Origin: Micromonospora sp. HM5-17 | GTDB taxonomy: Bacteria > Actinomycetota > Actinomycetes > Mycobacteriales > Micromonosporaceae | Direction of reading: 5' to 3' | NCBI RefSeq assembly: GCF_003762835.1 | Contig: NZ_RJWA01000005.1 | Span: 1-64,000 of the forward strand | DNA: 64,000 bases | Shown here: one piece after another, positions 1 through 64,000 of the stretch | How positions within the stretch are numbered: the stretch's first letter is position 1 | Layout of the letters: each line of letters starts with the position of its first letter | Notes under the pieces: generated by a model | The model's input: only the letters and a program-made list of their open reading frames with translations | The model's database searches: none | Told to the model about the DNA's origin: nothing | Program-made: the position numbers and the translations under genes

Positions 1-39
1 AGCCGATCGCCGGCACCGACCCTGGCGCGTTGACGCCGG

Positions 40-1977
40 TTACCGCTGATGCGACGACTCCGCCGGATGCAGGGCGGCGACGATCGCCTCGGCGGTGCGG
101 CGCCCGATGCCGGGCACCTCGGCGATCTCCTCCAGCGTGGCCGCCGAGAGCCGCCGGAGCGATCCGAAGTGGCGCAACAACGCCTTGCGGCGTACCTCGC
201 CGAGTCCGGGGACCTGATCCAGACCGGAGGTGGTCATCCGCTTGGAACGCCGCTGCCGGTGGTACGTGATGGCGAACCGGTGCGCCTCGTCCCGGACGCG
301 TTGTAGCAGGTAGAGCCCTTCGGAGGCGCGGGGCAGGATCACCGGGAACTCATCGCCGGGCAGCCACACCTCCTCCAGCCGCTTCGCCAGCCCGCAGAGC
401 GCGATGTCGTCGATGCCCAGCTCCGCCAGCACGGCCGCCGCGGCGGCGACCTGCGGCTGCCCGCCGTCCACCACCACCAGTTGCGGCGGATAGGCGAACC
501 TGCGGGGCCGGCCGGTGGTCGGGTCGATCCCGGGCCGATCCGGGTCGGAGGCCATCTCCTCGCCGATCTCGCCGGTCTCGCCCCGCGCCTGCAGGTAGCG
601 GGTGAACCGACGACGCAGCACCTCCGAGAGGGCCGACAGGTCGTCGGTGGCGCCGCGGATCGCGAACCGCCGGTACTCGCTCTTGCGGGGCACGCCGTCC
701 TCGAAGACGACCATGCTGGCCACCACGTCCGTCCCCTGGATCTGGGAGACGTCGTAGCACTCGATGCGCAGTGGGGCCGTACGCAGCCCGAGCGCCTCGG
801 TGAGTTCGTCCAGCGCCTCGCTGCGGGTGGTCAGGTCCCCGGCCCGACGCAGCTTGTGCCGGGTCAGTGCCTCGGCGGCGTTGCGGGCGACGGTCTCCAG
901 CAGCGCCTTCTTGTCACCGCGCTGCGGCACCCGGAGGGTGACCCGGCTGCCGCGCCGGCCGGACAACCAGGCCGCCAACGCGTCGACGTCGGCGGGCAGC
1001 GCCGGCACCAGCAGTTCCCGGGGTACGTCGCGTTCGCCCTGCTCCCCGCCGTACACCTGGCTGCAGAAGTGGTGCACCAGGTCGCCGGTGGTCAACTCCT
1101 CGACCTTCTCCACCACCCAGCCGCGCTGACCGCGTACCCGACCGTCGCGGACGTGGAAGACCTGGACGGCGGCCTCGAGCGGGTCCTCCGCGAAGGCGAC
1201 CACGTCGGCGTCGGTGCCGTCGCCGAGGACCACGGTCTGCTTCTCCATGGCGCGGCGCAGCGCCGCGATGTCGTCCCGCAGTCGCGCCGCGCGCTCGAAC
1301 TCGAGCTTCTCGCTGGCCTCCCCCATCTCCCGCTCGAGGCGCCGGATCATGGTGTCGGTGCGGCCGCCCATGAAGTCACAGAACTCGTCGACGATGCGCC
1401 GGTGCTCGTCCGCGGAGATCCGGCCGACGCAGGGTGCCGAGCACTTGCCGATGTCGCCGAGCAGGCAGGGGCGGCCGATCTGTGCCTGGCGCTTGAACAC
1501 ACCGGACGAGCAGGTCCGGGCCGGGAAGACCCGCAGGAGCAGGTCCAGGGTTTCCCGGATCGCCCAGGCGTGCGAGTACGGCCCGAAGTACCGTACGCCC
1601 TTACGCTTGGCTCCCCGCATCACCTGCAACCGGGGAAACTCCTCGTCCAGGGTGACCGCAAGGTACGGGTACGACTTGTCGTCCCGGTAGCGCACGTTGA
1701 AGCGCGGATCGTACTGCTTGATCCAGGTGTACTCCTGCTGGAGCGCCTCGACCTCGGTCCCGACGATGATCCAGTCGACGCGGGCGGCCGTGGTGACCAT
1801 CTGGCGGGTGCGCTCGTGCAGGGACGCGGGGTCGGCGAAGTACGAGTTGAGCCGGCTACGCAGGCTCTTCGCCTTGCCGACGTAGATCACCCGGCCGTCC
1901 GGGTCCCAGAACCGGTAGACGCCGGGCGCGTCCGGGATCGTGCCCGGCGCCGGGCGATAGGTGGCGGGGTCAGGCAC
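40..1977 (-). CDS. uvrC: Excinuclease ABC subunit C
   Basis: UvrC makes both incisions flanking a DNA lesion once UvrB is loaded, in cytoplasmic nucleotide excision repair. The 645-residue protein shows the whole family layout. An N-terminal GIY-YIG nuclease lies at about 15-90 ([10 protein letters not shown] then [10 protein letters not shown]). A UVR motif that contacts UvrB follows at about 205-240 ([14 protein letters not shown]). The RNase H-like nuclease half has [13 protein letters not shown], and a tandem helix-hairpin-helix ends the protein ([24 protein letters not shown]). It begins with GTG and I see no clear Shine-Dalgarno. It lies downstream of uvrA and the Rieske gene on the same strand, and uvrB is 31 kb away. 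The product is certain; the start is less so. Confidence 0.97.
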
Positions 1978-2052
1978 GTCGACAAGCCTAATCGGTGATC
2001 AATCTGGGGTGTCCCGGCGCGACGGCGGAGCCGGTCGCGCCGGGACCCGGGT

Positions 2053-2538
2053 TCAGGCGAGGACGATGTCGTCCCCGGTGACGGTGATGTTCTTGGCGGC
2101 GAGTGCCTTGGTCGCCGGGCCGCCCTTGACCGAGCCGTCCGCGATCGAGAACTTGCTGAAGTGGCAACTGCAGTTGATCGTGCCGCCGTCGACGCTCGTC
2201 ACCGGGCAGTTCTGGTGGGTGCAGATGGAGCTGAAGGCCTTGAACTCGCCCTTGGTCGGCTGGGTCACCACGACCTGCTGGTCCGCGATGATCTTCCCAC
2301 CGCCGACCGGGATTTCGCTGGTCTTCGCCAGCACCGTGCCGCCGCCGGCGGGAGCGCCCGTCGCGCTGTCTCCGCCCGGCGTGCCCGCGGGAGTGCCGCC
2401 GCTCCCCCCGTCCAGGGCATCGTCGTCGCCCGTGCCGCATGCGGCCAGCACCATGGAGGCGCCCACCGCCCCCGCGCCCGCCAGCAGTGCCCGTCGGGTG
2501 TGCGTGCCCGGCCCGGTCACGGTCTGCTCGTCACTCAT
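2053..2538 (-). CDS. Rieske [2Fe-2S] lipoprotein, TAT-exported
   Basis: Small (161 aa) exported Rieske iron-sulfur protein. The N-terminus has a twin-arginine stretch (THTRRALLAG) and a lipobox LAAC with Cys34, so it is probably folded in the cytoplasm, exported by Tat and lipid-anchored. A Gly/Ala/Asp linker follows (about 36-68). The cluster ligands are in CTHQNC (C106, H108) and CSCH (C123, H126); C111 and C125 would form the usual stabilising disulfide. The ATG was chosen because AAAGG lies 6 nt upstream and it begins just before the signal; longer frames run into uvrA. It lies about 100 bp after uvrA. It is probably an electron-transfer component, but its partner is not encoded here and this is not a full QcrA subunit. 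Confidence 0.9.
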   Translation of the reverse strand: MSDEQTVTGPGTHTRRALLAGAGAVGASMVLAACGTGDDDALDGGSGGTPAGTPGGDSATGAPAGGGTVLAKTSEIPVGGGKIIADQQVVVTQPTKGEFKAFSSICTHQNCPVTSVDGGTINCSCHFSKFSIADGSVKGGPATKALAAKNITVTGDDIVLA

Positions 2539-2639
2539 GCCTTGCCTTTCTTGATCAACGTCGACGCCGCGCTCCTGGTCGTCCGCGGCCATGCCCGAAG
2601 ACACGGATATATCCGGCAACCGGTTCAACCGGCTCGTCA

Positions 2640-5573
2640 TCAGGACGTGGTGCCGCGCCCGGCCCGGGCCGCACCGCCGTTGGCCTTCGTGGCGCGGGCG
2701 GCCGCCGCCGTCGAACCCTTCGGCGGACCGCTGAGCCCCAGGATCGGGCGGAGGAACCGGCCGGTGTGGCTCTCCGGAACCTCGGCCAGCTCCTCGGGGG
2801 TACCGATCGCCAGCACCGTACCGCCCCGGTGACCGCCCTCGGGTCCCATGTCGATCAGCCAGTCCGCGGTCTTGATCACATCGAGGTTGTGCTCGATGAC
2901 GATCACGGTGTTGCCCTTGTCGACAAGGCTGTTCAGCACGCCGAGCAGTTTGCGGATGTCCTCGAAGTGCAGCCCGGTGGTCGGCTCGTCGAGGACGTAG
3001 ACGGTCCGCCCGGTCGACCGCTTCTGCAGCTCGGCGGCGAGCTTGACGCGCTGCGCCTCGCCGCCGGAGAGCGTCGGCGCCGGCTGGCCGAGCCGGACGT
3101 AGCCAAGGCCGACGTCGACCAGGGTCTTCAGGTGCCGGTGGATCGCCGGGATCGCCGAGAAGAACTCGGCGGCCTCCTCGATCGGCATCTCCAGGATGTC
3201 GGAGACGGTCCTGCCCTTGTAGTGCACCTCCAGGGTCTCCCGGTTGTACCGGGCACCCTTGCAGACCTCGCACGGGACGTACACGTCCGGCAGGAAGTTC
3301 ATCTCGATCTTGATCGTGCCGTCGCCGCTGCAGGCCTCGCACCGGCCGCCCTTGACGTTGAACGAGAACCGGCCGGGCCCGTACCCCCGCACCTTTGCCT
3401 CGGTGGTCTCCGCGAAGAGCTTGCGGATGTGGTCCCAGACCCCGGTGTACGTCGCCGGGTTCGACCGCGGCGTACGCCCGATCGGTGACTGGTCGACGCC
3501 GACGACCTTGTCGACGTGTTCCAGCCCGGTGATTCGCAGGTGGCGCCCGGGCACCAGGCGCGCCCCGTTGATCTGGTTCGCCAGGACGGCGTACAGGATG
3601 TCGTTGACCAGGGTGGACTTGCCGGAGCCGCTGACCCCGGTGACCGCGATGAACTGCCCGAGCGGGAACGGCACGGTCAGGTTGCGCAGATTGTGCTCGC
3701 GCGCCCCGTGCACCACCAGCTCCCGGCCCGGCGTCTGCGGCCGGCGCTGTCCGGGCGTGGGGATCGACCGGCGCCCGGACAGGTACGCCCCGGTCACGGA
3801 CTCCTCGTTCGTCAGCAGCTCGGGCACCGGGCCGCTGTGCACGATCCGCCCGCCGTGCTCACCCGCGCCCGGGCCGATGTCGACGATCCAGTCCGCGGTC
3901 CGGATGGTGTCCTCGTCGTGCTCGACCACGATCAGCGTGTTGCCCAGGTTCTTCAGGCGGACGAGCGTCTCGATCAGCCGGTGGTTGTCCCGCTGGTGCA
4001 GCCCGATCGACGGCTCGTCGAGGACGTAGAGGACGCCCACCAGGCCGGAGCCGATCTGCGTCGCCAGCCGGATCCGCTGCGCCTCGCCACCGGAGAGGGT
4101 GGCGGCGGGGCGGTCCAGCGACAGGTAGTCGAGCCCGACGTCGACCAGGAACCGGAGCCGGGCGTTGATCTCCTTGAGGACCCGCTCGGCGATCATCTTC
4201 TGCCGGTCGGTCAGGGTCAGACCGCCGAGCATCTCCGCGCACTCGCCGACCGAGAGCGCGCAGACCTCCGCGATGTTGCGCCCGCCGACGGTGACCGCCA
4301 ACACCTCCGGCTTGAGTCGGGCGCCGCGGCAGACCGGGCAGGGCACGTCCCGCATGTAGCCCTCGTACTTCTCCCGGGACCACTCCGACTCGGTGTCGTT
4401 GTGCCGACGCTCGATCCACTGCACCACGCCCTCGAAGCCGGTGTAGTAGGAGCGTTCCCGGCCATACTTGTTGCGGTAGCGCACGTGCACCTGGTCGCTG
4501 GAGCCGTGCAGGATCGTCTTCTGCACCCGGGACGGCAACGCCCGCCAGGGGGTGTCGAGGTCGAAGTGCTCGACCTCGCCCAGCGCCTCCAGCAGCCGCA
4601 GGAAGTACTCCATCGTCTGCCCGCCGGACCACGGCTGGATCGCGCCCTCCCGCAGGGTGCGCTCCGGATCGGGTACGACCAGCTCCGCGTCGACCTCCTT
4701 CTTCATGCCCAGCCCGGTGCACTCGGGGCAGGCGCCGTACGGGGCGTTGAAGGAGAAGACCCGGGGTTCGAGATCCTCGATCGCCAACGGGTGGTCGTTG
4801 GGGCAGGCCAGGTGTTCGGAGTAGCGGCGCTCCCGGTCCGGGTCGTCCTCGGGGAGGTCGACGAAGTCGAGCAGGACCAGCCCGCCGGAGAGCCCGAGCG
4901 CGGACTCGACCGAGTCGGTCAGTCGCTGCTTCGCGCTGGCCTTGACCGTGAGCCGGTCCACCACCACCTCGATGGTGTGCTTCTCCTGCTTCTTCAGCTT
5001 CGGCGGCTCGGTCAGCGGGTAGACCACCCCGTCGACCCGGGCCCGGGCGTACCCCTTGGCCTGCAGCTCGGCGAAGAGGTCGACGTACTCGCCCTTGCGG
5101 CCCCGGACCACCGGGGCGAGCACCATGAACCTGGTGCCCTCCGGCATCGCCAGCACCCGGTCCACGATCTGCTGCGGGCTCTGCCGGCTGATCCGCTCGC
5201 CGCAGACCGGACAGTGCGGCTCACCGATCCGGGCGAAGAGCAGCCGGAGGTAGTCGTAGACCTCGGTGATGGTTCCGACGGTGGAGCGCGGGTTGCGGGA
5301 GGTCGACTTCTGGTCGATCGAGACCGCCGGGCTGAGGCCCTCGATGAAGTCGACGTCCGGCTTGTCCATCTGCCCCAGGAACTGCCGGGCGTACGACGAC
5401 AGCGACTCGACGTACCGCCGCTGACCCTCGGCGAAGATCGTGTCAAAGGCGAGGCTGGACTTCCCCGAGCCGGAGAGGCCGGTGAAGACGATCATGGCGT
5501 CGCGCGGCAGGTCGAGGTTCACATCGCGCAGGTTGTGCTCCCGCGCGCCACGGATGATCAGTCGGTCAGCCAC
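2640..5573 (-). CDS. uvrA: Excinuclease ABC subunit A
   Basis: Damage-recognition ATPase of nucleotide excision repair, working as a dimer that loads UvrB. The 977-residue reading has two ABC modules. The Walker A motifs are GLSGSGKSS and GVSGSGKST, and the signatures are [11 protein letters not shown] and [11 protein letters not shown]. Zinc-finger cysteines are visible (CPVC; CEAC...CEVC in the second half). I start it at a GTG giving [15 protein letters not shown], which matches the family N-terminus, with GGAG 10 nt upstream. The frame stays open upstream, but those residues look non-native. A short Ala/Gly-rich tail ends the protein. I could not see a convincing actinobacterial SOS box upstream. 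Confidence 0.96.
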
Positions 5574-5902
5574 TGTCCGCGCACTCCATACGTTTTGTCC
5601 GGATCTATGGGCGCACAGCAGCGCCGCTCTCGGCGCAGAGACGCGCCTCGGCAACTCTAGCCCCGGCGTATGACAGTCTCGCGCACCCGGTCATTCCCGC
5701 AGCTCACGGCACCCGTACCCGGGCCAGCGAGGCGGCCCGACCGATCAGTCCACCGCCGGACGGCTGCCGCCGCAGGCTCCGGGAGACCGGCCCGGCTCCG
5801 GCGCCGCGCGCAGACCGCCGGCACCCGCGCGTGGACCGCCGGCGCGAGGACGAGCCCGGCCGCCGCGACGAGGCCGGCCGCCCCGACGGTGCCGGACGGC
5901 GC
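5574..5902. other. Intergenic region between uvrA and the MBL hydrolase gene
   Basis: No supported gene. It holds the uvrA 5' region and the 3' flank of the hydrolase gene. On the minus strand, the frame following the hydrolase stop could encode a short Ala/Leu/Val-rich hydrophobic stretch and then an Arg-rich tail. It has no start codon of its own, so I do not call it. Confidence 0.5.
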
Positions 5903-6559
5903 CTACCAGCCGCGGGCCCGCCACTCCGGGAGGGCGGGACGCTCGGCACCCAGCGTGCTGTCCCGGCCATGGCCCGGATAGAACCACGTCTCGTCCGGGA
6001 GCCGGTCGAAGAGCTTGTGCTCGACGTCGTTGATCAGCGAACCGAACCGCTCCGGATCCCGGTCGGTGTTGCCGACCCCACCCGGGAATAGGGAGTCCCC
6101 GGTGAAGAGGTGGGTCCCGTCGGCGTCGTCACGGTAGAGCAGGGCGACCGAGCCGGGGGTGTGCCCGACGAGATGGATCACCTCGAGCTCGCGCTCGCCG
6201 ACGCGGATCCGGTCGCCCTCGGCGAGCGGCTCGCAGGGGATCGGCAGCCCCTCGGCGTCGGCGGCGTGCACCAGCGACCGGGCCCCGGTGGCCGCCACCA
6301 CCTCCTCCAGCGCGACCCAGTGGTCCCGGTGCCGGTGGGTGGTGACCACGGCCGACAGGCCGCCGTCCCCGATCAGCTCCAGCAACCGGGGCGCCTCGTT
6401 GGCCGCGTCGATCAGCACCTGCTCGCCGGTGGTGGGACAGCGCAGCAGGTAGGCGTTGTTGTCCATCGGGCCCACCGAGAGCTTGCTGATGATCAGTCCG
6501 GTCATCTCCCGTACGTCCGCCGGGCCGCCGGGGGTGACATTGCCGGTGTAGGTGCTCAT
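5903..6559 (-). CDS. Metallo-beta-lactamase-fold hydrolase (glyoxalase II-like)
   Basis: A 218-residue cytoplasmic hydrolase of the metallo-beta-lactamase superfamily. The metal-binding motif reads THRHRDHW (HxHxDH), followed by VGHTPGSVALLY, TGDSLFPGGVGNTD and a C-terminal YPGHGRDS. This spacing resembles hydroxyacylglutathione hydrolase and related thioester hydrolases. Actinomycetes lack glutathione, so a mycothiol thioester or another substrate is more likely; that is inference. The ATG at MSTYTGNVTP was chosen because GGAGG lies 8 nt upstream; the longer open frame is antisense noise. It is on the same strand as uvrA, about 330 bp upstream of it. Confidence 0.88.
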   Translation of the reverse strand: MSTYTGNVTPGGPADVREMTGLIISKLSVGPMDNNAYLLRCPTTGEQVLIDAANEAPRLLELIGDGGLSAVVTTHRHRDHWVALEEVVAATGARSLVHAADAEGLPIPCEPLAEGDRIRVGERELEVIHLVGHTPGSVALLYRDDADGTHLFTGDSLFPGGVGNTDRDPERFGSLINDVEHKLFDRLPDETWFYPGHGRDSTLGAERPALPEWRARGW

Positions 6560-6934
6560 GGGTCGTACCTCCGAGTCAGGTCCGGCCGGACGGGCACGGG
6601 GCGGGTCCGGCGAGCGTACCGGTCGCGTCGGCCGCCAACGGATCGATCCGGCGGCTGGCCGACGGACCGATCCGGCGCTGGGCGCGGATCGTACGCCCGA
6701 CTCCGTCCGCGGGGACCTGCGGACGGCGGCCGTGCCGGTCCACCCTCGCGGGCGGGGGACCGGCGCCGTGGGTACCGACGATAGCGGGCCGGCGAAGGCG
6801 ATCGCCCCGACGATCGCCGCCGGCACCCGGAAATGGCTTTCGGCGTGGTCGGGTCGCCGCCTACCGTCAACGCACGGCGCATACCCGGGGACCGCGTCCT
6901 TCCCGTACGGCACGTTCTGACGGCGAGGATTGAC
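6560..6934. other. Divergent intergenic region between the MBL hydrolase and rsgA genes
   Basis: No gene supported. It must hold the two outward promoters. Short repeats of GATCCGGCG-like sequence are visible around 6630-6680, but I could not define an operator or a convincing -10/-35 pair. Confidence 0.45.
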
Positions 6935-8002
6935 ATGACCTTCGATCTCGCGTCCCTCGGATGGGACGCGTCGCTGGCCGCCGCGTACCCCGAACGCGGC
7001 GGTGACCACCAGCCCGGGCGGGTGATCCGTGCCGACCGGGGGGTCAGCACTGTGCTCACCGCCGAGGGCACGGTCCGGGCCAGCCTCGCCGGCGCCCTCC
7101 TGCTGGCGGCAGCCCGGGACGCGGTGAACCTGCCGTGCGCGGGCGACTGGGTGGTGATCCGAACCTGGCCGGACCAGCGGATCACCATCGAGGCGGTGCT
7201 GCCCCGGCGGACGGCGGTAATCCGGCGGACCTCGGACAAGGACGCCAGCGGTCAGGTGCTGGCCGCCAACATCGACGCGGCGATGGTGGTCGAGCCGCTG
7301 CATCCGGCGCCCGACGTGGGACGGATCGAACGGCTGCTCGCCCTGGCCTGGGAGTCGGGGGCGCAGCCGCTGGTGGTCCTCACCAAGTGCGACCTGGTCG
7401 CCGACCCGGCGGCGGTCGCCGCCCAGCTACGCCAGGCCGCGCCCGGGGTCGAGGTGCTACCGGTAAGCGCCCAGCGAGGGCACGGGCTGGCCCGGCTGCG
7501 GTCGTTGCTGGCCGCCGGTCGTACCCTCGCCCTGCTCGGTCCCTCCGGCGCCGGGAAGTCGACCCTGGTCAACGCGCTGGCCGGGGCGACGGTGATGACC
7601 ACCCAGGGGGTACGCGGGGTGGACGGCAAGGGCCGGCACACCACCACCCACCGGGAGTTGATCCTGATTCCGGGCGGCGGGGCGGTGATCGACACCCCCG
7701 GCGTGCGGGCGGTCGGCCTGCTCGACGCCGCCGCGGGACTCGAACAGGCGTTCGCGGACGTGGCGGCGCTGGTGGCGGCGTGCCGGTTCGCCGACTGCGG
7801 GCACCGGGGCGAGCCCGGCTGCGCGGTTCAGGCCGCGCTGGACTCGGGCGAGCTGGGGGCGCGCCGGTGGGAGAACTGGCAGAAACTCCAGCGCGAGGTG
7901 GCGTACGAGACGCGGCGCCGGGATGCCCGGCTCGCGGCCGAGGAGCGGCAGCGGTGGCGGCGACTCCGCCAGCAGCGCGGCAGGCGTACAGCGGGTCGGT
8001 GA
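6935..8002 (+). CDS. rsgA: Ribosome small-subunit-dependent GTPase A
   Basis: Circularly permuted GTPase that helps mature the 30S subunit (YjeQ/RsgA family), 355 aa. An OB-fold-like N-terminus is followed by G-motifs in permuted order: G4 TKCD (about 150), G5-like SAQ, then the P-loop GPSGAGKST (about 203-211) and G3 DTPG. A zinc-binding Cys/His cluster lies near the end (CRFADCGHRGEPGC, from about 283), followed by a basic tail. The ATG at MTFDLASLGWD was taken because GAGG lies 6 nt upstream; the frame is open further 5' but looks non-coding. It is monocistronic and divergent from the MBL gene. The fold order makes RsgA far more likely than an ordinary Era-type GTPase. Confidence 0.93.
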   Translation: MTFDLASLGWDASLAAAYPERGGDHQPGRVIRADRGVSTVLTAEGTVRASLAGALLLAAARDAVNLPCAGDWVVIRTWPDQRITIEAVLPRRTAVIRRTSDKDASGQVLAANIDAAMVVEPLHPAPDVGRIERLLALAWESGAQPLVVLTKCDLVADPAAVAAQLRQAAPGVEVLPVSAQRGHGLARLRSLLAAGRTLALLGPSGAGKSTLVNALAGATVMTTQGVRGVDGKGRHTTTHRELILIPGGGAVIDTPGVRAVGLLDAAAGLEQAFADVAALVAACRFADCGHRGEPGCAVQAALDSGELGARRWENWQKLQREVAYETRRRDARLAAEERQRWRRLRQQRGRRTAGR

Positions 8003-8592
8003 GCCGGCCGGGAGCCCGGCTCGCGGCCCGGCGAGCACCGAGCCGGGTGCGGGAGCCGGCCGGGACCGGATCGCCGGACCGGGCCGGAAAGGTGTTGTCG
8101 CCTCCCCGGTGCGGCTCCTACCGTGGTCAGTACGCCGGTCACCCGGGACCGGGCCGCCCGACGGGATCACCCGATGGCGGCCGACCTCGTCCCGACCGCT
8201 GCGGGCGGCGCGGTCTGGCCCGGTCGCCCGGGCGGATGCCGTCGCCGCGCGGTCCGGGGGTCGTCCCCGGCTCGGGCCTCCCGCCCGGCCGGTGGGGTGC
8301 CGACGGCGTCGGCGGGCCGTCGGTGGAGATGTGCCGCAACCGGCAGTGCGGCGTGGGCGGAAGCACGGCGCCGCAGCCTCCACAGCCGACGGTCACACGC
8401 CGAGCCCGGAGCGCCGCCTCCCCGGCCCCGGCCGGCAGGACCGGTGCCCTTGACACGTCCATAGTGGTACGTACGTCCGGCCCGCGCGGCCCACCCCGCG
8501 CCGGCCGGGTGGTTCCGGGCACGGGAGACCGCGAACCCGCCGGGTGTCGGCACCGGAGACACCGGGTGCGGATCCCGACCCGGACCGATCGA
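8003..8592. other. Intergenic region upstream of the tRNA cluster
   Basis: About 590 bases without a supportable protein gene. Open frames here are Arg/Pro-rich, and those reaching into the tRNAs are typical tRNA-antisense translations. The promoter for the tRNA cluster should lie near its right end, but I could not identify it. Confidence 0.5.
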
Positions 8593-8665
8593 GGACCGTT
8601 GGAGTAGTGGAGAACTCGCCAGGCTCTCAACCTGGAGACCGCCGGTTCGATTCCGGCACGGTCTG
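8593..8665 (+). tRNA. tRNA with anticodon CTC (predicted tRNA-Glu)
   Basis: Cloverleaf of 73 nt. The acceptor is GGACCGT paired with ACGGTCT (first pair G-T). The D stem is GAG/CTC with a 10-nt loop. The anticodon stem CCAGG/CCTGG carries loop CTCTCAA, giving anticodon CTC. The variable region has 5 nt, and the T stem is GCCGG/CCGGC around TTCGATT. The discriminator is G, and CCA is not encoded. The anticodon reads GAG (Glu), and the G discriminator fits Glu. The D arm and acceptor differ from the usual actinobacterial tRNA-Glu as I remember it, so this may be an accessory isoacceptor. Confidence 0.85.
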
Positions 8666-8775
8666 CGCACCGATTACAGTTGTCACCGGACAACGACGCG
8701 GCGGTGGTTCGGTAGGGCGACCTGCCCCCGGACCGCCGGAGCCCCCGGCCTCCTCAGCCGCGCGCGGTCCCGCCC

Positions 8776-8848
8776 GCTCCGGTAGCCCAATGGCAGAGGC
8801 AGCGCGCTCAAACCGCGCCCAGTGTGCGTTCGAATCGCACCCGGAGCA
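8776..8848 (+). tRNA. Class I tRNA with anticodon CAA (reads UUG; isotype uncertain)
   Basis: Complete cloverleaf of 73 nt. Acceptor GCTCCGG/CCGGAGC (7 perfect pairs), D stem GCC/GGC, anticodon stem GCGCG/CGCGC with loop CTCAAAC (anticodon CAA), a 5-nt variable region, T stem GTGCG/CGCAC around TTCGAAT, and discriminator A followed by an encoded CCA. The anticodon is that of tRNA-Leu(UUG), but leucine tRNAs normally carry a long variable arm of more than 10 nt, which is absent. The decoding box is therefore clear while the amino acid it carries is not. A second short CAA tRNA lies at about 51,964. Confidence 0.85.
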
Positions 8849-8900
8849 CCAGGTGCCCGAAGCCGCACCGCGGCCCGGCGAGTCCCGCCCACCGGACCAT

Positions 8901-8972
8901 TCCCGGATCGTCCAACTGGCAGGACGCCTGATTCTGGTTCAGGAAACCGAGGTTCGAATCCTCGTCCGGGAG
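8901..8972 (+). tRNA. tRNA-Gln (anticodon CTG)
   Basis: Cloverleaf of 72 nt. The acceptor TCCCGGA/TCCGGGA has the T1-A72 pair typical of bacterial tRNA-Gln. D stem GTCC/GGAC, anticodon stem CCTGA/TCAGG with loop TTCTGGT (anticodon CTG), a 4-nt variable region, T stem CGAGG/CCTCG around TTCGAAT, discriminator G, and no encoded CCA. The anticodon loop matches ordinary tRNA-Gln, so the isotype is secure. It is the third tRNA of the cluster. Confidence 0.88.
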
Positions 8973-9141
8973 CGATGCTCTCGGCGCCCACCGAGCGGGG
9001 CACCGACCCGAGGGCCACACGTTGCGCACTCACCGCATACCGACCGCGACGGCTGCCGGTCCGCACCCGGCCGAAACCCCGGTCGAGCGGCCCGGTCCGT
9101 ACCGGCCGGATTGCCCGCGCGCCGTCCCGCCCGGCCGGAGC

Positions 9142-9402
9142 TCAGCCCTCCGCCGAACCGCGTCGCCGGGCCGCCCACCAACCGCGGACCCCGAGCACCC
9201 CCACGGCGGTGCCGATGGCCAGGGACGCCACGATCAGCAGCGCGTGCACCCAGAGGAATCCGGTGGGCGTTCCCTGGCCGATCTCCCCGGTCGACCAGGA
9301 CCGCGGGTCCTGCCAGATCGCCACGGCGAAGCGGGGCCAGATCGCCCAGGTCCAGATCCCGACCAGGACCAGGAACGCGGCCCAGCCTCTCGACAGCACC
9401 AT
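9142..9402 (-). CDS. SCO4848-family small membrane protein
   Basis: An 86-residue inner-membrane protein with two hydrophobic helices, at about 8-28 (AAFLVLVGIWTWAIW) and 49-72 (FLWVHALLIVASLAIGTAVG). They are separated by a short charged loop containing QDPRSWS. The opening MVLSRGWAAFLVLVGIW and the RSW...FLWVHA arrangement resemble the actinobacterial SCO4848 family, which has no assigned function. The ATG sits at the start of the conserved block; the open frame upstream is not family-like. It lies after the tRNA cluster on the opposite strand. Confidence 0.85.
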   Translation of the reverse strand: MVLSRGWAAFLVLVGIWTWAIWPRFAVAIWQDPRSWSTGEIGQGTPTGFLWVHALLIVASLAIGTAVGVLGVRGWWAARRRGSAEG

Positions 9403-9571
9403 GGCTGGCCAGTATGCCAGGCCGAGCCGCGGGTCGGCCGGGGCGCGCGCCGGCGCATCCCGTCCGGCGCGCCGGCGCCGCGTGAGCGGGGCGTCGCGCG
9501 GTGGACCCCACGTCGGACCCGGTGGCGCGAGCCGATGATCTCCTGAGCCGGGCCGGTGGCGCACCGCGGTG

Positions 9572-10210
9572 TCACGCCCCGAGCCGGTCAGCCCGAACCG
9601 GTCGATCCTGGATCGCCTCGCCGAGCCGGTTACGCAGCCCGAGCAGTATGAGCCCGCCGAGGAGCAGGCCGAAGCCGAGCGTGCCGACCGTGGCGAAGGT
9701 CTCACCGGGCAGAAGATTGCCCAGCGACCGGGCCACGGTGCCGAGCACCAGGTAGAGCCCGGCCCAGAGCACCGCGCCGACCGCCGCGAACCCGAGGAAC
9801 CGCCGGTACGACATCCGCAGTCCCCCCGCGGCGAGAGGCAGCACCGCGTTCAGCACCGGCAGGAAGGGCGCCACCATCACCATGCGCCCGCCGCCGCGGT
9901 CGAGCAGCCGCTCCGCGGCCGACCAGCGGGTCTCTCCGATCCACGCGCCGGCACGGCTCCGCCGCAGCCGGGCGCCGAACATCCGCCCGGCGAGGAAGGT
10001 CAGCGACCACCCGACCAGGCAGCCCCCGATGACGGCGAGGAAGGCGCTGGCGCTGGCCGGCCGACCGACCCCCACCGCGGTGAGCACCGCGACGTCCCCC
10101 GGCACCAGGACGCCCAGCAGTGGAATGGCGTCCAGCACCATGATCACACCAAGCGCCGCCAGGAACAGCGCCGTCGGCAATTCCCCCACCTGGCCCAAGG
10201 AGTCCCCCAC
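9572..10210 (-). CDS. DedA-family membrane protein
   Basis: A 212-residue polytopic membrane protein of the DedA/SNARE-associated superfamily. Members act in lipid scrambling or proton-dependent membrane homeostasis. Visible features are the N-terminal re-entrant segment ending in [13 protein letters not shown], a second hydrophobic run ([23 protein letters not shown]), the Arg-containing loop before [26 protein letters not shown], and a final helix ([15 protein letters not shown]). The start is GTG. It shows no operon relation to cspA, which is divergent. Confidence 0.85.
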
Positions 10211-10417
10211 GCCCCGAAACCGTACGCCGGCTCCCCGATCCGGACATCCGGGTCCAGCCCCGACATCACCCTGAGGCGATCTCGGGGTCGACTCCTCCCC
10301 ACCCGCCGGATCCCGCCGGTACGTCGGGCCTTCCGGCCGCGCCCCACCCCGAAGGCCGCTACTGTCAGTGACGTACGGGGCGCGCCGCGAACAGACGCGC
10401 CGCTAAGGAGACACGCA

Positions 10418-10621
10418 ATGGCAACCGGCACCGTGAAGTGGTTCAACTCGGAAAAGGGCTTCGGCTTCATCGCACAGGATGGTGGGGGCCCCGATGTCTT
10501 CGTCCACTACTCGGCGATCGCCACGTCCGGGTACCGGGAACTCAGTGAGGGCCAGAAGGTCGAGTTCGACGTGACCCAGGCCGAGAAGGGCCCGCAGGCG
10601 GCGAACGTCCAACCCCGCTGA
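10418..10621 (+). CDS. cspA: Cold-shock protein (CspA family)
   Basis: A 67-residue single cold-shock domain protein that binds single-stranded RNA/DNA and acts as an RNA chaperone. RNP1 reads KGFGFIAQ and RNP2 reads VFVHYSAI, both on the OB-fold, after the canonical N-terminus [20 protein letters not shown] lies 7 nt upstream, which fixes the ATG. It is a single gene with about 200 bp of upstream sequence, where a structured leader could lie. Whether it is cold-inducible cannot be told from sequence. Confidence 0.96.
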
Positions 10622-10692
10622 CCCCCTCCCCCGTGGGCCACCGCAGACCGACGGCCGCGGCGGGACGGGCTGTGGACGGGTCGCGACGCCGC

Positions 10693-11268
10693 TCAGGGCT
10701 GGGCCGGAATGCCGTACGCGAAGAAGAGCACCGGCTCGCGTCGCCGGCCGTCCTCCGGGATCTTCCGGTTCTCCCAGCGTGCGAGCAGTTCCTGCAGTTC
10801 CTGTTCCAACTCGGCGAGTTCCTCCGGGGTCAGCCGCAACCACCGGTCGGTGGAGAACGGCCCCTTCCCCCACGCGGCGTGCGCGTCGTCGCCCGCGGCG
10901 TACCAGGCCCGGACCACGCCGATCTGCCGCTCCAGGTTGAGCGCGGTGGCCGCGTCAGCGACCACCCGGGCCGCGGGGTCCCCCGCATCGTCACGCCTCG
11001 ACCAACGCACTCTCCGGGGAACCAGCCGCCACCAGCGTTCCCGGCTGGTGCGGGCGAGGTCGGGAGCCGCCTCGATCAGCCCGGCGGCACCGAGCACCCG
11101 CAGGTGGTGACTCACGTTGGCGACCGCCTGGCCCGTCCGCTCGGCGAGCACGCTGACCGTCGCGGGTCCCTCCGCCTCGAGGACGTCCAGCAGGCGCCGG
11201 CGCAGGGGGTGGGACATCGCGGCCAGCACCCGGGACTCGGCGCCCTGACCGACGTCGGCGTTCTCCAC
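10693..11268 (-). CDS. ArsR-family winged-helix transcriptional regulator
   Basis: DNA-binding regulator, about 191 aa from the GTG I prefer (AGGA 7 nt upstream); the frame stays open further 5'. The N-terminal third is an ArsR/HTH_20-type winged helix: VLAAMSHPLRRRLLDVLEAEGPATVSVLAERTGQAVANVSHHLRVLGAAGLIE, interrupted nowhere. The C-terminal part is acidic and helical (TPEELAELEQELQELLARWE), as in regulators where it forms the dimer interface. No metal-binding Cys pairs are visible, so a metal sensor is unlikely. It is divergent from the epimerase gene with 125 bp between, so it may regulate that gene. Confidence 0.82.
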   Translation of the reverse strand: MENADVGQGAESRVLAAMSHPLRRRLLDVLEAEGPATVSVLAERTGQAVANVSHHLRVLGAAGLIEAAPDLARTSRERWWRLVPRRVRWSRRDDAGDPAARVVADAATALNLERQIGVVRAWYAAGDDAHAAWGKGPFSTDRWLRLTPEELAELEQELQELLARWENRKIPEDGRRREPVLFFAYGIPAQP

Positions 11269-11393
11269 GCCGCCATCCTGACACCGGCAGCGCCCCTGAT
11301 GCATGAGGGATCCGCGCACACCATCCATCGACAATTCGGCCGACGGCGGAAACCGAGGCCCGAGCCAGACCACCGGCCCCTAGCCTGAGCCGT

Positions 11394-12434
11394 ATGGAGA
11401 AGGTCGCGTTGGTGCTCGGGGCCACCGGCCAGATCGGACGCGCCGCCGTACGGGCGCTGGTCGCCGACGGCTGGCACGTCCGCGCCGCCGCCCGCGGCCT
11501 GCGCGCGGGCGCGCCGTGGCCACCCGCCTGGAACGTGGAACTGGTGCACCTCGACCGCGAGGACCACGCCGCGCTGGCGACCGCGCTCGGCGACGGCTGC
11601 GACGTGCTGGTGGACACGGTCGCGTACGGCGGCCGGCACGCCCGCCAGCTCCTCGCGCTCGCCGACCGGATCGGCTCGGCGGTCGTCATCTCCAGCGCGG
11701 CGGTCTACGTCGACGACGCCGGCCGGGGCCTCGGCGAGGAGGGTGTCCGGTTCCCGGTGCCGATCCCCGAGACCCAGCCGACCGTCGCCCCCTCCGACGG
11801 TGGCCCAGGCGCCGGCTACGCCAGCGAGAAGGCCGCCCTGGAACGTGAGCTGCTCGCCGCCGGGGCGGTTCTCCCCACCACGCTGCTGCGGGCCGGCGCC
11901 GTCCACGGGCCGCACAGCGTGCACCCACGCGAGTGGCACTTCGTGAAGCGGGCCCTGGACGGGCGTCCGGTCCGGATCCTCGCCTACGGCGGGCGGAGCC
12001 GGTTCCACCCGGTCTCCACCGCCAACCTCGCCGAGCTGATCCGGCTCGCCGCCAACGAGCCCGGCGCCCGGGTGCTCAACGCCGCCGACCCGGAGCCGCC
12101 CACGGTGGCGGAGATCGGCGCGGCCGTCCACGCCGTACTGGACCACGACGCGGAGGAGGTGCTGATCGAGGGACCGTCCCCGGCACCCCCGGTGGGTGAG
12201 ACGCCCTGGTCGGTACCGGAACCGGTGGTGCTGGACATGAGTGTGGCGCAGCGGCAGCTCGGCTACCGCCCGGTCGTCGGTTACCTGGACTCGCTCCCCG
12301 AGACGGTGCGCTGGCTTGTGGACGCCGCGCGGGGCCGGGACTGGCGCATCGTCTTCCCGGCCCTGGTCCACAACTACCGGACCGACTACTTCGACTACCT
12401 GGCCGAGGACGCCTGGCTGCGCCGGCACCGGTAG
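11394..12434 (+). CDS. NAD-dependent epimerase/dehydratase family protein
   Basis: An extended short-chain dehydrogenase-type protein of 346 aa. The N-terminal Rossmann motif is VLGATGQIGRAAV. DVLVDTVAYGG follows, then SSAAVYVDD, and the YASEK of the catalytic Tyr-x-x-x-Lys near residue 140. The rest resembles isoflavone-reductase/NAD epimerases that act on nucleotide sugars or similar substrates. The substrate cannot be told. The ATG is 125 bp from the divergent ArsR gene. It is followed by about 230 bp with no gene. Confidence 0.83.
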   Translation: MEKVALVLGATGQIGRAAVRALVADGWHVRAAARGLRAGAPWPPAWNVELVHLDREDHAALATALGDGCDVLVDTVAYGGRHARQLLALADRIGSAVVISSAAVYVDDAGRGLGEEGVRFPVPIPETQPTVAPSDGGPGAGYASEKAALERELLAAGAVLPTTLLRAGAVHGPHSVHPREWHFVKRALDGRPVRILAYGGRSRFHPVSTANLAELIRLAANEPGARVLNAADPEPPTVAEIGAAVHAVLDHDAEEVLIEGPSPAPPVGETPWSVPEPVVLDMSVAQRQLGYRPVVGYLDSLPETVRWLVDAARGRDWRIVFPALVHNYRTDYFDYLAEDAWLRRHR

Positions 12435-12667
12435 CCGCGTCTCCCCACCGCGACGGCCCGGCTCCCCGCCGGCCGGACATGCCGGACGTCCCCGGGCCGG
12501 CGCGGCCGAGCACACCAGACCCGGCCGGCCACCACCGCCGCCCCGGCCGGCCCGTGCGACGCCGCCGGTGCGGGGCCGCGTGACGCTGGTGCGAGCCAAC
12601 CGGCGCGACGCCGCCGCTGCGCGCCGGCCGGCGGACCACCGGAACCGGCCGGGCGGCGGAGCCGTCG

Positions 12668-13558
12668 CTAGCTGGCCGGCGTGGTGGTCGCGGCGGCCAG
12701 CTTGGTGGCCAACTCCGCCGCGCGGTCGCCGAACGCCGCCTTCAGCGCGGTGACCACGTCGTCGAGGTCCTTCGACCCGAGTCCATTGAGGACACCGTCG
12801 ATGATCTCCTGCTCGTTCACCCAGTCCTTGCCGAGCATCGTCATCTGGTTGGCCTTGATCTCGGTCAGCATGCCCTCGATGTTGTAGAAGTGCTGTCGGA
12901 TGTCGGTACGCCCGCTGCCGTCCGGCTTCTGCGCGCCATGCCAGAGGATGTAGTTGACGTCCTTCGCGTACGTGAACAGTTGCTTCTGCTGCTCGTCAGA
13001 CAGTGCCGGCATGATGTTCTCCTCTCCGGACAGCAGCGCATCGACGTCGCGCCGGAACCGGTCCATGTTGAAGCTGGGATCCGTCTTGACGCTGGAGTGG
13101 CCGTAGCCGCCGGGCTGGTGCTCCTTGTGCCCCGCGATCCCCCACCCGGTACGGCGACGAATCGCCGCCACCCCCCGCACGTACGAGTCGTACTGCCGAT
13201 CCGTCCACGGCTCGTTCAGGGCGTGCTGCGCCTCGATGCCGAGCAGACCCGAGTTGCCGACTCCCTTGAACGGGCCGGCCCAGCCGATCCGGACGTGGTT
13301 GCAGCGGCCGGAGGCGATGACGTGCCAGTGCCCGGTACGGGAGAGGTAGAGCTGGGCGATCGGCGGTGGCGCGGTGGGGGAGCCGTTCAGCAGGACGTAG
13401 ATCTCACCGGCGTCGGTGCTCGTCCGGGATCCCCTGGTCTCGTGGATGATGATCCCGTGCGGGTCGAAGGAGCTCGACCCGCGATCACGCCACCCGCCGA
13501 CCTCGTGCACGGTGAGCCCGGCCGACCGGAGTACGTCGGGAAGCCAGAGCAGTCGCAT
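12668..13558 (-). CDS. N-acetylmuramoyl-L-alanine amidase (endolysin-like)
   Basis: A 296-residue peptidoglycan amidase of the amidase_2/PGRP fold that would cut the lactyl-Ala bond. Zinc-site residues are likely in GIIIHETRG and AGHKEHQPGG; GLLGIEAQH is also typical of the fold. The C-terminal 120 residues (from PALSDEQQKQLFTYAKDV) are helical and lack a recognised wall-binding domain. There is no signal peptide, as in phage endolysins and tailocin lysins, yet no other phage gene is near. GGAGGG lies 7 nt upstream of the ATG. It follows the transglycosylase gene on the same strand with 150 bp between. Confidence 0.85.
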   Translation of the reverse strand: MRLLWLPDVLRSAGLTVHEVGGWRDRGSSSFDPHGIIIHETRGSRTSTDAGEIYVLLNGSPTAPPPIAQLYLSRTGHWHVIASGRCNHVRIGWAGPFKGVGNSGLLGIEAQHALNEPWTDRQYDSYVRGVAAIRRRTGWGIAGHKEHQPGGYGHSSVKTDPSFNMDRFRRDVDALLSGEENIMPALSDEQQKQLFTYAKDVNYILWHGAQKPDGSGRTDIRQHFYNIEGMLTEIKANQMTMLGKDWVNEQEIIDGVLNGLGSKDLDDVVTALKAAFGDRAAELATKLAAATTTPAS

Positions 13559-13708
13559 CGGTCGACCCTCCTAACTCGGAGGCGGGGTTCCACTACCGAA
13601 CGTATCGACTCCCGACGACCGGCGTCCAGTCGGTCAGCATGCCAAAATCTGCAAAAGCAATGGTCAACCGGGGTGGAGCCGGCTCTCCGAGCGCTCAGGC
13701 CACCGCGC

Positions 13709-14563
13709 CTAGAACGACAGGCACTCACACTCCGTCATCAACGCCCGGACGTTGCGGACGTACTGCGGGTTCGGGATCCGCATCCCCTCGTCCGTCACCA
13801 CGGCGCCGTGCCCGAAGTTGTACGCCGAGATCACCGCGTTGAGCAGGCAGGAGTTCAGCTCGCTCGTGCACAGGTCGGCGTCCAGCCGGTAGTCGCCGTC
13901 GAAGAACGCGTCCCCGATGTACTTGGTGAGCCAGGCCAGGTACGTCGCGCCCAGGTAGGCGTTGTCCTGGTAGTCGTTGATGTCGTACGACTTCTCGAAG
14001 CGCTGGTTCATCCACGTCGCCGTGTCGGGCATCACCTGCATCAGCCCGACCCCGCCGTCGCAGGCGATGATGTTCGACTGCCAGCCGCTCTCCTGCCACG
14101 CGGTGGCCTTGAGCAGGTTGAGCGGGATCTTGATGCTCGGCGCCGAGACCGGCCAGTAGGTCCGCCCCGCCGCGTTGGTCAGCGCCTGCTTCACCGCCGC
14201 CCGGCTCGCCGCCTCCCCCTCGTACCGCGGCTTGGTGCATCCACCGTCGTTCACCGGCTTCGGCGCCGGTGGCACGTTGGTCTCGACCGGCGGCTTCGGC
14301 TTCTGCCGCGGGGTCGGCCGCTTGCTCGGGGTCTTGGACGGGGTGGCGGACGGCGTCGGTCGGGCGCCCAGTCCCGCCACCGACGACGGTTCCGGAGTCG
14401 GCTCCACGTCCGGGCCGGTCGTCGGGTCGGTCGCCTGGTCGACGCCCGCCGCGATCTCCGCCGCCGAGTCGGTTGCCCCCGTCTCGCCGTTGGCGCAGCC
14501 CGCCACGAACGCCAGGACCGTCGCCCCCAACACCAGCCCGAGCCGTCGTACCCGTCCGGTCAT
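13709..14563 (-). CDS. Lytic transglycosylase (SLT-domain) lipoprotein
   Basis: A 284-residue exported lipoprotein with a soluble-lytic-transglycosylase domain that cleaves glycan strands. The signal peptide ends in the lipobox AGC (Cys23). A long Pro/Thr/Lys linker (about 45-108) could span the wall. The catalytic domain starts near 115; catalytic Glu158 lies in ATAWQESGWQS, with GLMQVMPDT and SAYNFGHGAV completing the SLT signature. Three Cys pairs are possible in an oxidised fold. The ATG has GGGGAG 6 nt upstream. It follows the DedA-PAP2 gene by 53 bp and is probably cotranscribed with it. Confidence 0.92.
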   Translation of the reverse strand: MTGRVRRLGLVLGATVLAFVAGCANGETGATDSAAEIAAGVDQATDPTTGPDVEPTPEPSSVAGLGARPTPSATPSKTPSKRPTPRQKPKPPVETNVPPAPKPVNDGGCTKPRYEGEAASRAAVKQALTNAAGRTYWPVSAPSIKIPLNLLKATAWQESGWQSNIIACDGGVGLMQVMPDTATWMNQRFEKSYDINDYQDNAYLGATYLAWLTKYIGDAFFDGDYRLDADLCTSELNSCLLNAVISAYNFGHGAVVTDEGMRIPNPQYVRNVRALMTECECLSF

Positions 14564-14616
14564 CAGCCGCTCCCCCGTGAGATTCCGGAGGGGGACCCTA
14601 GCAGGCCGCGGGCGGG

Positions 14617-16296
14617 TCAGGGGACCCCGCCGCACTCCGGTGCCACCGTGCCGGCCTCCGTCGCCTCCCCCGGCCCGCCACCGCGCCGGTCTCCGTCGCC
14701 GACCGCGTGGCCGTGCCGGTCTCCGTCGCCGCCTCCGGTCCGGTTCCCCGGCCCCGCCGGGTCCTCCCCGCTCCCGGGGGCGGGCGCGCCGCCCGCGGCG
14801 GACGCGCCGTCGACCGGCCCGCCACCCGGGGCGCACCCGCCGGCGGAGGCGTCCCCGACAGCCGGTCCGTTCTCTCCATCCTCGACGGCCGGATCCGACG
14901 GCTCGGCTGTCCGACTCCCCGCCGCGGCGTCGCCGAGCCCGGTGTCGACGGTTCGCAACGCCCGGTCCCGGGTCACCCAGGCGACCATGAAGACCGCCGT
15001 CCAGAGCCCGCCGAGCAGCATCGAGGTCACGGTCTCGCTCGCCGAGCTCCACCCGACGTAGAGCCGGGCTCCGGCGACCGTCACCACCCCGACCGCCGCC
15101 ACCGTCCAGGCCGCGACCGCCACCGGCCACCGGCTGTTGCGGCCGAGCAGCCAGGCCAGCGTGCCGAGACTCGCCACGACCAGCGCGTTCTGCGCCGGGA
15201 AGAGCCCCACCGGGCTGCTCCGGCCCGGCCCCGTCAGGTCCGCGACCAGGGCCAGCACCACCAGCGGTACGAAGGCACCGGCCGTACCGACCACGCTCAA
15301 CAGGTCGGCCCGCCACGGTCGGCTCCGCCAGCCCAGCACGGCGGCGACCACCGCCACCACGAGGATCAGCACCGGCCCGCGCAGCACCCCGATCGTGGCC
15401 CGCGCCAGTTCGGCCACCTCCTCGGTACGCCGTGCCGCGAACCACTCGGCGATCGTGCTGTCCACCACCGCCAGCCCGCTCTGCGCCACCAGTAGGTCGA
15501 GCAGCCAGGCCAGGGCCAGCCCGACCACGAAGAGCAGCGCCAGTCCGGCCACCAGGTTGGTCACCAGCGTCCAACCGGGCCCGATGCGGATCGCCAGCAC
15601 GAAGAACAGCACGCCGTAGCGCTGGACCAGCCAGCGCAGCGGCGGCAGCGCGGTGGCCCGGGCCAGCAACGCCCGGGCCGGATCCGGGTTGCGGCCCAGC
15701 CAGCGGCCGACCAGCACGATCACGACGATGAAGACGATCAGCAGCAGCACCGCCCCGGTCGCCCGGCCCAGATAGTGGGAGACCGTCTCGTACGACTCCC
15801 CGGCCAGGTACCCGGCCAGCACCGAACCGCCCACCCAGCTGACCACCCCGGCCAGGTTCCACGGGACGAACCGCCGGTACGGCATGCCGGCACTCCCGGC
15901 CAGCCGGGGCACGAGGGTACGGGCGAACGCCACCCACCGGGCGGCGAGGACGCCCCGGCCACCGAGCCGGCGCAGCATCGCGTCCGCCCGCCGCCAGCGT
16001 TCCGCACCGACCCGGCTGCCCCACCGGCTGGCCCGCAGCCGCGGCCCGTACCGCCGGCCGCTGCGGAACGCCAGGGTGTCTCCCACCGCGGCGGCGAGAA
16101 TCATCACCACCAGCGCGGGCCCGAGCCGGAGCAGTCCGGTGTAGGCGAGAAACCCGACCAGCAGCAGGGTCGCCTCCGCGGGCATCACCAGACCGACGAT
16201 CAACGCGGTCTCGGTGGCGACCAGCAGGGCGGCGGCCAGGTAGACGAGCAACGGCGGCCACTCCTGCACCACCGCCAGGACTTCCTGCACGTCCAC
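14617..16296 (-). CDS. DedA-domain protein fused to a degenerate PAP2 (phosphatase-like) domain
   Basis: A 559-residue membrane protein. The N-terminal half (1-200) is DedA-like: [18 protein letters not shown], then RRYGP and [17 protein letters not shown]. The C-terminal membrane half (about 220-470) has the shape of a PAP2/lipid phosphatase, but the catalytic signatures are altered. The PSGH motif reads FPAQNA, and the SRxYxxxHxxSD motif reads [13 protein letters not shown]. The last 85 residues are hydrophilic and low-complexity. Because His residues needed for phosphatase chemistry are missing, the PAP2 half is probably a non-catalytic membrane partner. The GTG start has only a weak G-rich site upstream. 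It is divergent from typA. Confidence 0.83.
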
Positions 16297-16310
16297 CCCC
16301 CGAATTCCCC

Positions 16311-16345
16311 GCCAGCATGCCAGGCTGGCAATGGGACACTCCCAT
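16311..16345. repeat. Two adjacent short palindromes upstream of typA
   Basis: GCCAGC...GCTGGC (6-bp arms, 7-nt loop) is followed directly by ATGGGA-CAC-TCCCAT. Both lie in the 130-bp divergent region between the DedA-PAP2 and typA genes. They may be an operator for one or both, or weak hairpins; no regulator is known. Confidence 0.4.
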
Positions 16346-16426
16346 GATTACGGCTCAATCCACCCGCGCGCCTCGGGGGGAACCCGGACGCCGGCCGGAA
16401 ACCCGGGGACTGGGAGGATGGGGAAC

Positions 16427-18295
<1,869 letters not shown>

Positions 18296-18328
18296 CCCCC
18301 GCTCCCACCACCGATCCACGAGACACAC

Positions 18329-19171
18329 ATGACCTGGGACGAACTCGACACCGACCTGGCCGCCACGCCCGGCACCGTCTCGGTGTACGTCGGCCGGCCC
18401 GGCATCCGGCCGGCGTACACCCGGCTGCCGGAGAGCCCGCACTACGCGGCCAGCACCATGAAGGTTGCCGTGCTGGCCGCTCTCTACCGGGCGGCGGAGG
18501 CGGGCACGATCGACCTGGACGCACCGGTGCCGGTGGTCAACGACTTCCCGTCGGCGAAGCCCGGCGGCGGGCGCTTCTCCTGCGACGCCGAGGACGACAA
18601 CGACGACGCGGTGTGGGCCCGGCTCGGCGGCACGGCGACGCTGCGCTGGCTCGCCGAGCGGATGATCATCCGGTCCAGCAACCTCGCCACCAACCTGGTG
18701 CTGGGACACGTCGGCCTGCCCACCGTCGCCGCGGTCTGGGCGGACAGCGGCGCCCGACACAGCCGTACCGCCCGGGGGATCGAGGACTTCGCCGCCCGGG
18801 ACGCCGGGCTGGACAACCAGGTCACCGCCGCCGACCTGGCCGGACTCTTCTGCGCGATCACCCGCTCGCGGCTCGCCCAGCCCGGCACCTGTTCCGCCAT
18901 GCTCGACGTGCTCTTCCGGCAGGAGCGCGGCGAGGACCTGGCGGCGGGCCTGCCGGCGGGGGTACGGATCGCGCACAAGAACGGCTGGGTCCGTGGGGTA
19001 CGGCACGGGGCGGGCATGGTCTTCCCGGACGACGCACCGCCGTACGCCATCGTGGTCTGCACCAGCGCCGCGGCCGGCAGCGCCGGTGACGACGAGGCGG
19101 CGTGCCGGTTGATCGCCCGGATCTCGGCGATGGCCTGGGAGGCCCGGCACCGGCTGGGCGGCACCCGCTGA
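18329..19171 (+). CDS. Serine hydrolase, class A beta-lactamase-like, no signal peptide
   Basis: A 280-residue protein with the serine beta-lactamase/DD-peptidase fold. The nucleophile motif is S42-TMK45, the SxN motif is S117-S118-N119, and the third motif reads HKNGW where K-T/S-G is usual. No signal peptide is seen, so it acts in the cytoplasm or by another route. Secreted class A beta-lactamases differ on both counts, so resistance is unlikely; an esterase or peptidase role on muropeptide fragments is possible. It lies 33 bp after typA and 25 bp before the dipeptide epimerase. Confidence 0.82.
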   Translation: MTWDELDTDLAATPGTVSVYVGRPGIRPAYTRLPESPHYAASTMKVAVLAALYRAAEAGTIDLDAPVPVVNDFPSAKPGGGRFSCDAEDDNDDAVWARLGGTATLRWLAERMIIRSSNLATNLVLGHVGLPTVAAVWADSGARHSRTARGIEDFAARDAGLDNQVTAADLAGLFCAITRSRLAQPGTCSAMLDVLFRQERGEDLAAGLPAGVRIAHKNGWVRGVRHGAGMVFPDDAPPYAIVVCTSAAAGSAGDDEAACRLIARISAMAWEARHRLGGTR

Positions 19172-19196
19172 GCGGGCGCCGGTAGGGTGCTGAGCC

Positions 19197-20288
19197 ATGT
19201 CGATCGCTGCTGTCCGCACCCACCGGCTCTCCGCCCCGCTGCACACCCCGTTCGTGACCGCGCTGCGTCGGACGACCACCGTGGAGACCCTGGTCGTCGA
19301 GGTGATCGACTCCGACGGCCGGTCCGGTTTCGGCGAGGCGCCGCAGGTGTGGCAGGTCACCGGGGCCTCGATCGGCGGCGCCCAGGCCTGCGTGGAGGAG
19401 ATGCTCGCACCGATACTCACCGGCCGCAGCGCCGATGACCTGGTGGCCCGGTGCGCCGAGGTCCGCCGGGCGGTCGTCGGCAACGAGGCGGCCAAGGCCG
19501 CGGTGGACGTGGCGCTCCACGACCTGGCCGCCCGCCGGCTCGGCATACCGCTGGTCCGGCTGCTCGGCGGGGTGTCACGGCAGATCCCCACCGACGTCAC
19601 CCTCTCCGCCGGCGACGCCGGGGACCTCGCCGCGGCGGCCAAGCAGCGGATCGCGGACGGCTTCGACGTCCTGAAGGTCAAGGTCGGTACCGATCCCGCC
19701 GGCGACCTGGCCCGGGTCCGCGCGGTCCGGGCCGCCGCCGGTCCCCAGGCCCGGATCCGGCTCGACGCGAACCAGGGCTGGACGCCCCGGGAGGCGGTAC
19801 GGGTGATCCGGGCGATCGAGGACGCCGGGCTGGACGTCGAGATGGTCGAGCAGCCGGTGTCGGGTGCGGACATCGCCGGGCTGGCCTGGGTGAGCGAGCG
19901 CGTCGACCTGCCAATCCTCGCCGACGAGGCGGTGTACGGGGTTCGCGACCTCATCGAGGTGATCCGGCGGCGGGCCGCCGACCTGGTCAACGTCAAGCTG
20001 GCCAAGTGCGGCGGACTGGGACCGGCCCGTACCCTGCTGGAACTGGCCCGGGAGCACGGGGTGGGGACGGTGGTCGGCTCGATGATGGAGAGCCAGATCG
20101 GGCTGGGGGCCGCCGCGAGTCTGGTCGGGGCGTACGGCACCAGCGCCGTCTCCGATTTGGACGCCGCCTGGTGGCTGGCCTGGACGCCGGTTCAGGGCGG
20201 AATCCGGTACGCCGCCCCGTACGTCCTGCTCCCGGACGCGCCCGGACTGGGTATCACCGGCCTGCGCGCCGCTCCCACGCCGAGCTGA
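19197..20288 (+). CDS. Dipeptide epimerase, enolase superfamily (probable L-Ala-D/L-Glu epimerase)
   Basis: A 363-residue (beta/alpha)8 barrel enzyme of the mandelate racemase/muconate lactonising group. Catalytic Lys pair LKVKVG (about 158-163), metal ligands in LDANQGW (about 190), EMVEQPV (about 216) and LADEAVYG (about 241), and a second Lys in VNVKLAKCGG (about 266). The set matches L-Ala-D/L-Glu epimerases, which recycle murein tripeptide. The specificity could also be another dipeptide. It lies between a serine hydrolase and an NlpC/P60 protein, which fits peptide recycling. Confidence 0.87.
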   Translation: MSIAAVRTHRLSAPLHTPFVTALRRTTTVETLVVEVIDSDGRSGFGEAPQVWQVTGASIGGAQACVEEMLAPILTGRSADDLVARCAEVRRAVVGNEAAKAAVDVALHDLAARRLGIPLVRLLGGVSRQIPTDVTLSAGDAGDLAAAAKQRIADGFDVLKVKVGTDPAGDLARVRAVRAAAGPQARIRLDANQGWTPREAVRVIRAIEDAGLDVEMVEQPVSGADIAGLAWVSERVDLPILADEAVYGVRDLIEVIRRRAADLVNVKLAKCGGLGPARTLLELAREHGVGTVVGSMMESQIGLGAAASLVGAYGTSAVSDLDAAWWLAWTPVQGGIRYAAPYVLLPDAPGLGITGLRAAPTPS

Positions 20289-20307
20289 CCGGGTCCGGAC
20301 AACCCTG

Positions 20308-20335
20308 AAGGCAATGTTCATTCCGACATTGCCTT
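20308..20335 (+). terminator. Strong hairpin downstream of the dipeptide epimerase
   Basis: A perfect 10-bp stem (AAGGCAATGT / ACATTGCCTT) with an 8-nt loop, 20 bp after the epimerase stop and 54 bp before the NlpC/P60 start. There is no T tract. It is a likely transcription end or mRNA-stabilising hairpin, separating typA-serine hydrolase-epimerase from NlpC/P60. Confidence 0.6.
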
Positions 20336-20388
20336 GTGGCGCTAAGTTTCATAGGGTCGGGCGCGTAGTTGAGGACGGAGGGGGCGAC

Positions 20389-21315
20389 ATGACGGTGCGC
20401 CCAGGTCAGGAAGCCGTCGTCCGGGTCGCCGTGGCCACCCTGTGGAGCCGCCCCGAGGCGGTGCGTCCGGTGGACGCACCGGCGTTGGCCCGGCGCACCG
20501 ACATCCCCGGGTGGATCTCCAGGCTGACCGCCGACCAGCGGGTCGGGGACTGCGTGCTCAGCCAGCTCCTGCTGGGCGAGCGGGTGTTGGTCGAGGAGAT
20601 CCGGCCGGACGGCTGGGCTCGCCTGATCGCGCTCGAGCAGCCCGCTGCCAAGCTCGACCCGCGCGGCTACCCCGGTTGGCTTCCGGTGGACCAGCTCGCC
20701 GAGCCCTCCGACACCGCGCCGCCGGCCCCCGCCCTGGTCGTGGCCGCGACGGTGACCGCGCTGCACGCCGCCCCGGCCGGGCGGGTGGAGCTGCCCGGCG
20801 TCATCCTCGGCACCCGGTTGGCCGGGGCGGGGCCGGCCGAGCGCGGCTGGCGTCCGGTCCGGGTTCCGGGTTACGACCACCCGCTCTGGGTCGCCGACGA
20901 CCACGTCACCGTGGCGCCGACCCGACCGCCGCAGCCGGCGGAGGTGCTCGCGGTGGCGAACCGGCTCCGGGATGTGGTCTACCTGTGGGGCGGCGTGTCG
21001 ACGTACGGCATCGACTGCTCCGGGCTGGTCCACCTCGCGTGGCGGCGGTTCGGCGTCCGGCTGCCCCGGGACGCCGACGACCAGGCCGCGGCGACCACCC
21101 CGGTCGCCCTCGGTACGGAACGCCCCGGGGACCTCTACTTCTTCGCCCGCCCCGGCCGCCGCATCCACCACATCGGCATCGTCACCGCCCGCCCCGGTCG
21201 ACGCGGCGACCGGCGGATGCTGCACGCCTGCTACACGAAGCGGCGGGTGCTGGAGGAGCCGATGCCGGCCGAGCGGGCCGCGACCCTGGTCGGGGTGCAC
21301 CGGGTGCTCTGCTGA
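20389..21315 (+). CDS. NlpC/P60-family peptidase, no signal peptide
   Basis: A 308-residue protein. The N-terminal 180 residues form SH3-like repeats (VRVAVATLWSRPEAVR, then AATVTALHAAPAGRVEL). The C-terminal NlpC/P60 cysteine peptidase domain has Cys209 in IDCSGLVHLAW, HHIGIV, and HACYTK. This is the YkfC/dipeptidyl-peptidase VI architecture that cleaves gamma-D-Glu-diamino acid bonds in free muropeptides. The lack of a signal peptide and the adjacent Ala-Glu epimerase both support a recycling role. GGAGG lies 7 nt upstream of the ATG. Confidence 0.9.
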   Translation: MTVRPGQEAVVRVAVATLWSRPEAVRPVDAPALARRTDIPGWISRLTADQRVGDCVLSQLLLGERVLVEEIRPDGWARLIALEQPAAKLDPRGYPGWLPVDQLAEPSDTAPPAPALVVAATVTALHAAPAGRVELPGVILGTRLAGAGPAERGWRPVRVPGYDHPLWVADDHVTVAPTRPPQPAEVLAVANRLRDVVYLWGGVSTYGIDCSGLVHLAWRRFGVRLPRDADDQAAATTPVALGTERPGDLYFFARPGRRIHHIGIVTARPGRRGDRRMLHACYTKRRVLEEPMPAERAATLVGVHRVLC

Positions 21316-21405
21316 CGGCGGCCACCGACCGGGTCACCCCGCCGGCACGGCGGACCCGTGCGGGCCGGTGACCGCCGGGCCGACGGCGTACCGGCCGGCG
21401 GCGCG

Positions 21406-21487
21406 ACCCGCGTCCGCCGGCCCGGGCTCAGGGCTGGCCGACCGGCACCCGCGTCCGCCGGCCCGGGCTCAGGGCTGGCCGACCGGC
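21406..21487. repeat. 41-bp perfect tandem duplication spanning the terC stop codon
   Basis: Two identical 41-bp copies (21406-21446 and 21447-21487) in tandem; a few bases of a third copy follow. The proximal copy contains the terC stop and last codons; the distal copy repeats that coding end and a second TGA after it. This suggests a recent slippage or duplication event that left the C-terminus unchanged. Confidence 0.85.
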
Positions 21488-22473
21488 ACCCGCTCCGCGG
21501 CCCGGCGGTCCCGGGCCGACTTGATCAGGCTGGCCGCGGTCGCGAGCGTCAGCGTCCCCAGGATGACGGTCAGGGAGAGCCAGATCGGGACGTGTGGCGC
21601 CCAGCTGATGTGCTCGCCGCCGTTGATGAACGGCAGGTTGTTGCCGGCGAGCGCCTCCAGGACCAGCTTCACGCCGATGAAACCGAGCACCACCGCGAGG
21701 CCGATGTTGAGGTAGATCAGCCGGTCAAGGAGGCCGCCGAGCAGGAAGTAGAGCTGCCGAAGCCCCATCAGCGCGAAGACGTTGGCGGTGAAGACCAGGT
21801 ACGCATCCTGGGTGATCCCGAAGATCGCCGGGATGGAGTCGAGCGCGAAGACGAGGTCGGTGGTGCCGATCGCGATCAGGACGATCAGCATCGGGGTGAA
21901 GAGTCGACGACCGTTCTCGCGGACGGTGAGGCGGGTGCCGGAGAAGTCTCGGGAGACCGGCAGGGCGCGGCGGCTCCAACGGATCAGGACGTTCTCCTGG
22001 AACTCCTCCTCGGTCGGCTCCCCCTGCCGAAGGAAGTTGATCGCGGTGTAGATGAGGAAGGCCCCGAAGATGTAGAAGACCCAGGAGAACTGTGAGAGCA
22101 GCGCCGCCCCGGCCGCGATGAAGCCGCCCCGCAGGACCAGGGCGAGCACGATGCCGATCATCAGCACCTTCTGCTGGTACTGCCGGGGCACCCCGAACCG
22201 GGACATGATGATCACGAAGACGAAGAGGTTGTCCACCGACAGGCTGTACTCCGTGAGCCAGCCGGTGTAGAACTCGCCGGCAACGGTGAAGCCGTTGGTG
22301 ACGGCGAGTCCCGCTCCGAAGAGCAGCGCGAGGCCCACGTAGAAGACGACCCAGAGGCTGGACTCCCGGAGGCTTGGCTCGTGTGGGCGATGCCCGATGA
22401 TCAACAGATCCAACACGAGGATCGCCGTCAGCACGATCAGCGAGACGACCCACACCCAGACGGACACGTTCAA
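21469..22473 (-). CDS. TerC-family membrane protein (probable manganese exporter)
   Basis: A 334-residue polytopic protein of the TerC family, now linked to manganese export and protein metalation. The visible core includes SVWVWVVSLIVLTAILVLDL, EYSLSVDNLFVFVIIM, FALDSIPAIFGITQ and a final transmembrane run IWLSLTVILGTLTLAT; Asp residues in SVDNL and LDSIP are the metal-binding positions of the family. GGAGG lies 6 nt before a TTG (start used, giving MNVSVWVW) and 12 nt before an in-frame GTG. A candidate Mn riboswitch lies upstream and fits the function. Confidence 0.9.
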   Translation of the reverse strand: MNVSVWVWVVSLIVLTAILVLDLLIIGHRPHEPSLRESSLWVVFYVGLALLFGAGLAVTNGFTVAGEFYTGWLTEYSLSVDNLFVFVIIMSRFGVPRQYQQKVLMIGIVLALVLRGGFIAAGAALLSQFSWVFYIFGAFLIYTAINFLRQGEPTEEEFQENVLIRWSRRALPVSRDFSGTRLTVRENGRRLFTPMLIVLIAIGTTDLVFALDSIPAIFGITQDAYLVFTANVFALMGLRQLYFLLGGLLDRLIYLNIGLAVVLGFIGVKLVLEALAGNNLPFINGGEHISWAPHVPIWLSLTVILGTLTLATAASLIKSARDRRAAERVPVGQP

Positions 22474-22599
22474 GACACTCCTCCGGCAGACACACAGCGT
22501 CGCTGACACGGCAGCGCACCGTGCGTCAGCGGCGTAAACGGTGGTGACTGTCGGAGGTCTCTTCCGCCGCCGCCGCCCGGCTCCCTGCCGCGCGACGAC

Positions 22600-22690
22600 A
22601 ACCTGCGGTGCCGGGTCCGTCGTGTCGATCGTTCGACCGGGGACCGTGTTGACGACACCACCGCGAAGGAATACTCCCCTCCTCCACAGG
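22600..22690 (-). promoter_or_regulatory. Candidate yybP-ykoY (manganese) riboswitch upstream of TerC
   Basis: On the minus strand, CCTGTGG at 22690 pairs perfectly with CCGCAGG near 22606 (one G-U) as a closing helix. Inside are GGGGAGTAT, resembling the conserved GGGGAGTAGC, then GTCGTCAACAC and a small hairpin closed by GTCGT/ACGAC with CGGAC after it. This order matches the yybP-ykoY aptamer known upstream of TerC-type genes. The metal-binding loop is not a full match and an alternative GCGGTG/CACCGC pairing overlaps the closing helix. Confidence 0.5.
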
Positions 22691-23047
22691 CCATTGTTCA
22701 CCATTCCCCACCCGGGGCGCATCTTCCCCCGACCGGCGATACGCCAGACACCCCCGCCAGCGCATCCTAGGAGGCTAGATCAAAGCAGAACATTGGATCG
22801 CATATGCTCTTTTTGCCCAGTCTGGGCGCTTGCCGAAGCAGCAGGGACAGTGTCCAAAACATGAATGGTGCTGGTACCTTTCGCTGCGCGCGGATGACAC
22901 CGTGCTGATTCACGGGCGCGACGATACCTGCCCGATTAGTGCTACTGAGTCCGATTCGTACGGTCTGTTGGTGGAGACGAGGCGAAACGTGGAAAGCACG
23001 GTGGCTGCAACCGGTATGCGGTCGGCGGCGAGGACGGAGGTGCGGCG
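22691..23047. other. Divergent intergenic region between terC and the Stealth operon
   Basis: No gene supported. This stretch contains an AT-richer patch (22780-22930), unlike most of the window, that likely holds the promoters of terC and of the Stealth operon. A small hairpin GCCCAG-TCT-GGGC-like element is near 22815. I could not assign specific promoter boxes. Confidence 0.45.
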
Positions 23048-24862
23048 GTGATCGCACTGCGGGTGTATCGTGCCCTGCCGAAGGCGTACCGGCTCAGGTT
23101 CATCCAGTTGCTTCCGCCGCAGCGGCAGCTGTGGCTGGTCCGGCGGCTGACCCGGATGGCGCCGCGCCGGGCCGCCGTACCGGTCGGGCAGCTGCGCCGG
23201 GTCAAGGACCGGGGCATCTCGATCCGCGCCCTGGTCGCCACCGAGGCCACCCCGGCCGAGCTGTGGCGCCGCAACCTGGACCTGGTCACCCAGACGCTGG
23301 AGAGCGCCGGCATCGACCACTTCTACGTCCGCCACCTCGACGACCTGCGCAGCGCGGTCGCGGTGCCGCTCAGCCGCAAGTCCGAGGTGCTCCGGGCGCT
23401 CACCCAGGCCGCCGCCCGGGGCAAGGGCATCGTCCTCCGCCACGTCAACAAGGCGGGCGACCCGATCAACCCCAAGCGGGCGAAGATCGTCCAGCTCTTC
23501 CACGCGGTGACCGACCCCACGGGCAGCACCGTGCTCGGCAGCCAGCACGCCTGCGAGGTCGAGTTCTGGCGCGCCGTACCGGCCAACGACTCCACCCCGA
23601 TCCCCCAGATCGTCGCGCCGCGCGGCAACCAGGTTGCCCCGGCGCTGCCGGCGGCCGGCCAGACCGAGATGGTCCCGGCCGCCCAGCTCAACCGCTTCGT
23701 CCCCTTCGAGGGCGTCCGCTACCGGACCCGCACGGAGTTCACGCCGGTCAGCTACGAGCAGGTCACCTTCCCGATCGACCTGGTCTACACCTGGGTCGAC
23801 GGCAACGACCCCGACTGGCAGCAGCGCAAGAACCAGGCACTGCGGGAGAACGGCGAGGCCGAGATCAACATCATCGCGGCCAACATGTCCCGGTACATCA
23901 GCCGGGACGAACTGCGCTACTCCATGCGGTCGGTGGTCGCGAACGTGCCCTGGATCCGGCAGATCTACCTGGTCACCGACGACCAGGTGCCGCCGTGGCT
24001 GGACACCGAGCACCCGATGGTCCGGGTGATACGGCACCGCGAGATCTTCGGCGACACGGGCAAGCTCCCGACCTTCAACTCGCACGCCATCGAGTCGCGG
24101 CTGCACCGCATCCCCGGGCTGAGCGAGCACTTCATCTACTGCAACGACGACATGTTCTTCGGCCGGCCGCTGCTGCCGGACACCTTCTTCCTCCCCAACG
24201 GCATCTCGAAGTTCTTCCCGTCGCCGGCCCAGCTCGACGTCGGCCCGGCGACGATCCACGACGCCCCGGTCACCGCGGCCGGTAAGAACAACCGCCGGCA
24301 CATCGAGGAGCGGTTCGGCCGGACCATCACGCAGAAGATGCGGCACGTGCCGTACCCGCTGCGTAAGAGCGTGCTGGAGGAGATCGAGCAGAACCTGACC
24401 AAGGAGGTGCTGGGCACCGCCAGCCACCAGTTCCGGCACCCCGAGGACCTGTCGATCCCGTCGTCGCTGCAGCACTACTGGTCGTACTTCTCCGGCCGCG
24501 CGGTGCCCGGCCCGATCGAGTACACGTACGCCGACCTGGCGCACCCGTCCACGCCGGTCAAGCTGGCCCTGCTGCTCGCCCGCCGCCACAGCGACGTCTT
24601 CTGCCTCAACGACACCGAGTCGAGCGAGGTGCTCCTCTCCGAGCAGCACGCGATGCTGACCGACTTCCTGTCGGCGTACTTCCCCTTCCGGGCCCCGTTC
24701 GAGCTGCCGGCCGAGGTCGAGGCCGAGCGGGCCAAGATGACCGCCAGCGCCCGGGCCGAGGCGTACCTGCCCCCGGCACCCACCATCCCGGCACCTCGCG
24801 GCGCCGCTGACCTGGATGCGACGAACCCGCGGCCGGCCGGCCAGCCCGAGCGGGTCGGATGA
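23048..24862 (+). CDS. Stealth-family sugar-phosphate transferase
   Basis: A 604-residue Stealth protein. Stealth enzymes transfer hexose-1-phosphate from nucleotide sugars to a growing polymer, giving phosphodiester-linked capsule or wall polysaccharides. CR1 is at about 240 (IDLVYTWVDGNDPDW). CR2 is RDELRYSMRSVVANVPWIRQ and DQVPPWL. CR3 is at 345-375 (FNSHAIESRLHRIPGLSEHF, CNDDMFFGRP), and CR4 contains DVFCLND. The first 230 residues are a family-unassigned N-terminal domain. It starts GTG with GGAGG 7 nt upstream. It is the first gene of a coupled three-gene operon, overlapping the next gene as ATGA. Confidence 0.9.
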   Translation: MIALRVYRALPKAYRLRFIQLLPPQRQLWLVRRLTRMAPRRAAVPVGQLRRVKDRGISIRALVATEATPAELWRRNLDLVTQTLESAGIDHFYVRHLDDLRSAVAVPLSRKSEVLRALTQAAARGKGIVLRHVNKAGDPINPKRAKIVQLFHAVTDPTGSTVLGSQHACEVEFWRAVPANDSTPIPQIVAPRGNQVAPALPAAGQTEMVPAAQLNRFVPFEGVRYRTRTEFTPVSYEQVTFPIDLVYTWVDGNDPDWQQRKNQALRENGEAEINIIAANMSRYISRDELRYSMRSVVANVPWIRQIYLVTDDQVPPWLDTEHPMVRVIRHREIFGDTGKLPTFNSHAIESRLHRIPGLSEHFIYCNDDMFFGRPLLPDTFFLPNGISKFFPSPAQLDVGPATIHDAPVTAAGKNNRRHIEERFGRTITQKMRHVPYPLRKSVLEEIEQNLTKEVLGTASHQFRHPEDLSIPSSLQHYWSYFSGRAVPGPIEYTYADLAHPSTPVKLALLLARRHSDVFCLNDTESSEVLLSEQHAMLTDFLSAYFPFRAPFELPAEVEAERAKMTASARAEAYLPPAPTIPAPRGAADLDATNPRPAGQPERVG

Positions 24863-25851
24863 GCCAGCAGAGCCGACGGTCCTGGTCACCGCCCCGGCTG
24901 CTCCAGCTCGCCTCCGGCGCCCGCCGCCGGGCGGACCAGGCCACCGACAGGATCGTCCGCCGGATCGGTCAGCTCCGGTACGACCCGGTCGCCAACCTGC
25001 CCCGGGCGACCGGCGACTTCGTCGGGGTGCTCGACGGCCGCACCCTGCAGGTCCACGCGGTGCTGCCGGCCGGCGTCGAGCGGCCCGACCAGGCCGAGCT
25101 GCTGCTCCTCCGCGGCCGGCACGTTCGGCGCTGCCCGGCGTCGGTGCGGACCGGCCCCGACGGCCGGCCGTCGGTGGAGGCACTCGTCCGACTCGGCGAG
25201 GAGCCCGGGGAACTGCCCCTCAGCAAGGGCACCTGGTCGCTGGCGGTCGCCGTCGCCGGGGCCGGCGGTGAGCGCCGGTACGGCGTACGGATCGCCGAGC
25301 TGCCGGAGCGGCCCGGCCCGACGGTGGAGGTTCCCCCACACCCGGTCTCCGGCTGGACGTACTGGCCCGGCCGGGGGGTGAAGGGGGTGGCCCAGTTGAC
25401 CGTCACCGGCCCCGCCGCGCAGGCGGAGGTGACGGCGCTCGACCACGACGGCGCCCAGGCCCGGATCCGGGCCCGCCTGGTCGGCGTCCGACGCGTGGAC
25501 GGGCCGGCGCTGGTCTTCTCCCCGCGCGGCGGCGGTCCCGACCGGGTGGTCCCGGTCGACGTGGTCGATGGCCGCTTCGAGGCCGTCGTGCCGGTGGCTG
25601 ACCTTGCCACCGGCGCCCCGGGCGACGAGGTGATCTGGGACGTCCGGGTGCGGGTCTCCCCCGCCCGGCTCGTCCGGATCGGCCGGTTCCTGCACGACCT
25701 CCGCGAACCACGAGCGGTTCTGCTGACCAGTCGGGTCATCCTGCCCATCGGCGGGGATGACTTCGTCGGCTACCGCCCCTATTACACGGCGAGCGGCGGC
25801 CTGGCGGTCGCGCTCCTCCGCTTCACGCGCTTCACCGGGGTGCAGAGTTGA
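24859..25851 (+). CDS. Hypothetical protein of the Stealth operon
   Basis: A 330-residue protein I do not recognise. It has no signal peptide, membrane helix or known catalytic motif. It begins with a basic helical stretch (residues 1-50: PRLLQLASGARRRADQATDR and RIVRRIGQLRY), followed by repeated beta-strand-like blocks with Gly/Pro turns (GDFVGVLDGRTLQVHAVLP, KGTWSLAVAVAGAGG, VTVTGPAAQAEVTALDHDG, VPVDVVDGRFEAVVPVADL). It could be a beta-sandwich accessory module that binds glycan or the transferases. It overlaps both neighbours (ATGA upstream; TTGA downstream), so translation of all three is coupled and the protein is almost certainly made. Confidence 0.8.
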   Translation: MSQQSRRSWSPPRLLQLASGARRRADQATDRIVRRIGQLRYDPVANLPRATGDFVGVLDGRTLQVHAVLPAGVERPDQAELLLLRGRHVRRCPASVRTGPDGRPSVEALVRLGEEPGELPLSKGTWSLAVAVAGAGGERRYGVRIAELPERPGPTVEVPPHPVSGWTYWPGRGVKGVAQLTVTGPAAQAEVTALDHDGAQARIRARLVGVRRVDGPALVFSPRGGGPDRVVPVDVVDGRFEAVVPVADLATGAPGDEVIWDVRVRVSPARLVRIGRFLHDLREPRAVLLTSRVILPIGGDDFVGYRPYYTASGGLAVALLRFTRFTGVQS

Positions 25852-28709
25852 AGATCACGTTTCTCCTGATGACCGCCGACGCCATGGGCGGCACCGAACG
25901 CGCGGTGCTGACCCAGGCCGAGTATCTCGCCCAGCGGCACACGGTCGAGGTGCTCAGCGTCTACCGCACCAGCCAGCGGTCCTTCTACCAGACGGACGAC
26001 CGGATCCGGGTGCACTACCTGATCGACCAGACCGGGAAGACGCCCCGGCCCACCCGCCCGTCCACCGTCGACGACGCCGACTTCGACCGCCTCTTCCGCA
26101 GCGCGCCCCGGCTGATGCCGCCGTCCTGGGACGAACACGCCAACCGGCTCTTCGAGCTGGAACTCGAGCGCGGCCTACGGTCGCTCGAGACCGACGTCCT
26201 GGTCACCTGCTCCCCCGCCCTGATGGCGATGGCGACCACCTTCGCGCCCCCGTCCGTGGTCACCGTGCACCAGGAGCACCGGCCGTCGCAGTTCCGCGGA
26301 CCCACGGGCCAGCCACTCTTCGAGTACGTACCCCGGTTGGACGCGCTGGTGCTGCTGACCCAGCGGACCCGGGACTGGTTCGCGGACAGTTTCGGCGACG
26401 CCGTACCCCGGCTCGAGGTCATCCCCAACGGCATGGCGGAGGGTTTCCGTCCCCGGTCGAGCCTGCAGAACCCGATCGTGATGATGGCCGCCCGGATGCA
26501 CAAGGAGAAGCAGGTCGACCACGCGATCCGGGCGTTCAGCAAGGTCGTCGCCACCCACCCGGAGTGGACGTTGCGGATCTTCGGGGACGGTCCGCTGCTC
26601 ACCCCGCACCGCCGGCTCGCCGCCGATCTCGGCCTGCACGACCAGGTCCAGTTCATGGGTCCCACGCCGCGCATCGTCGAGGAGTGGTCAAAGGCGAGCA
26701 TCGCCCTGCTCACCTCCCGCGACGGGGAGGCGCTCCCGCTCGTCCTGCTCGAGGCGTTCGCCGCTGGCGTGCCGGCGGTGGCGTACGACATCGAGACCGG
26801 CCCGGGCGAGATCATCACCCACGGCAAGAACGGCTTCCTCGTGCCCGCGGAGGACGAGGACGGGATCGCCGAGGCGCTGAACACCCTCATCGCCGACGAG
26901 AAGCTCCGGCAGGAGTTCGGTGCCAACGCGCTGCAGGCCTCCGAGGCCTACCGGCTCGGTCCGATCATGGAGCGGTGGGAGAAGCTCTACGCCGAGCTGC
27001 TCGCGAACCGCGACAGCCACGTGCAGAGCCGGGCCGACCGGGTGGCGATCTGGCTGAACCGCACCGGGGGGTCCGGCTTCGCGCCGGCGGCGCCCCGCCC
27101 CGGCTCGATCACCAGCGGGGAGAACGTCTCGGCCGTCGAGGCCCGGATCGAACAGGCCGTACCGGGCCTGGTGCGCTCCGGCGGACGCCTGGCGGTCGTC
27201 CGCGACGACATGGTGCCGGCCGACGCCGCGTACGCCAACCTCGTCGCGGTGACGGAGGTCCTCGACCGGTACGGCATCCCGTACTGGGTGGTCCCGGACC
27301 CCAACATCCGCCACCGGGTGGCGGTGACCGAGGACCGTCGGGAGGCTGTCCTGGCCGCGCTCGCCGAGGGCTTCGCCACCGCCCCGGTATACGCCGAGAC
27401 GCTGGTCCGGGACGCGAAGGTAACCGGCGTGACCCTGGCGGCCTGTCTGCCCGGTGAACAGCGGGCCGCCACCGCCGCAGGTCTACGGGTGTTCCAGCCG
27501 ACGGTCTCCACCTCGCGCACCCTGCGCTACGGCCCCGGGTACGGTTGTGACCTGGAGTTCTGGACGGAGTCGGCGGACGGCAAGGGTGTCGACCCGATCC
27601 GGCGGACCATCATCGGTACCACCATCCCCCGCGGCGCGACGAGCCCGGCGACGATCCGGATCAGGGAACGCGACTTCCCGACTATCGAGGGCTTTGCGCA
27701 GCGGTTCGTCACCGACGTCGACTTTCCGATCGACGTCGTCTACACCTGGGTGGACGGCAACGATCCGGCGTGGATCGCCCGCAAGAACGAGGTGCTCGCC
27801 TCATTTGGCCGGCCGCCGGCCGAGGCGGCGGGCGGTGAGGCCCGGTTCCGCAGCCGCGACGAGTTGCGCTACTCGCTGCGCTCCATCGACATGTACGCCC
27901 CCTGGGTCCGCAACATCTACATCGTCACCGCCGGGCAGACCCCTGCCTGGCTGGACACCTCGCATCCGCGGGTCCACGTGGTCGACCACAACGATCTCTT
28001 CGGCGGGCGGGGCCGGCTGCCGACGTTCAACTCGCACGCCATCGAGTCGCAACTCCATCACATTGACGGGCTGGCCGAGCACTTCATCTACTTCAACGAC
28101 GACTTCTTCCTCGGGCGGCCGGTGGCTCCGACGCTGTTCTTCCACGCCAACGGGGTGGCGCAGTTCTTCCTGTCGCCGGTCCGGATCCCGATGGTGGAGG
28201 TGGACGAGGAGGACGACTTCAACTTCAGCGCGGCGAAGAACAACCGCCGGCTGATCCGGAACCTCTCCGGCCGTACGCTGGTCCAGGGTCTGCTGCACGC
28301 CCCGTACCCGATGCGGCGCAGCGTCGGCCTCGACCTGGACCGGGAGTTTCCGGAGGAGGTGGCGCGGACCGCGGCCAGCCAGCTCCGGGCGCACAGCGAC
28401 ATCTCGATCGCCTCCTCGCTGCACCACTACTACAGCTACCTGACCGGGCGCGCCGTCCCCGGCAGCATCGCCATGCAGTACGTGGACACCGGCGACCCGG
28501 CCAAGCACCCGATGCTGACGAGGATCCTGGTGACCCGGGAGTACGACTCGTTCTGCCTCAACGACACCCACCACGGGATGCTCGACCCCGACACGCAGCA
28601 CCGGGTCGTCTCGGCGTTCCTGGAGAGCTACTTCCCCGTGGCGAGCCAGTTCGAGCGGGGCAGCCCGCGCAACCTGGCGGCCCGCCAGACCACCGGCAAC
28701 GCCGCCTGA
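25848..28709 (+). CDS. GT4 glycosyltransferase fused to a Stealth sugar-phosphate transferase
   Basis: A 953-residue bifunctional protein. The N-terminal 390 residues are a GT-B retaining glycosyltransferase of family GT4: MTADAMGGTERAV, GDGPLL, and the donor-site E in LPLVLLEAFAAGVPAVAYD. The C-terminal half is a Stealth transferase: CR1 at about 625 (IDVVYTWVDGNDPAW), RDELRYSLRSIDMYAPWVRN, FNSHAIESQLHHIDGLAEHF and NDDFFLGRP, and SFCLND. It would join two steps, glycosyl transfer and phosphohexose addition. The TTG start overlaps the previous stop (TTGA), a strong sign of coupling; an ATG at residue 8 is an alternative. Confidence 0.88.
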   Translation: MKITFLLMTADAMGGTERAVLTQAEYLAQRHTVEVLSVYRTSQRSFYQTDDRIRVHYLIDQTGKTPRPTRPSTVDDADFDRLFRSAPRLMPPSWDEHANRLFELELERGLRSLETDVLVTCSPALMAMATTFAPPSVVTVHQEHRPSQFRGPTGQPLFEYVPRLDALVLLTQRTRDWFADSFGDAVPRLEVIPNGMAEGFRPRSSLQNPIVMMAARMHKEKQVDHAIRAFSKVVATHPEWTLRIFGDGPLLTPHRRLAADLGLHDQVQFMGPTPRIVEEWSKASIALLTSRDGEALPLVLLEAFAAGVPAVAYDIETGPGEIITHGKNGFLVPAEDEDGIAEALNTLIADEKLRQEFGANALQASEAYRLGPIMERWEKLYAELLANRDSHVQSRADRVAIWLNRTGGSGFAPAAPRPGSITSGENVSAVEARIEQAVPGLVRSGGRLAVVRDDMVPADAAYANLVAVTEVLDRYGIPYWVVPDPNIRHRVAVTEDRREAVLAALAEGFATAPVYAETLVRDAKVTGVTLAACLPGEQRAATAAGLRVFQPTVSTSRTLRYGPGYGCDLEFWTESADGKGVDPIRRTIIGTTIPRGATSPATIRIRERDFPTIEGFAQRFVTDVDFPIDVVYTWVDGNDPAWIARKNEVLASFGRPPAEAAGGEARFRSRDELRYSLRSIDMYAPWVRNIYIVTAGQTPAWLDTSHPRVHVVDHNDLFGGRGRLPTFNSHAIESQLHHIDGLAEHFIYFNDDFFLGRPVAPTLFFHANGVAQFFLSPVRIPMVEVDEEDDFNFSAAKNNRRLIRNLSGRTLVQGLLHAPYPMRRSVGLDLDREFPEEVARTAASQLRAHSDISIASSLHHYYSYLTGRAVPGSIAMQYVDTGDPAKHPMLTRILVTREYDSFCLNDTHHGMLDPDTQHRVVSAFLESYFPVASQFERGSPRNLAARQTTGNAA

Positions 28710-28755
28710 GGCAGCGACGCACCGTCGTCGCGCCCGCAGCGCCAACCTGCCTGCC

Positions 28756-28815
28756 GTGAGCCTGGGACGGGCCGCCCCCGCCGTCAGTGGCCGGGGTGGC
28801 CCGTGCCAGGCTCAC
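28756..28815 (+). repeat. Long inverted repeat directly upstream of the ABM gene
   Basis: Arms of 16 bases (28756-28771 and 28800-28815) pair with one mismatch, around a 28-nt GC-rich loop that can pair further. The right arm ends 3 bases before the ABM start codon. There is no Shine-Dalgarno sequence between the arms and the ATG. It could terminate the Stealth transcript, mask the ABM start, or bind a dimeric repressor. Confidence 0.7.
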
Positions 28816-28818
28816 GTC

Positions 28819-29118
28819 ATGGTGTTGGAGGTTGCGCTGATCGACGTCGTTCCCGGGCAGGAAGAGGACTTCGTCCGGGCGTACGCGTCAGGTCACCACC
28901 TGGTGGCCACCACCCCGGGCTGCCGGTCGGTCCGGATGACCCGCGGGGTCGAATCACCGTCCCGGTTCGTGCTGCTGGTGGAGTGGGACTCGGTGGAGGC
29001 CCACCTGGAGAACTTCCGCGCGACCGAGCGGTTCACCGCATGGCGGGCGTTGATCGGCCCGTACTTCGCGACGCCGCCGGTGGTCGAGCACTTCGTCGAC
29101 GTACCGGTGCCGGCCTGA
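28819..29118 (+). CDS. Antibiotic-biosynthesis-monooxygenase-like (ABM) domain protein
   Basis: A 99-residue ferredoxin-fold alpha/beta barrel protein. LEVALIDVVPGQEEDFVRAYA, HHLVATTPGCRSVRMTRGVES and RFVLLVEWDSVEAH are the four-strand pattern of ABM and related dimeric oxygenases, and FTAWRALIGPYFATPPVVEHF ends it. Its role may be heme or quinone related, or a small-molecule oxygenase. Start is an ATG that immediately follows a hairpin with no ribosome-binding site, so leaderless translation is possible. A stem (CGTCCGAC/GTCGGACG) 5 bp after the stop may end transcription. Confidence 0.85.
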   Translation: MVLEVALIDVVPGQEEDFVRAYASGHHLVATTPGCRSVRMTRGVESPSRFVLLVEWDSVEAHLENFRATERFTAWRALIGPYFATPPVVEHFVDVPVPA

Positions 29119-29424
29119 CGGTCGTCCGACCGAAACTGTCGGACGGCGGCGTTATCCTCCCCGAGCGGTTCGGGGTGAATGCCGCCGGCCCCGGCGGGTT
29201 CGGGGCTGCCGGGTCCGGCGGCTCACCACGACGGCCGCACCTCGGCCGCGCGTCCCGACCGTCGGTCATCCGACGGGGGTGACACCGCCGAGCGCCCGCG
29301 CCGCGACCCCCTCCCCGGTTCCTCCCGTCAAATCTGCCCCGCCCCGGCCGGCCGCGACCAAGCCGCCCTCGTGGCTCGGGAACGCGGCGACGGTGCCGTC
29401 GGGCCGGAGCAGCCCGGTGGCGGC
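29119..29424. other. Intergenic region after the ABM gene
   Basis: No gene supported. Contains the hairpin at 29123-29145 (CGTCCGAC/GTCGGACG, 7-nt loop) that probably ends ABM transcription. The rest is GC-rich and holds the 3' end of the convergent hydrolase gene. Confidence 0.45.
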
Positions 29425-30267
29425 TCACGCCGGCTGGTCCCGTTCCACCCAGTCCCCGGGCTTGCCCCAGTCACCCGGCTTCAGCACGAACTGCCCGTAG
29501 GGCACCGTCCACACCACCTCGTGCCCGAGCCGGTGCCCGCTGTGCCCCTCCTCCCCGTAGGCGGTGCCGTGGTCGGAGCAGATCAGCACCAGGCAGGGCC
29601 GGTCCCGGGAGGTGACGAGCGCGAAGAGGCGCCCGATGTGCCGGTCGACGTACTCCAGCGCCGCCGCGTGGCTCTCCCGGCTGTCCCGCTCGGCACCGGG
29701 CAGGTAGTGCCGGTTCGGCTGGTGAATCGCCGCCACGTTGACGAAGAGGAAGAGCGGCTTCTCCGGCGGCACCGTCGGCAGTACGGTGGCGATCCGGTCG
29801 AGCTGCGCCTCGAAGCAGCGGGGCGAGGAGACGCCGAACTCCGGCTCCCAGTGCGCCTCCGCGAACAGTCCGGGCAGCACGCTGCCGAGCGGAGAGCGTT
29901 GGTTGAAGAAGCCAACCCCGCCCACACAGACCGTGTGATAGCCGACGGCGGCGAGCGCGCGGACCACGTCCGGGGCGTCGAAGACCCAGGTCTCGTCGCT
30001 GGTCGTCGTGCTGTCCTGGGAGGCCGCGGCGAAGAGCCGCGGATGCGGACCCGGCGTCGTCGGGGTGGGGAGGAAACCGGCGAAGAACGCCTGGTGGGCG
30101 GCATAGGTGAAGCTGGCCGGGCTGTGCCGGGCCTCCCACGTCCCGCCCGGCAGGGCCCGGGCCAGGTTCGGGGTCCGTCCGGCCGCGGCCAGCTCGGCGG
30201 CCACGTCGTAGCGGAGCGTGTCGAGGGTGACGAACAACAGGTCGTGGGTGCCGATGAGGTCTTTCAC
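29425..30267 (-). CDS. STM4013/SEN3800-family hydrolase (alkaline-phosphatase/sulfatase fold)
   Basis: A 280-residue hydrolase of the alkaline phosphatase superfamily. FVTLDTLRYDVA carries the metal Asp and the nucleophile Thr. A Ser/Thr-rich middle follows, then AAIHQPNRHYL, and the second metal cluster is in LICSDHGTAYGEEGHSGHR. This matches the STM4013 family, normally found beside a radical SAM enzyme (STM4012) and STM4014 and STM4015. None of those genes is here, so the copy is an orphan. The start is GTG with GGGAGG 5 nt upstream. It is convergent with ABM and divergent from the SDR gene. Confidence 0.85.
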   Translation of the reverse strand: MKDLIGTHDLLFVTLDTLRYDVAAELAAAGRTPNLARALPGGTWEARHSPASFTYAAHQAFFAGFLPTPTTPGPHPRLFAAASQDSTTTSDETWVFDAPDVVRALAAVGYHTVCVGGVGFFNQRSPLGSVLPGLFAEAHWEPEFGVSSPRCFEAQLDRIATVLPTVPPEKPLFLFVNVAAIHQPNRHYLPGAERDSRESHAAALEYVDRHIGRLFALVTSRDRPCLVLICSDHGTAYGEEGHSGHRLGHEVVWTVPYGQFVLKPGDWGKPGDWVERDQPA

Positions 30268-30684
30268 GCCATCCTCCCGTCAGTCGTTCCGCCTCGCCGC
30301 CACACCCGCCGGCGGAGCCACCGTCCACCATGGTCGGACCGATCCCGGAACGCGCATACCGTCGTGTCTTGCATAGCAGGCCCGACTGACGGGGTCGTAC
30401 CCGGTCGGCGGGGTGCGGTCGCCTCCGCCGCCCGGAGGACGACCGCGGCGCCGGGAGCGCCGGCCGGGTCGGGCTCTCCGGAGCGTGGACGGTTCCTGGA
30501 CAGTCATCCGCCGATCATGCCAGTTCCGCCACGGCCGTCCTTCCGCCGGTGGCGGGCGTGCCGCCGGCGCACGGTCGGACGCGCGGATCGGCAGGTGAGC
30601 GGCGCGGTCGACGGACCACAGTGGAGGCTTGGCACCGCCGGGGTTCCAGGGGAGAGGCGCCCCGGTTCGGGTTGAATGAACGCC
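30268..30684. other. Divergent intergenic region between the STM4013-family and SDR genes
   Basis: No gene supported. About 417 bases with outward promoters. Open frames here are proline- and arginine-rich. I did not find convincing operator palindromes or riboswitch-like structure. Confidence 0.45.
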
Positions 30685-31464
30685 ATGACGGAACGAGTCG
30701 CCCTGATCACCGGGGTCAGTCGCCGAATCGGCATCGGTGCGGCGGTGGCCCGACGTTTCGCCTCCGCCGGCTACCGGTTGTACCTCAGCGGCCTGCCCGA
30801 CTACGACGCGGCGCAGGACTACGGCGGCGGCCCCGAGGACGTACCGGCGCTCCTCGCCGAACTCAGCACGCGTACCGGGGATGCCGACCGGGTGCGCTAC
30901 CAGGCCGTCGACCTGTGCGAGCCCTCCGCGCCGGGGGAGCTGGTCCAGGCGGCGGTACGCGCGCACGGTCGACTGGACGTCGTCGTCGCGGTGCACGCGT
31001 ACTCGACGTACACCCCGTTGGGCAGCCTGGACGCCGCCGAGATCGACCGACACCTGATCGTCAACGTCCGGGCCACCCTGCTGCTGGCCGAGGCGTTCGC
31101 GGCGGCGTTCACCGCCGACTCCGGGGGCCGGCTGGTGCTGTTCTCCAGCGGGCAGCGGCTCGGCCCCATGCCCGGGGAGTTGGCGTACGCCGCCAGCAAG
31201 GCCGGTGTGGAGGACCTCACCCGGCAGCTGAGCCCGCTGTTGATGCCGAGGGGTATCACGGTGAACTGCATCAACCCGGGTCCCACCGACACCGGGTACC
31301 TCTCCGGTCCGGACCGGGAGGCGGTCGCCCGGATGTTTCCGGGCGGCGAGTGGGGCATCCCGGACGACGCCGCCCGGCTGGTCGAATGGCTCTGTTCGCC
31401 GGATGGCCGGTGGGTCACCGGTCAGGTGATCGACTCCGAGGGCGGCTTCAACCGGTACCGCTGA
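30685..31464 (+). CDS. Short-chain dehydrogenase/reductase (SDR)
   Basis: A 259-residue NAD(P)-dependent oxidoreductase. The Rossmann motif is ALITGVSRRIGIGAA. Catalytic Ser in LFSSGQRLG, Tyr and Lys in AYAASKAGVE, and an NPGPTDTGYL sequence after strand 6 are typical of FabG-type enzymes. The usual NNAG motif reads VAVHAYS, an odd replacement. The C-terminus, QVIDSEGGFNRYR, fits classical SDRs. The ATG giving MTERVALITG is used; another ATG is 9 nt upstream, and neither has a clear Shine-Dalgarno. It is convergent with uvrB, with only 39 bp between. Confidence 0.87.
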   Translation: MTERVALITGVSRRIGIGAAVARRFASAGYRLYLSGLPDYDAAQDYGGGPEDVPALLAELSTRTGDADRVRYQAVDLCEPSAPGELVQAAVRAHGRLDVVVAVHAYSTYTPLGSLDAAEIDRHLIVNVRATLLLAEAFAAAFTADSGGRLVLFSSGQRLGPMPGELAYAASKAGVEDLTRQLSPLLMPRGITVNCINPGPTDTGYLSGPDREAVARMFPGGEWGIPDDAARLVEWLCSPDGRWVTGQVIDSEGGFNRYR

Positions 31465-31503
31465 CCGCGTCACGGCGGCGGAGCCGGCGCGCGGCCGTCG
31501 CCG

Positions 31504-33615
31504 CTACGCGACCCCGGCCGCGTCCATCCCGCGCAGTTCCTTCTTGAGTTCGGCGATCTCGTCCCGGATCCGGGCGGCCAGCTCGAACTGGAGTTCGCGG
31601 GCCGCGGCGAGCATCTGCTCGTTCAGCTCCTGGATGAGCTGCGCCAGGTCGGCCCGGGCCATGCCCTCGCGGGACGGCCCCGCCCCGCCCCGGCCCCGGC
31701 TGCGGGTCTCCGGCACCGGTGCCTTGCCTCGGGACAGCTGCCGCGCCGCGCCGCCGACCTGGGTGGTCACCCCCTCGGTGTCCTCCGCCTCGCGGTAGAT
31801 GTCGTCGAGGATGTCGTGGATCTTCTTGCGGAGCGGCTCCGGGTTGATGCCGTGCGCCTTGTTGTGGGCGATCTGCTTGGCCCGCCGCCGGTTGGTTTCC
31901 TCGATCGCCTCCGCCATCGACGGGGTTATCGTGTCGGCGTACATGTGGACCTGTCCGGAGACGTTGCGGGCGGCCCGGCCGATGGTCTGGATCAGGGAGC
32001 GGCCGCTGCGCAGGAAGCCCTCCTTGTCGGCGTCGAGAATCGCCACCAGGGAGACCTCGGGCAGGTCCAGCCCCTCTCGTAGCAGGTTGATCCCGACCAG
32101 GACGTCGTAGTCGCCCTTGCGCAGCTCGCGCAGCAGCTCGACCCGGCGCAGGGTGTCGACCTCGGAGTGCAGGTAGCGGACCCTGATGCCGTGCTCCAGC
32201 AGGTAGTCGGAGAGGTCCTCGGCCATCTTCTTGGTCAGTGTGGTGACCAGGACCCGCTCGTCCCGCTCGGTACGCAGCGTGATCTCGTGCATCAGGTCGT
32301 CGATCTGCCCCTTGGTGGGCTTCACGATCACCTCGGGGTCGACCAGGCCGGTCGGCCGGATCACCTGCTCGACCACCTCGCCCTGGGCCTGCTCCAGCTC
32401 CCAGGGGCCGGGCGTGGCGGAGAGGTAGACCATCTGGCCGACCCGCTCCAGGAACTCGTCGAACCGCAGCGGACGGTTGTCGGCCGCGCTGGGCAGCCGG
32501 AAGCCGTGCTCGATCAGTATCCGCTTCCGCGAGGCGTCGCCCTCGTACATCCCGCCGATCTGCGGGATCGTCACGTGCGACTCGTCGATGACGGTCAGGA
32601 AGTCGTCGGGGAAGTAGTCCAGCAGGCAGTGCGGCGGGCTGCCGTACGTCCGGCCGTCGATGTGCATGGAGTAGTTCTCGATGCCGGAGCAGAAGCCGAC
32701 CTGGCGCATCATCTCGATGTCGTACGTCGTCCGCATCCGCAGCCGCTGCGCCTCCAGCAGCTTGCCCTGGCGTTCCAGCTCGGCGAGGCGCTCGGCCAGC
32801 TCGGCCTCGATGCCGGCGATCGCCCGCTCCATCCGCTCGGGTCCGGCGGCGTAGTGCGTGGCCGGGAAGATCAGGAGGTGGTCGACCTCCCGGATCACGT
32901 CCCCGGTCAACGGGTTCAGGTAGTAGAGCTTCTCCACCTCGTCGCCGAAGAACTCGATGCGGAGCGCCAGCTCCTCGTAGGCCGGGATGATCTCCAGCGT
33001 GTCGCCCCTGACCCGGAACGTGCCGCGGTTGAAGGCCATGTCGTTGCGGGTGTACTGGATGTCGACCAGCCGGCGGAGCAGCGTGTCGCGCTCGATCTCC
33101 TCGCCGACGCTGATCCGGACCGCCCGGTCGAGGTACTCGTCCGGGGTGCCCAGGCCGTAGATGGCCGAGACGGTGGCCACGACCACGACGTCCCGGCGGG
33201 TCAGCAGCGACATCGTCGCGGAGTGCCGCAGCCGCTCGACCTCCTCGTTGATCGAGGAGTCCTTCTCGATGTAGGTGTCGGTCTGCGGAATGTACGCCTC
33301 GGGCTGGTAGTAGTCGTAGTAGGAGACGAAGTACTCCACCGCGTTGTGCGGCAGCAGCTCACGGAACTCCTTGGCGAGCTGGGCGGCGAGGGTCTTGTTC
33401 GGGGCCAGTACCAGGGTTGGCCGCTGGAGCCGCTCGATCAGCCACGCGGTCGTGGCGCTCTTGCCGGTGCCGGTGGCGCCGAGTAGTACCGAGTGCCGCT
33501 CGCCGCGCCGGATCCGCCGCTCCAACTCGGCGATGGCCGTGGGCTGGTCGCCGGAGGGCTGGAACTCGCTGACCACCTGGAAGCGGCCGTCACGTCGGGG
33601 AATGTCGAGCGCCAT
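31504..33615 (-). CDS. uvrB: Excinuclease ABC subunit B
   Basis: Damage-verifying helicase of nucleotide excision repair, loaded by UvrA and partnered with UvrC. The 703-residue sequence has the P-loop GATGTGKS (about 46), DESH, the beta-hairpin region near residue 95 ([15 protein letters not shown]), QTIGRAARN (motif VI) and a C-terminal UVR motif ([21 protein letters not shown]). The start is ATG. It lies 31-34 kb from uvrA and uvrC, as is usual for actinobacteria. Its 298-bp upstream region holds a plus-strand candidate ncRNA. Confidence 0.97.
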
Positions 33616-33743
33616 GACCTCAACCGTACGCCGCCGGTCCGACAGGACACAGCACGGTGCCGGGCCGCCGTGGCAACCGTGGGTACACGATCGGTTTCGA
33701 TATGGTCATTGTGTGTATAAGGTGACCGCGCTACGGTTTTAGG

Positions 33744-33872
33744 GTAGGCCGCTCGCGGCGGCCGACCGGGTCCGCGACCGGCCGCCACACCAGCCGTCGC
33801 ACCCGGGATCGAGGTTGCAGCCCTGGCGCGAGCCGGCGAGCGCACCGACGGCCGCCGCGAGCGGCCCTTTTT
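33744..33872 (+). ncRNA. Candidate structured small RNA between uvrB and coaE
   Basis: About 129 nt on plus. TTGTGT at 33709 and TACGGT at 33732 (17-bp spacing) are a good promoter, about 7 nt before a GG start. The RNA is closed by a perfect 18-bp helix (33747-33764 with 33849-33866), ending in C and TTTTT. Inside I can fold two arms: one from 33766 to 33806 (6 + 5 + 3 bp) and one from 33813 to 33846 (3 + 2 bp, then a stem with a GCGA loop), giving a three-way junction. No family is recognised (not tmRNA, SRP, RNase P or 6C RNA). It may simply be a terminator with a large loop. Confidence 0.6.
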
Positions 33873-33913
33873 CGTCCGTGGTCATCCCGTCCGTTCCCGA
33901 CCCCGTCGGCCGC

Positions 33914-35095
33914 CTAGGGGCGCCAGCCGGTGGCCGCCGCCCACGCCTCGGCCCGCTCGTGTTCCCGGTCGAACCACGGCTCCTTGCCCGCGGCGTACGC
34001 GTCGACGTCGGGGCTGGTCGCGACCAGCCTCTGCTTGAGCCGGAGGTACGCGGACCGCTGCTCGGGGTCGGCCCGCAGGTGGTCGCGCATCAGCAGGGCG
34101 TACCGCCAGCCCGGCGAGCCGACGACCCGGACGTGCAGGTTCACCGGCCGTCCCGGGTCCGCGCTGCCGTGCAGCCGCTTCTCCCAGCGGTCGGCATCGG
34201 TCGGGAACCGTGGGTTGTCCCACCACTGTCCCGGATACCGGGGAAAGCCCGCCTCGGCGAGCCGGTCCGCGACCGCGTCGGCCTCCGCCATCGACCCAAC
34301 CCCCACCTGGATGTCGATGACGTCCCTGGCCGGCAGGCCCGGTACCGCGGTCGAGCCGACGTGGTCCACCCGGATCTCGGCCGGGCGGAGCGCGTGCCGG
34401 ATCCGGGCGGCGAGCCGGGTGAACTGGGCCGGCCAGTCGGGATCGGGCGCGACGAGCCGAGCCTCGGTGAGTCGGACCGGCAGCCGCTCGCGCACGTTCC
34501 GCTCGTACGGGAGTAGCCGTTCCCGCCACAGGGTGTCGACGGCGGCGTGCAGCGTGGCGAGGTCGGCGTCGTTGTCCAGCAGGACATCGGCGGCGGCCTC
34601 CCGGCGCGCGTCCCCGGCCTGGGCCCGGATCCGCTGCTCGGCCTGGGTGGCCGTCATGCCCCGGTCCCGTACGAGTCGTCCGATCCGGGTCTGCTCCGCC
34701 GCCCGCACCACGACGACCAAGTGGTACGTCGGCGCCAGCCCCACCTCGACCAGCAGCGGTACGTCGTTGACGACGATCGCGTCCGGTGCCGCCTCTGCGG
34801 CGAGTTGGGCGGTTCGGGCCCGGACCCGGGGGTGGATGATCTGCTCCAGGCGGGCCCGGGCCGCGGGATCGCCAAACACGATCTCGCCCAGTGCCGGCCG
34901 GTCGAGGCTCCCGTCGGGCCGGCAGACCCGGGTGCCGAAGGCGGCGACGACCTCGCGGAGACCCTCGGTGCCCGGCTCGACCACCTCCCGGGCAAGCCGG
35001 TCGGCATCGATCACGACGGCGCCGTGGTGGGCCAACCGGGCCGCGGCGACACTCTTGCCCGACCCGATGCCGCCGGTCAGTCCGATCATCAGCAC
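33914..35095 (-). CDS. coaE: Dephospho-CoA kinase fused to a UPF0157 (GrpB) domain
   Basis: Last enzyme of coenzyme A synthesis, phosphorylating dephospho-CoA. N-terminal kinase (1-200): P-loop GLTGGIGSGKS, DADRLAREVVEPGT, and IIHPRVRAR in the CoA-binding region. Residues about 215-393 form a UPF0157/GrpB nucleotidyltransferase-like domain (VRLTEARLVAPDPDWPAQF; VGSTAVPGLPARDVIDIQVGV). This fusion is known in actinobacterial CoaE. The start used is GTG (MLMIGLTGG); a TTG 12 nt upstream and an ATG 6 nt downstream are alternatives. It is downstream of rpsA, separated by a hairpin. Confidence 0.92.
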   Translation of the reverse strand: MLMIGLTGGIGSGKSVAAARLAHHGAVVIDADRLAREVVEPGTEGLREVVAAFGTRVCRPDGSLDRPALGEIVFGDPAARARLEQIIHPRVRARTAQLAAEAAPDAIVVNDVPLLVEVGLAPTYHLVVVVRAAEQTRIGRLVRDRGMTATQAEQRIRAQAGDARREAAADVLLDNDADLATLHAAVDTLWRERLLPYERNVRERLPVRLTEARLVAPDPDWPAQFTRLAARIRHALRPAEIRVDHVGSTAVPGLPARDVIDIQVGVGSMAEADAVADRLAEAGFPRYPGQWWDNPRFPTDADRWEKRLHGSADPGRPVNLHVRVVGSPGWRYALLMRDHLRADPEQRSAYLRLKQRLVATSPDVDAYAAGKEPWFDREHERAEAWAAATGWRP

Positions 35096-35116
35096 TGCTG
35101 TAGTCAACCAAACGGC

Positions 35117-35173
35117 GTCAGGCCCGCCTCCGGGGCACCCGGTGGAAACCGGGTGCCGGGAGACGGGCCTGAC
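35117..35173. terminator. Long bidirectional hairpin between rpsA and coaE
   Basis: Outer arms of 10 bp (35117-35126 with 35164-35173) and an inner stem of 10 bp (35134-35143 with 35148-35157) around a GAAA/TTTC tetraloop, joined by a short paired segment. About 57 nt of almost continuous pairing. No T tract. Probably ends rpsA transcription or protects its 3' end. Confidence 0.75.
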
Positions 35174-35219
35174 CGCGATGATTGTCGCCCGGGGCCGGGC
35201 CGCTACGCGGCGTCGGCGA

Positions 35220-36701
35220 TCACTTGCCGCCGGCGAGCTTCTCGCGAAGCGCCGCGAGGGCCTCGTCCGTGGCGAGCGTGCCGGACGGCTCCTCGGCCTG
35301 GCGCGCCGACGTGCCGCCGGAGCCGCCGGTGGCCGTGCCGCCGGCCGCGGCCGCCGCCGCCTCGGCCTCGAGGGCGCGGGACTGCTGCACCTGCTTGGTG
35401 TGGGCCTCCCAGCGCTGCCGCGCCTCGGCGTACTGCTGCTCCCAGGCCTCGCGCTGCTTCTCGTAGCCCTCCAGCCACTCCCCGGTCTCCGGGTCGAAGC
35501 CCTCGGGGTAGATGTAGTTGCCGTCGGCGTCGTAGTTCGCGGTCATGCCGTAGAGGGTGGGGTCGAAGTGCTCCTCGCCCTCGATGAAGCCCTCGTTGGC
35601 CTGCTTGAGCGACAGCGAGATCCGCCGGCGCTCCAGGTCGATGTCGATGACCTTGACCATGACCTCGGAGCCGACCTGGACGACCTGCTCCGGGATCTCC
35701 ACGTGCCGCTCGGCGAGCTCGGAGATGTGGACCAGACCCTCGATGCCGTCGTCGACGCGGACGAAGGCGCCGAACGGCACCAGCTTGGTGACCTTGCCGG
35801 GCACGATCTGCTGGATCGCGTGGGTCCGGGCGAACTGCCGCCACGGGTCCTCCTGGGTCGCCTTCAGCGACAGCGAGACCCGCTCGCGGTCGAGGTCGAC
35901 GTCGAGGACCTCGACCTCCACCTCCTGGCCGACCTCGACGACCTCGGACGGGTGGTCGATGTGCTTCCAGGAGAGCTCGGAGACGTGCACCAGGCCGTCC
36001 ACGCCGCCCAGGTCGACGAAGGCGCCGAAGTTGACGATCGAGGAGACGACGCCCTTGCGGACCTGGCCCTTCTGCAGCTTGTTGAGGAACTCGGTGCGGA
36101 CCTCGGACTGGGTCTGCTCGAGCCACGCCCGGCGGGACAGCACCACGTTGTTGCGGTTCTTGTCCAGCTCGATGATCTTGGCCTCGAGCTCGCGGCCGAC
36201 GTACGGCTGGAGGTCCCGCACCCGGCGCATCTCGACCAGGGAGGCGGGGAGGAAGCCGCGCAGACCGATGTCGAGGATGAGGCCGCCCTTGACCACCTCG
36301 ATGACGGAGCCGCGGACGACGCCGTCCTCCTCCTTGATCTTCTCGATCGTGCCCCAGGCCCGCTCGTACTGGGCCCGCTTCTTCGAGAGGATCAGGCGCC
36401 CTTCCTTGTCCTCCTTCTGCAGGACGAGGGCCTCGATGTGATCACCGACCGACACCACCTCGGCGGGGTCCACGTCGTGCTTGATCGACAACTCACGCGA
36501 GGGGATGACACCCTCGGTCTTGTAGCCGATGTCGAGCAGGACCTCGTCCCGATCGACCTTGACGACGGTGCCTTCGACAATGTCGCCGTCGTTGAAGTAC
36601 TTGATGGTCTCGTCGATGGCGGCGAGGAACGCTTCCTCGGACCCGAGGTCGTCGACGGTGACCTTAGTGGCGCTCGAGGTGGCCTCGATGCTGCTCGTCA
36701 T
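35220..36701 (-). CDS. rpsA: 30S ribosomal protein S1
   Basis: RNA-binding ribosomal protein (493 aa) for mRNA recruitment and trans-translation. Four S1 OB-fold repeats are visible: GDIVEGTVVKVDRDEVLLDI, then one beginning DGVVRGSVIEVVKGGLILDI, KGVVSSIVNFGAFVDLG and PGKVTKLVPFGAFVRVD. The C-terminal 110 residues are acidic and Ala/Gly-rich and end LATDEALAALREKLAGGK. That actinobacterial tail is less conserved. The ATG is at MTSSIEATSSATK, with a distant GGAG. It is the first gene upstream of coaE. Confidence 0.96.
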   Translation of the reverse strand: MTSSIEATSSATKVTVDDLGSEEAFLAAIDETIKYFNDGDIVEGTVVKVDRDEVLLDIGYKTEGVIPSRELSIKHDVDPAEVVSVGDHIEALVLQKEDKEGRLILSKKRAQYERAWGTIEKIKEEDGVVRGSVIEVVKGGLILDIGLRGFLPASLVEMRRVRDLQPYVGRELEAKIIELDKNRNNVVLSRRAWLEQTQSEVRTEFLNKLQKGQVRKGVVSSIVNFGAFVDLGGVDGLVHVSELSWKHIDHPSEVVEVGQEVEVEVLDVDLDRERVSLSLKATQEDPWRQFARTHAIQQIVPGKVTKLVPFGAFVRVDDGIEGLVHISELAERHVEIPEQVVQVGSEVMVKVIDIDLERRRISLSLKQANEGFIEGEEHFDPTLYGMTANYDADGNYIYPEGFDPETGEWLEGYEKQREAWEQQYAEARQRWEAHTKQVQQSRALEAEAAAAAAGGTATGGSGGTSARQAEEPSGTLATDEALAALREKLAGGK

Positions 36702-37055
36702 GTGGGCGGTTGCTCCGGTCGGATGGATGTCACAGCAGGTTTGTCTCGCGGTGACCCGTCTGCGCCTGCGGACCCGCCGCCGGCCACCCCGAACGACCGC
36801 AGTCCGATCGTGCGGCGTGCCCGGCGACCGCGAGCCTGCTCCCTGCCGAGGCACACGATCCGCGAGCGCATCGAACAGCTTACCGTGCGCATTACCACAG
36901 CATGCAAGCCCTCCCCGCACGTGATGAGATCCGTTGTCCACTGCTCGGGAAGAGCTGCTGCCGGGCCACCCGGCTAACTGCCCGGGATCACCCCAGGAGA
37001 AGGTACCTTACCCTCCCGGCGGGCGATTCGGGTGGCCGGGGACTACCGTGACGGG
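36702..37055. other. Divergent intergenic region between rpsA and the methyltransferase gene
   Basis: No gene supported. A promoter candidate for rpsA reads TTGCAT, 19 bp, TAAGCT on the minus strand (near 36907 and 36882), giving a leader of about 170 nt. A GC-rich divergent promoter for the methyltransferase should lie to the right, but I could not define it. Confidence 0.4.
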
Positions 37056-37925
37056 ATGCACGACGACACCCTGCCGGCCGGCGTCGGCGTGACCGACGCG
37101 CTGCCCGCCGACGACGATCCGCCCAGGGTGCTCCGGCGCCTGGTGACCAACGCCGAGAGCCGACGGGCCAGCCGCCGGTGGTGGGATCTGGACGCCGACG
37201 CCTACCAGGCCGAACACGGCGCGTTTCTGGGCGAGGTGGACTTCGTCTGGTGTCCCGAGGGGCTGCGCGAGGCCGACGCCCGGCTCCTCGGCGAGCTGCG
37301 GGGCCGACGCGTTCTCGAGCTCGGCTGTGGGGCGGCCGCCGCCGCCCGCTGGCTGGCCACCCAGGGCGCCCACCCGGTCGGGCTGGACCTCTCCGCCGGC
37401 ATGTTGCGGCACGCGACCCGGGCCGCCGCGACCTCCGGGGTTCGCGTGCCGCTGGTCCAGGCCGACGCCCTGGCCCTGCCGTTCGGTGCGGAGACGTTCG
37501 ACATCGTCTGTACGGCGTTCGGCGCGATCCCGTTCGTCGCCGACTCCGCGGCGGTGCTGCGCGAGGTGTTCCGGGTCCTCCGCCCCGGCGGCACCTGGGT
37601 GTTCTCGATCACCCACCCGATACGGTGGATCTTCCCGGATGACCCGGGTGAGGGAGGCCTGACCGTCAGGCACTCGTACTTCGACCGCCGCCCGTACGTG
37701 GAGCAGGACGCCGACGGGGTGCCGACCTACGTCGAGCAGCACCGCACCCTCGGCGACCGGGTCCGGGAGATCGTCGGCGCCGGCTTCGTGCTGCGCGACC
37801 TGGTCGAGCCGGAGTGGCCGGCCGGGCACGACCGGATCTGGGGGCAGTGGAGTCCGCTGCGCGGTCGGCTCTTCCCCGGCACCGCCATCTTCGTCTGCGA
37901 CAAGCCACTGCGCGGGCCGGCGTAG
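37056..37925 (+). CDS. Class I SAM-dependent methyltransferase
   Basis: A 289-residue methyltransferase of unknown substrate. Motif I is VLELGCGAAAAARWLA (about 92), followed by an acidic strand GLDLSAG, motif II-like DALALPFGAETFDIV, and FRVLRPGGTWVFSITHP. The N-terminus, up to residue 50, has WWDLDADAYQAEHG, as in UbiE/MenG-like small-molecule methyltransferases of actinomycetes. Starting at the ATG (MHDDTLP) avoids an unlikely extension. The following Uma2 gene begins 25 bp downstream, so they may be cotranscribed, but their functions do not obviously relate. Confidence 0.88.
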   Translation: MHDDTLPAGVGVTDALPADDDPPRVLRRLVTNAESRRASRRWWDLDADAYQAEHGAFLGEVDFVWCPEGLREADARLLGELRGRRVLELGCGAAAAARWLATQGAHPVGLDLSAGMLRHATRAAATSGVRVPLVQADALALPFGAETFDIVCTAFGAIPFVADSAAVLREVFRVLRPGGTWVFSITHPIRWIFPDDPGEGGLTVRHSYFDRRPYVEQDADGVPTYVEQHRTLGDRVREIVGAGFVLRDLVEPEWPAGHDRIWGQWSPLRGRLFPGTAIFVCDKPLRGPA

Positions 37926-37950
37926 GGGCCCGACTCACTATGCTGGCCTG

Positions 37951-38553
37951 GTGAGCGCCGAGCCAGTCGCGCAGCAACCGGGGCCATGGCAGCCGGACCC
38001 GGTCCGGCAGCGCCAGGCCGGCTACACCCTGGAGGACCTCCTCGACCTGCCCCCGGACGCTCCCCGCGTCGAACTCGTGGACGGAGTCATCCACGTGGTC
38101 CCCTCCCCCACCCTGGGCCACCAGAACATCGCCGGTCTGCTCTGGCACTGGTTGCGCACCCACGCCCCGGCGCACCTGCGGGTCGCCCAGGCGGTCGGAG
38201 TGGCACTCGGTGCCAACTTCACCCGGGAACCGGACGTCCTGGTCCACCTGGCCGAGGTGCCGGCCGAGCGGCACTTCCTGCTGCCGCACGAGGTGATGCT
38301 CGCGATCGAGGTGGTCTCACCCGGCACCCGCCGCACCGACCGGTTCAGCAAGCCGGCCGAGTACGCCGGCGCCGGCATCCCGGCCTACTGGCGGGTGGAG
38401 CAGGATCCGGTCCAGATCTCCGCGTACCGGCTCGCCGACCGGCCCGGGCCCAGTGGCCGCCGGGAGTACGAGCTGCTCGCCGAGACCGCCGACCTGCTGA
38501 CGGTGGAGCACCCGTTCCCGCTGGCGTTGCCGATCGCCGAGATCACGCCGTAG
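37951..38553 (+). CDS. Uma2-family endonuclease
   Basis: A 200-residue restriction-endonuclease-fold protein (DUF820/Uma2). The core reads PRVELVDGVIHVVPSPTLGHQ, then FTREPDVLV, MLAIEVVSPGTRRTD (the PD-(D/E)xK acidic and catalytic strand), and a KPAEYAGAGIPAYWRV. The family's cellular role is unknown; it is abundant in actinomycetes and cyanobacteria. It starts GTG. It is followed after 40 bp by a DUF2945 gene. Confidence 0.87.
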   Translation: MSAEPVAQQPGPWQPDPVRQRQAGYTLEDLLDLPPDAPRVELVDGVIHVVPSPTLGHQNIAGLLWHWLRTHAPAHLRVAQAVGVALGANFTREPDVLVHLAEVPAERHFLLPHEVMLAIEVVSPGTRRTDRFSKPAEYAGAGIPAYWRVEQDPVQISAYRLADRPGPSGRREYELLAETADLLTVEHPFPLALPIAEITP

Positions 38554-38593
38554 CGGCGCTGTTTCGCCTCTGGGCCGGCGGGTAGGCCCAGGT

Positions 38594-38806
38594 ATGCCGG
38601 AGCGGAGGAAGCTGCACAGGGGCGACCGGGTGAGCTGGCGCAGCCACGGTTCCCGCGCGTACGGCACCGTCCAGGAGGAGATCACGGAACGGACGTACGC
38701 CGCGAAGCGTACGGTCGCCGCGTCGAGGGAGAATCCGCAGTACCGGGTCCGGACCGACGACGGACGGGACGCGGTGCACAAACCGGAGGCGCTCGACGAT
38801 GAGTAG
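38594..38806 (+). CDS. DUF2945 (Hva1/TUDOR-like) protein
   Basis: A 70-residue basic protein with the DUF2945 fold: KLHRGDRVSWRSHGSRAYGTVQ, then YRVRTDDGRDAVHKPEAL. These small SH3-like domains are thought to bind nucleic acids, but function is not established. It overlaps the DUF3140 gene by 8 bp, so the two are coupled and likely form a unit. Confidence 0.87.
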   Translation: MPERRKLHRGDRVSWRSHGSRAYGTVQEEITERTYAAKRTVAASRENPQYRVRTDDGRDAVHKPEALDDE

Positions 38807-39224
38807 CCGCGACGACGGCCGCGACATCGTTCGGGAGTTCCGGGACGCGGTCAACATGAATCCGGGTGAGCTGGACCGGTGGCTCGCCACCGACGCCTCG
38901 AAGGCGGTCGGCTGGCGCCACGACGGTGGCGAGTCGGTCGGTCACGAGTCCGGGCGGCGGATCATCGAGCTGTTGCGCAAGCGGACCAACCAGTTCACCG
39001 AACGCGACCTCGCCCACATGCGCAAGGTCGTCGGGTACGTCCGCCGACACATGGCCCAGCGGCCCGCCGGCGACGTCCGGAACACCCGCTGGCGGTACTC
39101 GCTGATGAACTGGGGCCACGACCCGTTGAAGGAGCCGCTGCCGCCACCCGGCGGCCCGTCGCGGAAGGCGCTGCAGCGGCATCGGGCCGCGGAGCGGTCG
39201 GCGCGCCAGACCCGGCGTGGGTGA
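38799..39224 (+). CDS. DUF3140 domain protein
   Basis: A 141-residue protein with the DUF3140 fold: IVREFRDAVNMNPGELDRWL, TDASKAVGWRHDGGESVGHESG, and FTERDLAHMRKVVGYVRRHM, ending in a basic tail. Its N-terminus overlaps the DUF2945 gene. The same domain pair is widespread in actinobacteria and some proteobacteria and occasionally linked to DNA repair or Ku-like loci, but no function is established. No second component is visible. Confidence 0.87.
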   Translation: MSSRDDGRDIVREFRDAVNMNPGELDRWLATDASKAVGWRHDGGESVGHESGRRIIELLRKRTNQFTERDLAHMRKVVGYVRRHMAQRPAGDVRNTRWRYSLMNWGHDPLKEPLPPPGGPSRKALQRHRAAERSARQTRRG

Positions 39225-39316
39225 GCCGGCGCCCGGCCGGGTCCGTTGCCGCCCGTCGCGGGCGGAGCGCCCCGGGCGAGGCTCGGTGCGGATGTGGTGG
39301 CCCGAACGGCGGATCG

Positions 39317-42004
39317 TCAGTGGCCGGCGCTGTTCCAGTCCGCGCCGACGCCGACCGTGACCTCCAGCGGCACCGCCAGCGGATAGGCCCCGCCCATCTC
39401 GCGGCGAACCAGCTCCTCCAGCGCCGCCCGCTCGCCCGGCGCGACCTCGAAGACCAGTTCGTCGTGGACCTGGAGCAGCATCCGGGACCGGAGCCCGGCC
39501 TCGCGCAGCGCGGCGTCGATGTGCAGCATCGCCACCTTGATGATGTCCGCCGCCGAGCCCTGGATCGGCGCGTTGAGCGCCATCCGCTCGGCCATCTCGC
39601 GCCGTTGCCGGTTGTCGCTGACCAGGTCCGGCAGGTAGCGACGGCGGCCGAGGATCGTCTCGGTGTAGCCGTCGTGCACCGCCCGCCTGACCACCGACTG
39701 GAGGTAGTCACGGACTCCACCGAACCGGCTGAAGTACTCCTCCATCAGGGCCCGCGCCTCGTCGGCCGGGATACCGAGCTGCTGGCCGAGCCCGAAGGCG
39801 CTCAGGCCGTACGCCAGGCCGTAGTTCATCGCCTTGATCTTGCGCCGTTGGTCGCTGGTGACCTCGGTCAGCGACACGCCGAAGACCGACGAGGCGGTGA
39901 CGGCGTGGAAGTCGGCACCCGAGTGGAACGCCTCGATCAGCGCCGCGTCGCCGGAGAGGTGCGCCATGATCCGCATCTCGATCTGGCTGTAGTCGGCGGT
40001 GAGCAGGCACTCGTAGCCCGGCCCCACGACGAACGCCCGGCGGATCCGTCGGCCCTCCTCCGTCCGGATGGGGATGTTCTGGAGGTTGGGGTCGGTCGAG
40101 GAGAGGCGGCCGGTCGCCGCCACGGTCTGGTGGAAGGTGGTGTGGATCCGGCCGTCGTCGGAGACCGACTTCAGCAGGCCGTCGACGGTCGACTTGAGTC
40201 GGGCCACGTCGCGGTGCCGGAGCAGGTGCTCCAGCAGCGGGTGGGGCTGCTGGGCGTAGAGCCACTGCAGGGCGTCGGCGTCGGTGGTGTAGCCGGTCTT
40301 GATCTTCTTGGTCTTGGGCAGGCCCAGTTCGGTGAAGAGGATCTCCTGTAGTTGCTTCGGGGACCCGAGGTTGAACTCCCGGCCGATCACCGCGTACGCG
40401 GCCTGTGCCACCGCCTTGACCTCGCCGGCGAAGTGCGCCTCCAGCTCCGACAGGTAGTCGGTGTCGGCCGCGATGCCGGTCCGTTCCATCCCGGCGAGGA
40501 CCTCGACCAGCGGCAGCTCCACCTCGGCGAGGAGCCGCGCCGACTGCTCGCCGGCGCGGGACAGCTCACCGGCGAGCGCGTCCGCGAGGTCCAGGGTGGC
40601 CCGGGCCCGCAGCATGAGGTTCTGCTCGACCTCGCCGTCGTTGCCCATGCCCTCGAAGGCGAGCTGCCCGGTGTCGGGGGTGTCGACCCGCAGTTCCCGG
40701 TGCAGGTACCGCAGGGCCAGGTCGGTCAGGTCGTAGGAGCGCTGGTCGGGGCGGGCCAGGTAGGCGGCGAGCGCGGTGTCCCGGGTGACCCCGCGCAGCG
40801 TCCAGCCGTGCGCGGCGAACGCCAGCAGCGCGGGCTTGCTGTCGTGCAGCACCTTGGGCCGGGCCGGGTCGGCGAGCCAGGCCGCCACGGCCGCCTCGTC
40901 GGCCGGCTCCAACGCGGCCGGGTCGAACCAGCCGGCGGCACCGGTCGCGGTGGCCACCGCAACCCCGGTCAGGCTGCCCGTCCCGCGGCCGAAGGTGCCG
41001 GTCACGGCGATCCCGACCGGGGTGCCGACCGGGGTGTGCTCGGCGAGCCAGCCGGCCACCTCGCCGGCCCCGAGGACCTTTCCGGCCAGGTCGAAGCCGG
41101 CCTCGGCCTCCGGCTCCACCGCGTCGAGGTACTGGTAGAGCCGATCCCGGAGGATGCGGAACTCGAGGGTGTCGAAGACCTGGTGCACGGCCTCCCGGTC
41201 CCAGCCGGGCCAGCGGGCGTCCTCGGGGCGCAGCGGCAGCTCCAGGTCGGAGACCAGGCAGTTGATCTCGTAGTTCCGGATGACGTCGGCGAGCCGCTCC
41301 CGCAGGCTCTCCCCGGCCTTGCCCTTGATCTCGTCAGCCCGGGCCACCACGCCCTCGACGCCGCCGTACTGGTTGATCCATTTTGCGGCGGTCTTGGGGC
41401 CGACGCCCGGCACCCCCGGGAGGTTGTCGCTGCTCTCGCCAACCAGCGCCGCGAGGTCGCGGTAGCGCTCGGGGCCGACGCCGTAGCGAGCGGTGACCGC
41501 CGCCGCGTCCATCCGGGCCAGGTCGGAGACGCCCTTGCGCGGGTAGAGCACGGTGATCCGGTCGTCGACCAGCTGGAAGGCGTCTCGGTCACCGGTGCAG
41601 ATCAGCACCGACATGCCCTGGTCACGGGCCTGGCAGGCGAGGGTGGCGATGACGTCGTCCGCCTCGTAGCCCTCCTTCTCCACCACCGGGATCCGCAGCG
41701 CCGCGAGGACCTCCTTGATGAGGCTGACCTGGCTCTTGAAGTCGGTCGGGGTCTCGCTGCGGCCCGCCTTGTACTCCGCGTAGCGCTCGGTGCGGAAGGA
41801 GTGGCGGGAGACGTCGAAGGCGACGGCGATGTGGGTGGGCTGCTCGTCCCGCAGCACGTTGATCAGCATCGAGGTGAAGCCGTAGACCGCGTTGGTGGGC
41901 TGCCCCGTGGTGGTGGAGAAGTTCTCGACCGGCAGGGCGAAGAAGGCCCGGTAGGCCAGGGAGTGACCGTCGAGCAGGAGCAGGCGCGGCGTAGAGGCTG
42001 TCAC
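39317..42004 (-). CDS. polA: DNA polymerase I
   Basis: A 895-residue polymerase for gap filling in excision repair and Okazaki fragment processing. The N-terminal 5'-nuclease domain (LLLLDGHSLAYRAFFALP, then PGVPGVGPKTAAKW) is followed by an exonuclease-fold domain that lacks the acidic DxE and other catalytic residues, as is usual in actinobacteria, so it has no proofreading. The polymerase domain keeps motif A (DYSQIEMR), B (RRKIKAMNYGLAYG) and C (QVHDELVFE). The GTG start gives MTASTPRLLLLDGHS. Confidence 0.96.
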   Translation of the reverse strand: MTASTPRLLLLDGHSLAYRAFFALPVENFSTTTGQPTNAVYGFTSMLINVLRDEQPTHIAVAFDVSRHSFRTERYAEYKAGRSETPTDFKSQVSLIKEVLAALRIPVVEKEGYEADDVIATLACQARDQGMSVLICTGDRDAFQLVDDRITVLYPRKGVSDLARMDAAAVTARYGVGPERYRDLAALVGESSDNLPGVPGVGPKTAAKWINQYGGVEGVVARADEIKGKAGESLRERLADVIRNYEINCLVSDLELPLRPEDARWPGWDREAVHQVFDTLEFRILRDRLYQYLDAVEPEAEAGFDLAGKVLGAGEVAGWLAEHTPVGTPVGIAVTGTFGRGTGSLTGVAVATATGAAGWFDPAALEPADEAAVAAWLADPARPKVLHDSKPALLAFAAHGWTLRGVTRDTALAAYLARPDQRSYDLTDLALRYLHRELRVDTPDTGQLAFEGMGNDGEVEQNLMLRARATLDLADALAGELSRAGEQSARLLAEVELPLVEVLAGMERTGIAADTDYLSELEAHFAGEVKAVAQAAYAVIGREFNLGSPKQLQEILFTELGLPKTKKIKTGYTTDADALQWLYAQQPHPLLEHLLRHRDVARLKSTVDGLLKSVSDDGRIHTTFHQTVAATGRLSSTDPNLQNIPIRTEEGRRIRRAFVVGPGYECLLTADYSQIEMRIMAHLSGDAALIEAFHSGADFHAVTASSVFGVSLTEVTSDQRRKIKAMNYGLAYGLSAFGLGQQLGIPADEARALMEEYFSRFGGVRDYLQSVVRRAVHDGYTETILGRRRYLPDLVSDNRQRREMAERMALNAPIQGSAADIIKVAMLHIDAALREAGLRSRMLLQVHDELVFEVAPGERAALEELVRREMGGAYPLAVPLEVTVGVGADWNSAGH

Positions 42005-42081
42005 GATAGGCGACTCTAGTCGGACCCCCCGACAGCGGGACCACCCCCGGGGCCCGCGCGCGTCGCCGGCCCCGGGCGGCC

Positions 42082-42891
42082 TCACAGGACCTTGGCGAGG
42101 AACGCCTGGGTTCGCTCGTGCCGCGGGTTGGCGATCACCTCGCGGGGCGGCCCGGATTCCACCACCACGCCGCCGTCCATGAAGACCAGCGAGTCGCCCA
42201 CCTCGCGGGCGAAGCCGATCTCGTGGGTCACGACGATCATGGTCATCCCGTCCCGCGCCAGGTCCTTCATCACGTCCAGCACCTCGCCGACCAGTTCCGG
42301 GTCCAGTGCGCTGGTCGGCTCGTCGAAGAGCATCACCTTCGGCTGCATGGCCAGCGCCCGGGCGATCGCCACCCGCTGCTGCTGGCCCCCGGAGAGCTGC
42401 CCGGGATAGGCGTTGAGCTTGCTGGCCAGCCCGACCCGGTCCAGCAGCTCGATGCCCCGCTGGCGGGCCACGGCCGCGGGCTCCCGGCGGACCCGCAACG
42501 GCGCCTCGATCACGTTCTCCAGGGCCGTCATGTGCGGGAACAGGTTGAATCGCTGGAACACCATGCCGATCGACCGGCGCTGCGCGACGACCTCCTTCTC
42601 CCGCAGCTCGTACAGCTTGCCGCCGCGCTCGCGGTAGCCGACCAGCTCGCCGTCGACCCAGATCCGGCCGGCGTTGATCTTCTCGAGGTGGTTGATGCAG
42701 CGCAGGAAGGTCGACTTGCCCGAGCCGGACGGCCCGAGCACGCAGCAGACCTCGCCGGCGCGTACCTCGAGATCGACGCCGCGGAGCACCTCGAGGTGAC
42801 CGAAGGACTTGTGCACGTTCTCGGCCCGCACCATCGGGCCGGACTCGGCGGCCGACGGGGCGGCCTGCGCGGGGATCGTCGCCTCGGTCAT
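42082..42891 (-). CDS. Polar amino acid ABC transporter ATPase (GlnQ-like)
   Basis: A 269-residue ATP-binding subunit. Walker A is GPSGSGKST, the signature [16 protein letters not shown], Walker [15 protein letters not shown], and [11 protein letters not shown] for the switch His. It is of the GlnQ/HisP class for polar amino acids. The reading frame starts in the permease stop (ATGA overlap). It shares an operon with a permease and a binding protein, so it powers one importer. The open frame extends further 5' but the ATG in the overlap is the better start. Confidence 0.94.
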
Positions 42892-43874
42892 CGGGCCGTC
42901 TCCGTCCCGCCGGGGGCGCCGCCGCTCTCCGCGGTGACGTTGCGCAGCCGGAACCGGGCCCGCTCGGACCGGCCGTAGCCCTTCCCGTAGTGCCGTTCCA
43001 GGAAGTACTGGCCGACCAGCAGGACGCTGGTCAGGAGCAGGTACCACAGACAGGCGGCCACGTACATCGGGAAGATCTGGAAGGTGCGTTTGCCCACGGC
43101 GTCGAGCTGGAAGAACAGCTCCATGCTGACCGGCACGTACATCAACAGCGAGGTGTCCTTGAGCATCGCGATCGTCTCGTTGCCGGTCGGCGGAATGATC
43201 ACCCGCATCGCCTGCGGGAGCACCACCCGACGCAGCGTCTGGCCGCGGGTCATGCCCAACGCCCCGGCCGCCTCGGTCTGCCCCGGGTCCACCGACTGGA
43301 TCCCGGCCCGGACGATCTCGGCCATGTACGCGGCCTCGGAGAGCGCCAGCCCGAGCAGACCGGCCATGAACCCGGTCAGCAGGTCGCGGGAGTCGAAGCC
43401 GAACAGCCGCAGCTCAAGATTGTCGATGCCGAAGAGCCGCCCGAGATGGGTGTCGAACGGCACCCCGAACTCGATCCGGCTCCAGAGGATGCCGATGTTG
43501 CCGAAGACGGCCAGCAGTACCAGCCGGGGCACGGCCCGGAAGAACCAGGTGTAGAGCCAGGCGACCCCGCGCAGGATGGGATTGGGTGAGAGCCGCATGA
43601 CCGCGACCACCACCCCGAGCGCCACCCCGATCAGCATCGCGCTGATCGTCATCAGCACCGTGCCGCGCACCAGCCCGTCGATGATCGGCGGGCGGAACAT
43701 GTGGTCGATCATGAACGACCACTGGAACGCGTCGTTCGTCAGCAGGACGTGCAGGAACATCGCGGCCAGCACGGCCAGCACTGCGACGGTGACCCAGCGT
43801 CCGGGGTGACGGACGGGCACAGCCTTGATCGGCTCCGGCCGTGCCCGTTCGGTCGCGGTCTTCTCGGCGGTCAT
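42888..43874 (-). CDS. Polar amino acid ABC transporter permease
   Basis: A 328-residue HisM/GlnP-type permease. It has an N-terminal hydrophobic helix after a cytoplasmic leader ([18 protein letters not shown]), then [23 protein letters not shown]. The EAA motif is [28 protein letters not shown], which contacts the ATPase. It then has several further membrane segments and a C-terminal basic tail. It overlaps the ATPase by the ATGA junction. Upstream is the binding protein gene, separated by a 19-bp tandem duplication. Confidence 0.94.
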
Positions 43875-43875
43875 C

Positions 43876-43913
43876 TCACATCACGGGTTGATCGTCACGT
43901 CACGGGTTGATCG
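43876..43913. repeat. 19-bp tandem duplication between the binding protein and permease genes
   Basis: Two adjacent 19-bp copies (43876-43894 and 43895-43913) differ at one position. The second copy contains the binding protein stop codon, and the first lies in the short space before the permease start. It probably arose by slippage; it moves the permease start by one unit relative to the binding protein stop. Confidence 0.85.
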
Positions 43914-44799
43914 CCGGAGCGGTGATCGCCCCGTCGCCGACCTTCCACTTCTCCAGCACGGTCCGGTACGACCCGTCGTCGATCAGCGCCTTGACCGCGT
44001 CCCGCACCGCCTCGGCGAAGGCGGTCTGGTCCTTGGCGACCACATAGCCGTACGGGGCGGCGTCGTACATCTTGTCCAGCAGCTCGAGCTGGCCGCCGGA
44101 CTGGGTGACCGCGTACGCGCTGACCGGGTAGTCGGCCAGCATGGCGTCGTCCTTGCCGGAGACCACGGCCGCGGTGGCCGCGTCCTGGCCCGGGAACTGG
44201 TCGATGGTGATCGCCGGCTTGCCCGCGTCGGTGCACGCCTTCGACCGGGCCTGGATGTCCTCGACCTGGACGGTGTCCTTCTGCACGGCGATCTTCTTGC
44301 CGCAGGCGTTGTCGAGGGTGACCCCGGCCGGGTTGCCCTTCCTGGTCGCCCACTGGGTGCCGACCTGGTAGTAGCTGACCATGTTGGCCTGGGCCTTGCG
44401 CTCGTCGTTGATGGTGAACGACGAGACGCCGACCTCGTACTTGCCGGAGTTGACCCCGGCGATGATGTCGCCGAAGTTCGCCGAGACGAACTCGGCCTTC
44501 AGGCCGAGCTTCGCGGCGACCGCGGTGAAGAGTTCGACGTCGAAGCCGATCACGGTCTTGCCGTCGGTGTCGAGGAACTCCGCGGGGGCGTACGTCGAGT
44601 CGGTCCCGACGACGATCTTGCCATCGGCCTTGATCGCGTCCGGCACCTTGGACGCGAGGGCCGAATCCGGCGCCGCGGACACCGACGGGCCGGACCCGGC
44701 GGGCGTCTCCTCCTCCCCGCAGGCGGCGAGGGACAGGCTGAGCAGAGCGGCCCCGGCGATGCTGAGCGCCCGCCGCCGGCCTCTTGTCGTCGTGAACAT
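43900..44799 (-). CDS. Polar amino acid ABC transporter substrate-binding lipoprotein
   Basis: A 299-residue lipoprotein. The signal ends in SLAAC (lipobox Cys27). The mature part has the SBP_bac_3 pattern: KIVVGTDSTYAPAEFLD, GFDVELFTAVAAKLGLKAEF, EVGVSSFTINDERKA, and the hinge VSGKDDAMLADYPVSAY. Substrate is probably a polar or acidic amino acid; the sequence does not decide. GGAGG lies 5 nt before the ATG. It is the first gene of the polar transport unit and lies only 34 bp after livF, so all eight genes may be one transcript. Confidence 0.93.
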   Translation of the reverse strand: MFTTTRGRRRALSIAGAALLSLSLAACGEEETPAGSGPSVSAAPDSALASKVPDAIKADGKIVVGTDSTYAPAEFLDTDGKTVIGFDVELFTAVAAKLGLKAEFVSANFGDIIAGVNSGKYEVGVSSFTINDERKAQANMVSYYQVGTQWATRKGNPAGVTLDNACGKKIAVQKDTVQVEDIQARSKACTDAGKPAITIDQFPGQDAATAAVVSGKDDAMLADYPVSAYAVTQSGGQLELLDKMYDAAPYGYVVAKDQTAFAEAVRDAVKALIDDGSYRTVLEKWKVGDGAITAPAINP

Positions 44800-44833
44800 G
44801 TGATCCTCCTGATTACCGGGCCAGCGGGCACGG

Positions 44834-45544
44834 CTAGGCCACGCCCAGGTACGCCTCTTTCACCGCGGGGTCGTGCAGCAGGTCGGCTCCGGTGCCGCTC
44901 TTGACGATCCGTCCGGTCTCCAGCACGTACGCCCGATGCGCCCGGGCCAACGCCTGCTGCGCGTTCTGCTCGACCAGCAGGATCGTGGTGCCCTGGGCGT
45001 TGATCTCCGTGATGATCGAGAAGATCTGCTGGATCAGCATCGGCGCCAGCCCCATCGAGGGCTCGTCGAGCAGCAGCAGCTTGGGGCGGCTCATCAGGGC
45101 CCGGCCCACGGCGAGCATCTGCTGCTCCCCGCCGGAGAGGGTGCCGCCGGGTTGCTTGCGCCGTTCGGCCAGCCGGGGGAAGAGCTCCATCACCCGGGCC
45201 AGGTCCTTGGCCACCTCGGCCCGGTCCCGCCGGGTGTAGGCCCCCATCTCCAGGTTCTCCAGCACCGTCATGCCGGGGAAGATGCCCCGCCCCTCCGGTG
45301 CCTGACAGAGCCCGCGACGGACCCGCAGGTCGGCCCGGAGCCTGGAGATGTCCTCGCCGGCGAAGCGGATCCGGCCCGAGGCGATCGGCCGGATGCCGGA
45401 GATCGCCCGCATCGTCGTGGTCTTGCCGGCGCCGTTCGCGCCGATCAGCGCCACGATCTCGCCCTCGTCGACGGTGAGGCTGATTCCGTGCAACGCCTGG
45501 ATCCGCCCGTAGAGCAGGCTGACGTCCTCGATCTCAAGCAGCAT
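44834..45544 (-). CDS. livF: Branched-chain amino acid ABC transporter ATPase (LivF)
   Basis: A 236-residue ATPase. Walker A is GANGAGKTT, the signature LSGGEQQMLAVGRALM, and Walker B LLLLDEPSMGLAP; the EPSMGL form is characteristic of LivF. Its start overlaps the end of livG by 11 nt. It is the last Liv gene; 34 bp separates it from the polar importer. Confidence 0.94.
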   Translation of the reverse strand: MLLEIEDVSLLYGRIQALHGISLTVDEGEIVALIGANGAGKTTTMRAISGIRPIASGRIRFAGEDISRLRADLRVRRGLCQAPEGRGIFPGMTVLENLEMGAYTRRDRAEVAKDLARVMELFPRLAERRKQPGGTLSGGEQQMLAVGRALMSRPKLLLLDEPSMGLAPMLIQQIFSIITEINAQGTTILLVEQNAQQALARAHRAYVLETGRIVKSGTGADLLHDPAVKEAYLGVA

Positions 45545-46406
45545 CTTCCGGCACCCCCAGGTAGGCAGCGATCACCCGGGGGTCCTCGCGGACCTCGGCG
45601 GGGAGCCCTTCGGCGATCTTCTTTCCGAACTCGAGCACGACGATCCGGTCGGTCACGCCCATGACCAGGCGCATGTCGTGCTCGATCAACAGCACCGTGA
45701 TGCCCTGGTCCCGGATCTTGCGGATGAGCTGGAGCAGTTCCTCCTTCTCCGCCGGGTTGAACCCGGCCGCCGGCTCGTCCAGGCACAGCAGCACCGGATC
45801 GGTGGCGAGCGCGCGGGCGATCTCCAGCCGGCGCTGCTCGCCGTACGACAGGTTGCGGGCCATCTCGTGCATCCGGTGCCGGATACCGACGAACTCCAGC
45901 AACCGCTCGGCCTTCTCCCGGCCCTCGCGCTCCTCCCGCCAGTGCCGGGGCAACCGGAACAGCGCGGAGATCACGCTGGTCTTGTGGTGTGCGTCAGCAC
46001 CGACCTGGACGTTCTCCACGGCGGTCATCTCGGGGAAGAGCCGGATGTTCTGGAACGTCCGGGCCATGCCCATCCGAGTGATCTGGTGCCGCTTCTTCCC
46101 GGTGATCCGCTGGCCCCGGAACCGGATCTCACCCTCGGTGGGGCGGTAGATGCCGGTCATCGCGTTGAAGCAGGTGGTCTTGCCGGCGCCGTTCGGACCG
46201 ATCAGACCCAGGATCTCACCCTTGTACAGGGTGAAGTCGACCTGGTCCAACGCGACCACACCGCCGAAGCGCAGGGTGACGTTGTCCACCTCGAGCAGCG
46301 GCTCGCGACCGGCCTCGCCCGTCGCTCGTCCGCTGGTCGGCGCGGTCTCCGAAGCGGCCGGGCCGGCCTGCGCCGGCACCGTCGGCTTCTGCTCGGTCTC
46401 AGCCAC
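45534..46406 (-). CDS. livG: Branched-chain amino acid ABC transporter ATPase (LivG)
   Basis: A 290-residue ATPase of the high-affinity leucine/branched-chain importer. Walker A is GPNGAGKTT, the signature LSYGEQRRLEIARALA, Walker B VLLCLDEPAAGFNP, and HDMRLVMGVTDRI for the switch. The first 30 residues are a low-complexity leader. It starts GTG, inside the livM stop (8-nt overlap), and overlaps livF. Confidence 0.94.
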   Translation of the reverse strand: MAETEQKPTVPAQAGPAASETAPTSGRATGEAGREPLLEVDNVTLRFGGVVALDQVDFTLYKGEILGLIGPNGAGKTTCFNAMTGIYRPTEGEIRFRGQRITGKKRHQITRMGMARTFQNIRLFPEMTAVENVQVGADAHHKTSVISALFRLPRHWREEREGREKAERLLEFVGIRHRMHEMARNLSYGEQRRLEIARALATDPVLLCLDEPAAGFNPAEKEELLQLIRKIRDQGITVLLIEHDMRLVMGVTDRIVVLEFGKKIAEGLPAEVREDPRVIAAYLGVPEDAA

Positions 46407-47508
46407 CGACGGTCACCTCCTTGCGGCGGTCCTTGAGCTCCGCCGCGCGTCGTCGATTCGGGATGAGGCCCTGCGGCCGGAAGATCATCATGATGATGAG
46501 GATCACGCCGAAGGCGAGGAAGCGGAACTCGTACAGCTCGACACCGAGCACCTCGATGCCACGGAACCGCTCGATCAGGTAGGCCACCAGGCCCCCACCG
46601 ACGATCGCGCCGACGATGTTGCCGGAGCCGCCGAGGATCACCGCGGCCAGGATGATGATCGAGTTGAGCAGCTCGAAACTCTGCGAGTTGACGAAGTTCT
46701 GCTTACCCGCGAAGAGCGCGCCGGCCAGGCCACCGATGGCCGCTCCGATGGCGAACGCCCAGAGCTTGAACGTGAACGTCGGCACCCCCATCAGTTGGGC
46801 CGCGTCCTCGTCCTCTCGGATCGACACCCAGGCACGGCCGACCCGGCTGCGGGTCAGGTTCCGCACCCCGAACACGACGAGCAGGATCAGGGTCAGCACC
46901 AGCCAGTAGTACGGGCGGGCATCCAGCACGCCGAAGATCGGCCGCCCGTCGGCGTACTCGCCGGGCGGGTGCGGAATCTGGTTGAAACCCCGCTGTCCCT
47001 TGAGAAAACTGGAGCTCGTCGCGGCGATCCGGATCATCTCGGCGAAGCCGAGGGTGACGATCGCCAGGTAGTCGCCGCGCAGCCGCAGGGTCGGGGTACC
47101 GAGCGCGACACCGGAGATCGCCGTCAGGGCGATCGCTATCGGCACCACGGCCAGCCAGGGCCACAGGGTCTTGATGTCGCTGCTCGGCGAGGTCAGCACC
47201 GCCACGGTGTAGGCACCGACCGCGAAGAACCCGAAGTAGCCGAGGTCCAGCAGGCCGGCGAAGCCGACCACGACGTTGAGCCCGACGGCCAGCAGGACGT
47301 AGATGGAGATCGTGAACAGCACCTGGCCGAAGTTGGACTCGGTGGTCGGAATCGGCCCCAGGTACTGGTAGAACTCCTTGTTCGGCAGGGCGTAGAAGAA
47401 GATGATCACGGCGGCGAGCACCGACCACCGCACCGCGCGGGGTGCGGTGCGCCACCGTTCGCCGGCGGCCTGCCGGAAGGTCCGAATCCCCTGGGTGATG
47501 CCGCTCAT
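46399..47508 (-). CDS. livM: Branched-chain amino acid ABC transporter permease (LivM)
   Basis: A 369-residue permease. About eight hydrophobic segments are visible, including FTISIYVLLAVGLNVVVGFA, GLLDLGYFGFFAVGAYTVAV and WLAVVPIAIALTAISGVALG. TLRLRGDYLAIVTLGFAEM is typical of LivM, and the C-terminus is cytoplasmic. GGAG lies 7 nt before the ATG. The livM gene follows livH, with 76 bp between, and overlaps livG. Confidence 0.93.
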   Translation of the reverse strand: MSGITQGIRTFRQAAGERWRTAPRAVRWSVLAAVIIFFYALPNKEFYQYLGPIPTTESNFGQVLFTISIYVLLAVGLNVVVGFAGLLDLGYFGFFAVGAYTVAVLTSPSSDIKTLWPWLAVVPIAIALTAISGVALGTPTLRLRGDYLAIVTLGFAEMIRIAATSSSFLKGQRGFNQIPHPPGEYADGRPIFGVLDARPYYWLVLTLILLVVFGVRNLTRSRVGRAWVSIREDEDAAQLMGVPTFTFKLWAFAIGAAIGGLAGALFAGKQNFVNSQSFELLNSIIILAAVILGGSGNIVGAIVGGGLVAYLIERFRGIEVLGVELYEFRFLAFGVILIIMMIFRPQGLIPNRRRAAELKDRRKEVTVGG

Positions 47509-47584
47509 GCCTCTGCTCCACTTCGCCCGGTGCCGTGCCACAGCCCGGTCGCGCCGGACGGGATGACCCGTCTGCTTCGCCCGT

Positions 47585-48535
47585 TCACGCCCGTGCCCTC
47601 CCCAGCGACTCGCCGAGCAGCCCGGTCGGCCGGAACATCAGCAGCACGACCAGCACCGCGAAGGCGGCGAAATCCTTCCACTGCGAGCCGAACAGCTCCG
47701 AGGCGTAGTTCTCCACCAGCCCGAGCAGCAGCCCGCCCAGCAACGCGCCCCGCAGGTTGCCGATGCCGCCGAGGACCGCCGCGGTGAACGCCTTGAGCCC
47801 CAACAGGAATCCGACACTGTAGGTCACGGCGCCGATCCGGATGTCGTACAGCAGCCCGGCGACGCCGGCCATGGTCCCGCCGGCGATGAAGACCAACAGG
47901 ATGGTGCGGTCCCGGTTGACCCCCATCAGCGCCGCGGTGTCCGGATCCTGGGCCACCGCGCGGATGCCCCGGCCGAACCGGGTGCGGTTGATGAAGGTGT
48001 CGAGGCCAACCATCATCAGCAGCGCCGCGCCGATGATCAGCACCTCCATGACCCGGATCGGGGTTCCGGCGATGTGGAACAGCGGTTCGTTGCTGACCAG
48101 GTTCGGCACCCCCTGCGGCAATCGCCGGGTGAAGATTCCGAAGGCCTCGGAGATGGTGATCGAGGCGCCGATCGCGGTGATCAGAAAGGCCAGCGGCGGC
48201 GCGTTGCGGCGGCGCAGCGGGCGGTAGGCCACCCGCTCGATCACGGTCGCGGCCAGCGCCGAGGCGAGGGCCGCCACCACCATGGCGATCAACAGGTACA
48301 GCAGGATCGAGCCGAACCCACTGACCTTGGAGTCCTGGTTCAGGCCCAGCATGCTCCAGGTCCAGATCGCCGCGAAGGCGCCCGAGATGAAGACCTCGGA
48401 ATGCGCGAAGTTGATCAGCCTCAACACGCCGTAGACCAGCGTGTAACCGAGCGCAACCAAGGCGTAGATGGCGCCCTGGGCTAGGCCCGTCGTGGTGAGT
48501 TCCCCAAAGTGGGAGAACAGTCCGGTGAAGTCCAA
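47585..48535 (-). CDS. livH: Branched-chain amino acid ABC transporter permease (LivH)
   Basis: A 316-residue permease: GLAQGAIYALVALGYTLVYG and LRLINFAHSEVFISGAFAAI, the two Liv-type signature segments, then FGRGIRAVAQDPDTAALMGV before the coupling loop. It ends MFRPTGLLGESLG, as LivH should. The start is a TTG with GGAG 9 nt upstream. Between it and the binding protein gene is a hairpin that would favour higher livK mRNA. Confidence 0.93.
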   Translation of the reverse strand: MDFTGLFSHFGELTTTGLAQGAIYALVALGYTLVYGVLRLINFAHSEVFISGAFAAIWTWSMLGLNQDSKVSGFGSILLYLLIAMVVAALASALAATVIERVAYRPLRRRNAPPLAFLITAIGASITISEAFGIFTRRLPQGVPNLVSNEPLFHIAGTPIRVMEVLIIGAALLMMVGLDTFINRTRFGRGIRAVAQDPDTAALMGVNRDRTILLVFIAGGTMAGVAGLLYDIRIGAVTYSVGFLLGLKAFTAAVLGGIGNLRGALLGGLLLGLVENYASELFGSQWKDFAAFAVLVVLLMFRPTGLLGESLGRARA

Positions 48536-48568
48536 GGGAACATGCTCCAGGTTCGGCTCGGGACGACG

Positions 48569-48609
48569 TCGGGTGCGGCGCGGAGGGGGGGTACTCCGGC
48601 CGCACCCGA
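48569..48609. terminator. Hairpin between livK and livH
   Basis: Outer arms of 11 bp (48569-48579 / 48599-48609) and inner 5 bp (CGGAG/CTCCG) around an 8-nt G-rich loop. It lies in the 93-bp gap after livK. No T tract. In importers of this kind such hairpins protect the binding protein mRNA or partly end transcription. Confidence 0.65.
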
Positions 48610-48628
48610 GGTCATCAGCGAAAACGGG

Positions 48629-49783
48629 TCAGCCCAGCGGGATCTCCTGATCCGGTACGACCTGGCCGCCCTGAACCTTGTACGCCCAGATCTTGACCTG
48701 GGAGGGGTCAAGCTCGCCCTTGTCGGTGAACTTGTAGCTCGCCGCGACGCCCTCGCCGGTGTAACCCCGGACGAACTCCAGCAGGTCGGCCCGGGTGGTC
48801 TTGCCAGCCTTGATCCCCGCGAGCAGGATGTTCGCCGCGTCGTACGCGGAGTCACTGTAGGTGCCCGGGTCGACGCCGTTGAGCGCCTTGTAGTCGCTGA
48901 CGAAGCTGCCCCGGGCCTTGGTGGCCGGCTGGCAGGGGCAGGTCAGGATGGTGCCCTCGGCGGCGTCCTGGCCGGCGCTGGTGATGTAGGCCGGGTCGTT
49001 GACGCCGTCACCGGCGATCAGCGGAGCCTTCACCCCCGCGTTGGTGAGCTGCTTACGGATCAGCCCCGCCTCCTGGTAGTAGCCGCCGAAGTAGATGGCG
49101 GTGGCACCGGAGGCCTTGACCTTGGTCACGACGCCGGAGAAGTCGCTCTGCTTACCCTCGCCCTGCACCTTGTCGCTGCCGACAACCGCGGGACCGAGCA
49201 CCTTCTTGACCTCGTCGGCCAGGCCCGCGCCGTACGCGGACTGGTCGTCGATGACGTAGACCTTCTCGGCCTTGAGCACGTTCTTGATGTAGGTGCCGGC
49301 TGCCGGGCCCTGGCTCAGGTCGTTGCCGATCACCCGGAAGAACGTCTTCCAGCCCTGGTCGGCCAGGCTCGGCCGGGTGGCGGAGGGAGTGATGTGCACC
49401 AGGCCGGCCTCGGAGAAGAGCGGGTTCGCCGCCTCCGACTCACCGGAGTAGGCCGGGCCAACGATGCCGAGGAGCTTCTCGTCGTCGATGGCCCGCTGAG
49501 CCAGCTGCGGCGCCTGGTCCGGGCTGCCCTGCGAGTCAAGCTCCACGAGCTCGACCTTGCAGTCCGGGTTGGCCTTGTTGTATTGGTCGACGGCGAGCTT
49601 CACACCGTTGTTCATGTTGATGCCGAGGGCCGCGGACGAACCCGTCAGAGCACCGAAAAAGCCGATTTTGTAGCCGCAGGCGCCATCGGCAGCATCGTCC
49701 CCGCCGCTGGAGCACGCCGCTCCGCCAGCGACGAGCGCCACCAGGGCAGCGCCGCCGAGTACGCGCGCCAGTTTCTGCCTCAA
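48629..49783 (-). CDS. livK: Branched-chain amino acid ABC transporter substrate-binding lipoprotein (LivK)
   Basis: A 384-residue lipoprotein of the Peripla_BP_6 class. The signal peptide ends GGAACSS (lipobox-like), then GYKIGFFGALTGSSAALG, which opens the mature fold, and NNGVKLAVDQYNKANPDCKV. It should bind leucine/isoleucine/valine or a related amino acid. A TTG start (MRQKLARVLGG) is chosen since GGAGGAGG lies 9 nt upstream; the frame is open further but has no site. It is the first gene of the Liv operon. Confidence 0.93.
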   Translation of the reverse strand: MRQKLARVLGGAALVALVAGGAACSSGGDDAADGACGYKIGFFGALTGSSAALGINMNNGVKLAVDQYNKANPDCKVELVELDSQGSPDQAPQLAQRAIDDEKLLGIVGPAYSGESEAANPLFSEAGLVHITPSATRPSLADQGWKTFFRVIGNDLSQGPAAGTYIKNVLKAEKVYVIDDQSAYGAGLADEVKKVLGPAVVGSDKVQGEGKQSDFSGVVTKVKASGATAIYFGGYYQEAGLIRKQLTNAGVKAPLIAGDGVNDPAYITSAGQDAAEGTILTCPCQPATKARGSFVSDYKALNGVDPGTYSDSAYDAANILLAGIKAGKTTRADLLEFVRGYTGEGVAASYKFTDKGELDPSQVKIWAYKVQGGQVVPDQEIPLG

Positions 49784-50053
49784 GGCTCGAACCCTCCTCC
49801 ATCCAGGGGTCCAAACCACCCGCTGCCAATTGGCCCTTGCCAAGCACCTCAGGGTGGGTGAACCAGACCGTCGTCGCGGTCTGGGGCCGGACGTTATCTC
49901 ACCGGCCGGTAGCACGGATAGACCCAGGAGAAGGGGTTGACCTAAACGTTACAAGGCGTGGCTGCCCAACTGCATCCCCTGTAAGAACACCGGCGTACCC
50001 GGGTGGCCGAACGGCCCGGGTACGCCCGACAGCAGCGCCTCCGACCTCGCCCG

Positions 50054-51220
50054 TTACCAGGACGGCGCCGGCGTCCCCCACAACCGTACGCCGCTCCCGT
50101 CATCGACAACAATCAGCAGACGGTGACCCTGGGCGGCGAGCGCGACCGCTCGTCCCCCGCCGGCCGGCAGCTCCGGTACCGGCGCCGGCACCTCCCGCCA
50201 GGACCCACCCTCGTCAGCCGAGACCCAGACGCGGTGGTGCCGACCGTCCGAGACCGCCGCCCAGAGCTCCCCGTCGAGGACGGCGAGGTCGGCGACGATC
50301 GCCGCACCACCGCCGATCCGGCCGAAGTGGCCCACCGCGACCCAGCCCCGACCCTCGTCCCGCCAGACGCCGAACGTCGAGCCGCTCGGCCCGACCGCGA
50401 CCGCGTGCCCGTTGATCAGGACAACGCGCTGAAGTTCGTCGTACCCGGGGGCGCCGGGCACCGCGCGCCGCTGCCAGGACAGCCCGTCCCGGGAGACCCA
50501 GGCCAGTGGGTCCCGCTCGATCCGGCCGGTCCGCCCGACACCGCCGACGACCAGCCAGCCGTCGGGGCCCGCGACGGCGTCGAAGGCCCAGGTCCGGCCC
50601 TCGGCGTCGCTGGCCAACCCGGGTGCGGCCGCGACCAGTTCGAACCTGGCCGGGTCGCCCGCCCGCCAGACGGCGGCGCCGCTCACCCGGCTGCCGACGA
50701 TCAACCAGCCGGCCGGGCCGGCGGTCATCCGGCCGACATGTGCCGCGTCGGGGCCGCCGAACAGCTCGAACGGCGCGGGCACCTCGACCAGTGCCCCGTC
50801 CTCCGCCTGCCGCCACGCGGTGACCCGGGGGTTGCCGTGCGCCCCGCCGGCCTGCGTGCCGAGCGCCGCCAGGACGCCGTCCCGGCAGGCCGTCGCGTAC
50901 AGCACGGCGCGCCGCCCGTAATGGCTGTCGGGCCGGACGACGAACGGCTCCCAGGCCCGGCCGTCCGGGCTGTGCCACGCCATCGGGCGGGCCGTGCCGT
51001 CGGCGGACAGTTCGGCACCCGCCAGGATCCACCGACCGCCGCAGCCGGTCACCTGCCGGACCGTCAGACGGTCGGCTCCGCCGCTCGGCCTGGGAGGCGT
51101 CAACGCGAGCCAGCTCGGACCAATCTGGGCGCGCCGCGGTGGCGGGTGCCCGGGACAGCCGGCAGCCGCCACCACCGCCAATGCGGCGACCACGGCGGCG
51201 ACGCGAGACGGCCGGAGCAC
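50054..51220 (-). CDS. Secreted lipoprotein with beta-propeller-like repeats
   Basis: A 388-residue predicted lipoprotein of unknown role. It has a signal peptide (VAAVVAALAVVAAAGC; Cys22) and then about six repeats with a W..S.DG.(S/A)W pattern (AWHSPDGRAWEPF, VWRAGDPARFELV, WVSRDGLSWQRRA, VWVSADEGGSWREV). Such repeats form BNR/Asp-box-like propellers. No catalytic site can be named. It starts GTG 36 bp after the ANTAR regulator gene, so cotranscription is possible. Confidence 0.83.
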   Translation of the reverse strand: MLRPSRVAAVVAALAVVAAAGCPGHPPPRRAQIGPSWLALTPPRPSGGADRLTVRQVTGCGGRWILAGAELSADGTARPMAWHSPDGRAWEPFVVRPDSHYGRRAVLYATACRDGVLAALGTQAGGAHGNPRVTAWRQAEDGALVEVPAPFELFGGPDAAHVGRMTAGPAGWLIVGSRVSGAAVWRAGDPARFELVAAAPGLASDAEGRTWAFDAVAGPDGWLVVGGVGRTGRIERDPLAWVSRDGLSWQRRAVPGAPGYDELQRVVLINGHAVAVGPSGSTFGVWRDEGRGWVAVGHFGRIGGGAAIVADLAVLDGELWAAVSDGRHHRVWVSADEGGSWREVPAPVPELPAGGGRAVALAAQGHRLLIVVDDGSGVRLWGTPAPSW

Positions 51221-51256
51221 CGCCCGATCGTACGGGGGCCGGACCAGGGGTGGCGG

Positions 51257-51874
51257 TCAGCCGGCCGAGGCGGTCTCCGTGCCGGTCCCCTCCGCCAGGA
51301 TCCGCTCGGCGATCTCCTTCATGGTCATCCGGTGGTCCATCGCGGTGCGCTGGATCCACTTGAACGCCTGGGGCTCGGTCATCCCGTACGTCGTCATCAG
51401 GGCGCCCTTGGCCCGCTCCACGATCTTGCGGACCTCCAGCCGGTCGGTCAGCCCGGCGACCTCGGCCTCGAGGGCGGCGATCTCGGAGTAGCGCGAGAGC
51501 GCGATCTCGATCGCCGGCACGAGGTCGCTCTTCTGGAACGGCTTGACCAGGTACGCCATCGCCCCGGCCGCCCGGGCCCGCTCGACGAGGTCACGCTGGC
51601 TGAACGCGGTGAGGATGACGACCGGGGCGATCCGACCGCCGGCGATCCGCTCCGCCGCGGCCAACCCGTCCATGATCGGCATCTTGATGTCGAGAATGAC
51701 CAGGTCGGGCTTCAACTCCTCGGCCAGGCGCACCGCGGTCTCGCCGTCGCCCGCCTCCCCCACGACGTCGTAGCCCTCCTCGACCAGCATTTCGGCCAGG
51801 TCCAGCCGGATGAGCGCCTCGTCCTCGGCGATCAGCACTCGCCTACGCTCGGCACCAGCCTGCATGTCGGCCAC
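51257..51874 (-). CDS. pdtaR: ANTAR-domain response regulator (PdtaR-like)
   Basis: A 205-residue RNA-binding antiterminator. The receiver domain has VLIAEDEALIRLDLAEML, phospho-acceptor Asp in DLVILDIKMPIMDG (about 61), AFSQRDLVERARAAGAMAYLVKPF. The C-terminal ANTAR helix region reads KIVERAKGALMTTYGMTEPQAFKWIQ then MKEIAERIL. It is the PdtaR type that binds two-hairpin RNA in mRNA leaders. The partner kinase PdtaS is not here. GTG start; tRNA lies on the opposite strand 90 bp away. Confidence 0.92.
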   Translation of the reverse strand: MADMQAGAERRRVLIAEDEALIRLDLAEMLVEEGYDVVGEAGDGETAVRLAEELKPDLVILDIKMPIMDGLAAAERIAGGRIAPVVILTAFSQRDLVERARAAGAMAYLVKPFQKSDLVPAIEIALSRYSEIAALEAEVAGLTDRLEVRKIVERAKGALMTTYGMTEPQAFKWIQRTAMDHRMTMKEIAERILAEGTGTETASAG

Positions 51875-51963
51875 GAGCCCCTACCCCCAACTACTCCTTT
51901 TCCGACACCTGCCCAGCCGGGTGTCGCCGCCATCAGCGTAGTGGGTAGTCTTATCGACGCCAG

Positions 51964-52036
51964 GCCCCTGTAGCCCAACGGCAGAGGCGCGATTCTCAAA
52001 AGATCGACAGTGTGGGTTCGAATCCCACCGGGGGCA
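51964..52036 (+). tRNA. Class I tRNA with anticodon CAA (second copy; isotype uncertain)
   Basis: A 73-nt cloverleaf. Acceptor GCCCCTG/CGGGGGC (one T-G), D stem GCC/GGC, anticodon stem CGATT/GATCG with loop CTCAAAA (anticodon CAA), variable region of 5 nt, T stem GTGGG/CCCAC around TTCGAAT, discriminator A, CCA not encoded. Its D arm and variable region (ACAGT against CCAGT) resemble the copy at 8776, but the acceptor and anticodon stems differ. As there, the long variable arm of tRNA-Leu is missing. Confidence 0.83.
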
Positions 52037-52356
52037 CCCGTTGCCCGCCTCCGGGGCCCACCACCACCAGCCGCCGTGCCGCGCCGACCGATCCGGTCGC
52101 CCGGGCCCGTCCGACACCGTCGTCGCTGGTGACGTACCCGTCCGCGGTGCGGATGGTCACCCAACCCCGGCTCCGGCCACCGCCGCCCAGGCCGCCACCG
52201 CCGCACCCGGAGCCGAGTAGCCGAGAAAACTGCTCCCTGCCCCGGTACGGTCCGGGCCCGATTCCGGGCGTAGCGGGCGAACGACTCGCCGCCCAGGGTC
52301 GCGCTGTGCAGAATCAGCACCGAACCGACCGAACCGGGCCGAAGGAGCTGCCGCCG
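52037..52356. other. Intergenic region between the CAA tRNA and the YibE/F gene
   Basis: No gene supported. The right end contains GAAGGAG, 9 nt before the YibE/F ATG. Other parts are GC-rich; a minus-strand open frame entering the tRNA is a tRNA-antisense artefact. No promoter boxes identified. Confidence 0.45.
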
Positions 52357-53742
52357 ATGGGCGCCGACCACGACCACCATCCCCCGACGCCGGCGCCGCC
52401 ACGGGTACGGAAGATCCTCATCGCCACGGTCGTACCGCTCTTCGTCGCGACCTGCGTCGCCACGCTCCTGCTCTGGCCCTCGACGGCACCGGCCCCGAGG
52501 GAGGCCGAGCCGGTGCCCCGCCACCACGGCACCGTCACCCGGGTCGTGGAGGAGGCCTGCCCCGCGCTGCCGGAGGTACCGGACGGACCGGAGGTCGGTG
52601 CCGACGGGCCGTGCGGCACGGTCCGGGTCCGGGTCGAGGACGGACCGGACAAGGGCAGGGAGGTCGAGACGTCGATCCCGGTCGGCCCCGGTGCCCCGAA
52701 GGTCGACGTCGGCGACGAGGTGATCCTGGTCCAGCTCGCCGACCCGGCCGACCCCGCGGTGAGCAGCTACAGCATCGCCGACCAGCAGCGCGGACGCCCG
52801 CTGGTCTGGCTCGTCGCCGCGTTCGCGATCGCCATCGTCGCGTTCGGCCGCCTGCGCGGGCTGGCCGCCCTCGCCGGACTCGCCGCGAGCTTCACCATCC
52901 TGCTCGCCTTCATCCTGCCCGCCATCCTCGACGGCAGTCCGCCGCTGCTGGTCGCCGTCACCGGGGCCGCCCTGATCATGTTCGTGGTCCTGTACCTCAC
53001 CCACGGTGTCACCGCGCAGACCTCGGTCGCGGTCCTCGGCACCCTCGGCAGCCTGCTCCTCACCGGCGTGCTCGGCACGGTGGCGATCGCCGCCACGCAC
53101 CTGACCGGATTCGGCAGCGAGGACGCCACCGCCCTGTCGTTCCTCGACGCGGACGTCGACCTGCACGGACTGCTGCTGGCCGGGATCATCATCGGGTCGC
53201 TGGGCGTCCTCGACGACGTCACGGTCACGCAGGCGGCGACGGTCACCGAACTCGCCCGCGCCAACCCGGCGCTGAGCCGGCGGCAGCTCTACCAGGCCGC
53301 GACCCGGGTCGGACGGGCGCACATCGCCTCCACCGTCAACACGATCATCCTGGCGTACGCCGGCGCCTCCCTGCCGCTGCTGTTGCTGATCGTCGCGGGC
53401 GGTCGGGGCACCGTCGAGGTCCTGACCAGCGAGTTCATGGCACAGGAGATTGTTCGCAGTGCGATCGCCACGCTCGGGCTGATCGCCGCCGTACCGATCA
53501 CCACCGGGCTCGCCGCGATCGTCACCACCGCCGGCCGGCGGGCCACCGCGGCGACGGCGGAGCCGGTGGGCCCGAGGCCGCGCACCGACCGGACGGAGGC
53601 GCTCGCCGCCCTCGCCGGGGCCGCGTCCTCCGCCTGGCACGGCCCAACCGATCATGATCCGACGGTACGTCGAGCCGCCGTCGACGGCGCGGACCACGTC
53701 GACCCGCCCACCGACCTCGGCAGCCGCCGCCTCGATTCGTAA
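52357..53742 (+). CDS. YibE/F-family membrane protein
   Basis: A 461-residue inner-membrane protein of the YibE/F family. After an N-terminal helix (ILIATVVPLFVATCVATLLLW) there is an extracytoplasmic loop with a Cys pair (CPALPEV...GPCGTV). A membrane core of seven or more helices follows (RGLAALAGLAASFTILLAFI, LLVAVTGAALIMFVVLYLTH, LAGIIIGSLGVLDDVTVTQA). Its function is not established; some homologues are described as efflux or multitransmembrane proteins. The long low-complexity tail is cytoplasmic. GGAG lies 9 nt upstream of the ATG. Confidence 0.87.
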   Translation: MGADHDHHPPTPAPPRVRKILIATVVPLFVATCVATLLLWPSTAPAPREAEPVPRHHGTVTRVVEEACPALPEVPDGPEVGADGPCGTVRVRVEDGPDKGREVETSIPVGPGAPKVDVGDEVILVQLADPADPAVSSYSIADQQRGRPLVWLVAAFAIAIVAFGRLRGLAALAGLAASFTILLAFILPAILDGSPPLLVAVTGAALIMFVVLYLTHGVTAQTSVAVLGTLGSLLLTGVLGTVAIAATHLTGFGSEDATALSFLDADVDLHGLLLAGIIIGSLGVLDDVTVTQAATVTELARANPALSRRQLYQAATRVGRAHIASTVNTIILAYAGASLPLLLLIVAGGRGTVEVLTSEFMAQEIVRSAIATLGLIAAVPITTGLAAIVTTAGRRATAATAEPVGPRPRTDRTEALAALAGAASSAWHGPTDHDPTVRRAAVDGADHVDPPTDLGSRRLDS

Positions 53743-53810
53743 CGAACCCGATTCCTAGCCGAGTAGCGAACTCGAGTCGTAGCGACATCGTCGCGGCTCT
53801 CCGACGCGGA

Positions 53811-54416
53811 TCATGCCGCCGGCCGGTCTGCCCGAGGACGCCAGTTGCCGCGGTCCACCCACGCGTCGGTTCCCACCTCGGGTTGTGGGAACGGTGTCGT
53901 GTCGTGGCCCCGGGTGCCGAGGTCGGGTCGCTCCTTCCGTTCCTGCTCATCGATCCTGATCAGGCCCGACATGGCCTCGACGTACCGCCGCTGCGCGTCG
54001 ACCAGGTAGCCGACAAAGGCGTGCACCACGTCCAGCAGGGCCTTCTCCGGGTCGCTACACGACGAGAAAAGGCTCCTGACCGCGTCGAGGTAGTTCGTGA
54101 GCGCCTCGATGAGGGTGCCGATCTGCTGATAGCCGAGATCGGCGTACGCGTTGCGGAGGCCCTCGAGCATGCTGGCCGCCTTCTTACCCTCCTCGGCCAG
54201 CCAGCGGGTCTGGGTTTCGAGTTGGGTGAGGTAGGCCACGGCGCGGTCGGCGTAGTGGCTGAACGCCTGGCAGGCGGTCCCCTCCCAGTAGAGCTTGAGA
54301 TTCTTCAGCTCGTTGTCCAGCTCCGCACGGAGTTCCCCGTACGTGTTCGCGGCGGAGTGGACCAGATCGGCACGGTTGCGAATGATCCGGGGTGCGGACC
54401 GCCAGGCGTGCACCAT
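53811..54416 (-). CDS. WXG100-like protein (C-terminal part of a frameshifted gene, or a separate gene)
   Basis: Up to 201 residues from an ATG at MVHAWRSAPRII. It contains a helical hairpin of WXG type: NLKLYWEGTACQAFSHYADR, with the W-x-G and a following helix to about 90, then a further coiled region (NAYADLGYQQIGTLIEALTN). The C-terminal 50 residues are polar. Proteins like this are substrates or partners of type VII secretion or are cell-surface effectors. No ESX core genes are here. The reading frame continues 5' without a stop into the YbaB-like part, so the natural protein may be a fusion. Confidence 0.6.
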   Translation of the reverse strand: MVHAWRSAPRIIRNRADLVHSAANTYGELRAELDNELKNLKLYWEGTACQAFSHYADRAVAYLTQLETQTRWLAEEGKKAASMLEGLRNAYADLGYQQIGTLIEALTNYLDAVRSLFSSCSDPEKALLDVVHAFVGYLVDAQRRYVEAMSGLIRIDEQERKERPDLGTRGHDTTPFPQPEVGTDAWVDRGNWRPRADRPAA

Positions 54417-54705
54417 GAGATCGGTCCGGGGTAGGCGTTCGCCGGTACCCAGCTCGATCAGGATCGCCTCGAGCTGGATGCGAAGCTGCCGGTACTGCCG
54501 CCGGTGATCGGCGACGGCGGCGAGTAGCGCCGCCCGGATCTCCCGCTGCCACCCCGTCCGGACCGCACCGGCGCAGTAGTCCGGCCCGAATGTCGACGGT
54601 GAGTTCGCCGTCGTGGTCGCGGACGATCCGCACCCAGCCGTGGGTGGAGATCCCTTCCGCCCGAATCCGGGCGACGTCCTCGAAATGGCGCTCAAGCTTG
54701 CCCAT
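54417..54705 (-). pseudogene. YbaB/EbfC-like N-terminal part with an apparent frameshift
   Basis: The ATG (AGGAG 6 nt upstream) opens MGKLERHFEDVARIRAEGIS, then VRIVRDHDGELTVD. After this the frame becomes Arg/Pro-rich and unlike protein, whereas the next frame continues sensibly as FGPDYCAGAVRTGWQREIRAALLAAVADHRRQ and so on. One extra (or two missing) bases near 54590 would explain it. The result resembles a YbaB/EbfC domain fused to the WXG-like part. It could be a sequencing error, a true mutation or programmed frameshifting. Confidence 0.6.
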
Positions 54706-54714
54706 GGCACGCTC

Positions 54715-55272
54715 CTAGTCGGTGGCCTCCAGGGCCATCGCGCGGTCGATGATGCGTTGCGCGGTGCTGTTCGCGTAGGCGACGACCTGCTCGGGCGAGA
54801 GGCTGGAGCTGCTCAACTCAGCGAGGGTGTGCGCGTAGCGCTCGGCCGAGGCCACGTACACCCCGGCGAAGACCTTGTCGTTGACCCTTTCCGCACAGGC
54901 ACGGGCCACCTCGTAGCCGGTGCCGCTCGGGTGGGGGACGGCGTCGCCGTAGCACGGGCCGTCCGTCGCCTTCCTCCGCAGGGCGGCCGCGTCGTCATCC
55001 GCGCTGAGGTCCACGACGATCGTGCCCTCGTACGCCTGGTCGGCGGAGCGGAACCGAAACTCGCATCGGGCCACGGACCTGCTCGCCGTACGCCTCGGCT
55101 CGGTACGGGTGAGGGTCCACGATCCCGGTACGGCCTCCGGCAGGGCTTCGGCCAGGTCACTACAGGCGGGTACGACGTGCTCGTCGCCCAGCGACGCCCA
55201 CCGCCACGCCCCCAGTAGGCCCAGTCCCAGGACGACCACGCCGGCCAAAATCGCCTTCGACTGCCCGCTCAT
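54715..55272 (-). CDS. Hypothetical membrane-anchored protein (YbaB/WXG operon)
   Basis: A 185-residue protein with one N-terminal membrane helix (AILAGVVVLGLGLLGAWRW) and an extracytoplasmic domain of about 150 residues containing four Cys (ACSDLA, ARCEFR, GPCYGD, ARACAE), likely two disulfides. I do not recognise a family. It overlaps the upstream gene as ATGA and its stop lies 9 bp from the next start, where the ribosome site overlaps. A GTG 15 nt earlier is an alternative start. Confidence 0.75.
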   Translation of the reverse strand: MSGQSKAILAGVVVLGLGLLGAWRWASLGDEHVVPACSDLAEALPEAVPGSWTLTRTEPRRTASRSVARCEFRFRSADQAYEGTIVVDLSADDDAAALRRKATDGPCYGDAVPHPSGTGYEVARACAERVNDKVFAGVYVASAERYAHTLAELSSSSLSPEQVVAYANSTAQRIIDRAMALEATD

Positions 55273-55544
55273 CGCAGCGTCGACCACCCGGGCCGCGGCT
55301 CGGGCAGGGGGGACTCATCCCGGTGCGTTGGCTGTTGCATGCGCGCGAGAGCCAGCCGCGCCGCCGCCCGCACCTGGCGAGCGAGTGACCGCTCGTCGTG
55401 GCGGTGCAGATCGTGGACGTGGACGGCTATGTCGCCTCGGGCGGACGCCGTGATGCGGACCGATCGGTCGGGCGAGTGTACGTCGACCGTGGCGCTCGCG
55501 GCGGCGGTGGCGGAATCGGATGGCATTCGCGGCTTGCGAATCAC
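55269..55544 (-). CDS. YbaB/EbfC-like small protein
   Basis: A 91-residue protein: ATVDVHSPDRSVRITASARG, then DIAVHVHDLHRHDERSLARQ and VRAAARLALARMQQPT. The pattern of a strand-strand-helix pair with a basic C-terminal helix resembles YbaB/EbfC nucleoid-associated proteins, but the identification is weak. GTG start, with GGAGG 10 nt upstream. It is the first gene of the three-gene operon, overlapping the membrane gene as ATGA. Confidence 0.6.
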   Translation of the reverse strand: MIRKPRMPSDSATAAASATVDVHSPDRSVRITASARGDIAVHVHDLHRHDERSLARQVRAAARLALARMQQPTHRDESPLPEPRPGWSTLR

Positions 55545-55914
55545 TTGGCGGCGACCTCCCCCTGACCGTTACTCCGGCTGCCTCGCCAGCTGCGCTAGTG
55601 CCGTACGGGTGTGTTCTCTCGGCGCGGCTCAGACATGCCAACGAAGTTATCAATATCCATCACTAGATGGCTACATTGAGTAACATCGTGAAGCGGATTC
55701 TGTAGCCCATGCGACACGAGCATCGCGGGCGGCTTTCACTGTGACACAAAGAGTGATCCGACAAGATTCGATGTTTTCGGGGAGTTTGTCCCGGCCGTTC
55801 CGATCTCCTAGTCCAGAGCTGTTCCGACATCCGATGCGCCAGGATGACTCCGACGAAAGACCGGAAGAAAACCACACCCGGAAGAAATCGCACCGATGGC
55901 CGGTTGCCGATCAT
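55545..55914. other. Divergent intergenic region before the LLM oxidoreductase gene
   Basis: AT-richer than the rest of the window (55630-55880). A palindrome at 55657-55670 (CCATC-ACTA-GATGG) lies inside a wider GTTA...TAAC pair, which may be an operator. No gene is called. The LLM frame is open through this stretch, but the residues (for example from [14 protein letters not shown]) look non-native. Confidence 0.5.
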
Positions 55915-56919
55915 GTGATCGACGTACCGTTGTCCGTTCTTGACCTTGCCCCGGTCGCCGCCGGCGCCACGGCCGGCGACGCCCTGCGGCACACCGCCGA
56001 GCTGGCCCGCCGTACCGAGGAGCTCGGCTACCACCGCTTCTGGGTCGCCGAACACCACAACATGCCGGCGATCGCCTCGGCCGCCCCGGCCGTGCTGATC
56101 GCGCACGTCGCCGCCGCCACCTCGCGCATCCGGGTCGGTTCCGGCGGGGTGATGCTGCCCAACCACGCGCCGTTGGTGGTGGCCGAGCAGTTCGGCACGC
56201 TCGAGGCGCTGCATCCGGGCCGGATCGACCTGGGCATCGGCCGGGCGCCGGGGACCGACCAGGCGACCGCGCTCGCGCTGCGTCGTACGGTCGAGGGCCT
56301 CTCCGCCGAGAACTTCCCGCAGGAACTCGCCGACCTGATCAACTACTTCACCGGGGAGCGTCCCGGTCCGATCACCGCGACTCCGGGGCGTGGACTCCTG
56401 CCGGCGATCTGGCTCCTCGGCTCCAGCGGGTTCAGCGCCCGGCTGGCCGGGCTGCTCGGGCTGCCCTTCGCGTTCGCGCACCACTTCAGCGCCGCGAACA
56501 CCCTGCCGGCGTTGGCCCTCTACCGGGAGAGCTTCCGGCCGTCACGCTGGCTGGAGCAGCCGTACGCGATGGTGGCGGTGAACGCGATCTGCGCCGAGAC
56601 CGACGAGCGGGCCGAGTGGTTGGCCGGGCCGGCCGAGTTGTCGTTCCTACGGCTACGGGCGGGGCGCCCGGCGGCGTTGGCGACGCCGGAGGAGGCGGCG
56701 GCGTACCCGTACACCGACCTGGAGCGGCAGTTCATCGCCGAGCGGCGGGAGGGCCAGGCGCTCGGCTCGCCCGCGACGGTCCGTCGGCAGCTCGGCGACC
56801 TGCTCGCCCGGACCGAGGCCGACGAGCTGATGCTCACCACGATGGTCTACGACATCGCCGACCGGGTGCGCTCGTACGAGCTGATCGCGGAGAAGGTCGC
56901 CGGCGGCCTGCGCCGCTGA
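55915..56919 (+). CDS. LLM-class flavin-dependent oxidoreductase
   Basis: A 334-residue luciferase-like monooxygenase of the bacterial LLM class using FMN or F420. Visible core: [50 protein letters not shown], and [13 protein letters not shown], as in MsnO8-type members. The start is uncertain. I use a GTG ([11 protein letters not shown]) that gives the family length; an ATG 81 nt upstream would add a charged leader. It is a single gene. Its substrate is unknown. Confidence 0.85.
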
Positions 56920-57432
56920 CGGCGCCGGGCGTCCGGTACGGGCGGGCCGGTGCGGCGGTGCCGGTGTCCGGCCGGTACGGCGGTGGACGGCGCGGGGTGT
57001 TCGGTCGGACGCGAGCCGCGACACGTCGGGGCGAGGACGACGAAACACACTCTTCACGGCGCTGTCACCGGTTGGCACCGGAACCCGCCTACTGTTCTTC
57101 CCGGTGGTGGTTCGACAAGCGCGATCGGGACGGGTCGCGTGATGTCGCGGTGTGTGCCGCACCGCCCGGCGGGGAGATGAGCGGCTCCGGCGGGCGGTGC
57201 GGCTTCGCGTCTCGCGGGACCGTCCCGGCGGTTGGCCCTACCTGCCGCCCGGGGCGGTCCCGCGCCGTCGCCGGCCGCGTCCTGAGCCGAGCCGGCCGGG
57301 CCCGCGCTACTCCTCGCCGGCGTGCCGTGCCGTCGTCGGCCGCCGGACCGACCGACGACCGCCGGACGGCCGGCCCGCGGGTGGCCGCCCGCCGAGTCGT
57401 CAGCGGCGACCACACGGTCGCGGTGCCCGGGG
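56920..57432. other. Intergenic region between the LLM and rhamnogalacturonan lyase genes
   Basis: About 513 bases between converging genes. No gene supported on either strand: open frames are Arg/Gly/Pro-rich. No clear terminator hairpin with a T tract was found. I see nothing further in it. Confidence 0.5.
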
Positions 57433-59691
57433 CTACCGGAGGTAGATCGACGGACTCGGCGGGGTCGCCATGCCGTCACCGAGGAAGAAGCTCGGGTGCG
57501 GCGGCTGGTTGTAGGCGGTGTTCTGCCAGGCGATCGCCACCCGGTACATCGGGTCGTGCATCAGGGTGTAGATCCGGCGGTCCGTCTGGTGCGGGGTGCT
57601 GTAGATCCGTAGCGCCCGGCTGTCGCTGGTCCGCCAGATCACCTCCTCGCGCCAGTCGCCGAGGATGTCGGCGGAGAGCGCGGGGGTGGCCTTGGTGCCG
57701 TTGTTCGACGCCACGCCGCTGCCGGTGAGCAGCCGGGTCTCGCCGCCGGTGCCGTACTTGTCGATCCGGGTCTGGTCGAGCAGCTCCCGCACCGGGTCAC
57801 CGTCCCACCAGATCAGGAAGTTGGCCGAGGACGGCTTGCGTCCGACGTTCGCCCCGGACGGGCTACGCAGCCCGTCGACCGCCGACGACCAGGACTCCGC
57901 CCCGGGGCTGCCGGCGTAGATGTCCCCGGAGACGCCGCGGCCGTTGTCTCCGGAGGGCGAGGTCGACCAGTAGATCTGTCCGGTCCGGGCGTTGGCGAAC
58001 CACGACGACGGCTTGCTGGAGTCCTCGCTGACCTTGAAGTACTCCAGTCCGGGTCGGCTCGGGTCGAGGTCGCCGAGGTGCGCGGCGTCCCCGTGCCCGT
58101 GGCCGGTGTTCCACAGCGGCGCGCCGGTGTCGTCGATGGTCATCGCGCCGTAGACGATCTCGTCCCGGCCGTCGCCGTCGACGTCGCCGACGCTGAGCGA
58201 GTGGTTGCCCTGGCCGGTGTACTGCGACCCGGCCGAGTTGGAGTCGAAGGTCCAGCGCCGGGTCAGGCTGCCGTTGCGGAAGTCCCAGGCCACGATCACG
58301 GTACGGGTGTAGTAGCCGCGCGCCATGATCAGCGAGGGGCGCTGCCCGTCCAGGTACGCCGTACCGGCGAGGAACCGGTCCACCCGGTTGCCGTAGTTGT
58401 CGCCCCAGGACGAGACGGTGCCCCGGGGCGGCTGGTAGTCCACGGTGGAGAGGATGGCGCCGGTACGCCCGTCGAACATCGTCAGGTACTCGGGGCCGGT
58501 CAGGATGTACCCGGACGAGTTCCGGTGGTCGGCCGAGGCGTTCCCGATCACCTGGCCGGTGCCGGAGCGGGTACCGTCGGCGGTCTTCATCGCCACCTCG
58601 GCGTCCCCGTCGCCGTCGTAGTCGTACACCTGGAACTGGGTGTAGTGGGCGCCGGCCCGGATGTTGCGTCCCAGGTCGATCCGCCACAGCCGGGTCCCGG
58701 TCAGGGTGTACGCGTCGACGTACACGTTGCCGGTGTAGCCGGACTGCGAGTTGTCCTTGGCGTTGGACGGGTCCCACTTCAGCACGATCTCGTACCGGCC
58801 GTCCCCGTCCAGGTCCCCGACGGAGGCGTCGTTGGCGGAGTAGGTGTACGTCTCACCGCTCGGCGTGGTCCCGCCCGGCGGCACCTGCAGCGGTACGTCG
58901 AGGTAGCCGGCGCCGAACTGGAGCGCGGGGGCCGAGGCGGCCTGCTCCGTTCCGCCCACCACCGCCCGGACCGTGTACGTCGCCCCGGCCGGCGCCCCGG
59001 CGTCGAGGTAGTTGGTGGCGCCGGTGATCGGAAACGCGTTGACCCGGGTGGAGCCGCGGTAGAGGTTGAACGCCACGCCGGAGGTCTCGGTGCCGAGGAG
59101 CCGCCAGGAGACCAGGTTGCCGTTGCCGGACCGGACGCTGATCAGTCCCCGGTCGAGGTCCTCCATCTGCTTGGCTCCCGGCGCGGGGTTCGGCGGTGGC
59201 GTGGTCGCGGGTGGCGTGGTGGCCGGCGGGGTGGTCGTCGGCGGCACGGTCGGTCCGCCGGTCGTCGGGGTGACCGCGCCGGTGCAGGTGGTGCCGTTCA
59301 TCGCGAAGCTGGTCGGCACCGGATTGCCGCCGGTCCAGGTTCCGTTGAACCCGAACGAGGTGCTGGCGTTGGTGCCCAGCGACCCGTTGTAGCTGACGTT
59401 GGTGGCGGTGACCCGACCGCCGTTCTGGCTGATCGTGGCGTTCCAGGCCTGGGTGATCTGCTGGCCGGCGTCGTACGTCCAGGTGACGGTCCAGCCGGTG
59501 ACCGGGTCCCCGAGGTTGGTGAGCGTGACGCTGGCGCCGAAGCCGCCCTGCCACTCGGTGGTCACCTGGTAGTCGACCCGGCAGCCGGCGGCGGCGGCCG
59601 AGGCGACGACCACGCCGAGGGATCCGGTGCCGGCCAGGATGCCCGCCGTGGCGGCGGCGAGCAGGACGGTGCGCTGTCGTGCGAGGGGCAT
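57433..59691 (-). CDS. Secreted rhamnogalacturonan lyase (PL11) with N-terminal CBM2
   Basis: A 752-residue secreted enzyme. A signal peptide (VLLAAATAGILAGTGSLGVV) is followed by a CBM2 cellulose-binding domain (CRVDYQVTTEWQGGFGASVT, then TYDAGQQITQAWNATI, ending TCTGAV). A Pro/Thr linker (PPTTTPPATTPPATTPPPNP) follows, then the PL11 lyase (from about 170: KQMEDLDRGLISVRS, DASVGDLDGDGRYEIVLK, YDYDGDGDAEVAMKT, VGDVDGDGRDEIVYG). The DxDGD loops bind calcium. It cuts rhamnogalacturonan I in pectin. GGAG lies 6 nt before the ATG used; an in-frame ATG is 6 nt upstream. Confidence 0.93.
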   Translation of the reverse strand: MPLARQRTVLLAAATAGILAGTGSLGVVVASAAAAGCRVDYQVTTEWQGGFGASVTLTNLGDPVTGWTVTWTYDAGQQITQAWNATISQNGGRVTATNVSYNGSLGTNASTSFGFNGTWTGGNPVPTSFAMNGTTCTGAVTPTTGGPTVPPTTTPPATTPPATTPPPNPAPGAKQMEDLDRGLISVRSGNGNLVSWRLLGTETSGVAFNLYRGSTRVNAFPITGATNYLDAGAPAGATYTVRAVVGGTEQAASAPALQFGAGYLDVPLQVPPGGTTPSGETYTYSANDASVGDLDGDGRYEIVLKWDPSNAKDNSQSGYTGNVYVDAYTLTGTRLWRIDLGRNIRAGAHYTQFQVYDYDGDGDAEVAMKTADGTRSGTGQVIGNASADHRNSSGYILTGPEYLTMFDGRTGAILSTVDYQPPRGTVSSWGDNYGNRVDRFLAGTAYLDGQRPSLIMARGYYTRTVIVAWDFRNGSLTRRWTFDSNSAGSQYTGQGNHSLSVGDVDGDGRDEIVYGAMTIDDTGAPLWNTGHGHGDAAHLGDLDPSRPGLEYFKVSEDSSKPSSWFANARTGQIYWSTSPSGDNGRGVSGDIYAGSPGAESWSSAVDGLRSPSGANVGRKPSSANFLIWWDGDPVRELLDQTRIDKYGTGGETRLLTGSGVASNNGTKATPALSADILGDWREEVIWRTSDSRALRIYSTPHQTDRRIYTLMHDPMYRVAIAWQNTAYNQPPHPSFFLGDGMATPPSPSIYLR

Positions 59692-60100
59692 GATCATCTC
59701 CATCGCGGAAGGCGGGGCACGCGGCACGGTGCCGAAGGCGCGGCCGACGGCGGCGGCCGGCCTGCCCAGGCCGACGGACCGAGCTGCGGCGGGGTGGCCG
59801 AAATGGAACATTTCAATCGGGCACCCCGGGACGAGATGTGGCTCCAGCGCACTTGGATGCTAGGGCAACCGCTTTCCTAATGCAACGACCATCTTGAATA
59901 TTTGAAGGTTTCATGGCCGATCGCGCGTCACCCACCCGATCGCGCGTCACCCACCCGCCCGGGTGTCGCCGCGCCAGCCCTCGCCCGGAGTCGCCACCGC
60001 AACCGCCCGTCGATGCGGCGGCCGACCGAACCAGCCAGCGGTACCGCCCGCCCAGCCGTCCGTGGGTACCGACGGGTCGGCCCCCGTCGGTACCCACGGG
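59692..60100. other. Upstream region of the rhamnogalacturonan lyase gene
   Basis: Contains a LacI-type operator (59864-59877) and AT-rich sequence around 59880-59920. The promoter probably lies there, about 170-220 bp from the lyase start. No gene supported. The stretch to the right, up to the convergent 3' end of the next gene, is featureless. Confidence 0.5.
59864..59877. promoter_or_regulatory. LacI-family operator candidate for the rhamnogalacturonan lyase
   Basis: GGCAACCGCTTTCC fits the LacI-family pattern GGnAAnCGnTTnCC with central CG. It lies about 173 bp upstream of the lyase start codon, close to AT-rich promoter-like sequence. The regulator is not in the window. Confidence 0.55.
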
Positions 60101-60559
60101 TCAGTCGAGCGCCGCGAGCAGCGCGCCACCGCCGCAGCAGATCACCAGCGTGCTGATGAGGCCGATGAGGGCGATCAGGTAGTTCGACCACATGCCGAAC
60201 CTCGTGACGTCGGCGCCCTGGCCGTCGTACACCCGGTTGCGCCAGACGCCGAACCGGAAGTCCAGGTAGCTCGGGGTGCCGGGCTGGACGACCACGTCGG
60301 TCCGCACCATCGGGACGCCGAGGAAGTCCGTGTACTTGACCTCGTGCGGACCGGCCGGCACGGGGATGTGCCAGGTGCCCGCACCGGGGATCGGGACCTC
60401 GCGACCGTCGATCTTCAGTTTGCAGGTGGCCGGTACCGGGACGACGTAGGGGCCGCGGCTGACGGTCACGACGAGGGCGCCGGCACCCGCCGGCAGGGGG
60501 ACCGGATGGGGGTGGGCGACCGGTGCCAGGTAGCCGGGCGGACCGTAGGGGTGTGTCAT
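60101..60559 (-). CDS. Hypothetical membrane protein with C-terminal helix
   Basis: A 152-residue protein, unrecognised. The Pro-rich N-terminus (MTHPYGPPGYLAPVAHPHPV) is followed by a beta-rich middle (VVTVSRGPYVVPVPATCKLK, GTWHIPVPAGPHEVKYTDF) and a single C-terminal membrane helix (NYLIALIGLISTLVICC). The middle resembles a carbohydrate- or PEGA-like domain. It lies between the lyase and GH42 genes on minus, so cotranscription with GH42 is possible. Start ATG preceded by no clear site. Confidence 0.72.
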   Translation of the reverse strand: MTHPYGPPGYLAPVAHPHPVPLPAGAGALVVTVSRGPYVVPVPATCKLKIDGREVPIPGAGTWHIPVPAGPHEVKYTDFLGVPMVRTDVVVQPGTPSYLDFRFGVWRNRVYDGQGADVTRFGMWSNYLIALIGLISTLVICCGGGALLAALD

Positions 60560-60674
60560 GGCACAGCATCGTGGCACATGGGACGGTCGCGGGGCGCACC
60601 GCTCCGCACCGGCATCCCCGCGGCGGTCTCCCGGCCGGGCACACCGCGCGATCGGGCACACCGCGACGCGGGGC

Positions 60675-62681
60675 TCAGCCCGCCGCGCCGTCCTCCCGCA
60701 GCACCGCGCAGCCGCCGGGCGGCAGCGTCACCGGGTCGAGGTGACCGCCGGTGAGCAGGTCGGTTCCGGCGGCCGGAACGGTCTGCGTCGTGGCGGTGTG
60801 GTTGAGCAGGAAGAGCCAGCTCCGCCCGGCGCCGTCGCCCCGCCGGACCGCCTCCACCCCGGGCGGGGCGGCCGGGCAGGCGGGCGCCACCCCGGCCCGC
60901 TCGGCCGCCCGGCGCAGCAGATCCCGGTACGCGTCGTCGTCGAGCCGGGTCGAGACGTACCAGGCCACGCCGGCGCCGTGGTCGTGTCGGGTCACCGCCG
61001 GCCGGCCGGCCACCGTCCCTCCGGCGTACGTCGTCACCACGGTCGCGCCGGCCAGCCGTACCGGCTCGGACCAGAGTCGCCCGGTGGTGCCGTCGGCGAG
61101 CGGCACCCGCTCCGCCGGGTCGAGCGGGTGGAACTCCTCCACCCGGATCCCGAGGAGGTCCCGGAAGGCACCCGGGTAGCCGCCGGGGCGGACCCGCCCG
61201 TACTCGTCGGCGATCCCGCTGAGGTAGCCGACGACCAGGTGGCCGCCGCCGGCGACGTACCCGCGGACCTGGTCGGCGTACCGGTCGGAGACCAGGTAGA
61301 GCGCGGGCAGGACCAGCAGGGCGTACCCGGAGAGGTCGTCGCCCGGGATGACGAGGTCGCACGGGTAGCCGGCCCGCCACAGCGCGCGGTGGGCCGCCGC
61401 GACCTCGGCGGCGTAGTCGAGGCTCGCCGACGGGAGGACGGTGGCCTGCATCGCCCACCGGCAGGAGGCGTCCCAGGCGATCGCCACCCGGGCCGCGACC
61501 GTTCCGGCGTCCACCTCGGCGAGCCGGGTCAGGCTCTCCCCCAGCGCGACCGCCTCCCGGAACGTCCGGCTCTCCGGGCCGGCGTGTGGCAGCAGCGCGG
61601 AGTGGAACAGCTCGGCGCCGCCGCGGGAGGCCCGCCACTGGAAGAACATCGCGCCACGGGATCCCCGGGCGACGTGGGCGAGGCTGTGCCGCAGCAGCCG
61701 GCCCGGTTCCTTGGCGTGCATCCGGCCGGGGGTCAGGATCAGGTTCGGGGCGCTCTCCATCAGCAGCCAGGCCGGGCCGCCGGGGCTGCGCCGGGCCCAG
61801 CACCGGGCCAGATCGGCGGCGAACGCGGTCTGCTCCTCCGCGCCCGGCCCGGACTCCGACGGGTAGTGGTCGATCGCCACCAGGTCCACCTCGGCCGACC
61901 AGCGGGCGTGGTCGACCGGCACCCAGTCGCCGAGGACGTAGTTGGTGGTCACCGGCACCTCGGGGGTCGCGGCCCGGAGCAGGTCGCGCTGCTCGAGGTA
62001 CGCGCCGAGCAGTTCGTCGGAGACGAAGCGGCGGAAGTCCAGCAACTGGCCGGGATTGCCGAGGTACCGGGTGGCGACGGGGGTGCGGATCTGCTCCCAG
62101 TCGGTGTAGTGCTGGCTCCAGAAGCTGGTCGTCCAGGCGTCGTTGAGGGCGTCGAGCCCGCCGTACCGCTCCCGTAGCCAGCGACGGAACGCGGCGGCGA
62201 CGTACTCGCAGTGGCAGGTGGTGCCGTACTCGTTGTGCACGTGCCACAGCGCCAGCGCGGGGTGGTCGGCGTACCGCTGGGCGAGGGCGGTGGCGATCCG
62301 CCGCGCCGCCGCCCGGTACGCCGGCGCGCTGGCGCAGTAGGTGTCCCGGCTGCCGTGGCTGAGCCGTACGCCGTCGGCGGTGACCGGCAGCGCGTCCGGG
62401 TGCCGCAGCGAGAACCACGGCGGTGGGGCGGCGGTGGGCGTCGCGAGCGCCACCCGGATGCCGCCCGCGTGCAGCAGGTCCAGCACCCGGTCCAGCCAGT
62501 CGAAGTCGTACCGGCCGGGCTCGGGCTCCAGCCGGGACCAGGCGAAGACGCCGACGGTGACGAGGGTAACCCGGGCCCGGCGCATCAGGGCGACGTCCTC
62601 CGGCCAGAGCTCGGCCGGCCACTGCTCGGGGTTGTAGTCCCCGCCGTAGCAGAGCCCGGTCAGCCCCTTCGGCCACCGCAT
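60675..62681 (-). CDS. Beta-galactosidase, glycoside hydrolase family 42
   Basis: A 668-residue intracellular beta-galactosidase (no signal peptide). The N-terminal TIM barrel has CYGGDYNPEQWP, the acid/base Glu in LALWHVHNEYGTT (about 149), and the nucleophile Glu in AWLLMESAPN (about 317). The trimerisation (GATase-like) and C-terminal beta domains follow. GH42 enzymes release terminal galactose from galacto-oligosaccharides, such as arabinogalactan or pectin fragments. GGGAGG lies 7 nt before the ATG. It is divergent from the GH31 gene, sharing a 369-bp regulatory region. Confidence 0.94.
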   Translation of the reverse strand: MRWPKGLTGLCYGGDYNPEQWPAELWPEDVALMRRARVTLVTVGVFAWSRLEPEPGRYDFDWLDRVLDLLHAGGIRVALATPTAAPPPWFSLRHPDALPVTADGVRLSHGSRDTYCASAPAYRAAARRIATALAQRYADHPALALWHVHNEYGTTCHCEYVAAAFRRWLRERYGGLDALNDAWTTSFWSQHYTDWEQIRTPVATRYLGNPGQLLDFRRFVSDELLGAYLEQRDLLRAATPEVPVTTNYVLGDWVPVDHARWSAEVDLVAIDHYPSESGPGAEEQTAFAADLARCWARRSPGGPAWLLMESAPNLILTPGRMHAKEPGRLLRHSLAHVARGSRGAMFFQWRASRGGAELFHSALLPHAGPESRTFREAVALGESLTRLAEVDAGTVAARVAIAWDASCRWAMQATVLPSASLDYAAEVAAAHRALWRAGYPCDLVIPGDDLSGYALLVLPALYLVSDRYADQVRGYVAGGGHLVVGYLSGIADEYGRVRPGGYPGAFRDLLGIRVEEFHPLDPAERVPLADGTTGRLWSEPVRLAGATVVTTYAGGTVAGRPAVTRHDHGAGVAWYVSTRLDDDAYRDLLRRAAERAGVAPACPAAPPGVEAVRRGDGAGRSWLFLLNHTATTQTVPAAGTDLLTGGHLDPVTLPPGGCAVLREDGAAG

Positions 62682-63050
62682 CGGCGTCCTCCCAATGGGC
62701 TTTTGTTGAGGGTCCAGTCAAAGTAGACGGGATGGCGTACCCCGTCAACGGTCGGGTCTTTCCCGCCGGCGGTGACGGCGAGACCGACTTCGCAGACGGT
62801 GCAGGCCGGCGACGGAGGGCGCGCGGACCGACGGGGGGCGGCCCCCGGCCGGGCACCCGGCGTTGACAGTTTGTTGGGTTACCAAAGAAACTAAGGGAGT
62901 CCGGCGGGACCGCGCGGCCGGGCGCCGGCCACCCCGGCGACCCGGGCGGGCGGACGACCGGGCAGGCGGACGAGTCGCGACGTGTCCGACTCCGGGTCGG
63001 CACCGGTCGCCGTCCACGTCACAACCGCGCCCGGGAGCCGAGGAGACCGC
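62682..63050. other. Divergent region between the GH42 and GH31 genes
   Basis: No gene supported. Promoter region for both genes. A TTGACA at 62863 overlaps the palindrome listed separately. Left part contains a GH42-side stretch with TTTGACTGGACCCTCAAC, possibly another promoter element. Confidence 0.5.
62868..62892. promoter_or_regulatory. XylR/ROK-type operator candidate between GH42 and GH31
   Basis: A 25-bp palindrome beginning AGTTTGTT and ending AAAGAAACT, with 10 of 12 positions paired around a central T. The AGTTTGTT/AACAAACT-like arms resemble operators of the ROK-family xylose repressor. It overlaps a TTGACA box 158 bp from the GH31 start codon. No regulator gene is present. Confidence 0.55.
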
Positions 63051-64000
63051 ATGCCGTACCGACCGCCCCTGGTGCCGCACGAGACCTTCGTCGCCGACCC
63101 GCCCGACCTACCGGTCCGGGCCCCCGGCGAGGAGGGGCTCTCCGCGCTGACCCGGGCCGAGGTGCTCGGCACCGACACCGCCGGGGTCAGCCTCAAGGCC
63201 GGCACCTCCGACGGCGGTTCGCTCACGGTCCGGATCAGCGCGGCCGGCGAGGGCGTCATCCGGGTACGGCTCAGTGAGGACCCGCTGGCCCGGGGCCGGG
63301 CCGCCCGGGCGCTGCCGCTGGTGCGGCCGCAGCCGTACGTCGCCGGCGTCCGGGTCGACGGCGACCGGGTACGCGTCGACGCCGGCGCGGTCGTCGCCGA
63401 GCTTCACCTCGACCCCTGGCACCTGCGCTTCGTCGACCGCACCGGCGCACCGCTGCTGGAGCAGAGCCGGGGCGAGCAGGACATCAGTGGCCGGCTCCGG
63501 ACCCTCCCCTTCGGCCGCTCCCTCGTCGACGGCGCGGTCGCCGCGTACCACGAGAGTTTCGTCGCGCCCGGCGACGAACGCTTCGTCGGCCTCGGCGAGA
63601 AGTTCACCCCGCTGGACAAGCGGGGGCAGCGGGCGCTGATGTGGAACTTCGACGCCTTCGGCAGCGAGTCCGACCGGGCGCACAAGAACGTCCCGCTCTA
63701 CCTCTCCAACCGCGGCTACGGGATCCTGGTGGACAGCGGGATGCCGGTCGAGTTCGACATCTGCCAGTCGACGCACAGCTGCGTCCAGATCCTGGTTCCC
63801 GACGACCTGATCGACTACTACGTCCTCGCCGGCCCCACCCCGGCGGAGATCCTCGACCGGTACGACGCCCTGACCTGCCGCCCCGCGCTCCCGCCGAAGT
63901 GGGCCTTCGGCACCTGGATCTCCTCCGGCTTCGTCCGGGACAGCCAGGAGCGGGTGCTGGACCGGGCCCGCCGGATCCGCGAACGTGGCATCCCCTGCGA
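63051..64000 (+). CDS. Glycoside hydrolase family 31 (alpha-xylosidase/alpha-glucosidase-like), partial
   Basis: The first 316 codons of a GH31 enzyme, cut by the window end. The N-terminal beta-sandwich domain (to about 260) is followed by RFVGLGEKFTPLDKRGQRAL and MWNFDAFGS, then KNVPLYLSNRGYGILVDSGM and PPKWAFGTWISSGF. These resemble YicI-type alpha-xylosidases. The catalytic Asp residues lie beyond the window. GAGGAG is 5 nt before the ATG. The divergence from GH42 and a xylose-type operator support xyloglucan or related use. Confidence 0.9.
   Translation, partial: MPYRPPLVPHETFVADPPDLPVRAPGEEGLSALTRAEVLGTDTAGVSLKAGTSDGGSLTVRISAAGEGVIRVRLSEDPLARGRAARALPLVRPQPYVAGVRVDGDRVRVDAGAVVAELHLDPWHLRFVDRTGAPLLEQSRGEQDISGRLRTLPFGRSLVDGAVAAYHESFVAPGDERFVGLGEKFTPLDKRGQRALMWNFDAFGSESDRAHKNVPLYLSNRGYGILVDSGMPVEFDICQSTHSCVQILVPDDLIDYYVLAGPTPAEILDRYDALTCRPALPPKWAFGTWISSGFVRDSQERVLDRARRIRERGIPC

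Follow-up and report, generated by a model that had tools for sequence, protein, structure and literature searches.

A candidate family of structured small RNA encoded beside uvrB in Micromonosporaceae

Background

Three bacterial RNAs that bind RNA polymerase (RNAP), 6S, Ms1 and CoRP, may be the nearest functional analogues of the element described here. The 6S RNA (RF00013), which binds the RNAP holoenzyme, is a rod with a central bubble that mimics open promoter DNA. Its length is about 160-200 nt according to excerpts of PMC11077062, which also give about 300 nt for Ms1 (scr3559/MTS2823), the small RNA that binds the RNAP core, and 516 nt, with a place between tRNA genes, for the RNAP-binding CoRP RNA of Corynebacterium. 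Excerpts of PMC9130861 report synteny of Ms1 with a HAD hydrolase gene, and Table 4 of that paper predicts Ms1 in 21 genera of Micromonosporaceae, with Micromonospora and Plantactinospora both missing from the table; the term uvrB is absent from its main text.

Here we describe an element that lies between uvrB and coaE in a 64,000-nt stretch of DNA from Micromonospora sp. HM5-17 (hereafter, the window) and that we call a new family of structured bacterial small RNA. With 6S RNA it shares a free-standing, highly self-paired form with paired ends and a comparable length (126-189 nt here), but it consists of an outer helix, P1, and branched arms in the consensus of both strands, with no rod and no Rfam match. 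Ms1 and the element are both structured small RNAs of actinobacteria; Ms1, however, has a HAD hydrolase neighbor and about 300 nt, whereas the element stands beside uvrB in 76 of 76 aligned copies and measures about 150 nt. Like CoRP, it is limited to one actinobacterial clade and to one conserved place, but that place is beside uvrB rather than between tRNA genes, and the 516 nt of CoRP contrast with about 150 nt. Membership in these groups fails where it was tested.

Searched against Rfam 15, the whole window yields only 4 tRNAs above the gathering cut-off, none of them at the element; three tRNA genes are clustered at 8593-8972 (+). Within 33600-33930, at E up to 5, the best scores are those of isrD and isrK, far below the cut-off: the likeness consists of a GC hairpin and a T run, and the scores of 14.8 and 12.9 bits, against gathering values of 37 and 50, correspond to E about 2, that is, chance level. 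No matches were found in 20 relatives at E up to 1, and 6 diverged loci at E up to 3 gave one match below the cut-off, outside the element. The 6S covariance model is not among the Rfam matches of the window, the 20 relatives or the 6 diverged loci. The earlier note on this DNA, made from the sequence alone, recognized no known family, and this holds for Rfam 15 at gathering and relaxed thresholds alike. Among the matches listed from the open-access PMC literature, titles and abstract openings contain no description of the element, which may still be mentioned in a transcriptome table. The term uvrB does not occur in a study of 26 bacterial genomes (PMC8632094), nor the term SCO1966 in a Streptomyces RNA study (PMC3765725).

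Structure and promoter of the element

The full span of the covariance models is 33745..33870 on the + strand (R1, built from 14 copies, E 2.6e-10; R2, E 1.9e-11), which makes the window copy 126 nt long, compared to about 150 nt in relatives and a range of 126-189 nt. In the RNAfold prediction for 33744-33880, P1 is formed by 18 perfect pairs between a 5' strand at 33747..33764 (GGCCGCTCGCGGCGGCCG) and a 3' strand at 33849..33866, and encloses two arms. Arm P2 (33766..33806) carries the loop CCACAC, and arm P3 (33813..33846), the proposed core, is capped by a GCGA (GNRA) loop and contains the conserved bulges GGTTGCAGCC / GGCGAGCGCACC. The predicted energy is -85.3 kcal/mol (z -4.8 against 200 dinucleotide shuffles; z -5.7 against shuffles for the plus strand of 33744-33872). 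Behind P1 lies a T5 tract (33868..33872), and together the two read as an intrinsic terminator in the window copy: a terminator scan reported a single site, on the + strand and within P1 (33850-33866 plus the T tract), with 0.3 expected in shuffles. The perfect 18-bp end helix followed by a T tract that the earlier note had described is thus present in the window copy, in both the sequence and the fold.

The RNA would start at TAGGCC (33745; start region TAGGCCGCTCGCGGCGGCCG), 7 nt after a putative -10 hexamer, TACGGT (33732..33737), which is preceded at a spacing of 17 by a putative -35 hexamer, TTGTGT (33709..33714). This promoter pair, already pointed out in the earlier note, is kept in relatives. 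When the hexamers of the 76 aligned copies are picked as the best match within a short range, TTGTGT is the best -35 match in 61/76 and TACCGT occupies the -10 position in 49/76; the spacing is 17 in 63/76 and the distance from -10 to the RNA start is 7 nt in 55/76. A sigma-70 consensus scan of the window reported 0 sites here; the scanner requires 9 of the 12 letters of the consensus, which is that of E. coli, and the two hexamers have 6 of 12 by our own count. We credit the putative promoter despite this result because it is conserved in relatives. The stretch 5' of the -35 hexamer (33689..33703; GATCGGTTTCGATAT in the window) has the majority consensus GATCGGCTTCGATAT, with letters at 50% or more but below 80%, and is perhaps an UP element or an activator site.

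Distribution in the family

A DNA search of 61 related genomes matched 43 at E up to 0.001, with many weak GC-rich matches, and uvrB was present in 27 of the 30 loci fetched. The first 17 letters of the P1 5' strand occur exactly in 92/121 genomes of the family, once in most of them. A 19-mer scan of named genomes found at least 119 stretches; the best 80 of 119 comprise 79 from Micromonosporaceae and 1 from Thiococcus, and the genera among the matches listed include Micromonospora, Actinoplanes, Paractinoplanes, Dactylosporangium, Phytohabitans, Plantactinospora, Hamadaea, Asanoa and others. The covariance search of relatives proposed in the earlier note gave, with R1, one full-length match in each of 98/121 genomes of a Micromonosporaceae sample. 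Under strict filters, 12/121 genomes of an order-wide sample and 2/148 of a class-wide sample matched, all of them Micromonosporaceae; very diverged relatives beyond the family could escape because of these filters. In the samples searched, the RNA is restricted to one family, Micromonosporaceae. A free-standing P3 motif was tried as a search pattern (GCAGCNCC-N8-24-GGYGAGCGC) and rejected as uninformative, since it matches 252/296 genomes of the class.

Among the 23 family genomes with no R1 match, the region upstream of uvrB was inspected in 20, and diverged homologues were read in 7 of these (L112-L118). Unfiltered model scores over 39 kb are clear for L118, L114, L113 and L117 (E 2e-6 to 4e-4), whereas L116 (E 0.013), L115 (0.067) and L112 (0.0058, for P3 only) were called homologous by eye. 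A whole-genome search with R2 matched 4 of the 7 diverged genomes at uvrB (E 3.5e-4 to 0.07) and gave no match in the other 3; of the 13 other, RNA-less genomes, 3 had short or weak matches elsewhere (E 0.01-0.5). Weak scores of this kind do not discriminate: L122, a genome from another family of the order, reaches E 0.0088 on a plain terminator hairpin. L122 has a promoter-like TTGTCT...TAGCGT pair, a GCAGG...CCTGC helix and a terminator-like hairpin divergent from uvrB, and this is perhaps an unrelated small RNA, given that the best model score falls on the hairpin. A wider model was rejected because, in the alignment that adds diverged copies, 7 of the 42 rows are opposite-strand matches of copies already included.

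Covariation and typical form

The alignment to R1 contains 76 copies from 76 genomes of the 98 with a match, the other 22 being outside the alignment. Of its 3859 pair cells, 95.4% hold standard pairs, and 37 of the 52 pairs show changes on both sides, with P2, P3 and P4, an arm discussed below, covarying as well as P1. Doubly changed cells number 195, against a shuffle mean of 41, with 0 of 500 shuffles as high, and sliding the partners by 1-3 columns lowers pairing from 95.4% to 31-42%; these figures come from an alignment that was fitted to the structure, the shuffles take no account of relatedness, and the slid control is biased in the same direction. Additional weight therefore comes from the diverged genera, in which a rebuilt P1 still pairs, with different letters in L113 and L117 and partly different letters in L114 and L118; each of these four has a further hairpin behind P1.

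Within P1, 97.7% of the cells pair and 9 of the 17 model pairs have changed on both sides, so that the lack of compensatory changes in the 18-bp helix, which the earlier note had named as evidence against its proposal, is not what the relatives show. The same note's view of a structured small RNA, something beyond a simple terminator, gains from covariation in P1 and in the inner arms. The element is a conserved RNA structure, present in single copy at a conserved place. A coding gene was considered and judged unlikely, mainly from the covariation. The lengths of 126-189 nt span all three modulo-3 classes and any ATG occurs in only 36/76 copies; two of the three + strand frames lack stop codons in 42 and 53 of the 76, as GC-rich DNA allows.

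The window copy differs from the typical form. In 73/76 copies a segment of at least 17 nt forms a third arm, P4, so that the typical form is a four-way junction; the usual pattern of P4 is GGUC-GCGC-loop-GCGC-A-GACC, with varied end loops. In the window, by alignment, about 27 nt are missing at an approximate site at 33847..33848. A full-length match and an aligned row with P4 exist for all six further genomes of the genus, and the arm is apparently missing from L112, L115 and L117 as well, according to single-sequence folds. The loss in the window copy suggests that P4 is dispensable or that this copy is decaying. Opposite C5 of P1, 54/76 copies have C, that is, a C-C mismatch, and 14, including the window, have G. 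A TTTT near the 3' end occurs in 5/76, and T5 in 2/76, namely in the window and in a second copy from its genus. By these counts the window copy is atypical in its three-way junction, its perfect helix and its T tract. The earlier note's two arms, three-way junction and GNRA loop accordingly describe the window correctly and the family as a whole incorrectly.

The P3 core GC[AT]GC is found in 74/76 copies and is still readable in diverged homologues. The P2 loop CCACAC is found in 52/76, its five unpaired letters being conserved at 82-87%, and is absent from 5/5 rows of genus g4, all of which have the P3 core. Mean letter conservation is higher in P1 (0.90) than in P3 (0.77), and the P1 5' strand is near-invariant over many genera, beyond what pairing needs. 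Taken alone, this strand (33747-33764) folds as a hairpin of -13.7 kcal/mol, a possible co-transcriptional alternative. As for a switch of this kind, P1 in L113, L114 and L116 has been rebuilt from strands that are, by eye, not self-complementary.

Neighboring genes

The divergent neighbor, uvrB (31504..33615, - strand; Pfam UvrB domains), is divergent in all 76 copies. The estimated uvrB start lies 102-240 nt from the RNA 5' end in 73/76 and 446 nt from it in L057; in L062 and L087, uvrB is about 2.3 kb from the RNA, which is still kept. On the other side, convergent with the RNA, the window has a coaE fused to GrpB (33914..35107, - strand; Pfam CoaE 7-183, GrpB 217-381). In several relatives the tblastn match to this protein is confined to roughly residues 1-200, which suggests a patchy occurrence of the fusion in the family.

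In 40/76 copies the gene behind the RNA, on the same strand, is one that we denote gene X, which encodes about 460 aa with no Pfam match and, by eye, a likely N-terminal membrane segment; its estimated start is within about 0.5 kb in 39. Gene X was not found behind the RNA in the other 36/76, some of whose loci cover only about 1.5 kb of that side, nor in the loci of the window's genus. The RNA is thus tied to no constant downstream gene, and its promoter-like sequence is conserved while the downstream gene varies. In 13 of 13 inspected RNA-less genomes of the family, X is divergent from uvrB at a distance of about 5-143 nt. The most economical account is an origin of the RNA between uvrB and X, or else its loss from the RNA-less lineages.

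The place beside uvrB had led the earlier note to speculate about a uvrB-linked or DNA-damage role. Excerpts of PMC5656591 give tTGTCRgtg-8-TannnT as a RecA-independent damage-response motif, and excerpts of PMC6789036 attribute a role in the damage response to PafBC. A PafBC-like motif occurs at the promoter of uvrB itself, in 37/76 copies by a strict pattern and in 73/76 by a loose one, some of whose matches may be due to chance; it was not found in the promoter consensus of the RNA from the 76 copies. The place is indeed conserved, but the motif sits on the uvrB side, and the damage idea thereby loses its chief argument and is weakened, not disproved. The window's uvrB has an apparently leaderless promoter of PafBC type (CTGTCGGACCGGCGGCGTACGGT, 33623-33645, - strand), whose -10 ends 7 nt before the ATG at 33615.

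Alternative explanations

The C-rich P2 loop, [U/G]CCACACC, could belong to a trans-acting antisense RNA that pairs with ribosome-binding sites (GGUGUGG/GGAGG-like) and blocks translation, which we consider unlikely. The frequency of CCACAC, the conservation of the unpaired loop letters and the many copies that read CCUCCACACC, resembling an anti-Shine-Dalgarno sequence, argue for such pairing, but the motif is dropped in every g4 row while the P3 core is kept, and most of the remaining RNA is paired. We therefore favor P3, and disfavor loop pairing, as the essential part. Regulation in cis, with the element as a leader, attenuator or insulator of gene X or uvrB, is improbable. The constant place beside uvrB and the 40 copies with X behind the RNA on the same strand, in 39 of them with a nearby estimated start, are consistent with it, but X is not found there in nearly half of the copies, coaE, where found, faces the other way, uvrB points away from the RNA, carries its own promoter motif and is remote in two genomes, and the RNA-less genomes keep the divergent arrangement of X and uvrB all the same. 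That coaE or X merely has a terminator or a DNA inverted repeat here, or that the structure arose by chance, has next to no probability: P1 with T5 does score as a terminator in the window and GC-rich DNA folds readily, but compensatory changes run throughout P1-P4, diverged lineages rebuilt P1 with a separate hairpin behind it, promoter-like sequence precedes the 5' arm, T tracts are mostly absent, and the matches of the covariance model in 98/121 genomes together with the covariation contradict this view.

The opposite strand deserves closer comparison, since both strands fold and covary equally well. A minus-strand RNA would form a structured leader on transcripts that enter uvrB by read-through from coaE, and in the window it would be a 6S-like rod: the minus strand is predicted to fold at -94.2 kcal/mol (z -6.0), against -85.3 for the plus strand. 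The consensus folds are at -154.8 (plus) and -157.1 (minus), each with 38 pairs changed on both sides, and no more than 28/76 copies fold better as the plus strand. The minus consensus, however, is branched; the rod is a property of the window's minus strand alone. Wobble cells favor the plus strand, with 133 G-U against 57 A-C in the fixed plus structure, a count that is itself favored because alignment A4 was fitted to that structure, and with 145 (plus) against 98 (minus) when each strand is given its own consensus fold. The + strand promoter is conserved with fixed spacing and start, and the + strand gene X begins near the required start site of a minus transcript in 39/76. The choice of strand thus depends on the promoter and on the excess of G-U cells, to which the position of X is added; we prefer the + strand and regard a minus-strand RNA as having little probability.

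Conclusions

The explanation toward which we lean, tentatively and at somewhat less than even confidence, is a stand-alone structured noncoding RNA of the core Micromonosporaceae that binds a protein and serves as a regulator or scaffold broadly like 6S or Ms1, rather than controlling uvrB or pairing as an antisense RNA. Its transcription, strand, termination, protein binding and the identity of its partner are parts of this explanation that we infer. RNA polymerase would start at about 33744 from the RNA's own putative promoter of housekeeping type and would stop at the long P1 helix and T tract in the window copy, or at the separate hairpin in some diverged relatives. P1 would clamp both ends and hold two or three arms. 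Of these, P3 preserves its single-nucleotide bulges, survives even where divergence is greatest and is the probable docking site of a protein. Protein binding to P3 does not account for the near-invariance of the P1 5' strand.

Strongly structured RNAs that many genera keep in one copy often act with a partner of housekeeping or global regulatory function. A bolder extension, which we hold to be unlikely, is that this clade-specific RNA was born between uvrB and X in an ancestor shared by the core family and binds a core machine (RNA polymerase, the ribosome or an RNA chaperone) as a global regulator, a further RNA of the RNAP type. What the analysis provides is an RNA structure family with good support and no Rfam 15 match, present once per genome in 98/121 sampled genomes of a family with many antibiotic producers. 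It also detaches this RNA from the damage response of uvrB, to which the location had pointed. The alignment, the model and the promoter make this RNA directly testable. If the extended reading is true, the antibiotic-producing Micromonosporaceae would have an RNAP-type RNA besides 6S, Ms1 and CoRP.
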